A DNA stretch of 64,000 nt, from positions 55,996 to 119,995 of IMG/VR virus record IMGVR_UViG_3300001533_003144; one strand, written 5' to 3'. Position numbers and translations under genes: made by a program. The notes below the pieces were generated by a model. The model was given only the letters and a program-made list of their open reading frames with translations, searched no databases and had not been told where the DNA came from. Below, one piece after another: positions 1-64,000 of this stretch. This DNA is from a virus. Each line of letters starts with the position of its first letter. Within the stretch, counting starts at the first letter, position 1.

Positions 1-2072
1 TGAAAACTCTTTTTGGTTCTTCATCGGATACTCTTGACTATTTTCATCAAACGGAAAATAATGACAATCAGATAGGTATGTTTGATGCCGGTATTGGAAC
101 GTCACGCAAGGTATTTTTTACTTCTGCTTTTTTGATTGATAACACATACCATATTGATAGTTCGTACAGTAAGACTACTAAATTATGGACAATTACAAGA
201 ACTAACCTAACAAGCGGAGTCGATAATGAAACTGCGAATATAGACTGCACTGGATATAATTTCGACCTGCAAATTAATAGACTATTCTCAAGAGGTTATG
301 GCGATAGATTCTTACCCGACTCTATTTGTTGTCTTAAAATGTCAATTGATGGTGTATTAGTAACTAACTACCCTTTAGAGCTGTCGGGTTATGACATATC
401 AGGAAACGCCAACCATCTAACCAATTACGGTGTTGACCTTGGAGCAACCTACGAAAACGCAAACGGTGTATATTCCTACAATCTTAACAACGGTTTCGAC
501 CTCTACTCTAAAGACGGAACAGACCCAGTTGAATACATGGAAGTCCCCTATGTGGACGGTTCACCAGTTGTATCATCTGTCACAGGATATACAAAGGTAT
601 CAGAACACCCAGCGGGATTCCATTTTAACAATTCTTCTATCAAGTTCGTGCCTTTTTCAACAGGACATGACGGAACTGGATGGGTGGTTCCGCAGGAGAT
701 AAAGGATATAGATACGGACTTTATATTACATAACGAAACAACAGGCTATGCAATTGAGTTCGATAGAGATACCATACAGGATATATTGACAGCGGACAGC
801 GATTATGTATTCATAGACCTGTCCGAAGAAAATAAAGTCAAAAATCTGATGCTCTACAGAGAACCGTTGACAGGCGTTGAGCTTGTAAAAGCAAGGAAGT
901 TCTGCAACTATGAGGAGTCGTGGGATAATGTTACTTTGAATTTGACACTTACCACAACTTCTGATTCCGAATCTGTTTCGATTGAAAAAGTTATGTTGAG
1001 CGAAGAGAGTGAGATTGACTGGGGTGATGGTAATACAACAACTCTTAATGCTGAAACTGATTATGTACCGCTGTCACATACATACGCAAGTGCAGGCAGT
1101 TACACTGCCAAGATCAAGAAACCGAGCAGTATAACTCAGATATGGATTCGTAACAACAAAATAAGCGGTTTCCATTCCGCTCAGTTGAGGTTTGCAGATG
1201 TCTATGATCTTAGATGCAATAATCTTGGCACTGCAAAAGAATGCGTGGTGAAATCGGAGCACATGACTTCTTGGATAGGGTATTATTGGATGTTACACTC
1301 AATGCCGAGCGGAACCTATAATATCGACAGTTCAGACCTGACATCTTGGACAGGGTATTATTGGCAGTTACACTCAATGCCGAGTGGAACATACAACATA
1401 GACAGTTCGGACATGACATCATGGACTGGGGGTTATTGGCAGTTATACTCAATGCCGAGCGGAACCTATAATATCGACAGTTCAGACATGACATCTTGGA
1501 CAGGGTATTCTTGGCTTTTACGCTCCATGCCGAGCGGGACATATAACATAGATTCAGCCCACATGGTGGATTGGACTGGGACTGCTTGGTATCTCTACTC
1601 CATGCCGAGCGGGACATATAACATAGATTCAGCCCACATGGTGGATTGGACTGGGACTATTTGGATTCTCTACTCCATGCCGAGCGGAACCTATAATATC
1701 GACAGTTCAGACATGACTTCTTGGACTGGGCAGTATTGGCGGTTATACTCAATGCCGAGCGGGACATACAACATCGGTGCATCAACTATCAGGAACTGGA
1801 CAACGAATGAGGTTATCAATCTTTATAATTTAGAGGATTCAGTAAGTGGTCTGAATGTCCTTGCAACAGAATCCGAGTGCATAAAGGTTATTGACGACAT
1901 CTACGCAGGTAGATTGACCTTTAGAGGGACACCTGTTCTTATCCTAACAGGAACTAACGCGGATATAACCGATGCAGGAACACGAACCAAGATAGATCAC
2001 TTGAGAGCAGGCGATGACGGAGTCGATACATTTCAGCCTTGGGAAATTAATGTTAACGGATATCCAGCATAA
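1..2072 (+). CDS. Tail fibre / adhesin, 5'-truncated by the window edge
   Basis: The reading frame is open from the first bases, so the N-terminus lies outside the window; an internal ATG at 78 is unlikely to be the true start. The visible part begins with a beta-rich region of lectin/LamG-like appearance. A short PKD-like element follows (IDWGDG ... HTYASAGSY, about codons 315-345 counted from the ATG at 78). Then come seven 25-residue repeats built on MPSGTYNIDSSDMTSWTG, and a C-terminal domain. Repeats, beta structure and position suggest a receptor-binding fibre on the virion surface. The assignment is by architecture, not by a recognised family. Codon use is richer in A and C at third positions than in the genes after 2.8 kb. 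Confidence 0.65.
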   Translation, partial: KTLFGSSSDTLDYFHQTENNDNQIGMFDAGIGTSRKVFFTSAFLIDNTYHIDSSYSKTTKLWTITRTNLTSGVDNETANIDCTGYNFDLQINRLFSRGYGDRFLPDSICCLKMSIDGVLVTNYPLELSGYDISGNANHLTNYGVDLGATYENANGVYSYNLNNGFDLYSKDGTDPVEYMEVPYVDGSPVVSSVTGYTKVSEHPAGFHFNNSSIKFVPFSTGHDGTGWVVPQEIKDIDTDFILHNETTGYAIEFDRDTIQDILTADSDYVFIDLSEENKVKNLMLYREPLTGVELVKARKFCNYEESWDNVTLNLTLTTTSDSESVSIEKVMLSEESEIDWGDGNTTTLNAETDYVPLSHTYASAGSYTAKIKKPSSITQIWIRNNKISGFHSAQLRFADVYDLRCNNLGTAKECVVKSEHMTSWIGYYWMLHSMPSGTYNIDSSDLTSWTGYYWQLHSMPSGTYNIDSSDMTSWTGGYWQLYSMPSGTYNIDSSDMTSWTGYSWLLRSMPSGTYNIDSAHMVDWTGTAWYLYSMPSGTYNIDSAHMVDWTGTIWILYSMPSGTYNIDSSDMTSWTGQYWRLYSMPSGTYNIGASTIRNWTTNEVINLYNLEDSVSGLNVLATESECIKVIDDIYAGRLTFRGTPVLILTGTNADITDAGTRTKIDHLRAGDDGVDTFQPWEINVNGYPA
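1254..1778 (+). repeat. Seven tandem 75-bp coding repeats
   Basis: The codons for MPSGTYNI recur at 1302, 1377, 1452, 1527, 1602, 1677 and 1752, an exact 75-bp period. Units are nearly identical in DNA except around the pattern WTG-x-x-W-x-L-x, where the x positions vary strongly (YYWML, GYWQL, TAWYL, TIWIL, QYWRL). This looks like a solenoid with one variable face. Confidence 0.9.
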
Positions 2073-2084
2073 TAGGAGGAAACA

Positions 2085-2585
2085 ATGATAAAAATTAAAG
2101 ATTTCACCCACGAAGAACTCACAACCCTTCTGAATTCCGACACGGACTTCACCCTGGACAACACTGATAAGGTAGGAATAGAAGTTCCTGTCAGAGCGTT
2201 GGAAATAACTATTAAGAAAAAGATGTATCAGGAAGATATAATTGATACACTTGAAGGGACGCTGACAAAAGAACCAGACTGCAAAGACGGAAAGGAACCA
2301 GTAAAGAAAACCGAAATAGACTGTAAACTAGCAATTGCTCCAGACCACGAAAGAAAGATAAGGGAGTATTTCAGAGTCTATGAGGAAACAAAGGACAAAG
2401 CGATACTATTGCCTTTTATACAGGACACCAGAGGTCACGAATGCTTCACCAAAGAACAATTGAAATTTCTCCTTGAGATAACAGGCGGACAAATTGTTGA
2501 AAGACCTGTTAAAGAAGAAGCCGAAGAGACACCTGAATTACAAGTTATAGAAGGAGGGAAAGTATGTTTTATCATCCCGAACTAA
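2085..2585 (+). CDS. Hypothetical protein, 166 aa, charged
   Basis: Not recognised. The ATG at 2085 follows a good AGGAGG ribosome binding site 13 bases after the fibre gene's stop. The product is Lys/Glu-rich and without membrane segments. It shares the A-rich codon use of the fibre gene and ends by overlapping the next gene. Position directly after a fibre suggests a fibre-associated role such as a chaperone or cap, but this is inference from position only. Confidence 0.6.
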   Translation: MIKIKDFTHEELTTLLNSDTDFTLDNTDKVGIEVPVRALEITIKKKMYQEDIIDTLEGTLTKEPDCKDGKEPVKKTEIDCKLAIAPDHERKIREYFRVYEETKDKAILLPFIQDTRGHECFTKEQLKFLLEITGGQIVERPVKEEAEETPELQVIEGGKVCFIIPN

Positions 2586-2776
2586 ATAAAGCAACTATCC
2601 GTCCAAGAATAAAAAATGTAAGTAACCCCTCAGATGATACTATTTATCAGAAGGGTTGGATAGATCTTGTTGATGAAATCCCTGAATATAATCCTGAAAC
2701 ACATTTTATTCAGGTAAAGAAAATAAGGGTAGAGGGGGGTAAAGCATATAGAGAGTTTGAGGTAGTTTCATTATGA
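2564..2776 (+). CDS. Hypothetical small protein, 70 aa
   Basis: Not recognised. It starts at ATG 2564 inside the end of the previous gene (GGAGG 8 bases upstream), and its stop overlaps the next start (ATGA). It begins MFYHPELNKATIRPRIKN and is probably a small soluble beta protein. It belongs to the same cassette as the two genes before it. Confidence 0.55.
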   Translation: MFYHPELNKATIRPRIKNVSNPSDDTIYQKGWIDLVDEIPEYNPETHFIQVKKIRVEGGKAYREFEVVSL

Positions 2777-2928
2777 GAAAACTCTTTTTCTTAATGATTT
2801 TATTGGTTGTTTGTATTGTTGCTTTAGAGGAATGCCGTAAGGGGTGTGGAAGCTCTTACAATCCTCTTTGTTTGGTCAAGTGTTATGATCAATATAATGA
2901 ATGTAAGAGAAATGCTTCCGTATTATAG
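2773..2928 (+). CDS. Small exported or membrane Cys-rich peptide, 51 aa
   Basis: The ATG at 2773 overlaps the previous stop in an ATGA. The product starts MRKLFFLMILLVVCIVALEE, a signal peptide or single membrane segment. A Cys-rich tail with six cysteines follows (CRKGC, LCLVKC, NEC). The last four codons and the stop (S-V-L-stop) are formed by the promoter-like 12-mer TTCCGTATTATA. No family recognised. Confidence 0.5.
   Translation: MRKLFFLMILLVVCIVALEECRKGCGSSYNPLCLVKCYDQYNECKRNASVL
2916..2927 (+). promoter_or_regulatory. Class 2 phage promoter motif TTCCGTATTATA
   Basis: Exact 12-mer found at least seven times in the window. Here it ends 38 bases before the lipoprotein ATG at 2966 and overlaps the end of the preceding small gene. 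No conserved -35 box is visible. The promoter role is inferred from recurrence and position. Confidence 0.6.
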
Positions 2929-2965
2929 TGGTGTCCTTTGTTAATTTATTTTTTGTGAGGTTATT

Positions 2966-3286
2966 ATGCGAAATTTAGTTTTGGTTATTTTACTTGTTAC
3001 TATGTTTATTGTTGCCGGTTGTCCTACTTCTCGGATTATCCGGGGAAGTTTCCGGGATGGTAGTGGTAATTTGTACAGTTACCTTCTTGAAGATGATCCA
3101 AAGGAGAAGGTGGCTGAGGTTTCTGTTGCTTACAAAGGTAAGGAGTACCGTTGTCAGGTTAAGTACACTACAGACGATCCTAACCTGCTTGAGGTTGATG
3201 TCGATGTCAGTCAGGCGGATATTACCGGATCGGTTAAAGTTACTTATAAGAAGGTTTCGGTGCATTGTTCTCTTTTAGAAGTTTAG
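2966..3286 (+). CDS. Lipoprotein, 106 aa
   Basis: The N-terminus is a type II signal peptide: MRN, a hydrophobic stretch, then the lipobox VAGC with the lipidated Cys at residue 19. About 85 residues of charged, beta-prone mature protein follow. It would be lipid-anchored in a membrane and face the periplasm. The family is not recognised; phage lipoproteins are known in superinfection exclusion and lysis control, but nothing here decides between them. It sits behind a class 2 promoter motif, apart from the structural genes. Confidence 0.65.
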   Translation: MRNLVLVILLVTMFIVAGCPTSRIIRGSFRDGSGNLYSYLLEDDPKEKVAEVSVAYKGKEYRCQVKYTTDDPNLLEVDVDVSQADITGSVKVTYKKVSVHCSLLEV

Positions 3287-3296
3287 GGAGGTTACT

Positions 3297-3518
3297 ATGC
3301 CTGTTGAGATGATTCCTGTGGAAAGTTCTAACCTTTCTGCAATCGGGTACGATTCTGATACTTCTACTTTGTATGTAAACTTTCTTAATGGTAGCCAGTA
3401 TGCTTACAAGGAGGTTCCGGAAGAGGTCTTTGAAGAGTTTAAAGAGTCTGATTCTAAGGGTCAGTTTCTTCATCGTAGAATTAAGTTGGGTGGGTTTGAG
3501 TACGAAAGGGCTATTTAG
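3297..3518 (+). CDS. KTSC-domain protein, 73 aa
   Basis: The whole protein matches the small KTSC domain: SSNLSAIGYD near residue 10, a TLYVNFLNGSQYAY strand pair, VPEEVFEEF, and the signature-like SKGQFLHRRI at about residues 53-62. KTSC domains are found alone in phages and fused to larger proteins, some linked to lysyl-tRNA synthetase; their function is not established. The ATG has GGAGG upstream, 10 bases after the lipoprotein gene. Confidence 0.75.
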   Translation: MPVEMIPVESSNLSAIGYDSDTSTLYVNFLNGSQYAYKEVPEEVFEEFKESDSKGQFLHRRIKLGGFEYERAI

Positions 3519-3533
3519 CTTTTGGGGTTTGGT

Positions 3534-4271
3534 ATGCGTAATTTTCTGTTAGTTCTCTTGGTTATGGTTTTATTGCTTGCTCTTGGTGTTTTTGGCGCTT
3601 TTTATGGGGTTGACTTTAGTTTTATTTTTAATGACATTTCAAACTTTCTTACGGTAGCGGTGCTTCCTGGTTTTATTGCTTGGTCCTCAAAGAATCTTTC
3701 TGGACATCTAAAACAGGTAGATTTTAGGATATCTGAGACTACTCGTGAAACTACCGAGAAATATAATAAAGTTGAATCCGGGATAATGTCCTTACAGAAG
3801 GATATAGGGCACATAAGAACACAAGTGAAGCGAATGGTTAAACTAAAAGATACTAAAGCTTTTTACCGCAGAGAGTTACTTAATACACAAAACTTGTGCT
3901 TAGAATTTATGAGGTACAACGAAAACCTGTTCAAGTTTGCTTCATTAAAAGGAGACTCTTTCAGGTCTTTTGTGTTGGATGTCCACGATATGGATATTAC
4001 TGCTGATTGTGTAGAGGCCGTTATCCGTTTAGGAATAACGGTATCTGAGGAGATGAGGCAAAAGGGTTGTGCTTTGCTTGGTCAGCCTTTTATGAATGCT
4101 TTTTATGAGGAGCATTCTGTAGAAGTAGAAAAGTTTCTTAAAGACATTTGCCGGATATTTACCGATCCCGATAATTCTAAACATGAAAGGTTACAAGAAC
4201 ATAGTGTTCGGTTTTTACGGCAGTTTCTTTCGGCCTTAAATAAGTCTTTTATGGGCTTTCAAAAAAATTAA
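3534..4271 (+). CDS. Membrane protein with cytoplasmic helical domain
   Basis: The ATG at 3534 (MRNFLLVLLVMVLLLALG) is preferred over an in-frame TTG at 3522. Two hydrophobic segments occupy about residues 3-24 and 35-52. A long helical, charged region follows with coiled-coil character (about residues 58-100) and a globular helical end. No family recognised. Such two-segment plus coiled-coil proteins occur among phage holin-like and exclusion proteins, but I cannot assign one. The gene ends just before an early promoter. Confidence 0.55.
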   Translation: MRNFLLVLLVMVLLLALGVFGAFYGVDFSFIFNDISNFLTVAVLPGFIAWSSKNLSGHLKQVDFRISETTRETTEKYNKVESGIMSLQKDIGHIRTQVKRMVKLKDTKAFYRRELLNTQNLCLEFMRYNENLFKFASLKGDSFRSFVLDVHDMDITADCVEAVIRLGITVSEEMRQKGCALLGQPFMNAFYEEHSVEVEKFLKDICRIFTDPDNSKHERLQEHSVRFLRQFLSALNKSFMGFQKN

Positions 4272-4301
4272 ATAAATTCAGTTTCTTATAAAAAAGTTAA
4301 G

Positions 4302-4347
4302 GAAATTGAAAATTTCTCTTGACATAGGGTTTATAGTCCTTTATCTT
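4302..4347 (+). promoter_or_regulatory. Early sigma70-type promoter with palindromic operator
   Basis: A palindrome GAAATT-GAA-AATTTC at 4302-4316 is followed after TC by TTGACA (4319-4324), a 17-base spacer and TATCTT (4342-4347). The same arrangement occurs before 8387 and 46553. The spacer also begins TAGGG as in the 46.5 kb copy, and flanking sequence back to about 4271 resembles that copy. It drives the primase-helicase operon. The palindrome may be an operator or an UP element. Confidence 0.75.
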
Positions 4348-4376
4348 TTAGAGAGTCTATGTTGAATGGGTGTTAA

Positions 4377-4886
4377 ATGAAGCTCTCCAGGGAAGTTAAA
4401 AAACAGATTACAATCCCTCAATACTACAGGTACAAAGGATTACCTTTTCCGGAAAAGGTCGAGAAAGAAGGAGGCTTGTTTTCGTGTCAGATACACGGAC
4501 CCGATCTTAACCCTTCTGCTTTTTACAATCGAAGAGAAGGTACGATGTATTGTTTTGCTTGTGGTTTTTCTGGGGATGTCTTAGCTGTAATTAAAGAACT
4601 TGAAGGGCTTACTTCTTTCCGGGAGGTTTTATCGTTTATCTACATTACTTTTAGGATAGATCCCTCTGAAACTATTATTGAGGAGGATGGAGAAGCTGAT
4701 TACAAGGACAAGTTCAGGCAGAGTATTATTGCTGAATTCGAGCCTTTTCTGTGGGAATATATTGATTTAACTCAAGACTTTTCTGTCTTGGAAGATGTGT
4801 CTGATCTATACTCTATTGAAGATAATACTAAATTTTATAAAGCTATATCACAATTTAAGGAGAAACTAAATGCAAACCGGATTTGA
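4377..4886 (+). CDS. DNA primase zinc-finger (CHC2-type) protein, 169 aa
   Basis: Residues 35-65 carry the DnaG-type zinc ribbon: C37-x2-H40 (CQIH), the sequence NPSAFYNRREGTMYCFACGF, and C59-x2-C62. The helical GDVLAVIKELEGLTSFREVL that normally follows CHC2 comes next. There is no TOPRIM catalytic domain in the 169 residues, so this is the template-recognition part of a primase without its polymerase part. The catalytic part may be encoded elsewhere. It is the first gene after an early promoter and overlaps the next gene by 17 bases, consistent with priming of phage replication. Confidence 0.8.
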   Translation: MKLSREVKKQITIPQYYRYKGLPFPEKVEKEGGLFSCQIHGPDLNPSAFYNRREGTMYCFACGFSGDVLAVIKELEGLTSFREVLSFIYITFRIDPSETIIEEDGEADYKDKFRQSIIAEFEPFLWEYIDLTQDFSVLEDVSDLYSIEDNTKFYKAISQFKEKLNANRI

Positions 4887-5343
4887 TTATGTCTTAAAAG
4901 AACATCAGCTTACTCTAATCGCAATTGCTAGGCAATATGAGTGGTTGACTTTTTCGTGGGAAGATCTCTATCACGATTTAGTTTTGTATGTGGTAGAGCG
5001 GTTAGATACCTACAAAGGCAAGATGCTCAATATGAACAGTCTTGTTACTTTGCTTGCTCGAAGGTGCGTGAATGATAAGGTTAAAACCTTTTACAACCGG
5101 AAAGAAAAGATTGCTTATGTGCCTTTCATAGATGATATTTTTAAGGTGTATGCTTTTGAAGATGTTCGTCTTTTAGATATGGATATGCAGCAGATAGATA
5201 AAGTTATTAAAAGCTTCTTATTAGATTGTGCTTCTATAGGAAAAGCTAAGGCGAGGAAGGTACATTGTCTTACTTCTTTTGAGGCGGACTTCTATCTTGA
5301 ACAGGCAAGAGAGTTGTTAAAAGATTATGAGGGTATGGTATGA
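4870..5343 (+). CDS. Sigma-factor-like protein, region 2 resemblance
   Basis: Residues 10-85 resemble sigma region 2 of ECF or phage sigma factors: an initial helix (LTLIAIARQYEW), WEDLYHDLVLYVVERL (compare the DLxQEVFLRLW core), a threonine-tyrosine turn, then LVTLLARRCVNDKVKTFYNRKEK (compare WLxxIARNxxxDxxR). The C-terminal 50 residues are helical but show no clear region 4. If real, it would redirect host RNA polymerase to phage promoters. The call rests on pattern only. It overlaps the primase gene and runs into the next gene by 4 bases in an early operon, the expected place for a middle or late transcription switch. Confidence 0.5.
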   Translation: MQTGFDYVLKEHQLTLIAIARQYEWLTFSWEDLYHDLVLYVVERLDTYKGKMLNMNSLVTLLARRCVNDKVKTFYNRKEKIAYVPFIDDIFKVYAFEDVRLLDMDMQQIDKVIKSFLLDCASIGKAKARKVHCLTSFEADFYLEQARELLKDYEGMV

Positions 5344-5903
5344 CTACTTGTAAAAAATGTAAAGGAAAGGGGTTTATTTTAAACTCGGATAACAGTACAT
5401 CTTTGTGTGTATGTCAAAAAACCTTACAATTTAAAAAGGACTTGGAAGATCGTGGCTTCCGGTTAGGTATGATTAAGCCTTGGGATGTTTTAAATTCTCC
5501 TGCTGTTCATAAAATAAAATCTTTGTCTTATAAGGATATTTTTCTTATAGGTAAATCAGGTGAAACTGTTTTTTATTCTTATATGACACATCTTCTTTCA
5601 AAGGAAACCCGTACACGAATCTTTTCCAGTTCGGAACTGACTGAGATATTTCTAAGCAAGGGCTCTGAATACCAGTCTAAACTGTCTTACCTTAGTTTAG
5701 GAATAGTGTTAGGGTTTGATCTGACCAACAGTATTCAGGGAAAAGTTATGGCGGATTTTTTATTCTTCCGGAAATCAAATAAGAACTGGCAGACAGTCTT
5801 TTGGTTGCCTTACAATTCTATGAGGAGGCTGGAAACCGAGTATGGTGATGTTTTTTCGGAATATATTAAAGAAGGTGATTTAAATTTGGTTGAGGTTAAA
5901 TAA
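5340..5903 (+). CDS. Putative helicase loader-like protein
   Basis: The N-terminus has CxxC and CxC pairs (CKKCKGKGF, CVCQ), a small zinc knuckle like those in phage DnaC-type proteins. The middle has a beta strand and glycine-rich turn (IFLIGKSGETVFYSYMTHLL, about residues 61-80) where an AAA P-loop would sit, but the Lys/Thr pattern of Walker A is not intact. It lies between a primase finger and a DnaB-like helicase with 1-4 base overlaps, which supports a loader role. It could instead be an unrelated small replication protein. Confidence 0.4.
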   Translation: MTTCKKCKGKGFILNSDNSTSLCVCQKTLQFKKDLEDRGFRLGMIKPWDVLNSPAVHKIKSLSYKDIFLIGKSGETVFYSYMTHLLSKETRTRIFSSSELTEIFLSKGSEYQSKLSYLSLGIVLGFDLTNSIQGKVMADFLFFRKSNKNWQTVFWLPYNSMRRLETEYGDVFSEYIKEGDLNLVEVK

Positions 5904-7369
5904 TGTCTATTAAACAAGAAAAGGAAACCTTAGAAATACAATTAAAAGATCTGTTGGCTGTAGGGTTCCAATCGAGGTCTTTGGACTATTTACAGCAGTT
6001 ACTACTTATCCGGGAAGATTTTTATGTGAATGCTTATTGGTACACTCTGGTTAATGTTTGTGCCGATGCTATGATCGAGTATCGTACTGAGGAAATGTCC
6101 GAAGAATTTTTGCTCCGTTTTATTGAAAAGAAGAAACTTTTAGCAGGTCCTCTTTTGGCTTATAAAGATTTTATGGCTATGGAAGTTGAGGCTTTGAGCC
6201 TTAACAGGTTCAGGCTTGAGGTAGATATTTATATTGAAAATATGTCCAAATATCTGTTTAAAAAGTCTATCTACAACTCACTCAAGAACTGGGACGATAA
6301 TACCTATCCCAGTATAAAATCTAAGATGTTTAAGGATGTGGGTGTTATTGATACTTACAGAGGTACGGGCAGTTTGCCTGAAGGTAACATTAATCAGGAT
6401 ATGGCTGATGTTCTAATTAACATTGAGGCAGGTAAAGCTCTTACTGATCGTGGGGTACTTACCGGGTTTTCTCACATAGACTCTACAACAGGGGGGTTTA
6501 TTCCGGGAGATCTTGTTTTTATTCTTGCTTATACTTCTCAAGGTAAATCTACGATGTTACTTAATACAGGTTACAGTTGTATGCTTAATGGGGGTAACTG
6601 TGTTTATTTTGTGAATGAGTTACAATACCGTCAGGTCAAGGTCAAGTTTCTTGCTAGGCATACAGCAAACTCGGTGTTCTGGGACGGGCAGCTTAACGGT
6701 GTGGCAACAAAATCACTTGAGCAAGGTACTTTATCCAAGACCGAACTTAAAGTCGTTAAACAGGCAGCGAGGGATATAAGGACAAATAAAAAATATGGTA
6801 GAATTTATGTTGTTCAGTTACCTTCCGGATCATCACTAAACTATATTGAGGCTAAATTGACTTCATTACAGGCCACCTTTCCGGTGGATCTGGTTATTAT
6901 AGATGATTTACGGCTTTGTACTGGTGATCTTAAAGGGGATGATAAGGCGGTATTGAGTAAGGTAGTGGTTGCAGCAAAGAAACTGGCTGTAAACTTTAAT
7001 CAGGGTAAAGGTGTTCCAATTTTATCTCCTTGGCAGACAAAACAGGTTTCTTTTGAGGAAGCAAAGAATAAGGGTAGATACCCGATAAATATTGCTTCGG
7101 ACACTAATGAAGTTGAGAAACAGGGAGATGTTTTGATATGGTTACTGCAGACAGAGGATCTTAAACGGAAACACCAGATCCTTTCTGGTATTACAAAAAA
7201 CCGTATGGGTTCAACTATAGAATCTTTTGTTCTTATGGAAGAATGGTCTTATAGCTATATGTCTGAGCTTTCCGGGGTAGCTGTTGAAGTTGGTGGTAAT
7301 ACTTCTCCTGAGATTGAGTCTCCGGAAGAGTTTAAGTTTTTGTTAGATGAGGCTTTAAATATTGATTGA
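5903..7369 (+). CDS. DnaB-like replicative DNA helicase, 488 aa
   Basis: Residues 185-470 form a RecA-like helicase core. TGFSHIDSTTGGFIPGDLV precedes a DnaB-style Walker A, AYTSQGKST (209-217), the candidate catalytic Glu follows in NEL (239), and Walker B is VIIDD (331-335). A late segment ILSGITKNRMGS matches the DnaB arginine-finger neighbourhood. The N-terminal 150 residues are helical, like the DnaB N-domain. It would unwind the fork as a hexamer and recruit the primase. Its position behind primase and putative loader agrees. The length is usual for the family. Confidence 0.85.
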   Translation: MSIKQEKETLEIQLKDLLAVGFQSRSLDYLQQLLLIREDFYVNAYWYTLVNVCADAMIEYRTEEMSEEFLLRFIEKKKLLAGPLLAYKDFMAMEVEALSLNRFRLEVDIYIENMSKYLFKKSIYNSLKNWDDNTYPSIKSKMFKDVGVIDTYRGTGSLPEGNINQDMADVLINIEAGKALTDRGVLTGFSHIDSTTGGFIPGDLVFILAYTSQGKSTMLLNTGYSCMLNGGNCVYFVNELQYRQVKVKFLARHTANSVFWDGQLNGVATKSLEQGTLSKTELKVVKQAARDIRTNKKYGRIYVVQLPSGSSLNYIEAKLTSLQATFPVDLVIIDDLRLCTGDLKGDDKAVLSKVVVAAKKLAVNFNQGKGVPILSPWQTKQVSFEEAKNKGRYPINIASDTNEVEKQGDVLIWLLQTEDLKRKHQILSGITKNRMGSTIESFVLMEEWSYSYMSELSGVAVEVGGNTSPEIESPEEFKFLLDEALNID

Positions 7370-7377
7370 GGTGTTTT

Positions 7378-7572
7378 ATGAAAAAACTAGACAAGTATCT
7401 TTTAAAACTGGCTAAGGAGATCGGTGTTAATGTTGTTGTTAGGTCTGCTAAGTATCCTGATAAACCTATCTTTAGATTAGAGGTAAGTTCCGATCTTTTA
7501 ACTCAGTATAATAGGCAGTGTGATGTTTACCGGTTTTGTAAAAAACACGGGATAAAGATTTTGAATGATTGA
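7378..7572 (+). CDS. Hypothetical basic protein, 64 aa
   Basis: The ATG at 7378 is chosen because GAGG lies just upstream; an in-frame TTG at 7366 overlaps the helicase stop and has no site of its own. The product starts MKKLDKYLLKLAKEIGVNVVV, is Lys-rich and has one CxxxxxxC-like spacing (QCDVYRFCKKHG). No family recognised. It is part of the replication operon. Confidence 0.55.
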   Translation: MKKLDKYLLKLAKEIGVNVVVRSAKYPDKPIFRLEVSSDLLTQYNRQCDVYRFCKKHGIKILND

Positions 7573-7581
7573 GATAAGCCT

Positions 7582-7725
7582 ATGATTAGATTTGAAAGCC
7601 TTGTGGTAAAGGAGTTTCCCGTAAAGGGGTTTACGCTTGATATAAAATATGGGGTATTAAATGAAAAAAGCTTTAATGACACTGACTATGATAGATGCCT
7701 ACAATCAGATACACGATATGTTTGA
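7582..7725 (+). CDS. Possible small protein, 47 aa
   Basis: The frame opens at ATG 7582 (MIRFESLVVKEF), 10 bases after the previous stop, and is open for 47 codons to TGA at 7723. It overlaps the basic peptide gene at 7661 by 65 bases in another frame, so at most one may be expressed in the overlap. There is only a weak ribosome binding site. Tentative. Confidence 0.3.
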   Translation: MIRFESLVVKEFPVKGFTLDIKYGVLNEKSFNDTDYDRCLQSDTRYV

Positions 7726-7840
7726 TACAGGTAAAGGTTGGAGGAAACCTCCTGTAGCTAACAAACCTAAGCAGGGTAAGAAAAGACCTGCTGGGAAAGG
7801 TAAAAAGGCAAAAAAATTTGGTAAAAAGAAGAAGAGGTAA
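7661..7840 (+). CDS. Small protein with very basic C-terminus, 59 aa
   Basis: The ATG at 7661 follows GGGGT. The first 25 residues are helical (MKKALMTLTMIDAYNQIHDM). The rest is almost pure Lys/Gly/Pro/Arg, including GKKRPAGKGKKAKKFGKKKKR-like composition, ending in four Lys and Arg. Such tails bind nucleic acid in many small proteins. No family recognised; this is the more convincing of the two overlapping frames here. Confidence 0.5.
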   Translation: MKKALMTLTMIDAYNQIHDMFDTGKGWRKPPVANKPKQGKKRPAGKGKKAKKFGKKKKR

Positions 7841-7845
7841 GTTAA

Positions 7846-8025
7846 ATGCCTTGTAAAAACTGTATGAACATGGGCTGTCCTTTCAGGTGGGTTAGAATCA
7901 CCATTAATGGGGTTCTTAGAGATCCTCAGTTTATAGTGGTAAGGCACGAAATGGCTGGTAGGTTTTTGTTTGGTTGTAAGAAATATCTACCTGATGAAGA
8001 TTTAAGGGAAGGTTTTAATGGGTAG
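7846..8025 (+). CDS. Small Cys-containing protein, 59 aa
   Basis: The ATG at 7846 lies five bases after the previous stop. The product begins MPCKNCMNMGCPFRW, a CxxC...C cluster, with a fourth Cys near residue 44 (FGCKKYLP), so it may bind zinc. Its stop lies inside the start of the next gene (8-base overlap). No family recognised. Confidence 0.5.
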   Translation: MPCKNCMNMGCPFRWVRITINGVLRDPQFIVVRHEMAGRFLFGCKKYLPDEDLREGFNG

Positions 8026-8344
8026 TTTCGAGTATGTATTATCTTCTTTTATTGAGGATTATGCTGAAGTGTTTAGAGAGGAAAAGGAAAGCGTTCGTAC
8101 CTATAGCCAGATGTGGTTATATATTTGCCACTTTACAAAGCTTCTTTATTTTCGGAGCTTTTTTGATAGAGAAACCTTTTCTATTTTTAGTGAGGTTAGA
8201 CTTCCTGTTGCAAGCAAACCTCCTATTAATTTGATAGTGTTTATGTTTATAGAATCCTATAAGGAGCGTGTTAGGGGGATACAAAATATCTCAGTTATTT
8301 CGGATAGAAACATTAGATATTACGGGTTTGATGAAGAAATTTAA
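8018..8344 (+). CDS. Hypothetical protein, 108 aa
   Basis: The ATG at 8018 overlaps the previous gene. It begins MGSFEYVLSSFIEDYAEVF and is aromatic-rich, with a helical first half. Its last codons and stop form part of the palindrome of the early promoter behind it (8336-8350). No family recognised. Confidence 0.5.
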   Translation: MGSFEYVLSSFIEDYAEVFREEKESVRTYSQMWLYICHFTKLLYFRSFFDRETFSIFSEVRLPVASKPPINLIVFMFIESYKERVRGIQNISVISDRNIRYYGFDEEI

Positions 8345-8380
8345 AATTTCTTTTGACATTGGGGGCTGGTTTGTTATAAT
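8336..8380 (+). promoter_or_regulatory. Early sigma70-type promoter with palindromic operator
   Basis: GAAATT-TAA-AATTTC (8336-8350), then TT, TTGACA (8353-8358), a 16-base spacer starting TTGGGGG, and a perfect TATAAT (8375-8380). The geometry is identical to the copies at 4302 and 46473. It has the best -10 box of the three and faces the structured RNA region. Confidence 0.8.
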
Positions 8381-8386
8381 AGTATT

Positions 8387-8846
8387 AGATCTTTGAAAAA
8401 TGAGTAGAGCTGAAAAGGGTTCTTCTGGACGATGATTCCAAGAGTCGTGGATGCCAAGAAAGAGAACATTTGTGAGGTAGGCAGGGTTGAGGGCATAGCT
8501 GTAAAGGCTGGTATTGCTTAATTTAAAATTCCTTAACATAATACAGAAGTCCGGAACTGACGAAAGAAGTAGTCAAGTCCTACGGAACAGCAATAGAACA
8601 GTAATGAAAATCAAGGTAGCACCTTAGTAGGGGGTTTGGTCTGGATACCATCAGCAGTGGTGGAGTAAGATGGGGGGCTTAACGGACGGGAAGTAACTGT
8701 TATTTCTGAACAACAGAATATTGGAGTACCTGAAGCATGAGGAGGATTCCTAGTGAAAAAGTCGGGGAGTGTAAACTTAAAAAGAAAAATCATTCAGACA
8801 AGTAGCGTTGGAGAGTCCTTTTGAGTTCTATTTATGGAGGTGTGAT
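8387..8846 (+). ncRNA. Candidate structured RNA or long leader, about 450 nt
   Basis: This is the only stretch over 300 bases with no convincing gene. It starts just after a strong promoter and is far less T-rich than the coding DNA around it. Local helices can be drawn: 8419-8428 with 8454-8467 (GTTCT/AGAAC then TCTGG/CCAAGA) enclosing ACGA/TCGT; TCCG 8550 with CGGA 8583 enclosing TGAC/GTCA; TGGT 8637 with ACCA 8647; CTGTT 8697 with AACAG 8712. No terminator is visible before the ankyrin gene, so it may be its leader. Large ornate phage RNAs such as GOLLD and ROOL are of similar scale, but I cannot match it to either by eye. Confidence 0.5.
8753..8824 (+). CDS. Possible leader peptide, 23 aa
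   Basis: A GTG at 8753 follows GGAGG (8741-8745) by seven bases and opens a 23-codon frame beginning MKKSGSVNLKRK, ending at TGA 8822. The ribosome site is good but the frame is short and lies in the candidate RNA, so it may be chance or a leader peptide for the ankyrin gene. Confidence 0.25.
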   Translation: MKKSGSVNLKRKIIQTSSVGESF

Positions 8847-9626
8847 ATGCGAGTAGTTGTTTCTGTTTGGGCTTCTTATCAAACAAGAGAGCGGTCAGAT
8901 TTTAAGGAAGGGACTGTATCGTTAGTTTTTAACGGTGTTCCTTGTAAGGACCGGATTACTGCTGAGATAGTTTCTCAGACTGCTTATATTGCTGATAACA
9001 ACGGTAATACACCATTGAACTGGGCTTCCTATTATGGAAACATCGAAATAGTAGAACTACTTTTACAAGCAGGAGCAGACCCGAATATTGCCAATAAAAA
9101 CGGCAATACACCGTTGTACGAGGCTTCCTCTAAGGGTCATAAGGAAGTTGTAGAACTACTTTTACAAGCAGGGGCAGACCCGAATATTGCCGATAACAAC
9201 GGCAATACGCCGTTGAACTGGGCTTCCTATTATGGAAACATCGAAATAGTAGAACTACTTTTACAAGCAGGAGCAGACCCGAATATTGCCAATAAAAACG
9301 GCTATACACCGTTGTACTGGGCTTCCTATAATGTACACCACGAGGTTGTAGAATTACTTTTAAAATCAGGAGCAGACCCGAATATTGCCGATAAATACGG
9401 CCAAACACCGTTATACTGGGCTTCCTATAGGGGGCACCGCGAAATAGTAGAACTACTGTTACAAGCAGGAGCAGACCCGAATATTGCCAATAAAAACGGC
9501 AATACACCGTTGTACGAGGCTTCCTCTAAGGGTCATAAGGAAGTTGTAGAATTACTGTTACAAGCAGGGGCAGACCCGAATATTGCCGATAACCTCTTTG
9601 GTTTGGTCTCTTGTATCAGTGAGTAA
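8847..9626 (+). CDS. Ankyrin-repeat protein, 259 aa
   Basis: The ATG at 8847 is chosen for GGAGG six bases upstream. About 50 unique residues (MRVVVSVWASYQTRERSD...) are followed by six 33-residue ankyrin repeats with the consensus NGNTPLxWAS, EIVELLLQAGADPNIA. It then ends abruptly (DNLFGLVSCISE). Ankyrin proteins bind other proteins; in a phage this suggests interaction with a host target, but none is indicated. Repeats 1 and 3, and repeats 2 and 6, are identical or nearly so at protein level, showing recent duplication or conversion. Transcription would come from the early promoter at 8353 through the untranslated leader. Confidence 0.85.
   Translation: MRVVVSVWASYQTRERSDFKEGTVSLVFNGVPCKDRITAEIVSQTAYIADNNGNTPLNWASYYGNIEIVELLLQAGADPNIANKNGNTPLYEASSKGHKEVVELLLQAGADPNIADNNGNTPLNWASYYGNIEIVELLLQAGADPNIANKNGYTPLYWASYNVHHEVVELLLKSGADPNIADKYGQTPLYWASYRGHREIVELLLQAGADPNIANKNGNTPLYEASSKGHKEVVELLLQAGADPNIADNLFGLVSCISE
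8994..9587 (+). repeat. Six tandem 99-bp ankyrin-coding repeats
   Basis: An exact 99-bp period runs across six units. DNA identity between units is very high outside a few codons, with units of two alternating types (DNNGNTPLNWASYYGN and NKNGNTPLYEASSKGH). The array should be prone to unit gain and loss by recombination. Confidence 0.9.
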
Positions 9627-9701
9627 ACTTACCGATGAGGAGTATAAAAAAATGTCTGGTAGTGACTTTTTTATTATGGTTATATAGGAGGTGGGGGTAT
9701 T

Positions 9702-10277
9702 ATGAAGTGTATTAAAGACTCCCAAGAAAGGTTTGGGGTTATGTCTTATCAAACCCGTATGACAGAAGAGTTTAGTCTGGTTGTTGATCAGGCTGTTGAG
9801 TTATTAGAGCCTGTAGTCCGGGATATAGGTGTTCCTGTTGAGGTAACGACTTTTCTTGTCAATGGAGAGGATTCCGATGAGATGTGTTGCGAGAAGGAAG
9901 AATGTATTTCAGTTGTAAGGTCTAAGCTTGTTTCAAAATATGGTGAAGATGCTATTGAAGATTACCGCTACTCCAATGATGGAGACCTTGATGTGGTTGA
10001 GGGATGTAGTCAGTGTGGTTCTCCTTTAAATTCGCATCTTACATGGTGTGAATCCGAACTGGTATATGTTGAAGGTCTGTATGATGAGCGTTTTCGGAAA
10101 GAGGGTTTTGTGCTTTATGCTATTCTGAACAGTATGCCTACCTTTGACAGAGAAATAAAGCCTTGGACACTACAGAAGGGGGGAAAGATTCTTGCCAGTG
10201 CTATAGAGGACCGTGAGGCTTTTTTTCAAAGGGTGTTAGTTGTTGCTCAGAGAGTTAAAAAGGTATTTGGTCGATAA
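9702..10277 (+). CDS. Hypothetical protein with Cys pairs, 191 aa
   Basis: The ATG at 9702 follows an AGGAGG-GGGGG region. The product contains CC-EKEEC near residues 63-69, a CxxC (CSQCGSPLNSHLTWC) around residue 106 and an acidic first half, so zinc binding is possible. No family recognised. A 75-base gap before it contains no convincing gene, only a 22-codon GTG frame (9619-9687). Confidence 0.55.
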   Translation: MKCIKDSQERFGVMSYQTRMTEEFSLVVDQAVELLEPVVRDIGVPVEVTTFLVNGEDSDEMCCEKEECISVVRSKLVSKYGEDAIEDYRYSNDGDLDVVEGCSQCGSPLNSHLTWCESELVYVEGLYDERFRKEGFVLYAILNSMPTFDREIKPWTLQKGGKILASAIEDREAFFQRVLVVAQRVKKVFGR

Positions 10278-10303
10278 TATGAGTTTAAATTGGAGGCATT
10301 AAG

Positions 10304-10702
10304 ATGCAGATGATTATTTTGGTTGTATTGGTATTAGTGGTAATTTTTGAGACAGTTAAATCTGTTGTTGAGATTAAAAAGAAAAACAAAGAAAGCCGTG
10401 ATTTCGATTCTCGTTTGACTGAACATCTTTCGGAAACAAGGGTTAGTTTAAATGGTTTCCTTGGTAAAGCTGAGGATCAGATAAATCAGTTTACTGATCA
10501 TATTAAGAGTGATGTATTTGATCAGTTTGCTAAAGAGCTTGAAAAGGCTGAACAGGAGAAGTGGAAAGCCATATCCGAGTTGAACTTATATGTTACGGCA
10601 ATCCGGTCGCTGGATCCTAACTACCGGAAAAAAATCCAGACAAGGGTTGATGCTATGGTTAATAGATCTAAACAACAGCCGGTACAAAAAGACAAGGGGT
10701 AG
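10304..10702 (+). CDS. Membrane-anchored coiled-coil protein, 132 aa
   Basis: MQMIILVVLVLVVIFETVKS is a single N-terminal membrane anchor. A Lys-rich stop-transfer stretch follows, then a helical region of about 90 residues with heptad-like pattern (HLSETRVSLNGFLGKAEDQI). It lies three bases before the peptidase gene. No family recognised; membrane topology is the only solid inference. Confidence 0.55.
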   Translation: MQMIILVVLVLVVIFETVKSVVEIKKKNKESRDFDSRLTEHLSETRVSLNGFLGKAEDQINQFTDHIKSDVFDQFAKELEKAEQEKWKAISELNLYVTAIRSLDPNYRKKIQTRVDAMVNRSKQQPVQKDKG

Positions 10703-10705
10703 TTA

Positions 10706-11506
10706 ATGTTGAGAACTAAGCAAGAAATAAAAAATCTTCTTAAAGAGAGAGTTAAGCAGTTAATGGAGACCCGAATAGGTGCGGTGGAAGATGCTCTTAA
10801 TCTGTGGGGTAAGGTAGAACACACTGATAAACAATCTTGGTGGTATATACCGCCAAAGGGAGGAAAGCCGCCTAAAGCCTGTATGGTAGCCCACATAGAC
10901 ACGGTTGACGATGATAGCAGGAGGGTTGTTAAAGATCTGGATGCTGTCCTGTTATTGGATCCCCCTTCCGAGTCGAGTTGTTTAGGGGCAGATGATCGTG
11001 CCGGGGTAGTTGCTTCTACCTTTTTATGGGAACAGAATCCTGAAGTAGCTCTACTTCTTACTAATTATGAAGAGTCCGGTCGTGCGGGGGTTGCTAATTT
11101 TTGCGATGCTTTTGAATCCCTTGGTATAGATTTTTCGGATCTCAGACTATTTATCTCAATAGACCGTAAAGGTACGCACCATTTTGTGGATTATGCTGGT
11201 AATCCTTATGCGGGGAATGATTGGGTGCGTTCTTTTGGGTGGGAAGAGGAGTACGGGTCTTTTTCAGACATTGCTACTTTACAGCTCCTATTAAAAGTAC
11301 CTGCAATAAATATAGCTACAGGGTATTATCACGAACATACCCTGTACGAACTTTTGGTAATGTCTGAATGGGTTTTTGCTATAGATTTTGTTCAAAAGCT
11401 TATAGATAATATTGCTGGGTGTCCTGTTTTAAGGATTACTGGTGAAATTGATCCTGATGCTGTTTTTTGTTATGATGATATTTATAGATCTGGTTCCGTA
11501 TTATAA
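10706..11506 (+). CDS. Zinc aminopeptidase-like protein (M20/M28/M42 clan pattern), 266 aa
   Basis: The co-catalytic zinc pattern of clan MH can be traced in order: H63-x-D65 (VAHIDTV), D96/D97 (LGADDRAGV), E122-E123 (TNYEESG), D153 (ISIDRKGTH) and H209 or H211 (YYHEHTLYE). The spacing and the GADDRAG and EESG motifs match these exopeptidases and amidohydrolases. At 266 residues it is shorter than usual, consistent with loss of the lid/dimer domain. It would hydrolyse a peptide or amide in the cytoplasm; the substrate is unknown. It ends S-V-L-stop within a class 2 promoter motif. Confidence 0.7.
   Translation: MLRTKQEIKNLLKERVKQLMETRIGAVEDALNLWGKVEHTDKQSWWYIPPKGGKPPKACMVAHIDTVDDDSRRVVKDLDAVLLLDPPSESSCLGADDRAGVVASTFLWEQNPEVALLLTNYEESGRAGVANFCDAFESLGIDFSDLRLFISIDRKGTHHFVDYAGNPYAGNDWVRSFGWEEEYGSFSDIATLQLLLKVPAINIATGYYHEHTLYELLVMSEWVFAIDFVQKLIDNIAGCPVLRITGEIDPDAVFCYDDIYRSGSVL
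11494..11505 (+). promoter_or_regulatory. Class 2 phage promoter motif TTCCGTATTATA
   Basis: An exact copy of the 12-mer overlaps the last codons and stop of the peptidase gene and ends 27 bases before the ATG at 11533. Confidence 0.6.
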
Positions 11507-11532
11507 TATAGATAGGCTTTGGAGGTTTTGTG

Positions 11533-11991
11533 ATGGATATGTCTGATTATTTTCAGTTGTTGAGACCCTTTTTTGCTTGGCGTTCCTCTGAGTTCTTGGG
11601 GGTTAAGTTAATACATAAATCAGCTAAACGCCCTAATTATGTGATTTACAGGGGTCTATCCGAGTCAGGTTCTACAAAACATATCCGGATATATGTTCCA
11701 AAAAAAGACGAGGAGGTTATAGTTCCTTTTTCTAAGGGGTGGTATCTCTGGCAATCGTTTGATGAGGTTAAAGCCTCGATAGATTCTGTGGCATTGGGGG
11801 TTTTGCAGGAGATAAGTAAGGATACTTCTTTAATTGAAGCTATTTTACAGAGTATAAATGTGCTGATAATTGAAAACCGGGTTAAAAGCCCTCGGTTGAT
11901 TTCTCCGGAAGTGGGTAGGGCTGTTTTAGATTTAATCGATAAAAGTCACCGGAGAGACGAGATTAGGGATATCTCTTCTGATGGGGGTTAA
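11533..11991 (+). CDS. Hypothetical protein, 152 aa
   Basis: The ATG at 11533 lies 8 bases after GGAGG; a GTG one codon earlier is also possible. It is a soluble alpha/beta protein (MDMSDYFQLLRPFFAW) with a basic middle and helical end. No family recognised. It is first gene behind a class 2 promoter motif. Confidence 0.55.
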   Translation: MDMSDYFQLLRPFFAWRSSEFLGVKLIHKSAKRPNYVIYRGLSESGSTKHIRIYVPKKDEEVIVPFSKGWYLWQSFDEVKASIDSVALGVLQEISKDTSLIEAILQSINVLIIENRVKSPRLISPEVGRAVLDLIDKSHRRDEIRDISSDGG

Positions 11992-11992
11992 T

Positions 11993-12154
11993 TTGAAAGA
12001 GAGAATTAGTTTTGGGTTTTTCCCTAGGATTTTTCTTGTAGTACCTACCTTTATTATTAGTTGGACGGACGAGGGGGTTGCTCTAAGCTTGAGTTGGTTA
12101 TGTTTAGGTATATCTTTTTTAGTAAAAAAACGCAGGAAATGGGGGTGTAAGTGA
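11993..12154 (+). CDS. Small membrane protein, 53 aa
   Basis: A TTG start at 11993 follows ATGGGGG just upstream. The frame is open for 53 codons, beginning MKERISFGFFPRIFLVV. Two short hydrophobic segments are followed by a basic end (KKRRKWGCK). The stop overlaps the next gene's ATG (TGATG). The TTG start and lack of family make it tentative. Confidence 0.4.
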   Translation: MKERISFGFFPRIFLVVPTFIISWTDEGVALSLSWLCLGISFLVKKRRKWGCK

Positions 12155-12447
12155 TGTGGAGACCTATAAGAAATTCTGCAGGTGAGTGTACTTGTGGTGA
12201 GGCTGTTTTTGGGCTTTACAAGTTTATGGTAAAGTTTGAGGCAGGTGAGTGGGTTACTCGTTGCCCTCAGCTTAATACGGGTTGGATTAGTCTCAAGCTT
12301 CCCGAAAAGACCCCTTTTGAGTTGATCTGTTTCCACGCCTCAAAAAGGCTTTTCCAAGAGTATAAACAAGAAAACGATAAATTTGTTACAAGTTATATAA
12401 ACTATCAAAGGGGATTTCAAAAGGAAGTTGAAGCCCTTAGAAAGTAG
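12154..12447 (+). CDS. Hypothetical protein, 97 aa
   Basis: The ATG at 12154 overlaps the previous stop. It begins MWRPIRNSAGECTCGEAVFG and is basic in its C-terminal helix. No family recognised. Confidence 0.5.
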   Translation: MWRPIRNSAGECTCGEAVFGLYKFMVKFEAGEWVTRCPQLNTGWISLKLPEKTPFELICFHASKRLFQEYKQENDKFVTSYINYQRGFQKEVEALRK

Positions 12448-12467
12448 ATTGTTAAATGGAGGATTTA

Positions 12468-13034
12468 ATGTTAGCTGTGTTTTATGGTAATTTAATTTTT
12501 GCGGATTATTTCCCTAAAAACTACCCTTTAAAGGTAGTGAACTTTGAGCACTATTCTTCTTCTAAGGATATGCTTGACGCCGTTACAGACCCTAATTCGG
12601 TCGTGATTGTTGAAAATGTCTATAAACTGAAAATCTACTATGAATATTTTATCAGTAGGGCAATATCAAACAGTAAAGAAAGTATTGTGGTGTTATCTGA
12701 ACTCCGGTTTGATTATTTCAGGGAAGTGAAAAGGGCTATGGCTACTTTTCTTGCTAAACTTTCAAAGGTGCCTAATCCGGTGGTATTCACTTTCCCTTTA
12801 GAGGAGAGGGAGAATAATCTTTATAACCGTATATACCCTGCTGGGTACGATGATTTTTCTTTGTTTGGAGGTAACTTCAAGATGATCGTACCTTTTACGG
12901 AGGTTGATGGCAGTCCTATAGCTATAACCTCTTTAGCTCTACAGAGGAATGTGAAGTTTAAGAACTTTTCAGAGTATCGGGAATATCTCCTATCTTTTCT
13001 ACCTAAAGAAGATTCTGGGGGAAGTGCCTCTTAA
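12468..13034 (+). CDS. Hypothetical protein, 188 aa, alpha/beta
   Basis: The ATG at 12468 is set by GGAGG upstream; an ATG at 12456 lies before that site. The product reads as alternating strands and helices (LAVFYGNLIF, SVVIVENVYKL, ESIVVLSELR, PVVFTFPLEE), reminiscent of a degenerate nucleotide-binding fold without a P-loop. No family recognised. Confidence 0.5.
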   Translation: MLAVFYGNLIFADYFPKNYPLKVVNFEHYSSSKDMLDAVTDPNSVVIVENVYKLKIYYEYFISRAISNSKESIVVLSELRFDYFREVKRAMATFLAKLSKVPNPVVFTFPLEERENNLYNRIYPAGYDDFSLFGGNFKMIVPFTEVDGSPIAITSLALQRNVKFKNFSEYREYLLSFLPKEDSGGSAS

Positions 13035-13038
13035 AGCT

Positions 13039-13048
13039 TTATATAATA
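13039..13048 (+). promoter_or_regulatory. Class 3 (late) promoter motif TTATATAATA
   Basis: One of seven TTATA(T/G)AATA motifs upstream of structural or lysis genes. It ends 24 bases before the spanin ATG at 13073. It resembles the T4 late box TATAAATA without matching it. Confidence 0.55.
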
Positions 13049-13072
13049 CTTGAGCAAGGCTGTGAGGTTAAA

Positions 13073-13489
13073 ATGTTTTCGGTTGCCTTTAAAATTATAA
13101 AAGACTTCGTTTTAAAATACTGGTATGTTGTCCTTATAGCTTTGCTCGTTTTGGCTGTTTTAGCTTATGTGGGTGTATTGAGGTACAGGTTGGTTAGAGT
13201 TAATCGTGAAAATGAGCGGCTTACTACGGAACTGATTGAACAGCAGTTTATTATATCCTCTTTAAAGGAGGAGGTTGCTCGTTTTAAAAAGGAGAGGGTT
13301 TACCGGGACAAGTTAATTAAGGTGTTAGAAGAAATGAAAAGAGAGGAGATTATCCGGGAAAAACATTTTCATACTCAAGTTGAGAATAATAAAACTGTTG
13401 TAGAAAAATATGAGGAAACTAATGATCTTTTACCCGTCTTTTGTGAGATTGATCGGTACTTCGGTATTACTACTGATCAGTGTGAGTAG
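13073..13489 (+). CDS. Inner-membrane spanin (Rz-like), 138 aa
   Basis: One membrane segment (about residues 17-36, YWYVVLIALLVLAVLAYVGV) is followed by a long charged coiled coil (residues 45-115) and a short Pro/Cys-containing end. This is the standard i-spanin layout: N-terminus in, coiled coil spanning the periplasm. The overlapping downstream frame encodes a small lipoprotein, the classic Rz/Rz1 arrangement. Together they fuse inner and outer membranes at the last step of lysis of a Gram-negative host. The pair opens the late block behind a late motif. Confidence 0.7.
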   Translation: MFSVAFKIIKDFVLKYWYVVLIALLVLAVLAYVGVLRYRLVRVNRENERLTTELIEQQFIISSLKEEVARFKKERVYRDKLIKVLEEMKREEIIREKHFHTQVENNKTVVEKYEETNDLLPVFCEIDRYFGITTDQCE

Positions 13490-13763
13490 CTGCTGTCACT
13501 TTTGTCCTACAGAGGTAGTTACTCAGACTCGCTATGTTATACCTGATTTTGCTGAATGCAGTTTATTCTATCCGGAAGAGGTGGAGTACAGTCCCTTACC
13601 TAAAAACAGTTTAAGTCGGTTTACCGGGGAAGATCTTCTGGTGTTATTGAACAATTTAGCCCTTAGAGAGAAGGAATTAAATTCTCTCAAGGCGGTTATA
13701 TCTTGTTACAGTAGGGTTTTAAAGGAAGCTTCTACAGTTTTTAAGGGAGATAAAGATGAATAA
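13422..13763 (+). CDS. Outer-membrane lipoprotein spanin (Rz1-like), 113 aa
   Basis: It starts inside the i-spanin gene in another frame. ATG 13422 is preferred because GAGG lies six bases upstream; ATG 13410 is an alternative. A short hydrophobic signal (TSVLLLISVSSC) ends in a lipobox with Cys, giving an outer-membrane lipoprotein. The mature part has the Pro-rich stretch expected near the start (EYSPLPKN) and a helical end. It is larger than lambda Rz1 but the overlap with the i-spanin supports the role. Confidence 0.65.
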   Translation: MIFYPSFVRLIGTSVLLLISVSSCCHFCPTEVVTQTRYVIPDFAECSLFYPEEVEYSPLPKNSLSRFTGEDLLVLLNNLALREKELNSLKAVISCYSRVLKEASTVFKGDKDE

Positions 13764-14772
13764 GGTGAATGTTTTTTATGTGGATCAGTTTTATAGTGAT
13801 ATAGTCCTTCTGGGGGATTCTGCTCCTGCCAAAGTACATTGTTGTGAGTTAAGTTTACCTTTTGCACTGGCAGCAGAAGTAAAGACTCCTAAACTTTTTG
13901 CAGGTGAACTTACTCATATCATACTTAAAAGTGATTCAGGTTACGGGTTTAGTCCTAATTTGGTTTGTATTTCTGGAGACACTATTATTACCCCTGTACT
14001 GATTAGTGAGGGTATTTTGGCTATCCCTGTAAAAAAGAGTGCCGGTACACATAGTTTTGTTCTTACGGACGGGGTTTCTAACTTAGGGTTTTCGGTAGAG
14101 TTTGTGGGTGTGTTAGATTCTGTGGATACTTTTTCTTTTATAGACAAGTATTACTTTCCTTTCTTTGGTGGATTAACTCGTAAGGTTGTTTTAGAGGTTG
14201 ATTCTTCTTTTCAAATACACAAAATTACCGCTAATGGGATACCTGTAGGGGATTTGTCTTTTCTGGATTCTCATTATGTCCTCTTCAGTTGTTCTTTTCC
14301 TTTAAATGGTTCCTATGGTATTGTTCTATATGATGATGAAGATAACATTCTACATTCGTTTTCGGTTACAGTTGCTTTGGAGCAGCAAATAGATGTAGGT
14401 GTTGTCGGTACTTTTTTTGAGGACTTTATGTATGTTTATCTTCTTTCCGGCCAGTATCCTGCAGGAGGTGTGTTTGTCATAGATCATGGTGATTTTCTTA
14501 TTAAACCTGTCTCAAATTTGGAGACATTGCCCGACAAGATGGCGTTATCTGAATCCGATAGGTTCGTTTTTGTTGTTCGGGACAGGGCAGGTGGTGTTGT
14601 TCCTTTAACGGGCTATACCATTACTTCTCAGGGGTTTTCTTTGTCGGGTTTTACTGATCACAATGGGGTTATCTCTTTATCTTGGTATCAGTTACCTAAA
14701 GTTTTTGATCTGAGTTTTTCCAGCTATGACTTGACTTATCTTAACTGTACATTAAGCAATAAGGGAAAATAA
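13756..14772 (+). CDS. Hypothetical virion protein, beta-rich, 338 aa
   Basis: Not recognised. It is almost all beta with repeated hydrophobic/Gly strands and Ig-like segment boundaries (about residues 45-115, 125-210, 215-330). It overlaps the o-spanin by 8 bases and the next gene by one. Its place before connector-like genes and the sheath suggests a neck or head-surface protein; that is inference from position. Confidence 0.5.
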   Translation: MNKVNVFYVDQFYSDIVLLGDSAPAKVHCCELSLPFALAAEVKTPKLFAGELTHIILKSDSGYGFSPNLVCISGDTIITPVLISEGILAIPVKKSAGTHSFVLTDGVSNLGFSVEFVGVLDSVDTFSFIDKYYFPFFGGLTRKVVLEVDSSFQIHKITANGIPVGDLSFLDSHYVLFSCSFPLNGSYGIVLYDDEDNILHSFSVTVALEQQIDVGVVGTFFEDFMYVYLLSGQYPAGGVFVIDHGDFLIKPVSNLETLPDKMALSESDRFVFVVRDRAGGVVPLTGYTITSQGFSLSGFTDHNGVISLSWYQLPKVFDLSFSSYDLTYLNCTLSNKGK

Positions 14773-15527
14773 TGCGAATCTTCTTTGATCGGCAATTTAA
14801 GCAGATGCAGGTTGTTACTGAGATAGAGAACCTTTCAGAGTTCGTTTTGCTAGAAGTATATCGCGGTACCTTTTCTCCTTTAGAAGAACCGGGTCAGAGT
14901 AAGTTTCTGGCAGATAACTCTCCTACAGATATTTTTTTTATAGACTTTAAATACTCCTATAGGCAAACTGGTAATGTTTATCTCGTGGGTGTCCTTGCTG
15001 ACGGAAACAAGAGAGCAGTTTCATCCTGTTCTATATCTTCAGGGACACATCATAACAACATGTATGATAATGCTGTCCGGGGTCTTAATACTCGGAAGGA
15101 CTGGTATCAGAAGCTGAGGTCTGAAAGGGTTAAGATATTTTTTAAGTCTCTTCAAGGTACTTGCACATGCTGGGATGAAGAGATGAAGGTGGCTAACCCT
15201 AATTGTGCTTTGTGTGGGGGTTCGGGTAAGGTGTTGGGTTATGTGGGTAGTTATTTTAATGTAATGATTGACAATGATTTTAAAAAGGTCAAAATGCGTA
15301 CACAGGAAGGTAGATCTGTGTCCGTTGAGGGTTTAGAGGGTTGGCTTTTTAAGTATCCTTTTGTTAATGATGAATGTATCTTGGAAAGAAAAAGCGGTGA
15401 TCGTTATACAATAAATAATGTTACCTATAAACATTTCGGGGGGCATTTGATTGAAATGAGTTTTATGTTGATTATGTTAGGGGATTCATTTAATTTTAAA
15501 CTGACTTTACTTGGTGGTGGTGATTAG
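14772..15527 (+). CDS. Virion protein with zinc-knuckle motif, 251 aa
   Basis: Residues 130-155 contain CTCWDEE ... NPNCALCGGSGKVLG, two CxC/CxxC pairs followed by a Gly-rich turn. This arrangement recurs in phage neck/connector-region proteins. Otherwise mixed alpha/beta. The start overlaps the previous stop by one base. Function is uncertain; a head-to-tail joining role is inferred from position ahead of the sheath. Confidence 0.5.
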   Translation: MRIFFDRQFKQMQVVTEIENLSEFVLLEVYRGTFSPLEEPGQSKFLADNSPTDIFFIDFKYSYRQTGNVYLVGVLADGNKRAVSSCSISSGTHHNNMYDNAVRGLNTRKDWYQKLRSERVKIFFKSLQGTCTCWDEEMKVANPNCALCGGSGKVLGYVGSYFNVMIDNDFKKVKMRTQEGRSVSVEGLEGWLFKYPFVNDECILERKSGDRYTINNVTYKHFGGHLIEMSFMLIMLGDSFNFKLTLLGGGD

Positions 15528-15528
15528 T

Positions 15529-16188
15529 ATGGAAATTACATTGTATATGGGTGAGGTTCAGCATACCTTTATTGTTTCTAAGTTTATTAAACGGTTTATA
15601 ATTCCCTTGGAGGAGATTTCCCGTATCTTAGGTAAACCTAACGGCTTCGAGGTTATGCGTGTAGTTCGTGAAGGGAAGTTGTTCAATTTTGTAGTTGAGA
15701 CTGATGAGAAAAACCTGTCGGCAATAGCGCCGTTAAAACCGGGAGATTTTTCTTTTCTAGTTCAAAAAACTAATGAAGGGGGTTTTGGGTTTAGCCGGTT
15801 TGTTTTAGACAGTGAGGTTAGTGGCTGTTCTCAAGGGGTTATTACGGTTATTGTTAAAAGTTGTGATAAACCTCCTTACAGTGGGTATTATTTGAATGGG
15901 TTCTGGGGTTATCCTGTGGAGCCTGAGCCTTTCTCCTTTTCTTTGTCGGTTGAGCGGCAAAAGAAAAGTATTGAGTTTTGGTCAAAAAATGCTTACAGAC
16001 TTAATGGTAAAGAGATAGATACTTCTCAAGTGATTATTTCAATATCGGATCACACTCCGGAGAACATAGAAAAGCTGGAATCTTCTTTAGGGAGGTCTTT
16101 AAGCCCAATAGGAAGGTGTAGTTTAAGTCCTGATTATAAACAGGTTTTAATAGACTCTAAAGGAGAATTTTTTGCTTTACGGGGATAA
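15529..16188 (+). CDS. Hypothetical virion-region protein, 219 aa
   Basis: The ATG at 15529 lies one base after the previous stop with GGTGGTGG upstream. Alpha/beta, beginning MEITLYMGEVQHTFIVSKF. No family recognised. The next gene follows at once. Confidence 0.5.
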   Translation: MEITLYMGEVQHTFIVSKFIKRFIIPLEEISRILGKPNGFEVMRVVREGKLFNFVVETDEKNLSAIAPLKPGDFSFLVQKTNEGGFGFSRFVLDSEVSGCSQGVITVIVKSCDKPPYSGYYLNGFWGYPVEPEPFSFSLSVERQKKSIEFWSKNAYRLNGKEIDTSQVIISISDHTPENIEKLESSLGRSLSPIGRCSLSPDYKQVLIDSKGEFFALRG

Positions 16189-16848
16189 ATGAAAAGTATT
16201 CAAGAGCTTATTACGGAAAACATTAACAGGTTTAGAGGGGATCGTGGTGACTGGTCGCCCGTTCCTGTAGGAGACCGGGAGCTTATTTCAAGAGGGTTTT
16301 ATCTTCTTTTACTTCACCTGTTTTCTGTTGAAGGTATTGCCGATGCCTACCCTAACTTACCTTGTGACTTTATAGAGAACATCAAAGAAGGTTCGGGTCT
16401 TTTTGTGAAAGGTGCAGATGTTAAGGCGGTAAACCCTTCTTTGATGGTCGGTTTTCCTTCTGGGTCTTTCCGATTACTTCAGTTAGGGGTTGGTTCACAT
16501 AATGAGGATAGGTCCGAGCCTGATTTTGTGGTTAAGAAAAAGTTTTCTGGATCCATATCTTTATCCTCAAAAGGTAGAACCTCTCTGGAAGCTTGTAGAA
16601 TTATAGATATTGTAGAGTCTGCTTTAAATAGTGTTTTATCTGACTGTTTAAGGGCTTTATCTATACAGATTACCTCTATAAATGTTTCGGATGGTAAGGA
16701 AGATAAAGCAGGAAACGATGTTCCTTATTGGAGGTTCGATACAGTTATTACTTGTGATATTCCTGACCTAACTGCTTTATATGGTCTCAGTCCTGATTAT
16801 GGTGTTTTTAAGGATCTGTACCTTGACGAGATAGAGGTTAAAGCGTGA
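16189..16848 (+). CDS. Hypothetical tail-terminator-region protein, 219 aa
   Basis: It begins MKSIQELITENINRFRGDRG. The first helix, a central KKKFSGSISLSSKGRTS strand pair and a C-terminal ITCDIPDLTALYG suggest the compact alpha/beta fold of tail completion/terminator proteins, which often precede the sheath. No sequence family is recognised, so the role is inferred. Confidence 0.45.
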   Translation: MKSIQELITENINRFRGDRGDWSPVPVGDRELISRGFYLLLLHLFSVEGIADAYPNLPCDFIENIKEGSGLFVKGADVKAVNPSLMVGFPSGSFRLLQLGVGSHNEDRSEPDFVVKKKFSGSISLSSKGRTSLEACRIIDIVESALNSVLSDCLRALSIQITSINVSDGKEDKAGNDVPYWRFDTVITCDIPDLTALYGLSPDYGVFKDLYLDEIEVKA

Positions 16849-16864
16849 GGCTAAAGATAGAAGT

Positions 16865-16874
16865 TTATAGAATA
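16865..16874 (+). promoter_or_regulatory. Class 3 (late) promoter motif TTATAGAATA
   Basis: It lies in the 78-base gap before the sheath gene; the motif ends 52 bases before the ATG at 16927. A T-run follows at about 16890-16910. Confidence 0.5.
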
Positions 16875-16926
16875 CAGTGTATTTGGTTGTTTTGACTTTT
16901 TTTTTACTTTAATAGGGAGAAATGTT

Positions 16927-19287
16927 ATGAGTTACAAGAAACCTCAAGTTATTACCAAAAGAGATAACTTAACCGGGAACAGGGCTTCGGCTGGGGTGTT
17001 TACCAATGTTGGTATTATTGGTGAAGGTTCTGGGGGTGTTTCCTCTGTACCTAAGACGGTTATAAGATCTGCTGTAGGGCTTAGTGATTTTGTTGATCCT
17101 AATATGCGTTCTGCTGAATGCTCATATCTTGGATTCAATTACCTAGAAGGTGTGGATTATGATGTTACTTCCGAAGGTAAGATACTTTGGAAAGCTACTA
17201 AAATATCTAATCCTTACCTGATGAAGGTGCTTGTAAGTGATTCGGGTAGTTTACCTGTCGGGAATTATTACTATGCTGTAACTGCAATTAAAAAGGTTAC
17301 AACAGATGCGTTTGGTGAGTCTCTTCCGTCTAATGTCTTGGGTGCTGTGCTTGGTACAGTAGGTAAGGCTGTCCTGAATTGGTCTGAAGTTGAGCTTGCT
17401 GACGGTTATCGTATTTATCGGGGGACTTCTCCTACAAACCTGACACTCATCAGGGAAATTTCTGGGGGTAATACTACGGTATGGGAAGATACAGGTATTT
17501 ATACCCCTGGAGCTACTTCTCTTCCGGCTTCAAATACAGCATATAAAAGACCTCCTACAAGTGAGGAAGATACTAAAGGGTACTGGTCTGGTGGGGATGC
17601 TTCGGGAAACTTGGCTTCTCTTGAGGCCGTAGCTGATGGTTCTATTAAAATAGATGCGGATAGTCGAGGTGTTGTAGAGGTTACTGGGGTTGGTTTTACC
17701 AGTCTTGTCGATCCTGATCTTAGTGACATTGCAGCACATCTTCAGTCTGTTGCAAGGGAGCAGCTAGGGGATCGTGGTTTTTATATATCAGGGTCGGCTT
17801 CGTTAAATCTGAGTACCCTTGTTGGGGTTACTACAGGTAGATTAAATATTAGGCTTGATGGCGGTGCTTTAGCAGAAACTGGGGATATAGATCTTAGTTC
17901 TGCTGAGACTCTGGGAGATGTTGCCGGTCTTATTCAGGCGGAATTACGGTCGGCTACAGCTACTCAGGTTACTTGTGAGTACGATACTGATCAAGGTGTC
18001 TTTATTATTACTTCCGAGAAAGGGGGTTCTGCTTCTAAAGTTGAGTTTGATGCTCCCTCGACTGGGGTGGATTTGAGATTAAGTCCTTATCTGAACCTTG
18101 CTGGAGGTACGGGTGTTGATGGTAAACCTTATGCAATTGAAATAGAGTATGTGGCGGTTTCTTCCAGTTTTGTTATAACTTCTGCTACTGCCGGGGATAG
18201 TTCTTCTATAGATGTTACTGCTGGGGAGACCGGTACAGATCTTTCTGTTGCAGGTTTGACTGCTTTAGACTTGTCCGCCGGGGGTTCTGGTGTTGTAGGT
18301 GTTACTGGTGAGAAGGTTACTTATGAGGTGGATGCTGCTATAGTCGGTCAGAACTTCTTTGAAGCTGAGACTTTCTTTGATCTTATTTCTCTTGGTATGG
18401 CTCACGGGTTTGATTCTCAACTATATGCTGTTGCTAAGGATATGATGTCTGAGCCTCCTCAAGGTTTTGGTACTCCTATGTTGACAGTTGTAGCTGTTCC
18501 TGAAATGACCCGTTCTTCTGTAGGGGGTGCTTTACAGGAGCTTGGTAAAGTAGATGTTGATATTGTTGTGGCTATTTCAAATGATGTGGACATAGCAAGG
18601 GATATTGTGTCCCACTCAGTTCACTTCAGTAGGGATGATATTAAAAAAGAGCGTGTAGCTATTGTTTCTCTTGATGCTTCTAAGGTGTCTTACAACGATT
18701 TTATTTCTCTGGCAAAAGAGTTTTCAGTACACGGCGATCGTGCTGTTGTTGTGTATGATAACTATACTAATGAGGGCTATGTTTCTCCTCTTCTGGCAGC
18801 AATGCAAGCAGCCCTTCCTGACAGGGCTACCTCTACTTTAACTTCTACTTTTAGCACTAATCTCCCTGTCAGAAAATCAGGTAGAGTGGACGGTAAAGCA
18901 GAGACATATATGCTTAGTCAGGGGGTTCTTGTTATATCTAAAAACGAAGAAAATGTTCTCACCGTTATTGACGACCTTACTTGCGGAGGTCCTTCTTTGG
19001 ATCTTCCTGGTAGGCTGGTTGAGGACTTTCTTAGAAAAACGCTGAGAAGGGCTTGCTCCCCTCTGAAGGGTCTCAAGATCCGTGACAGAATTACTACGGG
19101 TGTAGAAGAGATAGGTAGAGCTACTTTGGATTCTTTTACTTTCTTGGAGCTTATAGATTCTTGGTTGCCTGAGACTCTTGTGGCATCCCCTCATCCTACT
19201 AATCCTGAAGGGGTTGTCTTGAGATTCACCTATGTCAGGGGCAGAACATTGAAACTGATCGAGGTTGCTTATACTGTTATCGGTTAA
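16927..19287 (+). CDS. Tail sheath protein, 786 aa
   Basis: The C-terminal 120 residues have the conserved sheath fold elements (LKIRDRITTGVEEIGRATLD ... FTYVRGRTLKLIEVAYTVIG). A central strip resembles DUF3383-type sheath-like proteins (LNIRLDGG, DIDLSSAETLGDVAGLIQ, GVFIITSEKGG). Residues 95-190 look like an inserted fibronectin-III/Ig domain (NYYYAVTAIKK, ADGYRIYRGTS) exposed on the surface. It polymerises around the tail tube and contracts at infection. The length is on the large side because of the inserts. Tube, chaperones and tape measure follow downstream. Confidence 0.8.
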   Translation: MSYKKPQVITKRDNLTGNRASAGVFTNVGIIGEGSGGVSSVPKTVIRSAVGLSDFVDPNMRSAECSYLGFNYLEGVDYDVTSEGKILWKATKISNPYLMKVLVSDSGSLPVGNYYYAVTAIKKVTTDAFGESLPSNVLGAVLGTVGKAVLNWSEVELADGYRIYRGTSPTNLTLIREISGGNTTVWEDTGIYTPGATSLPASNTAYKRPPTSEEDTKGYWSGGDASGNLASLEAVADGSIKIDADSRGVVEVTGVGFTSLVDPDLSDIAAHLQSVAREQLGDRGFYISGSASLNLSTLVGVTTGRLNIRLDGGALAETGDIDLSSAETLGDVAGLIQAELRSATATQVTCEYDTDQGVFIITSEKGGSASKVEFDAPSTGVDLRLSPYLNLAGGTGVDGKPYAIEIEYVAVSSSFVITSATAGDSSSIDVTAGETGTDLSVAGLTALDLSAGGSGVVGVTGEKVTYEVDAAIVGQNFFEAETFFDLISLGMAHGFDSQLYAVAKDMMSEPPQGFGTPMLTVVAVPEMTRSSVGGALQELGKVDVDIVVAISNDVDIARDIVSHSVHFSRDDIKKERVAIVSLDASKVSYNDFISLAKEFSVHGDRAVVVYDNYTNEGYVSPLLAAMQAALPDRATSTLTSTFSTNLPVRKSGRVDGKAETYMLSQGVLVISKNEENVLTVIDDLTCGGPSLDLPGRLVEDFLRKTLRRACSPLKGLKIRDRITTGVEEIGRATLDSFTFLELIDSWLPETLVASPHPTNPEGVVLRFTYVRGRTLKLIEVAYTVIG

Positions 19288-19317
19288 TTTTACATTATTT
19301 AGTTTCGGGGGGTCTCT

Positions 19318-21306
19318 ATGTTTAAGGAATTTCTAAACAAGCTTGCTCAAGACAAAGAAAAGGCATACAATCAGATAGATTTCTTTCTGGAAGATGTTCT
19401 TGAGATGTCAGAGGAGTTAATGGCTTCTGAAGGGTTTGAGAGCTTCTCTGGTAAGTTTACTCAAAGTCCGGGGTATAAAAGGTTACTGGGTTTTGAGATA
19501 GATATAGATCCTCCGGAATATTCTGATATAGAAAAAGCCATAAAGTATAAGTTTGGTGACAGTAGTGATATTACTTTTGGTGAGTCCGATTATTATCGGG
19601 TTTACTCAGAGCAATTGTTTACTGATCTGTTGGGTGATTATGATTCTACAGATGGTTTTGTTGGTATTAAGGTGCAGGACTTGGATCCTGAAGTTGACCA
19701 GGAAAAGGCGGCAGAGGTTCTTATCCGGGTACTTAAATCAGGGGAGTATGATTCCGAGTTGGTTCCTGTTTTTGAGGATCTGTTCCCTGATGGTGAGATC
19801 GATCTTAAATCTTTTACATCTGATACTGATCTTTATTTGGTGCTAAAAACTGCCGGGGTACTGGATTCTGTTGTTTCTGAGATTGCAAAAGAGGGCGTTG
19901 TCCTTAAAAAGCTTTCTAAACTGGAAGATCTCAAAGAAGCTATAGATAATTCTTTAGCTTCTATTAACGATCCTCAGTTCTGGGTAGATTGGGTTGATAC
20001 TGAGGAACTTGTTTCAGAAGAGAAAGAAGATACGGTTAAGGCTTCTGTTGAGCGGGTTTTTGATGGTAAAGATCCTTTAAGGGTTAAGGTTAAGTCCTCC
20101 GATGTTGGGGTTTCCCTTTCTGAGTTAGAGTCCGACTATTCTGAGGGTTACTCAGATGATTCCTCTTTGCGAGTGTTTCTTTCCGGTAGAGATCCTTATT
20201 ATGTTGTTATTGATGGTAATATTTACCCTGTGGGGGATAAAGAAGGTACTGCTCCTGATTTGCAAAGAGACAATCCTGATTATGGTACAGTTTTTTACAG
20301 GATAGAAGGTAATAGTGAACTCCTTTTATTGCGAGATGTTCACGAGGGTTCTTATTCTATCTATGATAGTAGTGGTCTTAACTTAGGGGACTTCTTGTTT
20401 TGTCCTTCTGACCTTGAGGAGCGTTTTGATATTGCTAGGGATGTCTATCAGTTTGATTTTCAGGATTCTACTTTAATAGTGTCTGAAGAAGTTTTGGTTG
20501 AGTTGAGTGGTACGGGTACTGTAGATCATTACGCTTTAAAGAGGATTAATGGGGATATTTACATTGGGTACTTATCTCGTTATGCTGATAGTGGGTGGTT
20601 CTTGTTTCCTTACCCAGACGGAGGGTTTTTAAAAGAAGATTTTCCGGATTCTTTTTTGGAGGAGGTTCTTGCTTTCGTTTCGGGTCAGGTGGGTAATGAA
20701 GATAATACCGTTGAAGCTAAAGTAAAGGCTTCATACCCTAGGGAAGTTACCGAGTCCTTTGCTCGGGCTTTAAAGGAAGAAAAACCTGAATGGTTTGAAG
20801 AGATTGTTTCCCGTATAAGGGCTGAAAGGTCTATGGATAATATTCATTTTAAAGATAAAGAGATTTCAGATTACTTTGTAGGTCAGAAGGTGTTGGGTTT
20901 GTATCAGGTAGGTCTCTTAGATTCTCTTGTATCTTTTGATAAGGAGTTGGAGTCCTTTGTTTCTGATAAGCTGCCCTCTATGCCTAATGTTGAAGGTTCT
21001 CAGGTAGAGTTTGGTATGGAAGGTTCCCCAGCAGGATCCGAATACACCCCGAAAGACTATGCCGAGATGTTGGAGGAAAGGTTTTTGAACTCCTTTGGAG
21101 ATATGGGTGATTATACTCCGGAAGTTTATTTTACTTTAGAAAGTTGGGAATATCCTTCAATAGTCTTTGCGGTTACTGAGGAGGTTTCTGATCCTGATCA
21201 GCTTCAGCAGCGGTTTGACTGGTTGACTACTGCCGGGGTAGAGTATCTTAAAGAGAACGGTTATCGGGGTAATTTATATATTGGGGATCATGGTATTACA
21301 ATATAA
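19318..21306 (+). CDS. Large acidic multidomain virion-region protein, 662 aa
   Basis: Not recognised. It is strongly acidic, with helical N- and C-terminal regions and beta-rich middle domains (DPYYVVIDGNIYPVGD, about residue 290; YALKRINGDIYIGYL, about 405). Two basic linkers of the type VKAS interrupt the acidic sequence (TVKASVERV, AKVKASYPR). Similar linkers occur in the next gene and in the 43.4 kb gene. Placement between sheath and tube suggests a virion component, possibly processed. Confidence 0.5.
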   Translation: MFKEFLNKLAQDKEKAYNQIDFFLEDVLEMSEELMASEGFESFSGKFTQSPGYKRLLGFEIDIDPPEYSDIEKAIKYKFGDSSDITFGESDYYRVYSEQLFTDLLGDYDSTDGFVGIKVQDLDPEVDQEKAAEVLIRVLKSGEYDSELVPVFEDLFPDGEIDLKSFTSDTDLYLVLKTAGVLDSVVSEIAKEGVVLKKLSKLEDLKEAIDNSLASINDPQFWVDWVDTEELVSEEKEDTVKASVERVFDGKDPLRVKVKSSDVGVSLSELESDYSEGYSDDSSLRVFLSGRDPYYVVIDGNIYPVGDKEGTAPDLQRDNPDYGTVFYRIEGNSELLLLRDVHEGSYSIYDSSGLNLGDFLFCPSDLEERFDIARDVYQFDFQDSTLIVSEEVLVELSGTGTVDHYALKRINGDIYIGYLSRYADSGWFLFPYPDGGFLKEDFPDSFLEEVLAFVSGQVGNEDNTVEAKVKASYPREVTESFARALKEEKPEWFEEIVSRIRAERSMDNIHFKDKEISDYFVGQKVLGLYQVGLLDSLVSFDKELESFVSDKLPSMPNVEGSQVEFGMEGSPAGSEYTPKDYAEMLEERFLNSFGDMGDYTPEVYFTLESWEYPSIVFAVTEEVSDPDQLQQRFDWLTTAGVEYLKENGYRGNLYIGDHGITI

Positions 21307-21318
21307 AGGGAGTTAATT

Positions 21319-23313
21319 ATGTCAAAAAAGAGAATAGAGTCTTTAGCAAAGAGAATTAGGGCTTCTAAGGGGGCTTTAGTTGACTTTAGTGAGTTTAAAC
21401 GGTGGCTTAAAGAAGATGCTGTAAAAGAGGGTTCTATTTCTGAAAGAGCTACAGAAACCGAGGGCTTTGCTTTTGAAACCCTTGATCAAATGGCCTATAG
21501 AGAAGTTCTTGATCATGTACAGAATACCGGTATTTATGAAAACACGGGCGAACCTGACGACAATCCTGAGTGGGGTACTAAAGTTCCTATTTATGATTGG
21601 GACTATAAGTGGCTTACTATGCCCTCTGAAGCAAAGAAAATTAGGTCCTCTGAAGATAAGTCTCTTGCAGAAGTTGAGAAAGATGCAGATAAATTAAAAG
21701 AGGATATCAAGAAAGCTAAAGAGGTTCTTAAAAAGGAAGATACCGAATCTAGCCGGGCTAAGGTTGCTGATCTTGAAGAAAGATTAAGACGGGCTGCTGA
21801 TGTTATTAGGAACAAAAGGGCTGATAAGGTTAAAGCTTCTGAAGGTAGGTATAAAAGTGATGAAGATATAGTGGCCGAGTTTGCGGGTGTTACTATAGGA
21901 GAGATTGATTTAAATCCTGATAAAGGTTTTGGTGGTATTTCCGGGTATGTGGATCTCTCCTTTCCTGAAGCTGGGGGGCATGTTGCCGGGGGTACTGATT
22001 CTGTTTCCGAGCATTTTTATTTTTATAATTACCACGAATGGAAAGAGGATCCTTCTATTACCCCAAAGATAGCTTTTGAGAACTGGTATCCTGAAGATGT
22101 TTTTCTTCAAATTAAGGAGGCTATAATTAATCATTTGGGAAGTACAGAGGTTCAGGCTAAGAAAGTCAGGGCTGCTAAAACTTCTGAAACTGTTGTCTCT
22201 TTGGGTACTGTTGTTTCAGATCGAGGGGATATTGTTTCCGATAACTACGGGGTGGTTGGTGTTATTTACAGTAGAACAGACCATCCAAAGTCCTCATTAT
22301 TACCTGTGGAGGCCGATGCTGTAGCTAAACAGGTGGCACAGGTTTTGAGTGGGCTTGAGGTGGACATGGGTAAATATATGTCTGCTTCTGGTAAGTCTAA
22401 TTATGTTATAAGAGACCGTGAGGCTGGTAACTTTATTGCTGAATTTGGTACGGAAGAACTCGCTGAAGAGGAGCTTAAACGGTACGAATCCGAAGATAAG
22501 GCTACGGGTACTTATACCCCTGATTTTTATGAAATTGTGCCGGTCTCAGGGAAAGTTAAACCCTTATTTGCTACAAAAACTAAAGCAGCTCGTAAAGTTA
22601 AAGCAGTTGAAGGTAAAACAATTCCGGAACTGGAAAAAGAAGGTTTTGAGGGTATAGATGCTTCCTTGGACATTTCTTTATATGAGTATGGGCTGATCTG
22701 GAAAGAAACCGAATCCGAGTATGAGTTTATTTATGGCGTGGGTAAGAGTGCTGTGGGTAATTACGATGCCTTTTTGACCGCTTCTTTTCCTAAAACAACG
22801 GATCCTCGTGAAGAGTTCAATTGGGTGTATTGGGATGAGGTGTTCTCTTTTGTTGGTGCTGATCCTGATACCTATTTTGAAGAATCGGATCTTCCGAGAA
22901 TTATATTTGATCTGAAAAGTTTTTATGGTTATCAAAATGTTTTTGGAGATTCCTATGTAGAGCCTTTTCCTATGGATGATGGACAGATGCCTGGAGATAT
23001 AAAGCCTAAAGCTTTTGCGGATACCGATCTTCCTTTAAGCAAAGCCGGTGTTGAAAAGTTTCAGGAAGGGGATTTTTACGGTTTAAGGATAATTGATACT
23101 GAAGAAGTTCTTCTGGATCCTGTTTATAGTTGGATAGATGATGTTTACAACAGTGTCTCCGGGCTTGTGCAGGTTGAAGATTCCAATGGGAACCATAGGG
23201 CGGTTGAGTTTCTTCTTGAGGGTGAAGAAGAAGATGTGGGTGTTGAGTCTTATAAAGATACTGAGACACAAAAAGATGATGAAGCTATAGATACTTTCTT
23301 TAACGAGGGTTGA
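21319..23313 (+). CDS. Large acidic multidomain virion-region protein, 664 aa
   Basis: Not recognised. It follows the previous gene by 12 bases and has the same style: acidic globular segments separated by basic KVKA/KVRA linkers (KRIRASKG, DKVKASEG, KKVRAAKT, RKVKAVEG). A coiled-coil stretch occupies about residues 115-160. Nearly equal length to its neighbour and shared linkers suggest common origin or the same processing, though overall sequence similarity is not obvious by eye. Confidence 0.5.
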   Translation: MSKKRIESLAKRIRASKGALVDFSEFKRWLKEDAVKEGSISERATETEGFAFETLDQMAYREVLDHVQNTGIYENTGEPDDNPEWGTKVPIYDWDYKWLTMPSEAKKIRSSEDKSLAEVEKDADKLKEDIKKAKEVLKKEDTESSRAKVADLEERLRRAADVIRNKRADKVKASEGRYKSDEDIVAEFAGVTIGEIDLNPDKGFGGISGYVDLSFPEAGGHVAGGTDSVSEHFYFYNYHEWKEDPSITPKIAFENWYPEDVFLQIKEAIINHLGSTEVQAKKVRAAKTSETVVSLGTVVSDRGDIVSDNYGVVGVIYSRTDHPKSSLLPVEADAVAKQVAQVLSGLEVDMGKYMSASGKSNYVIRDREAGNFIAEFGTEELAEEELKRYESEDKATGTYTPDFYEIVPVSGKVKPLFATKTKAARKVKAVEGKTIPELEKEGFEGIDASLDISLYEYGLIWKETESEYEFIYGVGKSAVGNYDAFLTASFPKTTDPREEFNWVYWDEVFSFVGADPDTYFEESDLPRIIFDLKSFYGYQNVFGDSYVEPFPMDDGQMPGDIKPKAFADTDLPLSKAGVEKFQEGDFYGLRIIDTEEVLLDPVYSWIDDVYNSVSGLVQVEDSNGNHRAVEFLLEGEEEDVGVESYKDTETQKDDEAIDTFFNEG

Positions 23314-23314
23314 T

Positions 23315-23324
23315 TTATATAATA
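23315..23324 (+). promoter_or_regulatory. Class 3 (late) promoter motif TTATATAATA
   Basis: It ends 36 bases before the tail tube ATG at 23361, directly behind the preceding stop. Confidence 0.6.
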
Positions 23325-23360
23325 AACCGTGCTTAGTTAATTTATTTTTTGGAGGATATT

Positions 23361-23855
23361 ATGCCAGTAGTAAGTGGTACCCCTAGAACAACCCCACCGG
23401 ATAGCCAGAAAACGGTAATCTCTACCTCTATAGATATTGAGGTAGATGGTAAAAAGGTTGGTGCGGTTGACAGTTTTAATGTTAATATGTCTCGTGTGGT
23501 TCAGCGTATTCGTGAACTTAACAGTGAATACGCTGGTGAAACTATTGAGATAGTTCCGGGTCCTGGTGAGGCTAATATTAATGTAACCGGTTTTATGCTT
23601 TATACTAAAGGAGAACACTCCCTTTTCCAAAGGATGCCTGGAGAAGATGGTAAGAAGTTTGTTAATCTGATTAGTCAGATTAAGCCTTTTACTATCGTAG
23701 AGAGGTACACGCATCAAGGTACGGGCGTTTCTTTTACGGTAAAGTATATTGGCTGTTGGTTGACTAATTACAGTAAAACCCAGAACATCAATACAGCTAT
23801 GGTTGTTGAAAATGCTACTATAGAGGTTCAGGCCGTTAGATCAGAGGCAGACTAA
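23361..23855 (+). CDS. Tail tube protein, 164 aa
   Basis: The ATG at 23361 has GGAGG 8 bases upstream. Size and pattern fit gp19-like tube subunits: a flexible N-terminus, the strand ISTSIDIEVDGKKVGAVDSF, a loop, INVTGFMLYTKGEH, a VERYTHQGTGVSFTVKY strand and a final NTAMVVENATIEVQAV. Hexameric rings of it would stack into the tube inside the sheath. Its own late motif and position between sheath and chaperones fit a highly expressed structural gene. Confidence 0.75.
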   Translation: MPVVSGTPRTTPPDSQKTVISTSIDIEVDGKKVGAVDSFNVNMSRVVQRIRELNSEYAGETIEIVPGPGEANINVTGFMLYTKGEHSLFQRMPGEDGKKFVNLISQIKPFTIVERYTHQGTGVSFTVKYIGCWLTNYSKTQNINTAMVVENATIEVQAVRSEAD

Positions 23856-23891
23856 TATTTAGCTTATTGTTATATTTTATTGGAGTGTTAA

Positions 23892-24308
23892 ATGGAAGAT
23901 TTAAAAAGGTTGCTTGATCCTCTTCTTTCTATGGGAAAATATGAATATCCTTTCCGTCTCGGTGATTATAAGGTATTTTTTAATTTAGCCGATGTCGGTT
24001 CTACTTCGGCAGCTTTGGTTTCTTTGCCTGTTAAAGTTGAAGCAGATGTTAAGGCGGCGAAAATGGCAGTTGCTTTGATGTCCGTAAATAACTACACCTT
24101 CCAAGGTCTTGAGGGAGAGCCTTTGTTGGAAAAGTATAGATTTCTTTGTTCTCTTAAAGAGCCTGTATTTGATCACTTTTGGGACCAATTCGTAGCTGCT
24201 CGTAACCTTCAGTATAAACTGTTTGAAGAGGTACATTTTAAAGGAAAAAAATCTTTGCCGATCCAGGATTCCGAGCAATCTGGAGACTCTTCAAGTTCTC
24301 CGGAGTGA
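23892..24308 (+). CDS. Tail assembly chaperone, upstream frame (G-like)
   Basis: A 138-residue helical protein (MEDLKRLLDPLLSMGKYEYP) sits between tube and tape measure, where contractile and long-tailed phages encode the G/GT chaperones. Near its 3' end is the heptamer A-AAA-AAA in the right phase for a -1 shift (24245-24251), and the -1 frame is open from 24242 to 24598. Most ribosomes should give this shorter product; a fraction should give the fusion. The ATG at 23892 has GGAG upstream. Confidence 0.7.
   Translation: MEDLKRLLDPLLSMGKYEYPFRLGDYKVFFNLADVGSTSAALVSLPVKVEADVKAAKMAVALMSVNNYTFQGLEGEPLLEKYRFLCSLKEPVFDHFWDQFVAARNLQYKLFEEVHFKGKKSLPIQDSEQSGDSSSSPE
24245..24251 (+). other. Slippery heptamer A AAA AAA, -1 frameshift site
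   Basis: Codons in the zero frame read GGA-AAA-AAA-TCT. A simultaneous -1 slip re-pairs fully and continues as ATC-TTT-GCC in the frame of the downstream gene, with no stop until 24598. The last stop in that frame before the site is at 24239-24241, so the site lies inside the window where a shift is possible. Confidence 0.75.
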
Positions 24309-24598
24309 TTGACCCCTCTTGGATCGGTTATGAAAATGGTGGGTTGAAGCTCGACTTCCTTTATACTATCCGGAGATATTTTGTATTTTACAGTCTTTCT
24401 TTAGATAATTCGGATGATGTTGAGTATCATAAAGGGTTATCCGAGCTTCTGGGTTTTTATTGTAACCCTGAATTTTATCAGCAAAGGAAAAAGGCTGAGG
24501 ACTCCGAAAAGCATGTTAATTTGGGGTATCAGGCTTTACTTGAACGGGTTAAAGAGGGGTTTGACCCTTTTGAAGATGAAGATGAGCCTGTTTTATAG
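24305..24598 (+). CDS. Tail assembly chaperone, -1 frame extension (T-like)
   Basis: As an independent gene it would start at GTG 24305 overlapping the upstream TGA, without a clear ribosome site. More likely it is translated as the C-terminal part of a fusion made by -1 frameshifting at 24245-24251, giving about 235 residues in total. The extension (WIGYENGGLKLDFLYTIRRY) ends acidic (FDPFEDEDEP). GT-type fusions bind tape measure and tube subunits during tail assembly. The gene ends in TAG within a late promoter motif. Confidence 0.65.
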   Translation: MIDPSWIGYENGGLKLDFLYTIRRYFVFYSLSLDNSDDVEYHKGLSELLGFYCNPEFYQQRKKAEDSEKHVNLGYQALLERVKEGFDPFEDEDEPVL

Positions 24599-24602
24599 AA
24601 TA
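24593..24602 (+). promoter_or_regulatory. Class 3 (late) promoter motif TTATAGAATA
   Basis: It overlaps the chaperone stop codon and ends 27 bases before the tape measure GTG at 24630. Confidence 0.55.
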
Positions 24603-24629
24603 TATTAGGACTATTTTGAGGTTGTTGTA

Positions 24630-27119
24630 GTGGCACAGATTATACTGGATTTCAGTTCAATTACTCCTGAACAGATTAAAGAAGCTACGGCCGTCTTACA
24701 AAAAGAAATTACGACACAGGTTAATGATGCTATGTCTAAAGGGCTTACCGGTAGTTTGGATCGGTATTCAAGGGACATTGCTAAGTCTGTTTCTGGTGCT
24801 TTAAGGGATAGTCTTTTAAAGGTTGTTGAAGTGGATATTGCTAAAGGTTTTGAAAAGGCTTTTAATTCAGTTTCCTTAGCTTCCGGGTTATCAGACAGTC
24901 TTAAAAAATCCATAGAAGAAGCTTTTAAATCTTTACCTGCTTTCACGGTTGATATTAAACCGGTTATAAAACCTGAAAACAAACTGATGATGAGGGATGT
25001 TTTTGATGAAGATCCCCAATCGGTTTTACAGCAGGTTAAGGGAACTGATCGAGTGGTTAAGGAAGAACCTAAATCTGATATAATTATAACAGATCGTGAT
25101 GTTCGTGAAGAAGAAGTTGCTTCTTCTAAAAAAGGTTTGGGTGGTATAATGCCTTTACCTCTGTATGAAGTAGGCCGTGATACTGAACCCTCTAAAGCGA
25201 GTATAGAAAAATTGTTTCAGTCCTTCATTAAACAAGATGTTCCTAAACCTGAAGCAAGAGAAATGGCTGAACGCTTTGCTGAATCCCCTATGGTACAGGA
25301 TACTGATTTTGAAGATTCTAAACAGGTAGCCCTTCTGAGGGAGTTTAATAAAGCTATAAATACTCAATCTTTTGAAATGAAAGGGCTCTCTGAACAGTTA
25401 GAGGGTTTAACCGAGGTTACAGAAGATCTGGAAGATGCTACTCGGAAGAGTGCAGAGATTGCTGAGAAAGACTCACGGCTTTCTAAAATAGAAAAACCTC
25501 CGGGACCCGATCCCACAAAAAAACTGGTTGACTGGACAGACAGTTTCCGGTTGACTGTGGGAATGTGGCTTACTTCTATTCCTCGTGTGCTTCTAGGGGT
25601 GTTAAAAGAGACTGTGCTTTCTTTTAAACCTCGTCAAAGGGAAGCAACGACCGCTGTGGCTAGTGTGGTAGGTTCTGATGAGATGTTACGGTTTTTTGAT
25701 GTTTATCAAAAACATATGAGTGAAATAGATACCGCTTTAAAGCACGATCCTCTTTTACAGGCTTATGGAGGTGAGAATGCAAAAGAGTCTTATTTGGGGT
25801 TAAAAGGGGTTACTGGTGGCGTAGGTATTGGGGAGGTTGTTGAGGGGGTAGATGTTGTTGCTGTCGAGATGAAGGGTTTGGCGGCTAAAGCTCTTCTTGC
25901 TGGAATGAACCTTGATGATTTTGCTACTAAGGTTAAGGAAGGCATTACAGCTTTAGGTTTAAGTCAGGATATCTCAGAGAAGTTTATTATATCGGTTGCG
26001 GATCGTGCTAAAGAGCTTAATATAAGTTTTGACAGTCTATACTCTAATGTGAATTCTGCAAATGGGTCAATAAGGCAGTGGGGGCATTCTTTGTATGAAG
26101 CTTATGGTATCTCTTCAAGATTTGCCAGAAGTCTTGAACAAGGTAGAATGGCAATGGGGGATATAGTTGAGTTTGCAGCTGCTTTACACGGTACGGAGGA
26201 AGGTACTTCCGTTTTTCTTATGGATCAGTTATCCCGTGTTGAGGGTATGGGAGGGGACATCGCTAGAGCCGTCAGGGAAGCTTCTGGCGGGGACCCTATG
26301 ATAGAAAGGAATTTGTGGCGCAGGGTTTCTGAAGGGCATCCGGGGATGGCTAAGGAGCTTGGTTTAGGTATTAGTGATGCTCAAATGCAGAAGGATTTCA
26401 GGACATCTATATTTAAGATGATAGATCAAATGGTTGAGGGTATTGCCGGTGAAAATGTTTATGCTCAAGCCGAGGTGCGGAGAAAATTGCTTCAGCAGTT
26501 TTTAGGTATTGCCGGAAATTTAAGTGAAGTTGCTTTTGAGGATATTCATAAGGTTTTTGGTGAGGGTGGTACTGCTCGTGGTTTTGTTCCAAGAGGCACT
26601 AGAGAAGTTGAGGATAAGGCTGAAGAGGCTAAGGAACGGATGGATAGGGATTTGGGTACTTTTGAGTCGGTTACTTTAACGGGTAAGAATGTGATTGTTA
26701 ATGTGGTTGATGCTATTAGGGGTATAGATAGGGGTACTGATGCTAAACTTAGTATGCTTGATAGTGCTTTAACGGGTCTCCGAGAAAAAGATGATGAATC
26801 CTATGCTTTAGGTAGGAAGTATCTTGAAGAGCGGGGAGGTTTAACCCATCCTCCTTCTGAGACCTTGTTAGGGGTTTTAGATAGAATGGCGACAAAGTTT
26901 GAGGGTTTGGCAAAATCAGGGGATATAGGCAGGGCAGATAAGTTAATTGAATTACTTCCTTTAGTAATCCCTCCCGAATACCAAGATGAAATAATGAGAC
27001 ATTATCAGAATTTTATTAAGGGGCAGATCACTAATGAGGATATTAGGAGATTTAATACCATAGTAGAGAAGGTTAAAGAGCAAGTGCAGTATAAAAAAAT
27101 GACGGGTTATTCTGGTTAG
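24630..27119 (+). CDS. Tape measure protein, 829 aa
   Basis: A GTG start follows a GAGG-containing leader. It is a long, mostly helical protein directly after the frameshifted chaperones and before the baseplate genes, the fixed place of the tape measure. It has an amphipathic N-terminal half, one hydrophobic helix (LTVGMWLTSIPRVLLGVLKE, about residue 307) and a helical C-terminal half. By the usual rule of about 1.5 angstrom per residue the tail would be in the order of 120 nm. No lytic domain is evident. Confidence 0.75.
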   Translation: MAQIILDFSSITPEQIKEATAVLQKEITTQVNDAMSKGLTGSLDRYSRDIAKSVSGALRDSLLKVVEVDIAKGFEKAFNSVSLASGLSDSLKKSIEEAFKSLPAFTVDIKPVIKPENKLMMRDVFDEDPQSVLQQVKGTDRVVKEEPKSDIIITDRDVREEEVASSKKGLGGIMPLPLYEVGRDTEPSKASIEKLFQSFIKQDVPKPEAREMAERFAESPMVQDTDFEDSKQVALLREFNKAINTQSFEMKGLSEQLEGLTEVTEDLEDATRKSAEIAEKDSRLSKIEKPPGPDPTKKLVDWTDSFRLTVGMWLTSIPRVLLGVLKETVLSFKPRQREATTAVASVVGSDEMLRFFDVYQKHMSEIDTALKHDPLLQAYGGENAKESYLGLKGVTGGVGIGEVVEGVDVVAVEMKGLAAKALLAGMNLDDFATKVKEGITALGLSQDISEKFIISVADRAKELNISFDSLYSNVNSANGSIRQWGHSLYEAYGISSRFARSLEQGRMAMGDIVEFAAALHGTEEGTSVFLMDQLSRVEGMGGDIARAVREASGGDPMIERNLWRRVSEGHPGMAKELGLGISDAQMQKDFRTSIFKMIDQMVEGIAGENVYAQAEVRRKLLQQFLGIAGNLSEVAFEDIHKVFGEGGTARGFVPRGTREVEDKAEEAKERMDRDLGTFESVTLTGKNVIVNVVDAIRGIDRGTDAKLSMLDSALTGLREKDDESYALGRKYLEERGGLTHPPSETLLGVLDRMATKFEGLAKSGDIGRADKLIELLPLVIPPEYQDEIMRHYQNFIKGQITNEDIRRFNTIVEKVKEQVQYKKMTGYSG

Positions 27120-27128
27120 GGGGTTTTA

Positions 27129-27731
27129 ATGGTTGATCGTGTAATTATTCGTACAAGAAACCCTGAAGCCACTTCTATGGATTCTCCTACTTCAGGTATA
27201 AGTGAGGTAAAGTTTCGGGTTAATCCTGCCTCAGTATCTATAGATCAGGGATCTTTAAGTACCCTTAAAAAGGCTCGTTACGGTTTTGTCCGGACCTACT
27301 TTGGTGAAGGACTTTTTAATTTAGGTTTTTCCGGGGTAGTAAACATACATCCTTCTTCCTCGGATTTAGTTCTTCAAGACCCTACGGCTTCTTTAAAAAG
27401 AGACCTTAATAAAGCAATAGAGGAAGGTAGGGGTATGACTATAGATCAAGTAAAGAATAGTTCGGGTTGGAGATGGTTTCAGAAGTTTGCTAAATTTGTC
27501 CGGGCTTATCAGCCGAGTTTATTCGAGTTACATTACTTAGGGACACCTTTATTACTTTCGCAAGAGAATCCTGTTTTTGTTGGGGAATGTTCACCGGTAA
27601 AATATACCCAAAACTCGGACAGTCCTTTTACTTTATCTTACAGTTTTACTTTTATAGGGATCTTACAGACAGACGAGTCTGCCTATGCCTATGCAAGGGA
27701 GACTGTTGAGACACTGAAGGTAAAGTTATGA
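27129..27731 (+). CDS. Baseplate/tail-tip protein, 200 aa
   Basis: The position between tape measure and hub and the mixed fold (VKFRVNPASVSIDQGSLST, FELHYLGTPLLLSQENPVFVGE, ending LSYSFTFIGILQTDESAY) resemble phage proteins that join tube end to hub, some with a LysM-type domain. I do not see a firm LysM signature. Overlaps the next gene by four bases. Confidence 0.5.
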   Translation: MVDRVIIRTRNPEATSMDSPTSGISEVKFRVNPASVSIDQGSLSTLKKARYGFVRTYFGEGLFNLGFSGVVNIHPSSSDLVLQDPTASLKRDLNKAIEEGRGMTIDQVKNSSGWRWFQKFAKFVRAYQPSLFELHYLGTPLLLSQENPVFVGECSPVKYTQNSDSPFTLSYSFTFIGILQTDESAYAYARETVETLKVKL

Positions 27732-29584
27732 ATAAGGTACTGGATGAAAAAATTTCTGTAAGGTTATTTATTGAGGAAATAAATTTTGTCGGGGACAGTC
27801 TTTTCTCGACAAAAAAGGTAATAGAGTTTCCTTTTTTTGATTCGTTATTATGGAAAACTTCGCTTGATTTTCAGAAATCGGCTACAATAACCTTTGATAA
27901 TCCTCTTGAAAAGCTGAGTACATCAGTACGACATCCTGATTCTATGCCTATATCTCCTTTTCCTAAAGGTATGGATGAAAATACGGAAAAGTATTGTTCT
28001 GATATTTATGATCATTATAGTGATCAGTTGAATGTTCTGAACGATAAACAAGAACTAAGTCCGGAAACCTATTTAAGGGGAGACGACTTTTTACTTGGTT
28101 TAGAGAATCTTGAAAGTTATGTCCATATAGGCGAATTGGGTCCTGTGTGTTTTACGGTGTATCAGCGTGTCTGGATTGTGTCCGAGTCTTATATAGGGGA
28201 AGATAGGGATAAAAAATATAATATATGGTCAGGTATTATTTCAGGGTTTAACGAAACCTCTTCTGAAACAGGTATTACTTTTACTGTTCTGGTTTCGGGT
28301 TTAAGTAGGTTTCTTGACCTAACTAATATCTATGAAAATTATCGTATAACAGCTTTTACAGGGGATCTTATTGAAAAGTATATCCAAGAACTCAACGATA
28401 GCCTTTATAGTAAATTTATTGGGACACAGTTACTTACAAAACTTCCTGTAGTTTCTTATGCTTTATTGCCGGTGTTTCTCGCAAACTTTTATTATACTGC
28501 AAAAGGTAATAAAAAAGACTATGGTATTGGTTCAAGGGATCCTTTTTTATCTGATGCTGTTCCTGACAAGGACTTCTTTTTACAGGATGCTTTATGGTTG
28601 TTAAATGTAGATGAGTCTAATTGTTGGGATGCCATTATTGATGGTCACGAGGGGGCTTTATTTGGTAAACGGGGGGGTCAGGCTTATTTATCTGAAATAG
28701 TTCCTCGGCTCTTTAACGGTGAGCAGGTTTATGTATATGAATTAACGCCCTCAGTATATGTGGATCCTCTTATAATAGAGGTATTTAATAACCCTGAAAT
28801 TAATGTTATGAATGTCCTTTTACAACAGGCATTTAATCTTATAGACGAAACTGCTATGACTGGTAAAGACTTGCTAACTAAGGTAGCTCAGAATATTATG
28901 GGCGTTTCTTATGAAGATGATTTCGGTAATATTATTCTTGAAATTAGTAAAGTCTGGTCTGCTCCTGAAAATCCTGACGGTTTTGTTGTTACTCCGGAGT
29001 ACCGGAATGATAGTATTTTAAAAGATGTTGGTCATAATCGGGATTATGTTATTCCTGATTCTTGGTGGTTTAGTCATACTAAAGGGTTTAATGAGAGTAA
29101 TTTGGTAACTCATGTGGAAGTTCCTTCCGGTTTTGATTATGGTATTCTTCCTGATGAGTATGTTTTAAGAACTCGTCTTACGGGGAGAACTTCTTCTACC
29201 GAGCAGGAGATATTAAGGTTACAAAGAAGGTATGGTGTTCGGTCGCTTGTCACTTCTAATATAGCGTTAGCTGGGATGTCTTTAGGTAAAGATCACGATG
29301 ATTATATTGAGTCTTTAAATACTTTCGCTAAAGCGGTTCTATCTTTAAGGAACTTTTCTTCGGTTGCCGTAACATTAAACACAAGGTTTTTAGATCATTT
29401 AAGTGTGGGTAAAAATATACTTTTTTTAAAGGATGAGTCTTTATGCCTGTTAAATGAAAAGACGGTGAGTTATGCGGTTGAGGAGGCGAGTGCTTCTTAC
29501 AGTTGTGATTTTGTTGTGTCATACCGGCATAGGTTGACTGAAAAGATTACTTATCCTTTCTACGATTTGATCTTAGGGGGTTAA
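27728..29584 (+). CDS. Putative baseplate hub protein, 618 aa
   Basis: The order tape measure - small tip protein - this - spike suggests the gp27/gpD-like hub. Beta-rich N-terminal domain (KISVRLFIEEINFVGD ... LDFQKSATITFDNP), a middle with ISGFNETSSETGITFTVLVS typical of tail hub domains, and a C-terminal region with another beta domain (LNTRFLDHLSVGKNIL). No enzymatic motif seen. Family assignment is by layout. Confidence 0.55.
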   Translation: MNKVLDEKISVRLFIEEINFVGDSLFSTKKVIEFPFFDSLLWKTSLDFQKSATITFDNPLEKLSTSVRHPDSMPISPFPKGMDENTEKYCSDIYDHYSDQLNVLNDKQELSPETYLRGDDFLLGLENLESYVHIGELGPVCFTVYQRVWIVSESYIGEDRDKKYNIWSGIISGFNETSSETGITFTVLVSGLSRFLDLTNIYENYRITAFTGDLIEKYIQELNDSLYSKFIGTQLLTKLPVVSYALLPVFLANFYYTAKGNKKDYGIGSRDPFLSDAVPDKDFFLQDALWLLNVDESNCWDAIIDGHEGALFGKRGGQAYLSEIVPRLFNGEQVYVYELTPSVYVDPLIIEVFNNPEINVMNVLLQQAFNLIDETAMTGKDLLTKVAQNIMGVSYEDDFGNIILEISKVWSAPENPDGFVVTPEYRNDSILKDVGHNRDYVIPDSWWFSHTKGFNESNLVTHVEVPSGFDYGILPDEYVLRTRLTGRTSSTEQEILRLQRRYGVRSLVTSNIALAGMSLGKDHDDYIESLNTFAKAVLSLRNFSSVAVTLNTRFLDHLSVGKNILFLKDESLCLLNEKTVSYAVEEASASYSCDFVVSYRHRLTEKITYPFYDLILGG

Positions 29585-29585
29585 G

Positions 29586-30890
29586 ATGTTAAATGCAATA
29601 CTTAAAACACTGCCTTATACCTCTTCTGAAGGGTTTGAGTTTGGGCTTGTTGAAGGTCTTGAGTACATAAATCCTGATAGTGAAAAAGATAAAAGTGCTA
29701 AAAAGGTTGCCGAAGGTGAAGATCTTGATCCGTCAAAACATTTTACAGGGTATGTCTGGGTAAAAAAATTTACAGATAATGTTACGGTAAAAGCTCTGTT
29801 CATAGTCCCCTTAGCTGGTAGAAGTATGTTTATGGGTGGTATGCCTGAACGAGGTTCTATTTGTTTTATGTGTAAAGTAGCTAACCCTACTGGAGACGCT
29901 TCAAGGGTTATTATAGGGTTTGTTCCTGTACCCGTTAATATGATGATAGCTGCCCGAAAGGAGATGGAAAGTCTTAATGAAGGTGAAATGCTTTTCCAAG
30001 GATCTACTTATGATGAGACTATGGGCGATTTTTATAGTTCGGCATCAATGAAATATGATTGCTATGGTAGGTTATTGATTGAAAATGGTCAGGACGATTT
30101 CAGGATAGTTATCGGAGATCTTCTCAGTAATGAATATACAAAAGATGTTGATTACCTCAAAGATTCTATTACGGGGGAGGTTGTTTGTTTTCAGGAAAAA
30201 TATAAAGATAAATACAGCCGGTCAATTGATCGTAGTGGTAACACTATTTTCCGGGCGTTGTCTGTTCTATGGGATGTTATGGGAGATGAGATCCATCGTA
30301 TTGCTGGTAGATATATTATTTCTTCTTCTGAACAGATAAGACTTGAGCAGAGAGGAAACTATATTGATATGTCCAAAGATGGTTTTAAGGTTATGGCTGC
30401 GAAAGACTTCATTGTTAATGTAGTGGGTGGGGCTGAGATCAGTTCTGGTTCTTATCTGGCTTTCTCTTCTTTTCTTGACCTCAGTCTATCTACAAGTGCT
30501 TCTATAGTGATGAAAGCTTTAAAAGAGTTTTTAATGGTAGCTTCCGGGAAAGTTACTTTATCTTCTTCTGAAAAAGAGGTTATAGTGGAAGCCTTTGAAG
30601 ATATTATATTAAAGTCTCTTACAGGGAAAGGTGAGTTGTCTGCTTTACAGGATGTTGCTGTTACCTCCAAGGTGGGTAAGGTTGATATTAAGGCGGAGTT
30701 GGTTGCTACCTTGGACGGTTCTTTGGTTAAATTAGGTGCAGGTAGTCAGCCGGTACTTAAAGGGACTTCTACACAACTGGATCTGTCTTTACATCAGCAT
30801 ACAGGAAACTTCGGGTACCCCACTAGCCCTCCTTTACCTGCTTTTTTCCTACCGTTAAACATACTATCTACAAAAGTTTTTACGGAGTAG
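29586..30890 (+). CDS. Baseplate central spike protein (gpV/gp5-like), 434 aa
   Basis: Residues 50-115 look like an OB-fold domain (KALFIVPLAGRSMFMGGMPERGSICFMC). The C-terminal half is a repetitive beta-strand array as in spike beta-helices (MSKDGFKVMAAKDFIVNVVG, SGKVTLSSSEKEVIVEAFED). The end contains LHQHTGNFGYP, and an HxH near the tip is the iron-binding hallmark of gpV-type spikes. It would pierce the outer membrane during tail contraction. It follows the hub by one base. Confidence 0.7.
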   Translation: MLNAILKTLPYTSSEGFEFGLVEGLEYINPDSEKDKSAKKVAEGEDLDPSKHFTGYVWVKKFTDNVTVKALFIVPLAGRSMFMGGMPERGSICFMCKVANPTGDASRVIIGFVPVPVNMMIAARKEMESLNEGEMLFQGSTYDETMGDFYSSASMKYDCYGRLLIENGQDDFRIVIGDLLSNEYTKDVDYLKDSITGEVVCFQEKYKDKYSRSIDRSGNTIFRALSVLWDVMGDEIHRIAGRYIISSSEQIRLEQRGNYIDMSKDGFKVMAAKDFIVNVVGGAEISSGSYLAFSSFLDLSLSTSASIVMKALKEFLMVASGKVTLSSSEKEVIVEAFEDIILKSLTGKGELSALQDVAVTSKVGKVDIKAELVATLDGSLVKLGAGSQPVLKGTSTQLDLSLHQHTGNFGYPTSPPLPAFFLPLNILSTKVFTE

Positions 30891-30893
30891 TTT

Positions 30894-31373
30894 ATGGCTT
30901 TTTCTAATTATCTTAAAGAAATAGGGTTGCCTGATGGTCCTGCTGAAGATTATGATAAAGCTGGGGATGTTTTGTATTCTGAATACCAAAGGTGTATAGA
31001 TGAGGGTGGTGTGGGTTTTGAAGAGCCGGATTATACTGTAACCCCTTTAGTAATCCCTGAAATAGATATGATTCCTTTAGGGGACATAAACTATTATTCG
31101 TATGATACTATTATTGCTGTATGTTTGGCTTTTAATAGGTATATTGATGCAGTTGCCAAAGGGTTACAAGAGCTTCCTTGGCCGATATTACCTCCGGCAA
31201 GTTTGAGTGGGTTAAGTTCAGCTTTTTTTACTCAGTACACAAAAGAAAAAACTCAGCAAAGTGTTAAGATAACTAAACCTTCTGCTCCCGATCAGGACGA
31301 ATCTTTACCTTTTGTAGATCTTTTTTATGGTGCTTGTGGAAAATTTCTTTATAATATTTATGCGGATGCTTAG
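30894..31373 (+). CDS. Hypothetical baseplate-region protein, 159 aa
   Basis: Not recognised. It begins MAFSNYLKEIGLPDGPAED and has a Pro-rich middle (LPWPILPPASLSG) and a helical end. It lies between spike and wedge genes. Confidence 0.45.
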   Translation: MAFSNYLKEIGLPDGPAEDYDKAGDVLYSEYQRCIDEGGVGFEEPDYTVTPLVIPEIDMIPLGDINYYSYDTIIAVCLAFNRYIDAVAKGLQELPWPILPPASLSGLSSAFFTQYTKEKTQQSVKITKPSAPDQDESLPFVDLFYGACGKFLYNIYADA

Positions 31374-31385
31374 GAGGATTGTTAA

Positions 31386-32669
31386 ATGTTTATGCAAAAA
31401 CTTGAGAGTACTAGGGGTACGGTTATTCTCGCTAATGTTAATACTAAAGATTTCCTTCCTGCATTTTTACAGGCTTTTGCAGATTCCGCTTTATTAATAC
31501 AGGAAACTTTAGAAACCTTCTGGTTAGTTCAGAAAGCTGAAATGTATCTTACTGATGCTAAACGGGTTATAAGTACAGGTTTGACTGCTTTAGGTCTTGT
31601 GAAAGCTATTTTGGATTCTGTTGTAGGGTTTGTGGGTGAGATGGCGGATACTTCTTTTTATACTTTGTTTTTGACTCCTGAGACGGGGGGTTTAAGTGAT
31701 TTTGTTAATAGATTTAAGTTTAATTTATTTAACGCTTCTGATCCTGATCGTCCTTATGATGAGGGTAATGCGGTTTTACTTCCTATTTTTTTCCTTGTAT
31801 CTTATGCAGATATTTCCAGGGCTAAGGAAGGATTCAAGAATTTGGAAAATCTTTTTGGTAAGTTTAAAGATGAGGGTACGGGTTTTGTGAAAGAGTTTAC
31901 AGAGGCTTTTGGTTCTCTAAGGGGTATGGAAGATACGGTTGAACCCTCTGGTTTCTGGAATCATTACTATACTAAAAGAACTGTTGGTTCTCATAAAAAG
32001 CAGATTGATATGGGCGGTTGGAACAAAATATCTCTAATGGATATGTTACCTGAAGAGGCTATACTGATGTTTGAAGCTCTTTTAGAGTCTTGGTCAAAGG
32101 CTTCTGAGGGTGTTCCTGATTCTAGTTCTCTTATTAAACGGACAGAAGCTATTTATGAGGCGATATTTGCTTCAATAAAAGAAGTAGTTAGGATAATAGA
32201 GGGTTACACTCGCTTGTTCTTGGATAACCAACTAACTCTTATTCAAGCTCCCCCTATACACGGAGAGGTACTAAAGGCAGGAAATACTGTCTATAAGTTT
32301 AATGAAGAGATGTTTAAGCTGTTGAGTCAGCCTGATTTTGATTATTCAGGGAAAAAACCGGCGGTGCAGGTGCTTTCCGAGTTCGTGTCAGAACTCCCAA
32401 GTTTCATACAGGAATCAGCTTTTGAAATTGAACAGGATCCTTTAATAGATGTAAGTCTTGACATGTCTGAAGAAACTCAGGAGGATCTTTTTGGTAAGAC
32501 CGGAATTAAGAATCCTTTTAGTAAGGACAGTGTTCAGCCTAATTTCACTAATTTCCTTCGTAATGATTATTATGTAGGGGGGATGGTTTGTGTTTTTAAG
32601 TCCGGAAGCTTGAAAGCAGTTGTTGACCAGGCTAAGGCTTTTTTAAGTCTTTTTGGTGTCTCTTTATAG
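31386..32669 (+). CDS. Hypothetical baseplate-region protein, 427 aa, helical
   Basis: Not recognised. Mostly helical with several amphipathic segments (AFLQAFADSALLIQETLETF; LMDMLPEEAILMFEALLESW). An ATG at 31392 is an alternative start. The final stop TAG lies inside a late promoter motif. A virion role is inferred from position. Confidence 0.45.
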   Translation: MFMQKLESTRGTVILANVNTKDFLPAFLQAFADSALLIQETLETFWLVQKAEMYLTDAKRVISTGLTALGLVKAILDSVVGFVGEMADTSFYTLFLTPETGGLSDFVNRFKFNLFNASDPDRPYDEGNAVLLPIFFLVSYADISRAKEGFKNLENLFGKFKDEGTGFVKEFTEAFGSLRGMEDTVEPSGFWNHYYTKRTVGSHKKQIDMGGWNKISLMDMLPEEAILMFEALLESWSKASEGVPDSSSLIKRTEAIYEAIFASIKEVVRIIEGYTRLFLDNQLTLIQAPPIHGEVLKAGNTVYKFNEEMFKLLSQPDFDYSGKKPAVQVLSEFVSELPSFIQESAFEIEQDPLIDVSLDMSEETQEDLFGKTGIKNPFSKDSVQPNFTNFLRNDYYVGGMVCVFKSGSLKAVVDQAKAFLSLFGVSL

Positions 32670-32673
32670 AATA
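32664..32673 (+). promoter_or_regulatory. Class 3 (late) promoter motif TTATAGAATA
   Basis: It overlaps the preceding stop codon and ends 24 bases before the TTG start at 32698. Confidence 0.55.
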
Positions 32674-32697
32674 TAATGTAATTGTTTGGAGGTTCTG

Positions 32698-33087
32698 TTG
32701 AAAACTTTGAAAATTAAGCGTTCAAAAAGTTTTTGTGATTTTACTAAAGATGCTTCTGGTCGTTTAGTTTCTTTATCTTCTTCTTCTTTTGAGGGAAGAG
32801 GTTCCATACTGGATCAGCGGATTGTTAAGGCTGTTTTAAGCAAACGCTATAGGTTTGAATCTTTTTATGGTGCAGGTCTTAAAACCTTTATTGGTCAAAA
32901 AACAAATGTTTTATCCATACTGCAAAGAATTAATGACTTAAATTCTTTCTTTAAAAAATATGCTTTCGTATCTCAGGGTGTAGGTATTCGGAAAGTTATG
33001 GCTTCTTTACACAACGAGTCTGTGCTTGTTACGGTGCAATCAGAGGTAGGGTATTCCCGTAGAATTGGGTTTGAGAGGGAGGGGTAG
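32698..33087 (+). CDS. Putative baseplate wedge protein (gp25/W position), 129 aa
   Basis: A TTG at 32698 follows GGAGG by five bases and is preferred over an upstream in-frame TTG. The small alpha/beta protein stands directly before the gpJ-like gene, the place of gp25-like wedge proteins. Sequence resemblance to gp25 is weak (SILDQRIVKAVLSKRYRFE; VLVTVQSEVGYSRRIGFE). The role rests on synteny. Confidence 0.45.
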   Translation: MKTLKIKRSKSFCDFTKDASGRLVSLSSSSFEGRGSILDQRIVKAVLSKRYRFESFYGAGLKTFIGQKTNVLSILQRINDLNSFFKKYAFVSQGVGIRKVMASLHNESVLVTVQSEVGYSRRIGFEREG

Positions 33088-34563
33088 ATGCCTAGTTTGG
33101 TTAAAAGTACCGAGCAAATAAGAAAAAGTCTTTTAGAAAAGCTTACGGTAGATCTTCCGGATTTTCTTTGGGTACCAGGCGAGTTACAGGTAGATATTTT
33201 AGATGCTGTTGCTGAGTTTCATTATGAAAGAGAACGGATTGTTGAACTGTTTACATCTATGCGTAACCTGTCTGGGTTTAAGAGGTTAGTGGACGATTAT
33301 ATTTATCGTCAAGAAATGTCAGAAATACTTGGGTTGTCTCTAAAAGTAAGAACCCCCTCCAGTGTCTTTATCGGAGTCCCTTCTTCGGTTACAAACGATT
33401 TTGATGTCTTTATTTTTTATTATCTGGACAGGTTTGCCGAAAGGTATGGAAGGAAAAGGGGTCGAGGTTCTTCTGCCAGTGGTCTGTTTTCAATGAACTA
33501 TACTCCGGGGATTGTGGGGAAAGCTCGACTGGTTTTAAGTTATTCCGGGATGTCTTATACTTCTACGGTTAATCTTGATGGTAGTGGTGTTTATTCCGGG
33601 ACACTTTTTTCTTTCGGGTATGGTGAAAAGTTTAATGTTAAGGCAGGTAATCTGTCTATCAGTCTTGTAATATCTGATGTGCTTACTGTTGAAAACATTT
33701 TTAATTTTAAATCTTCCAATTTGATAGGTGGTACTGATTATCAGTCAAATGAGTCTTTTATTAAAGCTTTAGACGGTAGGTTGAATATCTTTTCAGGTCC
33801 TCTTTCAATTAATGCTATTTCAACGGTGATACAAAAAATAAAGACTGTAGATAAATTCTTGATTACTAAGGCTTCTGCTTCTTATAGGTTTAAGGGTAGT
33901 ACCAATGTGTTTCTCAAGGGAGGTATCCAGTCAGAGCAAAAGGTGGTCAGGACGGTGGGGACGGATAGTAAGATACTCATTCCTTTACAGCCTTCAGAGA
34001 TTCTTGAGATAACTAAGTTGGGGGCAGTTATTCCCGAAACGGAATACACGATAGTTACTCCTGATCCCGATACGGAGTATTATAACAGTGCTAAACAAAT
34101 GGTTTGGGTTGAGTTTGCCGGGAGTTTAGTTTTTCCGGGAGATATGGTCGAGTTGTCTTTATTGGTAGATCTTACCATACAGGATGTACACACCCAGTTA
34201 ATGTCACATTACAGCTCATATAATGAGACTGCTCGTGATGTAGTGGTGTATAAAGCTCAGCCTCAGCAGGTTAATGTTTATACCGAGATTATGACTTACC
34301 GTAACCTTCCTTATGATGAAGTTAAGCGTGAGGTAAAGAAGGTTTTGATTGAAAAAATAGGTGGTCTTGATATACAGGAAGAGTTACAGGCGGATGATCT
34401 TCGTTTGGAGTTGCGTAAGCTGTTGTGTCGGGGTGAGTTAATGATTGATGCCGTTGTTAAGCTTGACATAGGTTTACCGGGAGAGCCTTTACTTGACCAG
34501 AATTTATCTTTAGGTAGAGGTGAGTTTTGGGTGCTTTCTGAACTGGATGTAGAGGTGCTTTAA
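33088..34563 (+). CDS. Baseplate wedge protein, gpJ-like, 491 aa
   Basis: The central motif IGGTDYQSNESFIKALDGRLN (about residues 216-236) matches the GGTDxETDEELRxRI signature of the baseplate J family. The N-terminus (DLPDFLWVPGELQVDILDAVA) and the C-terminal strand-helix repeats also fit. It forms the ring joining wedges to the hub. It overlaps the next start by one base. Confidence 0.7.
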   Translation: MPSLVKSTEQIRKSLLEKLTVDLPDFLWVPGELQVDILDAVAEFHYERERIVELFTSMRNLSGFKRLVDDYIYRQEMSEILGLSLKVRTPSSVFIGVPSSVTNDFDVFIFYYLDRFAERYGRKRGRGSSASGLFSMNYTPGIVGKARLVLSYSGMSYTSTVNLDGSGVYSGTLFSFGYGEKFNVKAGNLSISLVISDVLTVENIFNFKSSNLIGGTDYQSNESFIKALDGRLNIFSGPLSINAISTVIQKIKTVDKFLITKASASYRFKGSTNVFLKGGIQSEQKVVRTVGTDSKILIPLQPSEILEITKLGAVIPETEYTIVTPDPDTEYYNSAKQMVWVEFAGSLVFPGDMVELSLLVDLTIQDVHTQLMSHYSSYNETARDVVVYKAQPQQVNVYTEIMTYRNLPYDEVKREVKKVLIEKIGGLDIQEELQADDLRLELRKLLCRGELMIDAVVKLDIGLPGEPLLDQNLSLGRGEFWVLSELDVEVL

Positions 34564-36182
34564 TGTTTAATAGTATTTTATACCCTGTTGGCTTTGAAAC
34601 TCCTGTTGTTATGGGGAGTAATATAGGTCTAAAGGATATGATAAATTATACCCGTCCCGTCAGAATAGCCTATCCTGAGTCAGTAGGGGTTTGGCAGCTA
34701 ATGAACGATGATTCTAAGTTTGGTCTTTTAAGTGAGGCGGCTTATAGTGTTTTTAAGGGAAATCTCTTAGTTATAGGTGGTAAAATCTCTACGGATATAC
34801 AGAACCGTATTTTTTACAGTAAAGACTATGGTAAGTCTTGGCAGAACAAAAAAGGGGAGTTTCCCGAAAGGTGTGGGGCTTCTCTGGTTGAATTTCGGGG
34901 TTTCCTATATCTTATGGGGGGTGAGGCCTCTTCAGGGCTTACAAACGAAATTTGGAGGTCGGCGGATGGGGTGCATTGGTTACAGTCCAGTTCATCCAGT
35001 CCTTTTACTCCTCGAAAAAACTTTACGGTGGCTGTTTTAAATGATGCTCTTATCTTAACCGGTGGGTCTGGACCCGAAGCAAAAGAGGTCTGGAAATCTT
35101 ATGATGGTATAAATTGGGAACTTATTCACGCTGATGCTCCTTTTGGGGAGCTTGAAAACTCTTCTATGATTCAGTTTGGGTCAAAACTGTTCTTAGTAGG
35201 AGGTAAATCGGGTGTAATGTATTCTAATTCCGTATATTCTACCGAGAATGGTGTGGACTGGGTACTTGTTACAAATACGGCTTTTCCTTCCGGGAGATAT
35301 GGTGTAGGGTTGGTTGTAATTTCCGGGGAGTTGGTTGCTGTGGGGGGTAATGACGGTTCTTCCCTTAATGCGGTCTATTTTTCTTCGGGAGGTTTGACTT
35401 GGGTAGAGGATGCCTCCCCTCAGTTGTTTTCTCCTCGATACTCTTTTGGTGTAGGGGTGGTTGATGGGGGTTTGGTTGTTTATGGTGCTGCAAATGATGT
35501 TTATCGTAAAGTAATTTCGTATGAAATGTTTTTAGACGGTACACTTATACCCTACGGAGCAGAGTTTGTTATATGGGATGAGACTTATCACGAACTGATA
35601 ATAAAACAAGAGAAGGAATCAGTATTAACTCGATTTTGTACCTTAATTGGGGGTTTCTGGGATCAGGTTAATGAGATGGTTGGTAACATAATTGCTATTG
35701 AAGGAGATTATACAGAGAGATATTATATTGGTTCTGAGGTGTTGTTGTATAATACTGAGACCAAAGCCGAGGGGTTTAAGGAGATTGTAAGTTCTTCTTT
35801 TGACGGTACTAATACCTTGATAGAGATAGAATCCTCGGTTTCATTTACTCCGGATTATTTATGTCCTCATTCCGGGTTGAAAGAATACTTAAAGTTAAAA
35901 TTCAAGCCTGAAGTAAAGTTTATAGCTGCTTCGGTTGAAAATTTTATGAGTAAGGCTTCTTTGAAACCTCAAGGAGGTGTGATCGAGTCGGAAGGAGGTG
36001 TTGACATTCTTTCTGATAGGGTTTATGTGGCTGAATTTCTTTCTAAAGAGAGGGCAGTGGATAAAGCTGTTGTTATGTCCGGAGATTATAAAACAAAGAT
36101 ACAGCCTATGTTCCGTATTATAGTTAGGGATGAGTTTAATAAGGTTCTTTTAGAAGATAAGATAAGTTTTGATTTTATTTAA
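34563..36182 (+). CDS. Kelch/beta-propeller baseplate-region protein, 539 aa
   Basis: Residues 60-310 hold about five kelch-like blades with recurring GGKIS..NRIFYSKDYGKSW, LYLMGGE..NEIWRSADGVHW, LILTGGS..EVWKSYDGINW and LFLVGGK..NSVYSTENGVDW. A beta propeller follows from this. An N-terminal 50 residues and a C-terminal 200-residue beta region flank it. The placement after gpJ suggests a peripheral wedge or adhesin. The end of the gene contains a class 2 promoter 12-mer. Confidence 0.65.
   Translation: MFNSILYPVGFETPVVMGSNIGLKDMINYTRPVRIAYPESVGVWQLMNDDSKFGLLSEAAYSVFKGNLLVIGGKISTDIQNRIFYSKDYGKSWQNKKGEFPERCGASLVEFRGFLYLMGGEASSGLTNEIWRSADGVHWLQSSSSSPFTPRKNFTVAVLNDALILTGGSGPEAKEVWKSYDGINWELIHADAPFGELENSSMIQFGSKLFLVGGKSGVMYSNSVYSTENGVDWVLVTNTAFPSGRYGVGLVVISGELVAVGGNDGSSLNAVYFSSGGLTWVEDASPQLFSPRYSFGVGVVDGGLVVYGAANDVYRKVISYEMFLDGTLIPYGAEFVIWDETYHELIIKQEKESVLTRFCTLIGGFWDQVNEMVGNIIAIEGDYTERYYIGSEVLLYNTETKAEGFKEIVSSSFDGTNTLIEIESSVSFTPDYLCPHSGLKEYLKLKFKPEVKFIAASVENFMSKASLKPQGGVIESEGGVDILSDRVYVAEFLSKERAVDKAVVMSGDYKTKIQPMFRIIVRDEFNKVLLEDKISFDFI
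36111..36122 (+). promoter_or_regulatory. Class 2 promoter motif TTCCGTATTATA within a gene end
   Basis: An exact copy of the 12-mer lies inside the last codons of the kelch gene, ending 70 bases before the ATG at 36193. That is farther than the other copies, so function here is less sure. Confidence 0.4.
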
Positions 36183-36192
36183 GGGGGTTGGT

Positions 36193-37131
36193 ATGAAGGT
36201 TTTATCAAAAAAATACACTCAGAACGAGTGGGTACTTGCTGAACATCTTAGGGGGGCTAACACCCAGATTTATGAAAAGGGTGATGGTAGTGTTGCGGTC
36301 AATCTGCACGGTACGGAAGTTGCTGTATGGAGCCCTGTGGATAATACGGTTAAGATTAATTCTGGTGGCTATAAGACGGCTACTACGAAAAGGAGAATTA
36401 ATCAGGTATTTGATCTGGTTGGGTTAGAGTCTGAAATTGATCAAAAGGGAGGTGAATGGTTTCTTAACGCTCCTGGACAAGATGCCGTGCCGTTTGAGGA
36501 GGGTATGGTTGTGACTGCTAAGAAGAGGGTAACAAGATCCGAGGATGGAGATAAGCCTGAAACTCGTGATGGTTCAGGACCTCCTCCTTATGGAAAAAAA
36601 GAAGGTCCTGGGAAAGGTAAGCAGGATGGTTCAGGTCTTGCAGACAATCAACTTAAAAAGGGTATTGAACACGAAAAAGAGCATGATGGTATTTATGGTT
36701 GGTTGAAAGAGTATTATACAGAAAAAGACGAATTTCCTCCTGTAGAAGAGTTTCGTAAAAAGGTTGCCGAAGATCACCTTGAAAAGGATCCTGAATATTA
36801 CAGTAAACTCGAAAAGGTTGAAGAAGAAGATAAACCTGAAGCCTCGTTTAGTTCCCAGTCAAAAAAAATCACGGCTGCAGATCTTTCCGGGGTTAAGGTT
36901 TATGATTTGGGTGAGGATGCTGATGTGGTGGATCGTTATACTGTTGTAATTGAGGATGATGTTTATTCAATGTCAGAACACGCTAACCATCCTGGCGGGT
37001 TTAATTTATGGTTAGGTAAGGTAGAAGATTTTGATGTTGAGGCTTTTGGTTTGCCTATAGATGTGGCCGATCTTCCTGAAGGGGTTAAAAAGGCTGTTGA
37101 AGGCCGTTTACAGGGTTATCAGGGGGATTAA
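36193..37131 (+). CDS. Virion-region protein with DUF5661-like segment, 312 aa
   Basis: The ATG at 36193 is set by GGGGG upstream. Residues 150-215 contain LKKGIEHEKEHDG ... KKVAEDHLEKDPEYYSKLEK, which resembles the DUF5661 pattern (GIEHExEH, IAxDHLxExPxYY) seen in other phage proteins. A Gly/Pro/Lys-rich linker precedes it, and a small beta domain follows (DRYTVVIEDDVYSMSEHANH). Function unknown. Confidence 0.55.
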   Translation: MKVLSKKYTQNEWVLAEHLRGANTQIYEKGDGSVAVNLHGTEVAVWSPVDNTVKINSGGYKTATTKRRINQVFDLVGLESEIDQKGGEWFLNAPGQDAVPFEEGMVVTAKKRVTRSEDGDKPETRDGSGPPPYGKKEGPGKGKQDGSGLADNQLKKGIEHEKEHDGIYGWLKEYYTEKDEFPPVEEFRKKVAEDHLEKDPEYYSKLEKVEEEDKPEASFSSQSKKITAADLSGVKVYDLGEDADVVDRYTVVIEDDVYSMSEHANHPGGFNLWLGKVEDFDVEAFGLPIDVADLPEGVKKAVEGRLQGYQGD

Positions 37132-37132
37132 T

Positions 37133-37753
37133 ATGAAAGTTATTGAAAATCAGAGCTATGATCTTGAAGAGGTTTTTGGTGTAGAGCTTTCTGATCTATT
37201 AGATGATATAGCTTCTTCAACCGGGATAGCTTTAGAGACAATTGACACTGTTATAATTGAAGATCTTGTCAGTGAAGAAAATAAAGAAGTCGGTTACGAG
37301 TTTAAGATGGGTGATCGTATTGTCTGGGTAGTTGAAGATGGCATGGAAAATGAACTAGCGGTTTCAGATGCTTTGTCTGATCCTATATCTTTTCTTCGTA
37401 GGGCAAGTGATTTTGAGATTAACGCTATGATAGATACTGATGTATTTCAGGAGAGGATGATTGAAGATACTGTAAGAAGCCGGGCAGACCTATCTGAAGA
37501 AAAAGTACAGCAGATTGTAAGTGATTCTGTTGCAGAGTTAGAGGAACTTGGTCCTGTTACCTATATGCGTGATGTCCTGAAACTTACTGGAGATGCTTTT
37601 TATCAGGCAATTTTAGATAACAACTTAATAGATTTAAACGATTTGGCTCAGATTATTGTTACTGAGTATGGTGCAGAAAACTTGCTTGATATAGATAAGG
37701 AAGAACGGTTTCTTTCTTTGGTAGATGATTATGTTTGCTTTTTAGTTTATTAG
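37133..37753 (+). CDS. Tandem paralogue 1 of 3, acidic, 206 aa
   Basis: The ATG at 37133 lies one base after the previous stop. The layout is shared with the next two genes: an N-terminal helix-beta part (DTVIIEDLVSEENKE), then FLRR...LIDTDVF, and a C-terminal signature GPVTYMRDVLKLTGDAFYQA ... ILDNNLIDLNDLAQIIVTEYGA. Acidic; function unknown. Confidence 0.55.
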   Translation: MKVIENQSYDLEEVFGVELSDLLDDIASSTGIALETIDTVIIEDLVSEENKEVGYEFKMGDRIVWVVEDGMENELAVSDALSDPISFLRRASDFEINAMIDTDVFQERMIEDTVRSRADLSEEKVQQIVSDSVAELEELGPVTYMRDVLKLTGDAFYQAILDNNLIDLNDLAQIIVTEYGAENLLDIDKEERFLSLVDDYVCFLVY

Positions 37754-37761
37754 GGGTTGAT

Positions 37762-38316
37762 ATGCCTGTAGTCTATAAAAATCATACTTTTAATTTTCCC
37801 AACATAAGAGAGGTTATTCAAGAAATATCTTCTAAATTTAATCTGTCGCCTAAAGAGGTTTTTGTTAATGACCTTGATATTGGTAATATAAACAATGCCG
37901 GGGTTGTTATTTATATTGAAGGAAACCCTTTTTATGTTGTACTTGACTCGGAAAAGGAGGAGGTTGCCAGGTTAGATGTGATTGAAGATCCTTATTATTA
38001 TCTAGCCACTTTATTGGATCAAGAGGTTGAGTCTTTAATAGATAAAAAGGCTTTAAGGCAGGTTTTGTCTGAGACTCCTTATAAAGGTTATCTGGACTTA
38101 CTTGAAAAGAAGGGTGCAGTATCTTTTCTGAAAGAGGATTTAGGTTTAAAGGGTAATGATCTTTATAGCTATCTTGTGGATAATTTTTTTATAAGTCCGC
38201 AAGAGTTGGCTTTTTATATTGTAGATGTTTATGGAGCCAGTCGCCCTTTATCTAAGTCAGATGAAGAGTTTGACTTGGAAACTGCTCCGGGCTTTGTTTA
38301 TTATTTATATAGTTAG
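37762..38316 (+). CDS. Tandem paralogue 2 of 3, acidic, 184 aa
   Basis: The ATG at 37762 follows GGGG. The C-terminal signature GAVSFLKEDLGLKGNDLYSY ... LVDNFFISPQELAFYIVDVYGA aligns with the genes on both sides. The middle part (NPFYVVLDSEKEEVARLDVI, DPYYYLATLLDQEVESLID) also matches their layout. Function unknown. Confidence 0.55.
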   Translation: MPVVYKNHTFNFPNIREVIQEISSKFNLSPKEVFVNDLDIGNINNAGVVIYIEGNPFYVVLDSEKEEVARLDVIEDPYYYLATLLDQEVESLIDKKALRQVLSETPYKGYLDLLEKKGAVSFLKEDLGLKGNDLYSYLVDNFFISPQELAFYIVDVYGASRPLSKSDEEFDLETAPGFVYYLYS

Positions 38317-38325
38317 GAGGCTATT

Positions 38326-38973
38326 ATGCCAAACCAAGAAGAACAGGGAACACTTAAAGAACAGATTAGGGAGATTTTAGAGATTAATTCTTCCCCGATT
38401 GTGGATGAAGAGGTTATAAATATCATTGAAACCCTTATGGAGGATGAGGGGCTTGATATTGATAGTTATAACCAAATAACCGTTACGGATGTCTTTTTTG
38501 CTCCTAACGGGATTTCTGTGTCTTTCGACGAAGAAGAATATTATGTTATCCCTGAAGGGGAAGAAGAAGAAGCTGCAATAGCTTATCTTCTTAACAATGA
38601 AGAGGAATTTCTTTATACTTTAAACCCTTCTTTTCTTGAAACTCATATTGAGGAAGAAGATGTTATAGATCTTTATCTGGATGATTACACTGGAAGTTTT
38701 TCTGAAGAAGGCGAAGATGAAGATACTGCTGAGGATCGTGCTAAAGAGTATCTTGAAGAGGAGTTGAGTGAGGGTGTTTTAAAGTTTTTTAAAAATCTTG
38801 GTTTAGCCAAGAAGGGTCTTTCAGGGTTTTTACTTGAAAACGGTCTTGTAGATACCCGTGAAGTGGCTGAAGATGCTGTTTCTATAGACGGTGTGGGTCA
38901 TTTCCTTTCAGGTCATGACGGTGCAGAAAGGCGGCTTGGTGATATGTCCTATTATTACTATCGTTGGAACTGA
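38326..38973 (+). CDS. Tandem paralogue 3 of 3, very acidic, 215 aa
   Basis: It starts with AGGAGG upstream. The signature EGVLKFFKNLGLAKKGLSGF ... LLENGLVDTREVAEDAVS matches the two previous genes, with an added Glu-rich insert (about residues 130-150). Function unknown. The gene is followed by a late promoter and the next fibre gene. Confidence 0.55.
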   Translation: MPNQEEQGTLKEQIREILEINSSPIVDEEVINIIETLMEDEGLDIDSYNQITVTDVFFAPNGISVSFDEEEYYVIPEGEEEEAAIAYLLNNEEEFLYTLNPSFLETHIEEEDVIDLYLDDYTGSFSEEGEDEDTAEDRAKEYLEEELSEGVLKFFKNLGLAKKGLSGFLLENGLVDTREVAEDAVSIDGVGHFLSGHDGAERRLGDMSYYYYRWN

Positions 38974-38997
38974 TTCTTATTAATTAAATCTATCTTC

Positions 38998-39007
38998 TTA
39001 TATAATA
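38998..39007 (+). promoter_or_regulatory. Class 3 (late) promoter motif TTATATAATA
   Basis: It lies in the 74-base gap before the fibre gene and ends 40 bases before the ATG at 39048. Confidence 0.6.
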
Positions 39008-39047
39008 TCTGTAGAGTATTTTTGTTGTGCTTTCTATGGAGGAAATT

Positions 39048-41357
39048 ATGTCGGGAATAATTGAGAAAATCAGGTTTGATGAGAAAGGTGTAAAAGCAAC
39101 CCCTAAACCTACAGATTATGGTGCTGTGCTTGATATGGAAGATCTCAAGCCGGGTAAGATACCTGGTACTTGGATACCTAAAGTTAAGAGAGCTTTACTT
39201 AGTTCTTTTCCTGGTGGAGGTAGTGGGGGTGAAAGCCTTTCCGTTTTTACTAATGTTATACGAATAGAGCCTAATGCTACTGAAAATATTGCAGGTAAGC
39301 TTTATAAAACTTTTGCGGATGCTGATGCCTATATTCAGGGTCAGTCTCCTGCAACTGATAACAGGTTCTCAATTGAATTGCCCTCAGGAGATTTTAATCA
39401 GAATATAATTATTAGGCCTCATGTTAAGATTGAAGGACATAAGACTGTTCTTACCGGAACAGTCTTTTCCGAATTTAAGTTTCTACCTTTTGAGAATGTC
39501 AGTCCTTTGGATAATTCAGCTTATATCGAAAATTGTGTTATTACTGATCTTGATCTGTCTAACGGTCTTATGCCTCCCTCTTTTGCTGGAGAATGGGAAT
39601 TTTTTACAGCTTATTCTGTTGATGAAAGGGTTTATCATAATACCCTTTCTACCGGAGAAATGAAAGTCTATAAGTCTTTACAGGACGCAAACACAGGTAA
39701 TGATCCAGAGATTTCTCCGACTTTTTGGGAGGATGAAACTGAACCTTATGGGATGCCGGTTCTTTTTACAAATAAATGTTTTTTCAATGTAAGTGCTTTT
39801 GTTAAGCCTGATGCAGGAGACCCCAACAACCTTCCTTGTGCAATAGTGAGTAAAGAAACTCATTATATTGATGGGGATTTTACCGGTAAAATTATAATGT
39901 TCGGTTATTATAATATGTTTTTAGCCGGAGAATATCCTGCCTATCTTTCTGAACCTTTTATGAGTATGGCAGCCTTTACCCAAAAATTTGCCAGTATAGA
40001 GGGTGGAAATTATAATAGTGGTAAACTGGAACTATGCTCTTTTCCTGATTCTGGAAAAGCTTTAGAGATGAAACGGGGTTTTTATGAAATACATACTTGT
40101 GTTTTTAATAAGGCAAAAATGAATTTTTGGGTAAATCGGGTTGATACTCCTATACCTTCTTATGATGGAAAAAGCCTTTTTGAGAACTGTGTTCTTAATG
40201 GGATTAGTTTTATATGGGAACCTACTGGAGATCCTGATCAGTATGATACTGCTTATGATTTAATTATTAGAGGGGGGGTTATTGGAGGAGGAACAGAGGT
40301 TAAAGTAGATGCAGGTTCTGTTCCCCCTGATCCGCTTTTTATGCGTAGAATACTTACTTATGGGGTTGTCGGTACGTTTACTTTCGGGGCTTCTATGGAT
40401 CAATCTTTTGTTAGAAATTCGGGGGACTATTATAGTAACGAAGTTTCCGGTTTATCTGCCGGAGATTTTCAAAACGCTATAGATGAAATTGTGGGTATGA
40501 TACCTTCAATACAGGGTAACGAGGCGTTTCCGGCTTTGTTTGAAGGAGATCCTCATACACTTACTTCTGGTGTGTTTGGTAGTGGTAGGTGTTGCTATTC
40601 CGGATTTGGTAGGGTTGTTTATACTCACAGACATCATGTGGATCCCGATGATTGGTCTTTATATATGAAACCCGATAATGTCCTTGATTCAGGTCAACTT
40701 ATGTTCTATGATGATAATGCTGGGGCTGGTACTTATCCTATTAAATCTGTTGAATTAATAGGTATTTCTACAAACAATCCTGAAGTGCTTTTTGAATTGG
40801 ACGAGGGTGGTGTTTTTAATATTTATTATAAGTTGTTGGACGGCATGGATTTTACTACAAAACATTTTCGAGTTTCGGGCAGTAACCCTTTGTATGTAGG
40901 AAAAAACCTTTCAGGGGAGAAGTGTTTTATGTATCAGGAACCTTCATTGGGGGAAGCTTATCTTTACAATTTGGATATGGGTAGTAGTTCACAGATATTT
41001 ACCACTTTTAGTTATACACAAAGCACTTATATAGGCAATGGGATTGTATTGTATGTTGGTTCTGATAATAAAATATACCGGAAAAATGTTTTTGATGGAA
41101 CTGCTCCTACTCTTGTGGTTGATAATACTTCTTGTACAGATGTTTTATACATAGGAAATAATGAGATAATTGTAAACATGGGTTCTAATCTATATCGTAA
41201 AAACCTTTCAGATGGCAACACTGATGTGGGTTCTTTTCTTTTGTCTCTTGCTGATTTTGAAGATTTAGCTTATGGTGGTAACGGTCAGATTCTTTACTTT
41301 TTAAGTGGGGGTGTTTTAGGAAGTCCTTTATACCGTAAGCAGATAAACATTAAATGA
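39048..41357 (+). CDS. Tail fibre / adhesin with carbohydrate-binding module, 769 aa
   Basis: The ATG at 39048 is set by GGAGG. After an 80-residue N-terminal attachment part, the protein reads as beta-helix. Around residues 185-225 an insert (FFTAYSVDERVYHN, KVYKSLQDANTGNDPEISPT) followed by FW matches the CBM5/12-type pattern YxxGDxVxxxGxxYxxxxxNxGxxPxxxxxYW. The C-terminal 200 residues show strand repeats with YRKN (KIYRKNVF, NLYRKNLSDG, PLYRKQINIK), like propeller blades. Probably a receptor-binding fibre. Confidence 0.6.
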   Translation: MSGIIEKIRFDEKGVKATPKPTDYGAVLDMEDLKPGKIPGTWIPKVKRALLSSFPGGGSGGESLSVFTNVIRIEPNATENIAGKLYKTFADADAYIQGQSPATDNRFSIELPSGDFNQNIIIRPHVKIEGHKTVLTGTVFSEFKFLPFENVSPLDNSAYIENCVITDLDLSNGLMPPSFAGEWEFFTAYSVDERVYHNTLSTGEMKVYKSLQDANTGNDPEISPTFWEDETEPYGMPVLFTNKCFFNVSAFVKPDAGDPNNLPCAIVSKETHYIDGDFTGKIIMFGYYNMFLAGEYPAYLSEPFMSMAAFTQKFASIEGGNYNSGKLELCSFPDSGKALEMKRGFYEIHTCVFNKAKMNFWVNRVDTPIPSYDGKSLFENCVLNGISFIWEPTGDPDQYDTAYDLIIRGGVIGGGTEVKVDAGSVPPDPLFMRRILTYGVVGTFTFGASMDQSFVRNSGDYYSNEVSGLSAGDFQNAIDEIVGMIPSIQGNEAFPALFEGDPHTLTSGVFGSGRCCYSGFGRVVYTHRHHVDPDDWSLYMKPDNVLDSGQLMFYDDNAGAGTYPIKSVELIGISTNNPEVLFELDEGGVFNIYYKLLDGMDFTTKHFRVSGSNPLYVGKNLSGEKCFMYQEPSLGEAYLYNLDMGSSSQIFTTFSYTQSTYIGNGIVLYVGSDNKIYRKNVFDGTAPTLVVDNTSCTDVLYIGNNEIIVNMGSNLYRKNLSDGNTDVGSFLLSLADFEDLAYGGNGQILYFLSGGVLGSPLYRKQINIK
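39441..39466 (+). other. Intragenic perfect hairpin, terminator-like
   Basis: AAGACTGTTC and GAACAGTCTT form a perfect 10-bp stem around a six-base loop TTACCG, followed by TTCC. It lies inside the fibre gene and is translated (KTVLTGTVFS). It may be chance or an attenuator. Confidence 0.4.
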
Positions 41358-41376
41358 TATGAAATAAAGGTGTTTT

Positions 41377-41916
41377 ATGAAAGCCGTTTATGTCCGGAAA
41401 AATGGTAGTATAACAGGCAGTGGTGATATCTTTTCTCCTTTACCTTCTTTGGAAGCTGCCTTATCTGTAGTTGATTCCGGGGGTATTATTGATATAGGTC
41501 CTGGTTATTTTCATTCCCTATTTTTAGATGTAGGTTTAATTTCAGTCCTTACTTTCCGTTGTTCTTACCAAACTGAGGTTAAGGTAGATTATTTTCTTGA
41601 TCGTCCCGACAGTAATATAAAGATATCGGGAGGGTCTTGGTTGGTTGGTGCTATAGATTTTCCTGATTGTATATTATGGTGTGATGAAAACGATTTTGTG
41701 TTTATGGATGAAGAAGGTAAAGCTTTCTGTGATTTAGAGGATATGTCTGTAAGTGCCTGTTGGTTTGTTGCTGATGAGGATGAGACCGTTTTTGCTGATG
41801 AAGATGATATACCTTTCTGTACCTTGTCCGATCCTTCTGTGGACACTCTTTTTGCTGATGAGGGCGAAGTTGTGTTTGTGGATGAAAGTGATAAAGGTTT
41901 TGAGGATCTTTTATGA
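41377..41916 (+). CDS. Fibre-associated protein with acidic FxDE repeats, 179 aa
   Basis: The first 60 residues resemble the start of a parallel beta-helix (YVRKNGSITGSGDIFSPLPS LEAAL, then GGIIDIGPG). The last 80 residues are a series of short acidic repeats: NDFVFMDEEGKAFCDL, ETVFADEDDIPFCTL, TLFADEGEVVFVDE. The pattern suggests a metal-binding or strand-swapping acidic solenoid. The next gene ends with a related stretch. Function unknown. Confidence 0.5.
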   Translation: MKAVYVRKNGSITGSGDIFSPLPSLEAALSVVDSGGIIDIGPGYFHSLFLDVGLISVLTFRCSYQTEVKVDYFLDRPDSNIKISGGSWLVGAIDFPDCILWCDENDFVFMDEEGKAFCDLEDMSVSACWFVADEDETVFADEDDIPFCTLSDPSVDTLFADEGEVVFVDESDKGFEDLL

Positions 41917-43388
41917 TTATATTTGATAATGTTCAGTTAGAAGTTTTGTCTGTTTTGACTCCTTCTATTTTTTATCATTCTAATATAAAGGTTTTGGAGG
42001 ATGGCTCAAAGGGTATTTATGTTTCCTCTAAGGTTGAATTAACTGAAAAATCTTCTTATTCATTGTTGGACTTTAAATTCTACTTTTGTGAAGTAAATAA
42101 AAGTGATGTGTTGCAGGATGTTCTGGTACCTTTAAATGGCCTTATGGTCGAAAGCTTTGTAGATCTTGGTGAATATAAATATTTTGGTTCAGAAGGGTAC
42201 AAGGTAGATAAATCAGATTCCGGTAATGGTTTGTTGTTTGATGATCGTTATGGGTTTTTAAATGATTTATATGTTCCTTACAGTTCTTTAAACGGTACTG
42301 TATGGGACGCCGGTTATGATTATTCAGAAGATACTCGGTTAGATTTCTTATTTTATTATGTGAACCCTGCTTTACGGGAGTTGATAGCTTTTTCTAAAGG
42401 TATTTATGTTGGGAAGTTTGACCCCGATTATGTCTCCTCAACAGTACTATATCCTTCAAACATACTGAGATATATTTCAGGTCTGTTTCCTGAAGATATG
42501 TTTCTTTCTGAAGAGATAATAAAAATTACTGGTATATTTGATAATTATGATACATCCGGGATAGCCTCCCTTTTCCCGAAAAACGATTTGGAATTAAGGA
42601 GTTTTTTAAGGTCAATTGCTGTTACGCTCGGTAAGGTTTCCGGGAACATCTTAACATTGAAAAAGGCTATAAGATCCTTATTCGCTCCTGATTTTACTCC
42701 TGATAGCTATCAGATGGATCTCAATAAACATTTTACTTTCCGGGTAGGTGAGTCTATATTTAACTATAATCCTGCTGATGGTAAGTTGACATTTAATCCG
42801 TTGTTACGGTCTATACCTTTTTACTTTACCGGAGACAATCATTTATTGAATGTTACAAGGATCTCTGTTTTACCTGAATATTTTCTGGATCCAGATAAAA
42901 CTTATTTAGTGTACTTTAATTTAATTGATCAGGAAGTTGTTGTGGTTGAGGTGGGTTCTCCTTATGTTTTTGAGAGTATCCAAAAGGCTCTGGACATTTT
43001 AACGGGTTTAAAAATCCTGCCTCTTTTCGGTGTACATCTGAATGGGTCACGGGAGTTTGAAAAGATGCTTTTTTTTCAGACCGCTTTAATTAATTCGGAA
43101 GAGACTCCGGTAACTAAGTTTAATGCTTTGGTCAGGTCTTATGCTACTAAAAGTCGATCAGCTAATCTATTTACAAACCTGTCCAAAGAAGATGTTGCAG
43201 TACGGTTAATTGAGAATGTAGTGTCACAGTCTTTTGCAAAAGATACTCGATTATTTGTTTTTCTCCGGGATTTCTTATCGGCTTTCTTTGTGGAAGAAGA
43301 GGATGTTTTCCTTGTGGACGAAGATGAAAGTTTAATAGAAGATTTTGATGCTTCTGACAATGGTGTGTATATAAAAGAAGTTACATAG
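41913..43388 (+). CDS. Hypothetical fibre/baseplate-region protein, 491 aa
   Basis: Not recognised. It overlaps the previous gene by four bases. Beta-rich N-terminal 250 residues are followed by a helical half. The C-terminus (EEEDVFLVDEDESLIEDF) carries the same acidic F-x-DE motif as the previous protein, which suggests the two interact or share origin. A virion role is inferred from position. Confidence 0.5.
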   Translation: MIIFDNVQLEVLSVLTPSIFYHSNIKVLEDGSKGIYVSSKVELTEKSSYSLLDFKFYFCEVNKSDVLQDVLVPLNGLMVESFVDLGEYKYFGSEGYKVDKSDSGNGLLFDDRYGFLNDLYVPYSSLNGTVWDAGYDYSEDTRLDFLFYYVNPALRELIAFSKGIYVGKFDPDYVSSTVLYPSNILRYISGLFPEDMFLSEEIIKITGIFDNYDTSGIASLFPKNDLELRSFLRSIAVTLGKVSGNILTLKKAIRSLFAPDFTPDSYQMDLNKHFTFRVGESIFNYNPADGKLTFNPLLRSIPFYFTGDNHLLNVTRISVLPEYFLDPDKTYLVYFNLIDQEVVVVEVGSPYVFESIQKALDILTGLKILPLFGVHLNGSREFEKMLFFQTALINSEETPVTKFNALVRSYATKSRSANLFTNLSKEDVAVRLIENVVSQSFAKDTRLFVFLRDFLSAFFVEEEDVFLVDEDESLIEDFDASDNGVYIKEVT

Positions 43389-43397
43389 GGGGTTGTT

Positions 43398-46379
43398 ATG
43401 TTAGTTAAATCACATAAACTGTTTATTGGTGATCAAGGTGATGTTATTCCCGTAGAAGCCCGTGTGAGTAAGGAGGCCGTATCTTCTTTACTTTCTTCTT
43501 TCTCGGTTTCCGGGGTTAAGCTTCTTCCTAAAGAAGAAGGTTCTTTTCTTTGTACTAATTATATCTTTCCTATAAAAGGTTCTGTAGTAAAGAACTCTTC
43601 AGGGAAAAGGTTTGGTAAGGTTTCCTGTTTTGGTAAATCTCATTATTTTAAACTGGTTTCCGGTGAACTTAATGATGCCATAAAACAGGTTAGAGCTATT
43701 ATAGATGAAGTGTTTGCAGGTGATGTGGTTTCGACTTTTGAGTTTAAAGATGGTTCGTATGTTTCTGCTGTAAGTATGGGATCTGGTCAGCCTGTTTATT
43801 CGCGGTTTATTTTGTCAGGGAAACCTTCCAGTCAGGCTGGTGTTTTCTTGAAAAGGGTTGAAGCTATGCCGGTAGATAAACGGACTTCTTATATAGACAA
43901 AAAGGTTGAAGGTTCTGATAAGTCCTTTGAAGTTGTATCATCAAAAAGATCGCCAAGTATGTTCCGGGTTTATGCTACAAAGATGAGTCGTGTAGTACAT
44001 CATCTTGATAAAGCGGCTATGGGAGAGGGTACTGTAGGTATTTTTACTTCGTTTCAAGCTCCTCGTAAAGGATCTACAATAGACCATACTAAGAACGAAA
44101 AGAATTATCGTGAACTCGGTAATATCTTAAAAAACCTTTTAAGCGGACCAATTCCTATGGATGGTGTGTGGCAAGGAGAAGCAGAAAAATCTTATATGGT
44201 TCCTGATATACCTTTAGAGATGTTGAAAGCCCTTAATAATAGGTACAATCAGGCTGCTTTTATCTATGCAGGACCAGAAACTTCTGGATCCTTTCAGTTA
44301 TGGGGTAGTCCTTCTCCGGGATCTGGTCCAGAGGACTATCAGATTATAGATACTTGGAACAATTATGCTGTGTCTGGTCTAAAAGAACCTCAAGGATATA
44401 CACGGTTACCTGATACTCCTCATAAATTCAGTTACTATGAGGGAGGTGATACTCCTCAAGAATATCTTAAAGCTGTGGATGATCTTAATTCTTTTGTTAA
44501 TAAAGGCATTGAACAGGTTAAAGTGCAGTTTCCTGAGGCTAAAAGGGAGCCTCGGGTTAGAGAAAAACACGAGAAGTTGAAAGAACAGGTGGCAGCTTCA
44601 AAGGAACTTCCTCCTGACCCTTTTGCAAGGCCTACTGTAGTTCCTTCTTATTATAAGGTATGGTTTTTGGAATCTGATCCTGATTTAAAAAGTAAGCCTG
44701 TAGTTCTTTTTGATAAAATCTCAAGAAAGGACTGGCAGCAATATATTAGGGATAATGTTTTAATGTTTGTTCCGGAAGAGACTCCTACTTCACTGGTTTC
44801 AGGGCATTATTCCGATACGGAAGGTAATGTTTATCTTATAGGGTATCCTGATCAGGAACACCCTTTCGGGGTAGATTCATCTTCACAGGAGGGTATTTAC
44901 TATGTCTCTGCAACTAAGTCAGGTAATCCGGAGAAGATGGAATTTGGTTGGGGGCGTGGTTTTTATTTAAATCCTCATAAAGAAGAAGCCTTAGAGATCA
45001 GTGAGAATGCTGTCCCTGTTAGGTTGAAGCTAAATAGTCCTTATGATGCCAATAAAGGGATACCTGAAGGGATTGAGGGTACTCAGGTGCATTCTGAATG
45101 GGTCAATAAGTTCCGGAACAAAGAAGAAGTCTTAGAAGAAGAGATTTTAGATCCCAGAGATTTTTGGGAGCAGTATGATCGTTATGCCTCTGAGGTTTTA
45201 CAGGAGTTGGGTTATGACGGTATTGTTAATGTAGATATTGGAAGTTCACCTACCTGGGCATTTGTTTTTAATTTAGATTCTTTAGTTGTTCAAGCCAACC
45301 TTAAACATCTTCCGTATTATAATAGAGGGAAAAGGAAACAGAACCCTGGAGGTAATATGGAAACAAAAAGTATGTATGCTTCGGTAGGGTATTGGATTAG
45401 TCCGGTTGGTGCGGTAGTTGAGTGTCATACTTCTCACATTGCAGAAATAATCCGTAAACCTGAGAATTTTGGTTACACTACAGAGAGGATTGATGAACTG
45501 TACGAGAAACACAATGAACCTAAAGGACACGAAGGTCACGCCCGTGAAGAGATTATGAGAGACCTGATCGGGAAAGGTTGGATCCGTATCCGGTGGGTCC
45601 CAAAACGGTATGCTTTTGTTGTTCAGATAGCCCGTATGTCTAAAAAGGTTATGGATAATTTACAGAAATGGGCTATGCAGCTTGTTCAAAGTGGCTCAAT
45701 GCCTAATGCGGATGTCTCTATTCTACCAATTGATTCTGGGGTAGATCAGTCTTTTCACAGCCTCAAAGACATCGCGGCAGATGTGCTTTTTACAACTTAT
45801 GCTAAGGAGGTTTCAATGTCATTTAAAGTTGTGTTTGAAAATGGTGATTATCTTTTCACTAAACTATCTCCGGGTAAGACCTTGGAAGATGCTAAAGATT
45901 ATTACATAGGAAAAGAGTTTACTTTTGGGACTGGAGATAAAACAGATCCCGAAAGAGAGGTTAAGGCTGTTGATGTCTTTTCTGTTGGTGATATTAAAGC
46001 CTCATCTTCGGTACCTCAACAGGCAATTGATGCTTACAAAGAGGCCGTGATCTGGACTAATGAAGAGATGTGGAAAAGAGATGATCCTGAAGCTTCTTTT
46101 GATTTCTCTGACTTTTCTCCGGGAGCTTTACAGACAATTCAAGAGGATCTCGGTAAGTTTTATTCCGAAAACTCCGAGGATATTGAAATGTTCAAAAAAG
46201 AACACGGTGTAGATGATTCTCAGGTGGCTCATTCTTTCTGGTTGACCAGAGAAGGACACGGTGCAGGGTTCATTGATTTCGATTCGGAATATGCTGATCG
46301 TCTTAGCGAGGCTTCCGGGGTTTTTGGTGAAGCTGATGCCTATGTCGGTGATGATGGTCAGATCTATTTTATGCGATAA
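43398..46379 (+). CDS. Multidomain 993-aa protein, possible ADP-ribosyltransferase-like domain
   Basis: At least three parts. Residues 1-400 are unrecognised. Residues 410-630 contain GIYYVSATKSG, WGRGFYLNPHKEEALEI, VPVRLKLNSPYDA and LQELGYDGIVNV ... AFVFNLDSLVV, in the order seen in polyvalent-protein ART domains (GxYFT, xVxLxxxNP, GYDGII, xVFxPxQI). I infer this from pattern only. Residue 654 onward is a second module with its own internal promoter motif, ribosome site and ATG. From residue 807 there is a third, again with its own ribosome site. It sits last in the late block and may be injected with the DNA. Confidence 0.55.
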   Translation: MLVKSHKLFIGDQGDVIPVEARVSKEAVSSLLSSFSVSGVKLLPKEEGSFLCTNYIFPIKGSVVKNSSGKRFGKVSCFGKSHYFKLVSGELNDAIKQVRAIIDEVFAGDVVSTFEFKDGSYVSAVSMGSGQPVYSRFILSGKPSSQAGVFLKRVEAMPVDKRTSYIDKKVEGSDKSFEVVSSKRSPSMFRVYATKMSRVVHHLDKAAMGEGTVGIFTSFQAPRKGSTIDHTKNEKNYRELGNILKNLLSGPIPMDGVWQGEAEKSYMVPDIPLEMLKALNNRYNQAAFIYAGPETSGSFQLWGSPSPGSGPEDYQIIDTWNNYAVSGLKEPQGYTRLPDTPHKFSYYEGGDTPQEYLKAVDDLNSFVNKGIEQVKVQFPEAKREPRVREKHEKLKEQVAASKELPPDPFARPTVVPSYYKVWFLESDPDLKSKPVVLFDKISRKDWQQYIRDNVLMFVPEETPTSLVSGHYSDTEGNVYLIGYPDQEHPFGVDSSSQEGIYYVSATKSGNPEKMEFGWGRGFYLNPHKEEALEISENAVPVRLKLNSPYDANKGIPEGIEGTQVHSEWVNKFRNKEEVLEEEILDPRDFWEQYDRYASEVLQELGYDGIVNVDIGSSPTWAFVFNLDSLVVQANLKHLPYYNRGKRKQNPGGNMETKSMYASVGYWISPVGAVVECHTSHIAEIIRKPENFGYTTERIDELYEKHNEPKGHEGHAREEIMRDLIGKGWIRIRWVPKRYAFVVQIARMSKKVMDNLQKWAMQLVQSGSMPNADVSILPIDSGVDQSFHSLKDIAADVLFTTYAKEVSMSFKVVFENGDYLFTKLSPGKTLEDAKDYYIGKEFTFGTGDKTDPEREVKAVDVFSVGDIKASSSVPQQAIDAYKEAVIWTNEEMWKRDDPEASFDFSDFSPGALQTIQEDLGKFYSENSEDIEMFKKEHGVDDSQVAHSFWLTREGHGAGFIDFDSEYADRLSEASGVFGEADAYVGDDGQIYFMR
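45310..45321 (+). promoter_or_regulatory. Class 2 promoter motif TTCCGTATTATA inside the 993-aa gene
   Basis: An exact copy of the 12-mer lies inside the large coding sequence, ending 36 bases before an in-frame ATG (45357) with GGAGG. Spacing matches the intergenic copies. Confidence 0.55.
45357..46379 (+). CDS. Internal-start product of the 993-aa gene, 340 aa
   Basis: An in-frame ATG at 45357 (METKSMYASVGYWISPVG) is preceded by GGAGG with five bases of spacing, and 36 bases further up by the class 2 promoter 12-mer. The product would be the second and third modules alone. The first 140 residues (HTSHIAEIIRKPENFGYTTE, WIRIRWVPKRYAFVVQIARM) form a compact alpha/beta domain of unknown function. 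A second strong site (AAGGAGG, 45804-45810) with ATG 45816 could yield a still shorter 187-residue form. Confidence 0.45.
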   Translation: METKSMYASVGYWISPVGAVVECHTSHIAEIIRKPENFGYTTERIDELYEKHNEPKGHEGHAREEIMRDLIGKGWIRIRWVPKRYAFVVQIARMSKKVMDNLQKWAMQLVQSGSMPNADVSILPIDSGVDQSFHSLKDIAADVLFTTYAKEVSMSFKVVFENGDYLFTKLSPGKTLEDAKDYYIGKEFTFGTGDKTDPEREVKAVDVFSVGDIKASSSVPQQAIDAYKEAVIWTNEEMWKRDDPEASFDFSDFSPGALQTIQEDLGKFYSENSEDIEMFKKEHGVDDSQVAHSFWLTREGHGAGFIDFDSEYADRLSEASGVFGEADAYVGDDGQIYFMR

Positions 46380-46472
46380 ATTCTCCTTTTCTCCTAAAAG
46401 TTTTAAAAATCTTTTCTTTATTTTATTTAAATAAATTGAGCAGTTATCTTCTGTGCTGTAAAAAAGTTACTG

Positions 46473-46517
46473 GAAATTGAAAATTTCTCTTGACATAGGG
46501 TGTCAATCTGATATTCT
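46473..46517 (+). promoter_or_regulatory. Early sigma70-type promoter with palindromic operator
   Basis: GAAATT-GAA-AATTTC (46473-46487), TC, TTGACA (46490-46495), a 16-base spacer beginning TAGGG, and TATTCT (46512-46517). It drives the second early operon. The 170-base gap it lies in shows an AT-rich palindrome around 46425 but no clear terminator for the late block. Confidence 0.75.
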
Positions 46518-46552
46518 TTAAGTAGATCATTTACTTTTTGTTGGAGGTAACA

Positions 46553-46945
46553 ATGTTCATATTTCAAATAATTTCTCATCCGAAAGAAGGTTACGAGTGT
46601 TACTCAATAACAGATATGTCCAGAGAAGATAAGTTTTCTCTGATCTTTTTTCGGTACGATAAAAGGTCTCAGTGGTATCTTCACTCTGCTTGGGTTGTTC
46701 CTGATAATCAAGCCGAACAATTTAATAAAGATTATGGAGATGAAGGTAGGCTTCCTTATGAGAAAAGGAACAGTGTTGTTTTTGGGTATTGTTACTGGGA
46801 GGATTGTTTTACTCCTTTTAATAAAGCTAATGCTAAACTGGTCGAGAGGTTTGTTACCTTCCGAGAGAAGGGCAGCTTTGATCAGCTACAGCGTTTCTGT
46901 ATAAGTGTTTTAAATTCCTGTCTTTATGGTGGAGGTGCTAAATGA
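46553..46945 (+). CDS. Hypothetical early protein, 130 aa
   Basis: The ATG at 46553 is set by GGAGG 6 bases upstream; it is the first gene after an early promoter. It begins MFIFQIISHPKEGYECYSIT and contains aromatic-rich strands (KRSQWYLHSAWVVPDN). No family recognised. First-in-operon early genes often encode host-takeover proteins, but nothing specific is visible. Confidence 0.5.
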   Translation: MFIFQIISHPKEGYECYSITDMSREDKFSLIFFRYDKRSQWYLHSAWVVPDNQAEQFNKDYGDEGRLPYEKRNSVVFGYCYWEDCFTPFNKANAKLVERFVTFREKGSFDQLQRFCISVLNSCLYGGGAK

Positions 46946-47097
46946 GTTGTCCTAAGTATGATGAAGAAAAAAATGTAATGGTTTGTCCCGAATGTGGGGC
47001 AGAAATGACAACAGAGGGGTGTTCTGATGATATGGCTGCTTATACAAGCGGTCGATGTTCAGAGTGTTGGTTTTCTTGTTGTGGTGGATGTATATAA
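46942..47097 (+). CDS. Zinc-ribbon-like small protein, 51 aa
   Basis: The ATG at 46942 overlaps the previous stop with GGAGG upstream. MVCPECGAEM, CSECW and CCGGC give three Cys pairs in 51 residues, so a small zinc-binding protein is likely. No family recognised. Confidence 0.55.
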   Translation: MSCPKYDEEKNVMVCPECGAEMTTEGCSDDMAAYTSGRCSECWFSCCGGCI

Positions 47098-47121
47098 AAA
47101 CTTGACACTTGGAGGTTTTAA

Positions 47122-47640
47122 ATGAGAGAGATAATCAAAAAGGCTCAGGAGCTTTATGACCTTATGGAAAAGAGGACAAGGGAAAATGGTGATGAGTTTT
47201 ACTGTTTCCCTAACCGTACAGAAGAGACTCGGAAGGTATCTGATGCGGCACATCACGAGGGGGTGTGGTTTGCTGATGATTTTATTTACTCTACTCTGAA
47301 TGAGTGTCTGTCTTTTATTTCAGATCTGGATCCAGAAGGAACTGTGGATGATTTTCACGATAAGGTTTATTCTGAGATTGAGTCTGATGTATATACTTAT
47401 GACCTTACTAAATGGCTTCACAGTGATGTACGGAGAGCATATTACTTGACAGAGGTACTGGAAGAAATGGAAGTCAAAGATGGGTTTAAGTTGTTACGGT
47501 TGGCTCAGTTAAAAGAGGTTCAGGAGATATACTGTGCTGTTTTTGAGGCAATAAGAGAACTTGTAGATTCCAAAGATTCTCTTTTGTCGGTAGTACAAAA
47601 GGATGATCATTGTAACCTCAGATGTTCCTGTGGTGCTTGA
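47122..47640 (+). CDS. Hypothetical protein, 172 aa
   Basis: The ATG has GGAGG upstream. Helical (MREIIKKAQELYDLMEKR) and acidic, ending in a Cys-containing tail (CNLRCSCGA). A TTGACA just before the ribosome site has no room for a -10 box. No family recognised. Confidence 0.5.
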   Translation: MREIIKKAQELYDLMEKRTRENGDEFYCFPNRTEETRKVSDAAHHEGVWFADDFIYSTLNECLSFISDLDPEGTVDDFHDKVYSEIESDVYTYDLTKWLHSDVRRAYYLTEVLEEMEVKDGFKLLRLAQLKEVQEIYCAVFEAIRELVDSKDSLLSVVQKDDHCNLRCSCGA

Positions 47641-47683
47641 TAGGTAAAAGAGCTTGTACTGATTGTAATTAATGGGAGGTAAT

Positions 47684-48832
47684 ATGAGAACTATTGAACT
47701 TAAAGAGATTGGAAAGTCTTTAAAGCTGTTCCAGAATGCAGGGAAACTTGTTACGATACTGGGAAATGTGCTTGTGAAAAATCAGAAAGGTAAACTTACT
47801 TTTACGGTATCTACTTTAGAAGAGTTTTTTACCGGCAGTATGATAAGTGATTGTTCCAAAGCCTTTGAAGTGCTTGTTGAGACCTCTCAGCTTGTCAAGA
47901 TTATAGACTTCTTGGAAGAGGAAGTTTTTGAAGTCGGTCTTACACAAGATCATTTAATTTTCTCTTCGGGTGGTCTGGAATACAAGCTTCTTATGAATGG
48001 TTCTGACTTGATTGGAGATTTTCCTTCAGTAGGTGTAGGTGGTGTGTCTTTTAAGGATTTCCCTAAACCTGAGTATATTTCCTGTAGCAGGGTACTTCTC
48101 GATGAGATTGTTAAAAGGGTAGGGTTTTGTACTGCTGAAAAGAGTCGCAATGCTTCTTATTCTGGTATGTTGTTTACTCCTAATCTCGATGATCCTGAAA
48201 TATCCGATATAGTTGCTACGGATATATGGCGGCTTATTCAGGCCAAGACGGGGCTTTTTAAAGTTGAAACTCCCTTTGTTCTGCCTTTAACGGTAGCAAA
48301 AAACACTCTTAAAATTTTCAAAGTGTTCACAGGGTTTGAAGTGTTCTTTACAAAAAACGATGATGAGTTACCTATGTCTTTCATCAGGGTACACAACAGT
48401 TCTGGGACATACTATGCCCGACTGCTTAGGAACGAGTTTCCTCAGTATGCTCAGATATTGTCTCCTATTGACAAGTTTCCTACCGGTAAGGTGGATCGGG
48501 TTGAGCTTCTGCATATTATAGATAAGATGGCAAAGCTGGATAAAGATGCAATTGTCCCTGTAAGGTTTGAAGTTCCTCAAGATGGGGATACTTTTTTAAA
48601 GCTTTCGTCCAAAAGCATTACAGGTAAAGTAGATTGGAAAGGTCATGGAGGGTTTCTTGTGGGGGTTAATGCAAACCTTCTTGTAGATTATCTTAAAATT
48701 TCTAAACAGGTAGAGATTGATCTTGGTGTATCTCTCAGTGAGTCTTGTGGACCTACGGTTAAACCTGTGTTCATTAAAGAGAAAACCGGTACTCTGGAGA
48801 TATTTTACATTCAGATGCCTGTAAAACTTTAG
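47684..48832 (+). CDS. DNA polymerase sliding clamp, DnaN-like, 382 aa
   Basis: The ATG at 47684 is chosen because GGGAGG lies between it and an upstream ATG. The length and three-domain pattern of a bacterial beta clamp are present: an N-terminal domain ending before residue 120, KRVGFCTAEKSRNASYSGML (domain 2 start), IVATDIWRLIQAK (compare ATDGHRLA), YYARLLRNEFPQYAQILSP (compare RLIDGKFPDYRRVIP), and the end YIQMPVKL (compare YxxMPMRL). It would encircle DNA and tether the polymerase. Its presence suggests the phage uses or supplies a bacterial-type replisome together with the DnaB-like helicase. Confidence 0.8.
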   Translation: MRTIELKEIGKSLKLFQNAGKLVTILGNVLVKNQKGKLTFTVSTLEEFFTGSMISDCSKAFEVLVETSQLVKIIDFLEEEVFEVGLTQDHLIFSSGGLEYKLLMNGSDLIGDFPSVGVGGVSFKDFPKPEYISCSRVLLDEIVKRVGFCTAEKSRNASYSGMLFTPNLDDPEISDIVATDIWRLIQAKTGLFKVETPFVLPLTVAKNTLKIFKVFTGFEVFFTKNDDELPMSFIRVHNSSGTYYARLLRNEFPQYAQILSPIDKFPTGKVDRVELLHIIDKMAKLDKDAIVPVRFEVPQDGDTFLKLSSKSITGKVDWKGHGGFLVGVNANLLVDYLKISKQVEIDLGVSLSESCGPTVKPVFIKEKTGTLEIFYIQMPVKL

Positions 48833-48841
48833 GAGGTTGCT

Positions 48842-49372
48842 ATGTGGGTAGCTTTTGTTTTTGAGGATAAAAAATTAATTGAGGTTCCTATAAATAGAAT
48901 GGATTCTGTTAAAATGTCTTATTGTGGTGACTCAATTACCCCTGAAATAATGACAGGGTTTCTATCTGAAGCAAAAAAACACCGGTACATAGATATCTAC
49001 CCCGAATGTTCTTGTAAACACATTATAGGGAAAATGTCGTACTCAAACAAGCCCCTTTTAACTTCAGCCGGGCAGAGGCAGGTAGTTCGGATTGAAAAAG
49101 ACGGTCAGGTGTTTTGGAGTAGGTATGAAAATCTTTTTATCGGGATGTTTCCTACCGGGATTGTTTATGCTGATAAAAGGAAGTGCAAGGGAGGGGACTA
49201 TAAAAGAATAGCCCATCTTTCTTTTACAACTCTGGATATTACGGTTTACGATGAGGGTAACGATCTTATGCCTCTTGTTATGGAAGATGTGGAGGGGTAT
49301 CTTGAGAAAAGAGGTCAAGAAATTGAGATCTCTTCTTCCGGGCAGACTGTAACTCTTGGCAGGGAGGAATAA
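48842..49372 (+). CDS. Hypothetical protein, 176 aa
   Basis: It starts 9 bases after the clamp gene with AGGAGG. Alpha/beta, beginning MWVAFVFEDKKLIEVPINRM, with a short Cys cluster (YPECSCKHIIGKMSY). No family recognised. Confidence 0.5.
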   Translation: MWVAFVFEDKKLIEVPINRMDSVKMSYCGDSITPEIMTGFLSEAKKHRYIDIYPECSCKHIIGKMSYSNKPLLTSAGQRQVVRIEKDGQVFWSRYENLFIGMFPTGIVYADKRKCKGGDYKRIAHLSFTTLDITVYDEGNDLMPLVMEDVEGYLEKRGQEIEISSSGQTVTLGREE

Positions 49373-49373
49373 A

Positions 49374-49856
49374 ATGAAAAAAAGACTTATTCAACAGGCT
49401 ATATACTGGACGAAAAGGTGGGAAGAAACAGGAAGTGTTCGGTATGAAGATCTATCTACTGCTTATTTAAGAATTATGATTATGTCTAATTGGTCTATGC
49501 CGGAGTACACGGTAAGTCCTGCTTACTCTTTTTGTTCTATGTCTTTTAATGGTGCTATTCGGTATAAGAATGAACCCGTACTTAGGATAGAGAATACAGG
49601 TCAAGGTGAAGCAGACCGTATTACTCCTATAGTGCCTGAAAACAGGGAACATCTTTTACTTTTCCTTTCAGATGTCTCTGATTGGGTAAAGGCTTACGGT
49701 GTGCTTGATCTCAGTCCGGAATCTGTGTGGGCAATGTGGTGTCTTTCTGGGGGAGCTATGGGGAAAACCGAGGCGGAGTTTTTTGAAGCTTATAAGAAAC
49801 AGTTTCCCGATTCCGTTTCCGGGGAAGGTCTTGAATTAATTAAAGGGAGGAAATAG
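49374..49856 (+). CDS. Hypothetical protein, 160 aa
   Basis: The ATG at 49374 is set by GGGAGG upstream, one base after the previous stop. It begins MKKRLIQQAIYWTKRWEETG. Helical ends, Trp-rich. No family recognised. Its stop overlaps the next start. Confidence 0.5.
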   Translation: MKKRLIQQAIYWTKRWEETGSVRYEDLSTAYLRIMIMSNWSMPEYTVSPAYSFCSMSFNGAIRYKNEPVLRIENTGQGEADRITPIVPENREHLLLFLSDVSDWVKAYGVLDLSPESVWAMWCLSGGAMGKTEAEFFEAYKKQFPDSVSGEGLELIKGRK

Positions 49857-50383
49857 TGTTATATTCTGTACTATACTGGGAGTGTGTGAGTTCAGTTTAT
49901 TTTGTCAGTGAGACTTTGAATAAAGATATTTTACTGATCGAGGCTGATAATGTTCAGGAAGCTCGTAAAATTTTTTTAAAGAACGCTGAACTGTGGCTTA
50001 TGCAGGGTAAGAGGTTGCCTCGTAAATTTAATGGGGATCAGGGGTTGTTGAATGTCAGGTTACTGGATTTCAAAGAAAAAGAGATAGCGGTAACTTTTCA
50101 TAAGAAAGATGTCCTGAGATCTGGTGCGGTTAAAGAAAAGAACTCTCGGAAATGGGTATGTGACGGGTCTAATACCCAAAAACTGCTCAACTTAAAGTTG
50201 GGTGAAAGTTGTGTGTTGTTCCCTAAAAAAGGAAGCTATGTTACTTTAATGAGGACTCTTGGAGGAGATAAGCTAAGGTTAGGTGTAACTCCGGAACGGG
50301 ATTTTGCTTTTGCAAAGGCGTTGGTAGTGTATCCTACCGATGAAAAAATGGTTATAGGTGTTTGTGTTACGAGAACAAAATAG
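49856..50383 (+). CDS. Hypothetical protein, 175 aa
   Basis: A GTG start at 49856 overlaps the previous stop and has GGGAGG upstream. Alpha/beta, with LLIEADNVQEARKIFLKNAE near residue 25, a common strand-helix seen in small phage proteins. No family recognised. A class 2 promoter motif follows it. Confidence 0.5.
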   Translation: MLYSVLYWECVSSVYFVSETLNKDILLIEADNVQEARKIFLKNAELWLMQGKRLPRKFNGDQGLLNVRLLDFKEKEIAVTFHKKDVLRSGAVKEKNSRKWVCDGSNTQKLLNLKLGESCVLFPKKGSYVTLMRTLGGDKLRLGVTPERDFAFAKALVVYPTDEKMVIGVCVTRTK

Positions 50384-50389
50384 AAGTTG

Positions 50390-50401
50390 TTCCGTATTAT
50401 A
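50390..50401 (+). promoter_or_regulatory. Class 2 phage promoter motif TTCCGTATTATA
   Basis: An exact 12-mer in the gap after 50383, ending 31 bases before the ATG at 50433. Confidence 0.65.
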
Positions 50402-50432
50402 TTAGTGTTCATTGTTAAGCTTGGAGGTTATT

Positions 50433-51026
50433 ATGAGAAAAGTTTACGAAGTTAATGTTGGGAACATCAGGAATATTTCCTGTGGTAGTTATAAGGAAGC
50501 TGTTAAAACTTTTGATGAGTATGTTCAGCAGAGTAAATCTGACAGTGGTAGGGCTTCCGGTGAGAATGTCTTTCTGTTTGTTGATGGTGAGATTGATAAG
50601 GAGTATTTTGGTACTCTTAGTGCTGAGGAAGACGATGAAGGCATGATACAGCCTCCTCATCCTTCTTTTGATACTTGTGTTGAAGATGAGACAGAAGAAC
50701 CTAAAAAAGATATAGGTACTTTGACTGTTGAGTTTTTTGGGCTTGATAAGGATCCTGATGAGGTGTATCGGACAATAAAGGCTTTGGATAAAAGATTGCA
50801 TTACTACAGTGAACATTATTGTAACGGTGTGATTGATTCCGAAGCGTTTGATCGTGTCTCCAAACGGATCCGGGGTAGCCTTACCAAACTTCTCGGTGAA
50901 GAGGTTATGAAAAAGATACACCTGAACTCGGATCCTCGTGGAGCGGCAATTAAGATAAAGACAGAGTTTTCAGATAGCTGGAAGGGTCCTAAAGACTGGG
51001 GTGGTTACGGTTACTTTATAAAATAG
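50433..51026 (+). CDS. Phage protein with DPRG-GGYG C-terminus, 197 aa
   Basis: The ATG at 50433 has GGAGG upstream. The N-terminal 60 residues are strand-helix (ISCGSYKEAVKTFDEYVQQ) and the middle is acidic. The C-terminal 40 residues carry LNSDPRGAAIKIKTEFSDSW and WGGYGYFI, a pattern found at the end of other phage hypothetical proteins. Function unknown. Confidence 0.55.
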   Translation: MRKVYEVNVGNIRNISCGSYKEAVKTFDEYVQQSKSDSGRASGENVFLFVDGEIDKEYFGTLSAEEDDEGMIQPPHPSFDTCVEDETEEPKKDIGTLTVEFFGLDKDPDEVYRTIKALDKRLHYYSEHYCNGVIDSEAFDRVSKRIRGSLTKLLGEEVMKKIHLNSDPRGAAIKIKTEFSDSWKGPKDWGGYGYFIK

Positions 51027-51037
51027 CAGGGTTTATT

Positions 51038-52129
51038 ATGAAAAAAGATATAGACAGAATAATTGAAAAAGCTTTTCCTTCCGGGATAGGTAAAAAAGCC
51101 CGTACTCGTTTGGAAAAGGCTTTAGAAGATGTTTTAGGTGATCGTGAGGAAGATCTTAAACAAAAAGAACTTATGTTGAGGGATAGAGAACTCCGGCTGA
51201 AACAGTCGGAGTTGTTGTTTATGCTTTACCGTGATGGCTGTAAGAAAAAGTCGGAACACTTTGCAAGGGTTTTTGCAAGGTTTATTGAGCAGAATGATCA
51301 GTTAATTTCTTCTGCTAAGTCTATGTTAAACCATCCGGAACTGAATGATAAAGGTAAGACAACATCTTTAATAGAGCTTGCTACAGCTTCCAAGGAAGAG
51401 AAAGAAAGACTTACTCCTATTCCTGATGATTTTAATCCTCCGATTCCGGAACACATAAAGGAAAGGGCTAAAGGTTTCCGGGAAAAAGAGCCGGAGAAGA
51501 AGCTTGTAGAAGATGGCGTTATTATGCTTAGTCGGGCTGGTTTAAAGCCCGTTGATCTTGGAGATCTCGGTTCAGAGTCCTACAGTGTAGCGATGGAAAA
51601 GGGTCCATTTTTTTATGATTGCCCTAAAGCCGAAGAAATCAAGCCTGTAAAAAGAGATTTCAGTCTGAAAGGTAGTTTGAGTTCTACAATGTGTCCTAAG
51701 TTTCCTGCTATAGCTATTGGTTCCAGTGGATGCGATGCTTGCGCATACTTTTCCGGGACGCATTTTAGAGATAAAGAAGAAGACCGGGCTTATGTAAATT
51801 GTAACTGGGACGATAAGGATCAATTGGATAAAGAGGCAGAAGAGAAAAAAGGTTGTCAAGTGTATTTAGCGGATTATGGCTTGAGGATTTGGTTTGATCA
51901 CCTAAACAGGTCTTTCCACTGTGTTGAAATAACTCTTACTCTGGTGGATGAGGAAGGGTTTTGCGGTTATCTTGAGAAGGAGTGGAGCATATTGTCCTAT
52001 GCAAACCTTAACGATATGGGTTATCTTACAGGGGAGTTTACTGGGGATTTGACCTATGAAGAGAAAAAGGAATTTATTGAATTAATTGAAAAGGCCTATA
52101 AAAAGTTTAGATTAAAAAGGGGAATTTAG
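51038..52129 (+). CDS. Coiled-coil protein with Cys motif, 363 aa
   Basis: Residues 20-75 are a charged coiled coil (LEKALEDVLGDREEDLKQKE). Around residues 225-265 is MCPKFPAIAIGSSGCDACAYFSG followed by YVNCNW; the C-x(n)-GSxxCxxCxxFxG pattern recurs in other phage proteins and likely binds zinc. The C-terminal 90 residues are alpha/beta. Function unknown. Confidence 0.5.
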   Translation: MKKDIDRIIEKAFPSGIGKKARTRLEKALEDVLGDREEDLKQKELMLRDRELRLKQSELLFMLYRDGCKKKSEHFARVFARFIEQNDQLISSAKSMLNHPELNDKGKTTSLIELATASKEEKERLTPIPDDFNPPIPEHIKERAKGFREKEPEKKLVEDGVIMLSRAGLKPVDLGDLGSESYSVAMEKGPFFYDCPKAEEIKPVKRDFSLKGSLSSTMCPKFPAIAIGSSGCDACAYFSGTHFRDKEEDRAYVNCNWDDKDQLDKEAEEKKGCQVYLADYGLRIWFDHLNRSFHCVEITLTLVDEEGFCGYLEKEWSILSYANLNDMGYLTGEFTGDLTYEEKKEFIELIEKAYKKFRLKRGI

Positions 52130-52143
52130 GTTGGAGGGGGAAA

Positions 52144-52446
52144 ATGAAAAGAAAAGAATATTTAAAGTGGTATAAGGTTGAGGATAAGCCCTTGCCTCAT
52201 AATAGAAAGCCTGTACTAGTTAGATTGGATAAGGAAGAGAATCCCGTTCAGGTAGGTTATTTTGATGATAAGGGTCTAAGCTCTGTTGGGTTTTATTTTG
52301 CGTTTGATCTTCCAAAGATTATGCATTGGGCGGAGATCCCTAATTTGCCTGATCAGGAGGGGGCTGCTGATGGATTATATATTGTCTATGTTAATATCTG
52401 CTTCAATTTGTTGCATTTATTTACTTTTTTTGTAGGTGGGGATTAA
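52144..52446 (+). CDS. DUF551-like protein, 100 aa
   Basis: Residues 5-72 follow the DUF551 pattern: a W near the start, LPHNRKPVLVRLDKEENPVQ, VGYFDDKG, and HWAEIPNLPD at the end. These small phage and plasmid proteins have no known function. Unusually, a 25-residue hydrophobic tail (YIVYVNICFNLLHLFTFFVG) follows, suggesting membrane association or read-through into non-homologous sequence. Confidence 0.6.
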   Translation: MKRKEYLKWYKVEDKPLPHNRKPVLVRLDKEENPVQVGYFDDKGLSSVGFYFAFDLPKIMHWAEIPNLPDQEGAADGLYIVYVNICFNLLHLFTFFVGGD

Positions 52447-52470
52447 TTAATATTTGATGGAGGTGTAGTT

Positions 52471-52947
52471 ATGAGACCTATAATTTTTATGGTTTTATTT
52501 TTGATTGTTGGTGAGTGTTTTGCTGCCGAAAAGTATCCCGAAAGTTTCCGGAAAGAGGTTATGTCGGGGTGTGTGTCTAATTTTTCCTCTGAAGTTTGTT
52601 CTTGTGTTCTAGACATGTCTGAAACAATAATGACGGTTACAGAATTGCGTTTGGTTGCTTCAGGGGATAGAAGTGTTTCCCCCTCTCTGAAAGCTGACTT
52701 TGTTGCTGTAGCTGATATTTGTGCTTCTATGGACACTAGCCGGAAGTACCCTAAGATTATTTCCGAGGCTTTTTATACTGTCTGTAAAACCGAGTATAAA
52801 CGGTCAGCCAAATACTGCCGTTGCGTTCTTGAGGCTGCTCAGAGGTATCTATATGTAGATGAGTGGGTGTCTATGTTTTATGATAATCCTAGTCGTAAGG
52901 TGCTGATTGTTAATTCCTATATTCTAAGTAAGTGTGAGGGGAAATGA
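52471..52947 (+). CDS. Secreted Cys-rich protein, 158 aa
   Basis: A Sec signal peptide (MRPIIFMVLFLIVGECFAAE, cleavage after about residue 19) precedes a helical, Cys-paired mature protein (CVSNFSSEVCSCVLDM, YCRCVLEAAQ). Disulphides in the periplasm are likely. No family recognised. A periplasmic phage product expressed from an early operon may act on envelope functions or superinfection; this is speculation. Confidence 0.55.
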   Translation: MRPIIFMVLFLIVGECFAAEKYPESFRKEVMSGCVSNFSSEVCSCVLDMSETIMTVTELRLVASGDRSVSPSLKADFVAVADICASMDTSRKYPKIISEAFYTVCKTEYKRSAKYCRCVLEAAQRYLYVDEWVSMFYDNPSRKVLIVNSYILSKCEGK

Positions 52948-53288
52948 ACGAGAAAACTGAAACAAGTAAAGAAATAGAGGTAGATCCTATAGTGAGGCGG
53001 TTGATTGAACTTATTCATAAAAAAGCTTCCGGGGAAGTTTTTGGTTCTGTAGATAAGGACGATATACACAAGTTTAAACCGGCTGTCCGTAAGTCTCTTC
53101 TTATGCCAAATGAAGATCTCCTCCGGGAAAGGTCAAAGGTGCTGATGAAACGGAGTAATTTGTCTCGGAGTGAACGGGACTATTGTTTAAAGATCGGTAC
53201 AGAACTCTATTTTGAGTTGTGTAGGTTACAGGAAGTCTCTGATCAGAAGAAACGGGACATTGAACAGGAGGTTGGTGATGAGGTATAG
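52944..53288 (+). CDS. Hypothetical helical protein, 114 aa
   Basis: It overlaps the previous stop by four bases. Helical and highly charged (IVRRLIELIHKKASGEVFGS; NLSRSERDYCLKIGTELYFE). No family recognised. Confidence 0.45.
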   Translation: MNEKTETSKEIEVDPIVRRLIELIHKKASGEVFGSVDKDDIHKFKPAVRKSLLMPNEDLLRERSKVLMKRSNLSRSERDYCLKIGTELYFELCRLQEVSDQKKRDIEQEVGDEV

Positions 53289-53463
53289 GATTACACGATA
53301 TGCGGCCTTTCGGAAGGTTGTGCGGGTAGAAGCCGCAGATGAAAACGCTGCTCTTGAAAAGGCAGATGAAGTCAATGCTGAATGGGTGTTTATGTATGAA
53401 AAAGATGAAGTTGAGGTAGAAAATGATGGAGATGGTAAAAATAAGACCGAGACAGGTGGGTAG
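53278..53463 (+). CDS. Hypothetical protein, 61 aa
   Basis: The ATG at 53278 has AGGAGG upstream and overlaps the previous gene's end. MRYRITRYAAFRKVVRVEAA followed by DENAALEKADEV is a compact strand-helix with an acidic tail. No family recognised. Confidence 0.45.
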   Translation: MRYRITRYAAFRKVVRVEAADENAALEKADEVNAEWVFMYEKDEVEVENDGDGKNKTETGG

Positions 53464-53620
53464 AACTCTTGAATTTTTAATGGTAAAATACCCTAAACAA
53501 ATCGGAGAGAGTGAGGGAGGTTACTTGAAAAGGCTTCAACAATACCGAAAGCTCTCCTTGGGTATTCCTGATAAAACAAAAAACCGGGTGTTGGTTATAA
53601 AAGCATCGAGGGCAGAATGA
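53423..53620 (+). CDS. Hypothetical basic protein, 65 aa
   Basis: The frame starts at ATG 53423 inside the previous gene (overlap 41 bases). Basic, ending KNRVLVIKASRAE. Overlaps the next start by four bases. No family recognised. Confidence 0.4.
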   Translation: MMEMVKIRPRQVGRTLEFLMVKYPKQIGESEGGYLKRLQQYRKLSLGIPDKTKNRVLVIKASRAE

Positions 53621-53916
53621 GTGAGAGAATGAAATTTATTTTATCGGTTACTATTGAAATCGTTGATAGTTTTGAAAATAACAGCACTATGGCAAGAATT
53701 TTCTATCCAAATGAAGGAAATAAAATTATGATCAAAAAAGGTTTAAACACTATAGAATTTTCTGAAGCAATACACCATGAAATAGGGCATTTGTTTGATT
53801 GGTATCTTTCTAAAGGGAAACAATCTTTAGAGGTTGGTATAAGAGAAAAAAATGCTGATATTATTGGTAATGCTCTGAGGTATAAAAATGCGGATAAGAA
53901 CCCAACAAAACAATAG
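53617..53916 (+). CDS. Small HEIGH-motif (zincin-like) protein, 99 aa
   Basis: Residues 54-58 read HEIGH, the HExxH zinc-protease core, within EAIHHEIGHLFDWYL. A strand before it (IMIKKGLNTIEFSE) fits the minimal metallopeptidase layout. A third zinc ligand is not obvious. At 99 residues it is smaller than usual for active proteases. Base use is more A-rich than its neighbours, suggesting recent acquisition. Confidence 0.5.
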   Translation: MSERMKFILSVTIEIVDSFENNSTMARIFYPNEGNKIMIKKGLNTIEFSEAIHHEIGHLFDWYLSKGKQSLEVGIREKNADIIGNALRYKNADKNPTKQ

Positions 53917-53951
53917 TGAGTACAATTTGAAAGATATGATTCAGGTTTGGT

Positions 53952-53960
53952 TTATAAATA
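53952..53960 (+). promoter_or_regulatory. Possible late-type box TTATAAATA
   Basis: It contains the T4-type late octamer TATAAATA, one base shorter than the class 3 motif here. It lies 31 bases before the ATG at 53992. A single copy, so only suggestive. Confidence 0.3.
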
Positions 53961-53991
53961 AAATAACATTAGAGGAAAGAGTGGGGTTAGA

Positions 53992-54189
53992 ATGAATGAG
54001 AACCAGTGCAAGATTGAAAAAAAGCCTATTTGTTACGGAGATCCTGAATTACCTGACTGGGGATGTTCTTTTTATGTTGAAATGACAGGTTACTGTGCTT
54101 TAGGTAATTGTGAGTTTCTTAATGAGGATGGTTTCTGTACAAATGGGAAAGCAGTTAGTGAGGCTTACGACAAAGAAAAATCTGAATGA
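53992..54189 (+). CDS. Cys-rich small protein, 65 aa
   Basis: Six cysteines (CKIEKKPIC, CSFYVEMTGYC, CEFLNEDGFC) in 65 residues suggest a zinc- or disulphide-stabilised fold. The ATG follows GTGGGG weakly. No family recognised. Confidence 0.5.
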   Translation: MNENQCKIEKKPICYGDPELPDWGCSFYVEMTGYCALGNCEFLNEDGFCTNGKAVSEAYDKEKSE

Positions 54190-54198
54190 TGTTTTTTG

Positions 54199-54279
54199 GT
54201 AGGGGAGTAGGCCTTTTGGAAGGATCAAGAATGCCTCCTGATTCCCCAATAAAGCAGGGTTCGATTCCTTGCCCCCACC
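54199..54279 (+). other. tRNA-like element with canonical T arm, atypical middle
   Basis: The T arm is canonical: CAGGG-TTCGATT-CCTTG (54255-54271). It is followed by CCCCCAC, which pairs with GTAGGGG (54199-54205) except for one A-C mismatch. The D and anticodon arms cannot be folded normally, U8 is missing and no CCA is encoded. A decayed tRNA or a tRNA-like leader is possible. CCTCCT at 54234-54239 is complementary to the AGGAGG (54287-54292) of the next gene. Confidence 0.35.
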
Positions 54280-54298
54280 TTCATTTAGGAGGTTGAAG

Positions 54299-54883
54299 TT
54301 GCTATTTTATCTAAACAAAGAACATATTAAAGTTATCCTTACCGTTAGATCTACGGAAGAAGAAGGTCTCAAGGGTGTTGTTTCCCGTTTAATTAAGGAT
54401 ATATCTAATCCTATATTACTTCCTCATTCTATCAGCAGTAGTCAAAATGTTATAGAGATAACCTTTCCTTATAAGGTAGCAATGTCTAACATAGCTTTAC
54501 AGGGGTTACAGTGTTTATTGATTCGTATAAAAGATAAGTATCGTCCAGAACTGTTTAGATTTTTATTTCCGGGTAAGGTGCAGTTATTTACTTTTAATCA
54601 GGAGCCGGGAATATCTCTGGATGAGGTTCTTCTGGTTTTTGACCTGTTCTTGAGTACAGAGCTTGCTGTAGGGTTTGTTGATTGCCTAAAAGCTTTTGTA
54701 TCTTGTCTGGTATCAACTCATTTTAAGGGCTTTCTACGGGGACATTCCTTAGATTTTACTTCTACAGAAAAAGTAAATAAATTGATGGTTACTGTTTCTG
54801 TGGTGTCTGAAGGGTTTGAGGGGTCTGAAGGGTTTGAGGAGGCTTTATTAGGGTTTCAGTCTGCTTTAATGGGTATAATTTGA
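54299..54883 (+). CDS. Hypothetical protein, 194 aa
   Basis: The TTG at 54299 is chosen because AGGAGG lies six bases upstream. Starting at TTG 54269 would place the start within the tRNA-like element. It begins MLFYLNKEHIKVILTV and is alpha/beta with a repetitive end (EGFEGSEGFEEAL). No family recognised. Confidence 0.5.
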   Translation: MLFYLNKEHIKVILTVRSTEEEGLKGVVSRLIKDISNPILLPHSISSSQNVIEITFPYKVAMSNIALQGLQCLLIRIKDKYRPELFRFLFPGKVQLFTFNQEPGISLDEVLLVFDLFLSTELAVGFVDCLKAFVSCLVSTHFKGFLRGHSLDFTSTEKVNKLMVTVSVVSEGFEGSEGFEEALLGFQSALMGII

Positions 54884-54891
54884 GGTATATT

Positions 54892-55398
54892 ATGTTAAAG
54901 GCTTTATTTTTTGTATTGCTTGCTTTGTTTTTGTTGTTCCCTTCGGATCCTGTTTTGGGGGTGTTAGATTCTTTGGAGGGGGAGGGGGAGGTTTCTTTTG
55001 TTTTTAATTCTACTGAAACTGTTGAGGAGTTGTCCAGGAAAGATATAGAGGAACTGGTTATTTTAGTTGCTGGTATGTATAAAGTAGATCCTGCCTTAGT
55101 TCTCAAGATAGTTAAAGCTGAATCTAATTTTAATCCTGAAGCGGTTTCCCCGAAAGGGGCTATGGGTTTAATGCAGCTTATGCCTTTAACGGCAAGAGAA
55201 TGGGGTGTGGTAGATCCCTTTTGTCCAGAGGACAATGTTTCCGGGGGAGTCAGGTATTTTAGGCATCTTTACCTTCATTTAGGTTCTGTAGATTTGGCTT
55301 TAGCTGCCTATAATGGGGGTATAGGTAATGTAAAAAAGTATGGCGGAATACCTCCTTTTCCTGAGACGGTCACCTATGTTGAGGCTATCTTAAACTAA
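54892..55398 (+). CDS. Lytic transglycosylase (SLT domain), 168 aa
   Basis: The ATG at 54892 has GAGG upstream. A signal peptide (LKALFFVLLALFLLFPSDPV) precedes an SLT domain: catalytic Glu77 in KAESNF, GAMGLMQLMP (89-98) and LAAYNGGIGNV (137-147). It cleaves peptidoglycan glycan strands to 1,6-anhydro products. With a signal peptide it could act in the periplasm at lysis, or be virion-borne for entry. It lies between an unknown gene and a giant fibre gene. Confidence 0.85.
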   Translation: MLKALFFVLLALFLLFPSDPVLGVLDSLEGEGEVSFVFNSTETVEELSRKDIEELVILVAGMYKVDPALVLKIVKAESNFNPEAVSPKGAMGLMQLMPLTAREWGVVDPFCPEDNVSGGVRYFRHLYLHLGSVDLALAAYNGGIGNVKKYGGIPPFPETVTYVEAILN

Positions 55399-55401
55399 TC
55401 C

Positions 55402-55411
55402 TTATATAATA
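55402..55411 (+). promoter_or_regulatory. Class 3 (late) promoter motif TTATATAATA
   Basis: It lies directly after the transglycosylase stop and ends 34 bases before the ATG at 55446. Confidence 0.6.
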
Positions 55412-55445
55412 AAATAGCTTTTTCTTTTTTTAGTGGGGTTATGTT

Positions 55446-58400
55446 ATGCCTTTAGATACAAAATTCAATGCAATGATTCCGAGAGATAATAGAGATCTTT
55501 TAGTGGAAGATCTCGAAAATCAGTCAAATGCTATACACAATGCTATTGGAGATCGTCAGGATGATGTTCATCCGGAGTTTGCCGGCACCGTAAAGTCAGA
55601 GGTAGCAGGGGTTGTCTGGGGACTGAAGGTGTCGTATGTTGCCGGTACAGATACTTTGGATATAAGCCCTGGAGTTGTCTTTAACCGGGGACGAAGGGGT
55701 TCTATAGCGACTATTAAATCTATTCCTATGGCTTCGGTGTCTGTAGATGATTTTATTGTAGCTCGGATTTGGTTTGAAGATGTTGATCTCAAAACTAATC
55801 CTGTAACTCATGTTAATGAGCCTGTCTATAGGCTGTACCATTGTGACATAGAAGTTAAGGTTATAGGTGACATAGACGAGGATGATGTGGTTATCGGTAA
55901 GGTTGTAGATATAGACGGGGGTGTGCCTATACTGGGAGATACTGCTTTATGGGAATATGTTTCCGGAGGTAATCATATCCGGTTTATACCTCGTAATAAT
56001 GTAGGCGAAGATATATTTGGCCCTGTTGGTAATAAATATTTTGTGCGGTTCAGTGTATTGTCCGATACCCCTATATCCGTTCAAAAGCTTAAAGATACTT
56101 CGGGACTTGATTTTACTTATCTGAACATACAGCTACAAGGAGACAGTTCCGGGGTAGTTATATCAACTTTACAGCAGATAATTGATGCAGTGAACTCTAC
56201 TCCAGGGTATTTTCGTGCGGAACTGGTATCTGGTTCGGGTTCTTTTGTACCTACATTGCTTCCTACTTTGTATGCCTCTTACAGTCAGTTTTCGGGTGGG
56301 GTTGATTATAGGAATTATTATGAGACAGTGTCAGGCAGCCGGTCGCTTGCGGTAACTGAGCGGTTTAATACTTCGGATCCTTATACAAAACATATTTCGC
56401 AGAAAGGAAGGGGGGTTCCCTCGGACCGTAATCCGCATGGTATGACTCTTGAAGATATGGGCGTGGCTGAGTTGAGTACGGAAGAACATATTAAAAGGGA
56501 ACATTTTTCGGCTTCTACTTTACCTCGGTCAGCTTCTTCTATTTTTTTAAGAACCGAAATTGTTTCAGCCTTTGAACTTAAAATTAATAAAAGTTCAGGG
56601 GTAGATGATGTTGGTTTGATACAGGGGCGTGTTTTAAAGGTGGCTTCTGATCTGATTCTTAATACCCCTTCTTTAGCTAAACAGGAGCTTTATCAGTTCT
56701 TTCTTACCCAGGGAGGGACAATTCAACATAGGATTATTGCGGAATATAAAGAATTTCCAGGGTATCCTGAGATATTGAGCGGTATCCGTACCGTACTATC
56801 TACTGTAGATAAAGACCCTTATTTAGCCGGGGATAAGATGCTGGAACTGGTTGTTTCTGGAGGTGGTACGGTTTTTACTGCAAGGTTAGGTGATTTGGGT
56901 GCTCCTGTTGGTGTTTCAGTAGAGGGGGAGTGTTTGTTAGTAGATGTTTCAGTAGAGGGGGAGTATTTGTTAGTAGATCCTTCCGATAATACTTGGATAC
57001 GGGTTTACCGGGAAAATGAGGCTATGCCTGATGGAGATTATCGTAATACGGTTACTTTTACGCCTTTTATGGAGATTACCGAATTACCTATATCAATGGT
57101 GTTCTGGAAAGGGCATCAGACCGAATGGGGTTATAGTTCCTCACAGCTTTTTAAAGATTTAAGATCGTATGGTTCTTTTTCTGTGAATAATGAAAAATAT
57201 CTGGATCTTGCTAATACGGTTCCTGTAGATTTCCGGGAAACTTCTTTAGGAGGTTTTACTGCTTTTGAGGGATCAAGTCGGGATCTAACGGTAAACCCTT
57301 TTAAGATAAAGTACAGGGGTACCCTTTACAGAAAAACAACTGCAACGGTTTTAACTATCCCTGAAGATTTCGAGGGCTACTTGTGTGCTTCTTTTGACGG
57401 TTTACAGGGGATGTCACTTTCGGTAGTTTCTGAATCCTCTTTTGAGCTAATGCCTGATCGGGTAATACTGGCTAAAGCTGTGTCTGATGCTGTCGAGATT
57501 ACGACAGTGTCGGAAACCTTTTTTACCGGTAGTTATAATCTGTCAGATAAGTTTTACGAGTTCAATATTTCTAAGGAAGAGGATTTCATTTATGCTTTAA
57601 GGACAGTTAAGGCTTTAGAAGGTACTCCTGGTATTGCAGCTTTTGTTTTTAATGTTCGGGAGAATCTTACTATAAACACGAATTCAATTTTTTCGGGTAC
57701 CAATAGCATTTATTCTCCTTTTATTTTAAACGGCCACAATAAGAGACTCAGTTTTACTGGTAGCACGCAGATCAGGATGGATGAATCTGTAATTAAAGAC
57801 TGCTTTATAGATACAGATGCTGCTGTTTTTTATAGTATTGGTGTTGATAGTCATTGTACCTTTCAGGACAGTTTTATTACTGGGACAGTAGCTTTTGGCG
57901 AGTTTTTAGGTAGAGTAGAGTTTTTCAATTGTTATGTGGGTAAATTTAAGGTAGGTGTTCGAGTTGATATGGTTGGAGGTCGATTACTTGATTCTATTGT
58001 TACTGTAAGTGATGCTGCTCAGGTAAATATGTCTAAGGTAGAATTTAGTGCCTCTGTTCCTATGTTATATTGTGAATCTTATGTTCCTCTTATAGATGGT
58101 ACAGATATCAATGCTTTAAATGTATCTTTAATACACTGCAGGGTATTCGGTAATGGTTCTTTAATTAATGTAGATCCGGGGTGTCCTGAAGGGCACATAA
58201 ACCTAAGTCTTATAGATTCCCGAATTAAATTTTCTTCGCCTGTTACCTGTGACCTGTCTGGACATTGGTTGGATGTTAGTGTTCTTAACGGGGCTTTAGG
58301 CAATTGTGTGTTTGTTGGGCGATCAGCTTTACTTTCAGGTTATAGTGGTTTTTTTGCCGTAGAAGGTACTACGCTGTCCGGGATTATTGGGTTCAAGTAT

Positions 58401-60110
58401 GATACAGTACCTGTAGCTTGGAACGATCCTGTTCTGATAACCTTTAAAGGTGTGACTTTTTTAGGTCAGTTAGATATAACGGACTTTACTTCGTTTGTGG
58501 TTGAAAGTAATTGCGTGTTTATTAATGACGATATTTTATTAAGTCCTGTCCGGAGCGTGTTTGTTGAAGTTACAGGTCAGTTTCCTCATCCCTCTTTTAT
58601 GGAAAATACTTGGGGTTCCGGGGGTGTTCCGGTAAATGCTTTTATAACCTGCAGAGGATCTTTACTTCGTGAAAGCTTTTTTTATTTTTATACTACAGAT
58701 CCCGATGCCTTATGGATAGACTTAAATAGGTTTTTCGAGGTACTTAATCACACCGATCATACAATACATATACAAGGGGACTATACAGGGGACTTTACAG
58801 AGGAGTTGATAATTTTAGGTGTTCAAGGTTCAGGTATTGTTTCTTTAGAAATTCCTTATTTTGAGATAGGCAAGTTGTCTATTATTGAGACAGTTCCTTT
58901 TGTATCTTCTGTTGTTGTTAAGGCGCAGTTGCAGCAGGGAGAGACACATGCTCTTCTGATAGATAATGCTATGGTATTCTTGTCGGGTCTTCCCGAATTG
59001 TCTGTTGCTCCTGGAAGGGTTTCTCCTTGGGATACTGGTAGAATTCTTTGTATGAAAAACCGGGCTTATTGTGAGTTGGTTACTGTTTTTGTAGAAGGTT
59101 CTCCGGGATCGGGTGGTAAGGCCACAAAACATTTGATAGATGTTTTAGGTTTTTCTACTCTAAAAATCAATACAGGTGAATTTAAGGCGGATCCTGCTGG
59201 TGTAGGTATGACAGATTCTGTAGCAAACTCTTATATCTATACAGAATCGGGTTCACAGGTCATTCAAGAGGGTACTGTTACTTTTGATACTAACTTTGTT
59301 TCTGAAACTCCGGACTCTATATATTCCATTGACAATTTAGCTGAGAATTTTAATTATCAGCATCAATGGGGCATTCACTCTTCGGATGATCTGGGTTGGG
59401 TTAAAAGGGCTTTAAATAATATTAAAAGTATTGAAGGTAAAGTTGTTATAAGGTTTGCTGTTGCCGGTCCTACTTACGATATTGATATAGATATGAAGAA
59501 TGTATCCGGTGCTGGTGAACTTGTGATAGGGGAGGCTTGGTCATCTCCTAACAAGACTTTAGAAGTATCTACGGCAAGGAGGGCGTTTTTTCAAGACTTT
59601 CAACCTAAACTGGTTTTAGGTATTGTTGATATTACTTCTTCTTGTGATATAGCCGCTATTTCTTTAGTTAATGTACCTAATTTCCAAATAGTTACTTTAA
59701 AAATCTCTGGATCCTTTTCTTCCGGGTCTTCTGGGGATTTTAAATATGGGTGTATTATTACTAACAGTAAGGGAGTAATAGATGCTTATAGTATTGGGGA
59801 GACTGCAAGTAATGAAAATGATCTGGAAAATGCTTTTATCGGATCGGGACAGTCTGAGGTAATATTAAATAAAGTTTCTTCTGATTATAGTGGTGCTTCT
59901 ATAGAACTCCTTGTGGGTACTTTATGGGGAGGGGGTCGTTATACCATTGCAGATGCAGGTTATTATGGTACCGCTAATTGGCTTAAATTTCGGGCTCCTT
60001 TGGACAGTATGGCTTCATTACCTGGAATTTACATACGGAGAAATGTTAGTGTTTCTGCTTGGGAAATGGTTCTTCACGGCGATTCTTCGGGTGATTTGAG
60101 AGTTAATTAA
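55446..60110 (+). CDS. Giant tail fibre / adhesin, 1554 aa
   Basis: The N-terminus (MPLDTKFNAMIPRDNRDLLV, then AGVVWGLKVSYVAGTDTLDI and SPGVVFNRGRR) resembles the virion-attachment part of long fibres. The rest is almost wholly beta, with runs of short parallel-helix-like strands (about residues 750-1350) and a C-terminal GTANWLKFRAPLDSMASLPG-type end. It has its own late motif and no enzymatic motif I can name. Its length suggests a long side fibre. It contains a 33-bp tandem duplication at about residue 490. Confidence 0.65.
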   Translation: MPLDTKFNAMIPRDNRDLLVEDLENQSNAIHNAIGDRQDDVHPEFAGTVKSEVAGVVWGLKVSYVAGTDTLDISPGVVFNRGRRGSIATIKSIPMASVSVDDFIVARIWFEDVDLKTNPVTHVNEPVYRLYHCDIEVKVIGDIDEDDVVIGKVVDIDGGVPILGDTALWEYVSGGNHIRFIPRNNVGEDIFGPVGNKYFVRFSVLSDTPISVQKLKDTSGLDFTYLNIQLQGDSSGVVISTLQQIIDAVNSTPGYFRAELVSGSGSFVPTLLPTLYASYSQFSGGVDYRNYYETVSGSRSLAVTERFNTSDPYTKHISQKGRGVPSDRNPHGMTLEDMGVAELSTEEHIKREHFSASTLPRSASSIFLRTEIVSAFELKINKSSGVDDVGLIQGRVLKVASDLILNTPSLAKQELYQFFLTQGGTIQHRIIAEYKEFPGYPEILSGIRTVLSTVDKDPYLAGDKMLELVVSGGGTVFTARLGDLGAPVGVSVEGECLLVDVSVEGEYLLVDPSDNTWIRVYRENEAMPDGDYRNTVTFTPFMEITELPISMVFWKGHQTEWGYSSSQLFKDLRSYGSFSVNNEKYLDLANTVPVDFRETSLGGFTAFEGSSRDLTVNPFKIKYRGTLYRKTTATVLTIPEDFEGYLCASFDGLQGMSLSVVSESSFELMPDRVILAKAVSDAVEITTVSETFFTGSYNLSDKFYEFNISKEEDFIYALRTVKALEGTPGIAAFVFNVRENLTINTNSIFSGTNSIYSPFILNGHNKRLSFTGSTQIRMDESVIKDCFIDTDAAVFYSIGVDSHCTFQDSFITGTVAFGEFLGRVEFFNCYVGKFKVGVRVDMVGGRLLDSIVTVSDAAQVNMSKVEFSASVPMLYCESYVPLIDGTDINALNVSLIHCRVFGNGSLINVDPGCPEGHINLSLIDSRIKFSSPVTCDLSGHWLDVSVLNGALGNCVFVGRSALLSGYSGFFAVEGTTLSGIIGFKYDTVPVAWNDPVLITFKGVTFLGQLDITDFTSFVVESNCVFINDDILLSPVRSVFVEVTGQFPHPSFMENTWGSGGVPVNAFITCRGSLLRESFFYFYTTDPDALWIDLNRFFEVLNHTDHTIHIQGDYTGDFTEELIILGVQGSGIVSLEIPYFEIGKLSIIETVPFVSSVVVKAQLQQGETHALLIDNAMVFLSGLPELSVAPGRVSPWDTGRILCMKNRAYCELVTVFVEGSPGSGGKATKHLIDVLGFSTLKINTGEFKADPAGVGMTDSVANSYIYTESGSQVIQEGTVTFDTNFVSETPDSIYSIDNLAENFNYQHQWGIHSSDDLGWVKRALNNIKSIEGKVVIRFAVAGPTYDIDIDMKNVSGAGELVIGEAWSSPNKTLEVSTARRAFFQDFQPKLVLGIVDITSSCDIAAISLVNVPNFQIVTLKISGSFSSGSSGDFKYGCIITNSKGVIDAYSIGETASNENDLENAFIGSGQSEVILNKVSSDYSGASIELLVGTLWGGGRYTIADAGYYGTANWLKFRAPLDSMASLPGIYIRRNVSVSAWEMVLHGDSSGDLRVN
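56913..56978 (+). repeat. 33-bp tandem duplication in the giant fibre gene
   Basis: Two adjacent 33-base units encode VSVEGECLLVD and VSVEGEYLLVD and differ at a single base (tgt versus tat). Confidence 0.9.
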
Positions 60111-60199
60111 AAAGGTGTAAATGAAATTAGCGAGTTTGTCTAATGTTGAGAAAATGTTGATAAGTTTTTGATAAATTGTTGAAAACCAGTGTTGAATGC

Positions 60200-60211
60200 T
60201 TCCGTATTATA
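60200..60211 (+). promoter_or_regulatory. Class 2 phage promoter motif TTCCGTATTATA, first of a pair
   Basis: An exact 12-mer in the 208-base gap after the giant fibre. No start codon with a good ribosome site lies directly behind it; the next gene is at 60319. Confidence 0.55.
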
Positions 60212-60270
60212 CTAGTACCGTCACTCCATTACTATGAAGGAATATAGAAAAATTACAAAGTTAAAACTCG

Positions 60271-60282
60271 TTCCGTATTATA
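60271..60282 (+). promoter_or_regulatory. Class 2 phage promoter motif TTCCGTATTATA, second of a pair
   Basis: A second exact copy 71 bases after the first, ending 36 bases before the ATG at 60319. The gap otherwise shows no gene or terminator. Confidence 0.65.
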
Positions 60283-60318
60283 TAGGGTGAACAGAGTTTA
60301 TTGCTTTTGGAGGTAGTT

Positions 60319-61050
60319 ATGTCGGGATGTCAGGTAATTTTTAATTGTTTTAGTAATCCTGAAGCTTGTGGGTATTCTGGTGAGTGTCCTCATTTTAAGA
60401 ATGGTTATTGTAATTCCGATGAGAAGAAAATCAGTGCTATACTTAACCAAATGCGTGTTCTAAAGAAACCTCCTTTACAGGTGGGTGAGGTGTCTGACGG
60501 GTATCATACCTTTAATGAGTTGTATAGACACCGGTATGCTTTGTTTGGAGCGTTGTGCCGGAAATATAGTTTACTATCTTGGAAGAGCAAGAAACAGTCA
60601 GATGGTGGTTCTATCCAGGGCTATTTTCTTGCCGGGATAGATCTTCCGGTTGGTCAGGTCTCTTATCATATTCCTTTGGCGTACTGGAAAGAGTTCCCTG
60701 CTGAAGAGGTTGCTGTTCCTCCTGATTTTGATGGTCATACTTCGGAAGATGTTGTTGACCGGTTGTTGTCTTTATGGGAAGAACCTGAGACAGTTTTATT
60801 TATGGATACCATAAAATTTTTTGGGAAAGAACCCCAGATCAGGAAAGCTATAGAAGAGTTGGCTGAACTTATCCGGGCGTTAGCTGCGGTAAATGATAAT
60901 GCCTGTATAGATGAAGAGATGGCTGATGTCTATATTATGTTGTCGCAACTGTTGCTGATCTTTGGTAATAAATCTAAGGTAGGGGATTATATTAAAAAGA
61001 AGAAGAAACGGTTATATGATCGTATTACTGGTAAACATAACTCTTTTTAG
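60319..61050 (+). CDS. MazG-like pyrophosphohydrolase fused to a WDGH-like domain, 243 aa
   Basis: The ATG at 60319 has GGAGG upstream. A Cys-rich N-terminus (CFSNPEACGYSGECPHFKNG, then YC) is followed by a domain with GGSIQGYFLAGIDLPVGQVS, YHIPLAYWKEF and FDGHTSEDVVDRLLSLW, matching the WDGH-type domain common in phages. The C-terminal 70 residues show the MazG-like helical pattern EELAEL ... EEMADVYIML, with E-x2-E and E-x2-D metal ligands. It may hydrolyse NTPs or alarmones. It is the first gene behind paired class 2 motifs. Confidence 0.6.
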   Translation: MSGCQVIFNCFSNPEACGYSGECPHFKNGYCNSDEKKISAILNQMRVLKKPPLQVGEVSDGYHTFNELYRHRYALFGALCRKYSLLSWKSKKQSDGGSIQGYFLAGIDLPVGQVSYHIPLAYWKEFPAEEVAVPPDFDGHTSEDVVDRLLSLWEEPETVLFMDTIKFFGKEPQIRKAIEELAELIRALAAVNDNACIDEEMADVYIMLSQLLLIFGNKSKVGDYIKKKKKRLYDRITGKHNSF

Positions 61051-61060
61051 GGGGGTATCC

Positions 61061-61453
61061 ATGAGTCTTATTTTAATTCTTTTAATGGTTTATTGGTTTG
61101 GTGTTTTTGTGCATTTTTTCTTTATGAAGATTGAAGTGGTGGGGGGTAGCTTTTTGTTATCTCTCCTTTTGAAAATAGGCCTATCTTTTTCTTGGCCTTT
61201 TGTTATGGCTTATGTCCTGATACGGTATATTTTCTTGGATACTTCTTATATTTATATCCACTCCAGGTCAGAATCTAAAGAGAATCAACCCATACAAAGC
61301 CTTAATCAGGTGGATATGGGTAAATATGAGTTAAACCTGCATCTACTCTCTGATGAAGATCTTCTTATAGAGATAGAAGATAAGGAGAGTTCTGATAGTT
61401 TGGAGGTAAAGGTTCATAAAGATTTGAAAGGAATAACAAAAAAATTAAGGTAA
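61061..61453 (+). CDS. Membrane protein, 130 aa
   Basis: The ATG at 61061 has GGGGGG upstream. Two hydrophobic segments (LILILLMVYWFGVFVHFFF; FLLSLLLKIGLSFSWPFVMA) are followed by a charged C-terminal tail of about 65 residues. No family recognised. Confidence 0.5.
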   Translation: MSLILILLMVYWFGVFVHFFFMKIEVVGGSFLLSLLLKIGLSFSWPFVMAYVLIRYIFLDTSYIYIHSRSESKENQPIQSLNQVDMGKYELNLHLLSDEDLLIEIEDKESSDSLEVKVHKDLKGITKKLR

Positions 61454-61472
61454 AGTGGGGGGTTTTTTAGGT

Positions 61473-61772
61473 ATGATAAAAGTTATTCTTATTGGCTATA
61501 AGAAACATAATCAGGTTTGCAGAATGCCTGTTGACGAGGTTAAGGCTGCTGTGAGTTTTGTTGATTCTGATATTATGGAGATATGTTCTAATCATCCTGA
61601 TTTTGTATCAACTGCTTATTACCTGTGTGATAAGAAAGGAATTAAGTGTGTTTTAAAGTATAAGGGTAAAAGGTTATCCGGGCTTGATGAGGCTTTTGGT
61701 ATCTTTAATGAGTGTTATGCTGTAATGGATAAGATTTGTGAAGGTAGTGCTGAATTTGAAGAACCTATCTAA
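61473..61772 (+). CDS. Hypothetical protein, 99 aa
   Basis: The ATG at 61473 (MIKVILIGYKKHNQVC) is preferred; an in-frame GTG at 61455 preceded by AAGG is an alternative. Strand-helix beginning, acidic end. No family recognised. Confidence 0.45.
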   Translation: MIKVILIGYKKHNQVCRMPVDEVKAAVSFVDSDIMEICSNHPDFVSTAYYLCDKKGIKCVLKYKGKRLSGLDEAFGIFNECYAVMDKICEGSAEFEEPI

Positions 61773-61785
61773 AGGGGTAGATGCT

Positions 61786-62274
61786 ATGGTTGAAAAAAAA
61801 GCCCTTTTATCTCATTGTGGTAAGTATCGTTATACCTTATCCCGAATATGGGATACAGAAAAACCTTGTGTAATGTTTCTTATGCTGAGCCCTTCTACGG
61901 CTGATGCTTTCTCGGATGATCCTACAATCCGGAGATGTATAGGGTTCGCTAAGTCTTGGGGTTTTGGTGGGCTTTTTGTGTGTAATCTTTTTGCTTATAG
62001 GTCAACCAATCCTAAAGAGTTGTTGGTGGTGGAAGATCCAATTGGCCCAGACAACTTAACAGAAATAAGAAGGGCTGCTGACCATTCCGCTGTTGTAGTA
62101 TGTGCTTGGGGTAACGGTGGTATCGTTGACAAGTTGTTTAGTAGGTTTCCTGAATATAAGCCTTTAAAGGGTCTCGATTTACAGTTGTCTTGTTTAGGTT
62201 TATCTAAAGGAGGGCATCCTAAACATCCTTTATATTTAAAAAAAGATACGGAAAGAAAATACTACTCTTTTTAG
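61786..62274 (+). CDS. DUF1643 family protein, 162 aa
   Basis: The whole protein follows DUF1643: LSRIWDTEKPCVMFLMLSPS then TADAFSDDPTIRRCIGFAKS, WGFGGLFVCNLFAYRSTNP, DPIGPDN, VVCAWGNGG, and GGHPKHPLYL near the end. The family is widespread in bacteria and phages; its biochemical role is not established. The ATG at 61786 follows GGGG; upstream in-frame starts overlap the previous gene. Confidence 0.8.
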   Translation: MVEKKALLSHCGKYRYTLSRIWDTEKPCVMFLMLSPSTADAFSDDPTIRRCIGFAKSWGFGGLFVCNLFAYRSTNPKELLVVEDPIGPDNLTEIRRAADHSAVVVCAWGNGGIVDKLFSRFPEYKPLKGLDLQLSCLGLSKGGHPKHPLYLKKDTERKYYSF

Positions 62275-62285
62275 GGAGGAATAAA

Positions 62286-62369
62286 ATGACTTGGTTAAAA
62301 TTTGTTAATATGTTCTTTTTTCAATGGTTTCTTAGGTTCGCAAGGGGTCACCCTTTTAAAGTGAGGTAA
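62286..62369 (+). CDS. Very small membrane peptide, 27 aa
   Basis: The ATG at 62286 has a strong GGAGG eight bases upstream. The frame MTWLKFVNMFFFQWFLRFARG ends at TAA 62367, three bases before the next ATG. Hydrophobic and aromatic with a basic end. The good ribosome site supports translation. Confidence 0.45.
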   Translation: MTWLKFVNMFFFQWFLRFARGHPFKVR

Positions 62370-62371
62370 GT

Positions 62372-62575
62372 ATGTCTGAAAAAACTATTAAGTCTGTTGT
62401 TGATCAGTTAATGGAAGATAAAGAGATCTCCGAAAAGGAGAAGAAGATGTTCTTAAATATTTGGATAAAGTTAGTGTCTGATAACATTTATAATAAAAAG
62501 ATGAGTATAGAAGAGTTAAAGGAACATAGAGAAGGTTTGGAGTATATGGATAGGTGTTTAGAGCTTCTATCATAG
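62372..62575 (+). CDS. Hypothetical charged helical protein, 67 aa
   Basis: The ATG follows GAGG by five bases. Almost wholly helical (KSVVDQLMEDKEISEKEKKM). No family recognised. Confidence 0.5.
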   Translation: MSEKTIKSVVDQLMEDKEISEKEKKMFLNIWIKLVSDNIYNKKMSIEELKEHREGLEYMDRCLELLS

Positions 62576-62586
62576 GGGGTTTTGTT

Positions 62587-62760
62587 GTGTTTAAATTAGT
62601 TAAAGACTTTATTACTTTTTTGTTAGGGCTTCAACCTTTAGAGTGGTGTTCTGTTTATAGGTTATCTTCTATCTTCTTTACCTGCGATCTAAATAAGTGT
62701 CCTGATATAACTTTAAAGGACATAGATAGATCCTACCTTTGGAGATTTACCTTTACCTGA
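62587..62760 (+). CDS. Small protein, possibly the 5' part of a frameshifted gene
   Basis: A GTG start at 62587 follows GGGGG. It encodes MFKLVKDFITFLLGLQPLEW and then Cys-containing sequence to a stop at 62758. From 62726 on, the +1 frame is open and runs into the next gene, which has no ribosome site of its own. The two may be one gene read with a +1 shift, or a broken gene. Confidence 0.4.
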   Translation: MFKLVKDFITFLLGLQPLEWCSVYRLSSIFFTCDLNKCPDITLKDIDRSYLWRFTFT

Positions 62761-62785
62761 AGAGTTTTCTTTCCATATAAGTGCT

Positions 62786-63232
62786 ATGGGGTGTTCTATA
62801 AATAGGACAGAATATAACTGTGCCTTATCCCAACCTGTTACAATTTTACCTGGTTTTCGTACGGGGGTGTCCTGTAAGGTTTTTAAAGTTGTAAATAATA
62901 AAGAGGTGTTATTTCGTACCTCTATTACTGGCAGGGACCGTATGAAACGATCATTAGGCTTTGTTCATTTTGGTAACAGAAAAACCGCAAAAAAGTGGTT
63001 AAAGGCTAACGGAGGCTTCTCTGTTCCAGAAAATCCCCTTACTCTTAACAGCTTTATAGAGGTATCTTCTACAAAATATATATCTCTTAGAAAGATCCCT
63101 CATTTACTTTTTGACGGTTATACTTCGGACATAGACAAAAGAATTTACCTTCATGGAGGGCATTACAGTCCGGATATTGATGTATCTGAAGCGGTAGGAA
63201 GAGCCGAAAAGAGGGGTGAGGTTGAGCCATGA
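62786..63232 (+). CDS. Hypothetical protein, 148 aa, start uncertain
   Basis: The ATG at 62786 has no Shine-Dalgarno sequence. The frame is open back to 62726 and reads as sensible protein there (FGDLPLPEEFSFHISAMG). It is basic, with GRDRMKRSLGFVHFGNRKTA and KKWLKANGGFS suggesting nucleic-acid contact. No family recognised. The stop overlaps the next start. Confidence 0.45.
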   Translation: MGCSINRTEYNCALSQPVTILPGFRTGVSCKVFKVVNNKEVLFRTSITGRDRMKRSLGFVHFGNRKTAKKWLKANGGFSVPENPLTLNSFIEVSSTKYISLRKIPHLLFDGYTSDIDKRIYLHGGHYSPDIDVSEAVGRAEKRGEVEP

Positions 63233-63420
63233 AAGTTAAAAACTTAATAAAAAAGCTTTTCATTAAATTTGCTTCAGAAGAGCTTCCTGGCTGTGATTTT
63301 GAGATAGGTACTGGTGGAGATCCTAAAAGGTGTGTGGTTAGGTGGTTACAGGAGAATGATCGTTATATTGACCGGTGTATAAAAGAGTTAAGGAATAAAA
63401 ATGAAAATAGAAACCCTTGA
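63229..63420 (+). CDS. Hypothetical basic protein, 63 aa
   Basis: It overlaps the previous stop (ATGA). Basic N-terminal helix (MKVKNLIKKLFIKFASEELP), then a Cys pair region (CDFEIGTGGDPKRC). Overlaps the next gene by 20 bases. No family recognised. Confidence 0.45.
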   Translation: MKVKNLIKKLFIKFASEELPGCDFEIGTGGDPKRCVVRWLQENDRYIDRCIKELRNKNENRNP

Positions 63421-63907
63421 ACTTGAGATAGCTGTAGCTTCTTATTTCAATACAAGAAAGAATGTTATTGTTCCAAATGTTTCTTGGGGATTTCAGTTGA
63501 ATTATGAGGCTGATTTAATGGTACTCACTCAACGGGATTATCTTTGTGAAGTAGAGTTAAAGGTAACTAAGTCTGACATGAAAGCTGAAAAGAAGAAAAG
63601 GAAAGCTCATACCTGTATCTATGTTAAATATATGTATTATGCTTTTCCGGAGGAACTTCTTGATACAGCTTTAGATGTATGTCCGGAAGATGCAGGGCTG
63701 CTTCTTGCTTCTGTTACTCCTCGTGGTAATGTGAAGATCTTTCTTCATAGGAAACCTGTTGCTCGTCCTTTTAAAAAAGTTCCTATTGAAAAGCAGTTTC
63801 AGTTAGCCCGTTTAGGTGCTATGAGAATCTGGAATATTAAGAATGTGCTTTACTCTATGCAGCCAAAACAGTTAAAGTTTAATTTTGATGATGAGTGTTT
63901 ATTATAG
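63401..63907 (+). CDS. MmcB-like / PD-(D/E)xK nuclease-fold protein, 168 aa
   Basis: Residues 34-60 hold YEADLMVL ... LCEVELKVTKSDMKAEKKK. D38 and E50-x-E52-x-K54 give the D-x(n)-E-x-K metal-site pattern of restriction-like folds. A strand YYAFPEELLD and the block PEDAGLLLASVTPRGNVKIF follow as in MmcB-type DNA-repair proteins. Probably acts on DNA; whether it cuts is unknown. The start overlaps the previous gene. Confidence 0.6.
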   Translation: MKIETLELEIAVASYFNTRKNVIVPNVSWGFQLNYEADLMVLTQRDYLCEVELKVTKSDMKAEKKKRKAHTCIYVKYMYYAFPEELLDTALDVCPEDAGLLLASVTPRGNVKIFLHRKPVARPFKKVPIEKQFQLARLGAMRIWNIKNVLYSMQPKQLKFNFDDECLL

Positions 63908-63924
63908 ATTAAGGGGGTATTAAG

Positions 63925-64000
63925 GTGGATTTATTGATCAGAGTGACTTCTTGGTTGGATGCTATAACGCAGGGTAATCAGATATTAGCTGGTGCCGTTT
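63925..64000 (+). CDS. Unidentified gene, 3'-truncated by the window edge
   Basis: A GTG at 63925 follows AAGGGGG and opens MDLLIRVTSWLDAITQGNQI to the window end. The short N-terminus resembles the start of membrane-anchored phage ATPases with QGN-x-I-x-A-G-A, but 25 residues are too few to assign. Confidence 0.35.
   Translation, partial: MDLLIRVTSWLDAITQGNQILAGAV

Follow-up and report, generated by a model that had tools for sequence, protein, structure and literature searches.

The locus described here lies in a 119,995-base record classed as virus, within a stretch of 64,000 nucleotides (positions 55,996 to 119,995 of the record) referred to below as the window. The genome is that of a tailed phage with contractile-tail genes, including sheath-like and baseplate wedge genes. 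Its plus strand carries at 43398-46379 a reading frame of 993 codons that is uninterrupted by stops. Inside this frame lie a promoter-like motif, two in-frame start codons with ribosome sites and a predicted RNA hairpin, while a sliding-clamp gene is located downstream. The features are collected in Table 1.

Table 1. Features in and around the 993-codon frame (window coordinates unless a contig is named)
Feature	Position	Strand	Basis or content
Putative fused ORF P0001, 993 codons	43398..46379	+	ORF call
Module 1, the 653 codons before the first internal ATG	43398..45356	+	DUF3293-like stretch, ADP-ribosyltransferase-like stretch, then linker
Class 2 promoter-like 12-mer TTCCGTATTATA, read in the ORF within HLPYYN	45310..45321	+	sequence
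GGAGG, putative ribosome site for the first internal start	45348..45352	+	sequence
Predicted RNA hairpin over ribosome site and ATG (45348-45359)	45343..45390	+	fold prediction
Module 2, 152 aa, METKSMYASVGYWISP...	45357..45812	+	free-standing 139-aa gene in L015
Second internal start, AAGGAGG-N5-ATG (ATG 45816)	45804..45818	+	sequence
Module 3, 187 aa, PHROG 1915 family	45816..46379	+	profile match, E 2e-18
Nearest upstream class 1 motif TTATATAATA	38998..39007	+	motif list
Sliding-clamp gene, downstream	47672..48832	+	phrog_947, E 9e-27
Class 1 motif, exact copies	13039, 23315, 38998, 55402; L004:12260; L005:3599, 7718, 9922, 13192	+	motif list

Homologues of the whole 993-aa protein were not found in IMG/VR. 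Four contigs were retrieved via the capsid protein; the two nearest are only 21 kb and 8 kb long, and the remaining pair are 45-46% relatives. The protein has no homologue in any of the four, and neither IMG/VR nor these contigs yielded a close relative carrying the 993-codon locus; helicase and sheath queries likewise returned no relatives. The fold of the full-length protein, predicted without an alignment, was uninformative (mean pLDDT 33).

Two motif classes and the copy inside the reading frame

The class 2 12-mer occurs in seven exact copies in the window, all on the plus strand, and with 10 copies in the record it is the most frequent 12-mer there. Its 11-mer core, TCCGTATTATA, is present 12 times in the record, again always on the plus strand, which also carries nearly all genes. 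In a weight matrix, the 12 class 2 sites score 19.7-25.7 bits and the next best site in the genome, on either strand, reaches 10.2 bits; the 11 core positions are invariant across the 12 copies. The 45310 site is, as judged from its sequence, a genuine member of a sharply defined, genome-wide promoter-like motif class. For this copy, the probability that synonymous choice would produce the 12-mer, given the protein LPYYN, is 0.023, and PYY occurs only six times in the called proteome.

The copy counts, the weight-matrix gap of more than 9 bits and the 0.04 core copies expected within coding sequence when synonymous codons are shuffled across all called genes led to the rejection of a chance origin. 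When IMG/VR was scanned for the 12-mer together with GGAGGT, six contigs emerged; each has one or two copies of the core, which corresponds to the chance level. Host-type sigma-70 sites around the locus are no more frequent than in shuffles. A search for a T7-type RNA polymerase gave no match, but the control likewise matched nowhere.

The exact 12-mer at 45310, the GGAGG at 45348 and the in-frame ATG at 45357 (METKSMYAS), which the first-pass annotation had reported inside the 993-codon frame, are all present. Its further statement that their spacing equals that of intergenic copies also holds. The motif ends 36 nt before the ATG, and at 10 of the 11 other class 2 sites the start follows after 22-83 nt (22, 28, 28, 29, 32, 37, 39, 44, 71 and 83 nt). 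At the eleventh, the upstream member of the 60200/60271 pair, the distance is 108 nt. Measured to the next annotated gene, the 45310 motif would stand more than 1,200 nt away, and a GGAGG-ATG arrangement at matching distance from a random coding position has a frequency of 0.0047. Because the internal ATG falls within the spacing of the other sites, the 45310 copy behaves like the intergenic ones. Its location in coding sequence alone is not special, since two further copies, at 11494 and 36111, are likewise located in the 3' ends of the ORFs that precede them. Only at 45310 does the upstream frame run on to the downstream start without meeting a stop.

Two further class 2 arrangements can be described here. 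The copy at 36111 lies inside an ORF with kelch repeats (34563-36182), near its 3' end, with the next start 71 nt on. The motifs at 60200 and 60271, 71 bases apart, are located upstream of a gene with WDGH and NTP-pyrophosphohydrolase-like parts.

The class 1 motif has nine exact copies, all on the plus strand, and a few one-mismatch copies before genes. The exact copies are mostly found upstream of virion or lysis genes; genes preceded by class 1 sites include a head-protease-like gene, the major head protein operon, a virion structural gene, tail genes and a spanin-like gene. The motif recurs in the relative L017, once upstream of the orthologous protease-like gene. Class 2 sites lie upstream of SbcC- and SbcD-like genes and, at 83 nt, of a sigma-70 region 2-like gene (L003:11809-12479). 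The latter matches region 2 with E 2e-5, under the curated cut-off, and a PHROG sigma factor with E 2e-6, while no sigma-70 region 4 is detectable in it; it is a candidate late sigma factor for class 1. The simplest reading of this gene content is that class 2 would act earlier and help to make the sigma factor for class 1. Such an order would parallel T4, whose middle genes include factors that programme late transcription (PMC2988021).

The nested product had been proposed to appear at a different time from the late full-length protein. Gene content fits early or middle activity of class 2 and late activity of class 1, which agrees with this proposal, whereas the 993-codon ORF has no class 1 motif of its own directly before 43398. 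The nearest is at 38998, and no convincing terminator lies between it and 43398. The 38998 motif is likely to be the late promoter for 39048 onward and, via read-through, for the 993-codon ORF. In the other direction, no further class 2 motif occurs between 45310 and the clamp gene at 47672, into which the 45310 unit would continue. The 45310 promoter would have a reason to exist even if the nested protein were minor, since its unit would carry the sliding clamp; the clamp cluster downstream may rely on this promoter no less than the nested product does.

Modules, internal starts and a predicted hairpin

The 993-codon ORF looks like three fused genes. In module 1, residues 225-287 (about 44070-44258) form a DUF3293-like stretch with a Pfam match just under the cut-off (E 4e-5). 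Residues 194-298 match the DUF3293-like part of a protein in contig L002, and a short match occurs in a separate early-region gene of phage PGT2. The L002 domain is itself weakly similar to an S-adenosylmethionine lyase family (E 0.0012, under the cut-off). Residues about 480-632 (about 44829-45290) resemble a phage ADP-ribosyltransferase by eye only, with neither profile nor tblastn support. The linker that follows and bears the 12-mer reads like a translated intergenic region.

Module 2 aligns with a free-standing 139-aa gene of the metagenome contig L015, from a common start point to an end near the second joint. The L015 gene begins MKNKAYWISPKGE, aligned to METKSMYASVGYWISPVGA of module 2. 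The L002 protein has module 2 on the C-terminal side of its DUF3293-like domain, within a single open frame, and an ATG near this module joint has no ribosome site, which indicates that module 2 can work within a fusion. Folded alone, module 2 is predicted with a pLDDT of 83, and values below 50 are confined to the first seven and last three residues. In this model, it is an independently folding domain with its edge at the internal ATG 45357. Among viral proteins, a free-standing phage protein of 117 aa matches its structure best; the PDB gave no convincing structural match.

Module 3 covers profile positions 10-139 of 141 in PHROG 1915, a family matched in 162 phage records. Its counterparts are separate CDSs in Kikimora and phiK7A1 (206 and 241 aa; both records checked). 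When the region was sought as a free-standing gene elsewhere, as the first-pass annotation had advised, module 2 was thus found as its own gene in L015 and module 3 in many phages. This suggests that the internal ATGs represent former gene borders.

The second internal start, at 45816, was absent from the earlier description; it consists of AAGGAGG, 5 nt and an in-frame ATG (MSFKVV). The GGAGG-to-ATG spacing is 4 nt at 45357 and 5 nt at 45816. Both starts are in frame, have their own ribosome site and share the stop of the long ORF, so the layout is that of nested in-frame genes. Among the 496 in-frame ATGs located at least 30 codons inside the called genes of this phage, only four are preceded by GGAGG at 3-10 nt, and two of these four are 45357 and 45816 (hypergeometric P 0.009). 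Both coincide exactly with the module joints, and an out-of-frame TAA at 45803-45805 overlaps the ribosome site of the 45816 start. The candidate shorter products are of 340 aa and 187 aa, and the gene probably gives rise to one or both of these in addition to the long protein.

In a transcript beginning after the 12-mer, the first ribosome site and its ATG (45348-45359) are predicted to pair with 45371-45390. The hairpin has a predicted energy of -15.9 kcal/mol (z -2.8), and one of 200 shuffles is as stable. Predicted mean accessibility at 45357 is 0.06, the lowest of 20 promoter-proximal starts (0.23-0.72 at the other 19), and at 45816 it is ordinary (0.33-0.43). With only 20 nt of downstream sequence present, that is, before the 3' half of the hairpin exists, the 45357 site is predicted to be open (0.65), so ribosome loading early in transcription would be possible. 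In a long transcript, the 12-mer is predicted to pair with the 45357 start region (z -1.1, not unusual).

The separate synthesis of the C-terminal 340 residues, as proposed in the first-pass annotation, is consistent with the motif class and the module edge. The predicted pairing of the 45357 start weakens this part of the proposal, and the second start at 45816 adds a further candidate product to it. Since the ribosome site and ATG at 45357 are paired in a strong hairpin in the model, efficient synthesis of the 340-aa product appears doubtful; the 187-aa product from 45816 is likely. The hairpin hints at translational control at 45357. In T4, the internal start of gene 49 is under hairpin control.

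Weighing of possible explanations

The preferred explanation, to which a probability of about 0.55 is assigned, is a three-gene fusion that has retained its internal starts and a working class 2 promoter, yielding long and short proteins. Three once-separate, co-oriented phage genes would have become a single ORF with no stop codon left between them. Modules 2 and 3 would retain their own ribosome sites and ATGs (45357 and 45816), with a working class 2 promoter still present between modules 1 and 2, in the linker. The 993-aa protein would be made late in infection, from transcripts that read through from the class 1 promoter at 38998. Earlier, class 2 transcription would begin just after 45321, and its transcript would allow modules 2 and 3 to be translated separately (as 340 aa and/or 187 aa) before running on into the replication genes, the sliding clamp included. 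The motif class and its spacing, the two internal starts and the module boundaries can be read directly from the sequence; from these we infer that the motifs act as promoters, when they would act, and that long and short products would both arise.

An alternative that is possible, though clearly less probable, accepts the promoter as real but regards it as the promoter of the middle genes that follow from 46553, among them the clamp gene. The start codon at 45357 would then be a relic yielding hardly any 340-aa protein, if any, and module 3 would at most be translated. The lack of a further class 2 motif between 45310 and 47672 agrees with it, as does the predicted burial of the first ribosome site in a hairpin. 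Two other copies, 11494 and 36111, offer a parallel, since each lies inside the 3' end of an upstream ORF and serves the next gene. This reading does not explain why GGAGG is kept at optimal spacing at both internal starts, an arrangement rare within the genes of this phage (4/496), and the genes from 46553 might instead be transcribed from a weak sigma-70-like site at 46490. A separate, speculative reading, which we regard as improbable, is that an RNA switch sets the timing of the inner proteins, with module 3 early, modules 2 and 3 conditionally and the full fusion late. The hairpin would lock 45357 in transcripts from the inner promoter; in long late transcripts the 12-mer would pair with the start region instead, and ribosomes translating the long protein would open either structure.

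It is similarly improbable that the fusion is an assembly or sequencing artefact. In that case, one-base errors would have erased the stops separating three ordinary genes, and the motif would be an intergenic promoter of the usual kind. Out-of-frame stops do exist at the first joint (45302, 45320, 45323 and 45353), and the one at 45803 overlaps the ribosome site of the second joint, a common gene-to-gene layout. Runs of five T occur upstream of both joints, and a run assembled one base too long or too short could give rise to a fusion. Nevertheless, two independent errors would be required, the alignment to L015 and L002 stays in the current reading frame across nearly all of module 2, and L002 independently fuses module 2 behind a DUF3293-like domain in an open frame. 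Least probable of all is that the full-length protein is the sole product, with the motif and the starts inside the frame being fossils or coincidences. The uninterrupted coding frame would suit this idea; yet an exact motif in coding sequence is expected only 0.04 times, a ribosome site with ATG at that spacing has the low frequency given above (0.0047), and a fossil should drift, while 11 of 11 core bases are intact.

Comparison with known systems

Two products from one frame under two promoter classes had been expected to be unusual, but the arrangement has precedents in T4. Middle promoters inside T4 genes carry names ending in i (P34i, P46i) (PMC2988021), and a reference cited in the same source concerns, by its title, nested proteins of gene 49. 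The present locus resembles T4 in its in-frame nested product and in a phage promoter placed within another gene. It differs in that the nested part comprises two modules that are free-standing elsewhere and has two internal starts; moreover, the 12-base motif does not resemble MotA boxes. Phage endolysins often have internal starts as well (PMC9430671). Those producing two polypeptides share with this locus the layout of a single ORF whose in-frame internal start has a ribosome site of its own and uses the common stop; unlike it, they use internal translation starts with no promoter mentioned in the text of that paper, and the modules described here are not lysis proteins. In Rpn long and short proteins, the C-terminal part is likewise translated separately from within the gene, but the family is unrelated and the Rpn short form inhibits the long one (PMC10327210). 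What is new is that a fusion of modules combines two internal starts with an intact promoter from a different class, whereas nested genes and intragenic promoters were already known.

Phages commonly encode long polyvalent proteins (Iyer et al. 2017, PMC5512222), and the 993-aa protein may be comparable to them as a large, apparently multi-domain phage protein near late genes. It possibly contains anti-restriction and ADP-ribosyltransferase-like parts; the word 'promoter' is absent from the text of that paper. The position of the ORF after structural genes is only suggestive with respect to packaging into the virion and injection. Another possible multi-domain effector in this phage is a 1,012-aa protein (L005:108-3146) with a ParB-like stretch in its middle.

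The proposed arrangement offers a plausible origin route for multi-domain phage proteins, in which neighbouring genes fuse while the old promoter and ribosome sites stay in use. One stretch of DNA could then serve both as free proteins and within a large late protein. It is also a warning that automatic gene calls hide such nested products. Two very clean motif classes, together with the phage's own sigma-like gene, would make a tidy test system.

Other features of this genome include a TTGACATAGGGTGTCAA palindrome at window 46490-46506, in the intergenic region after the fusion gene, which overlaps a weak sigma-70-like site and is a possible operator. Direct repeats occur inside ORFs at window 9019-9582 and 1297-1760, with 99-base and 75-base periods, respectively.
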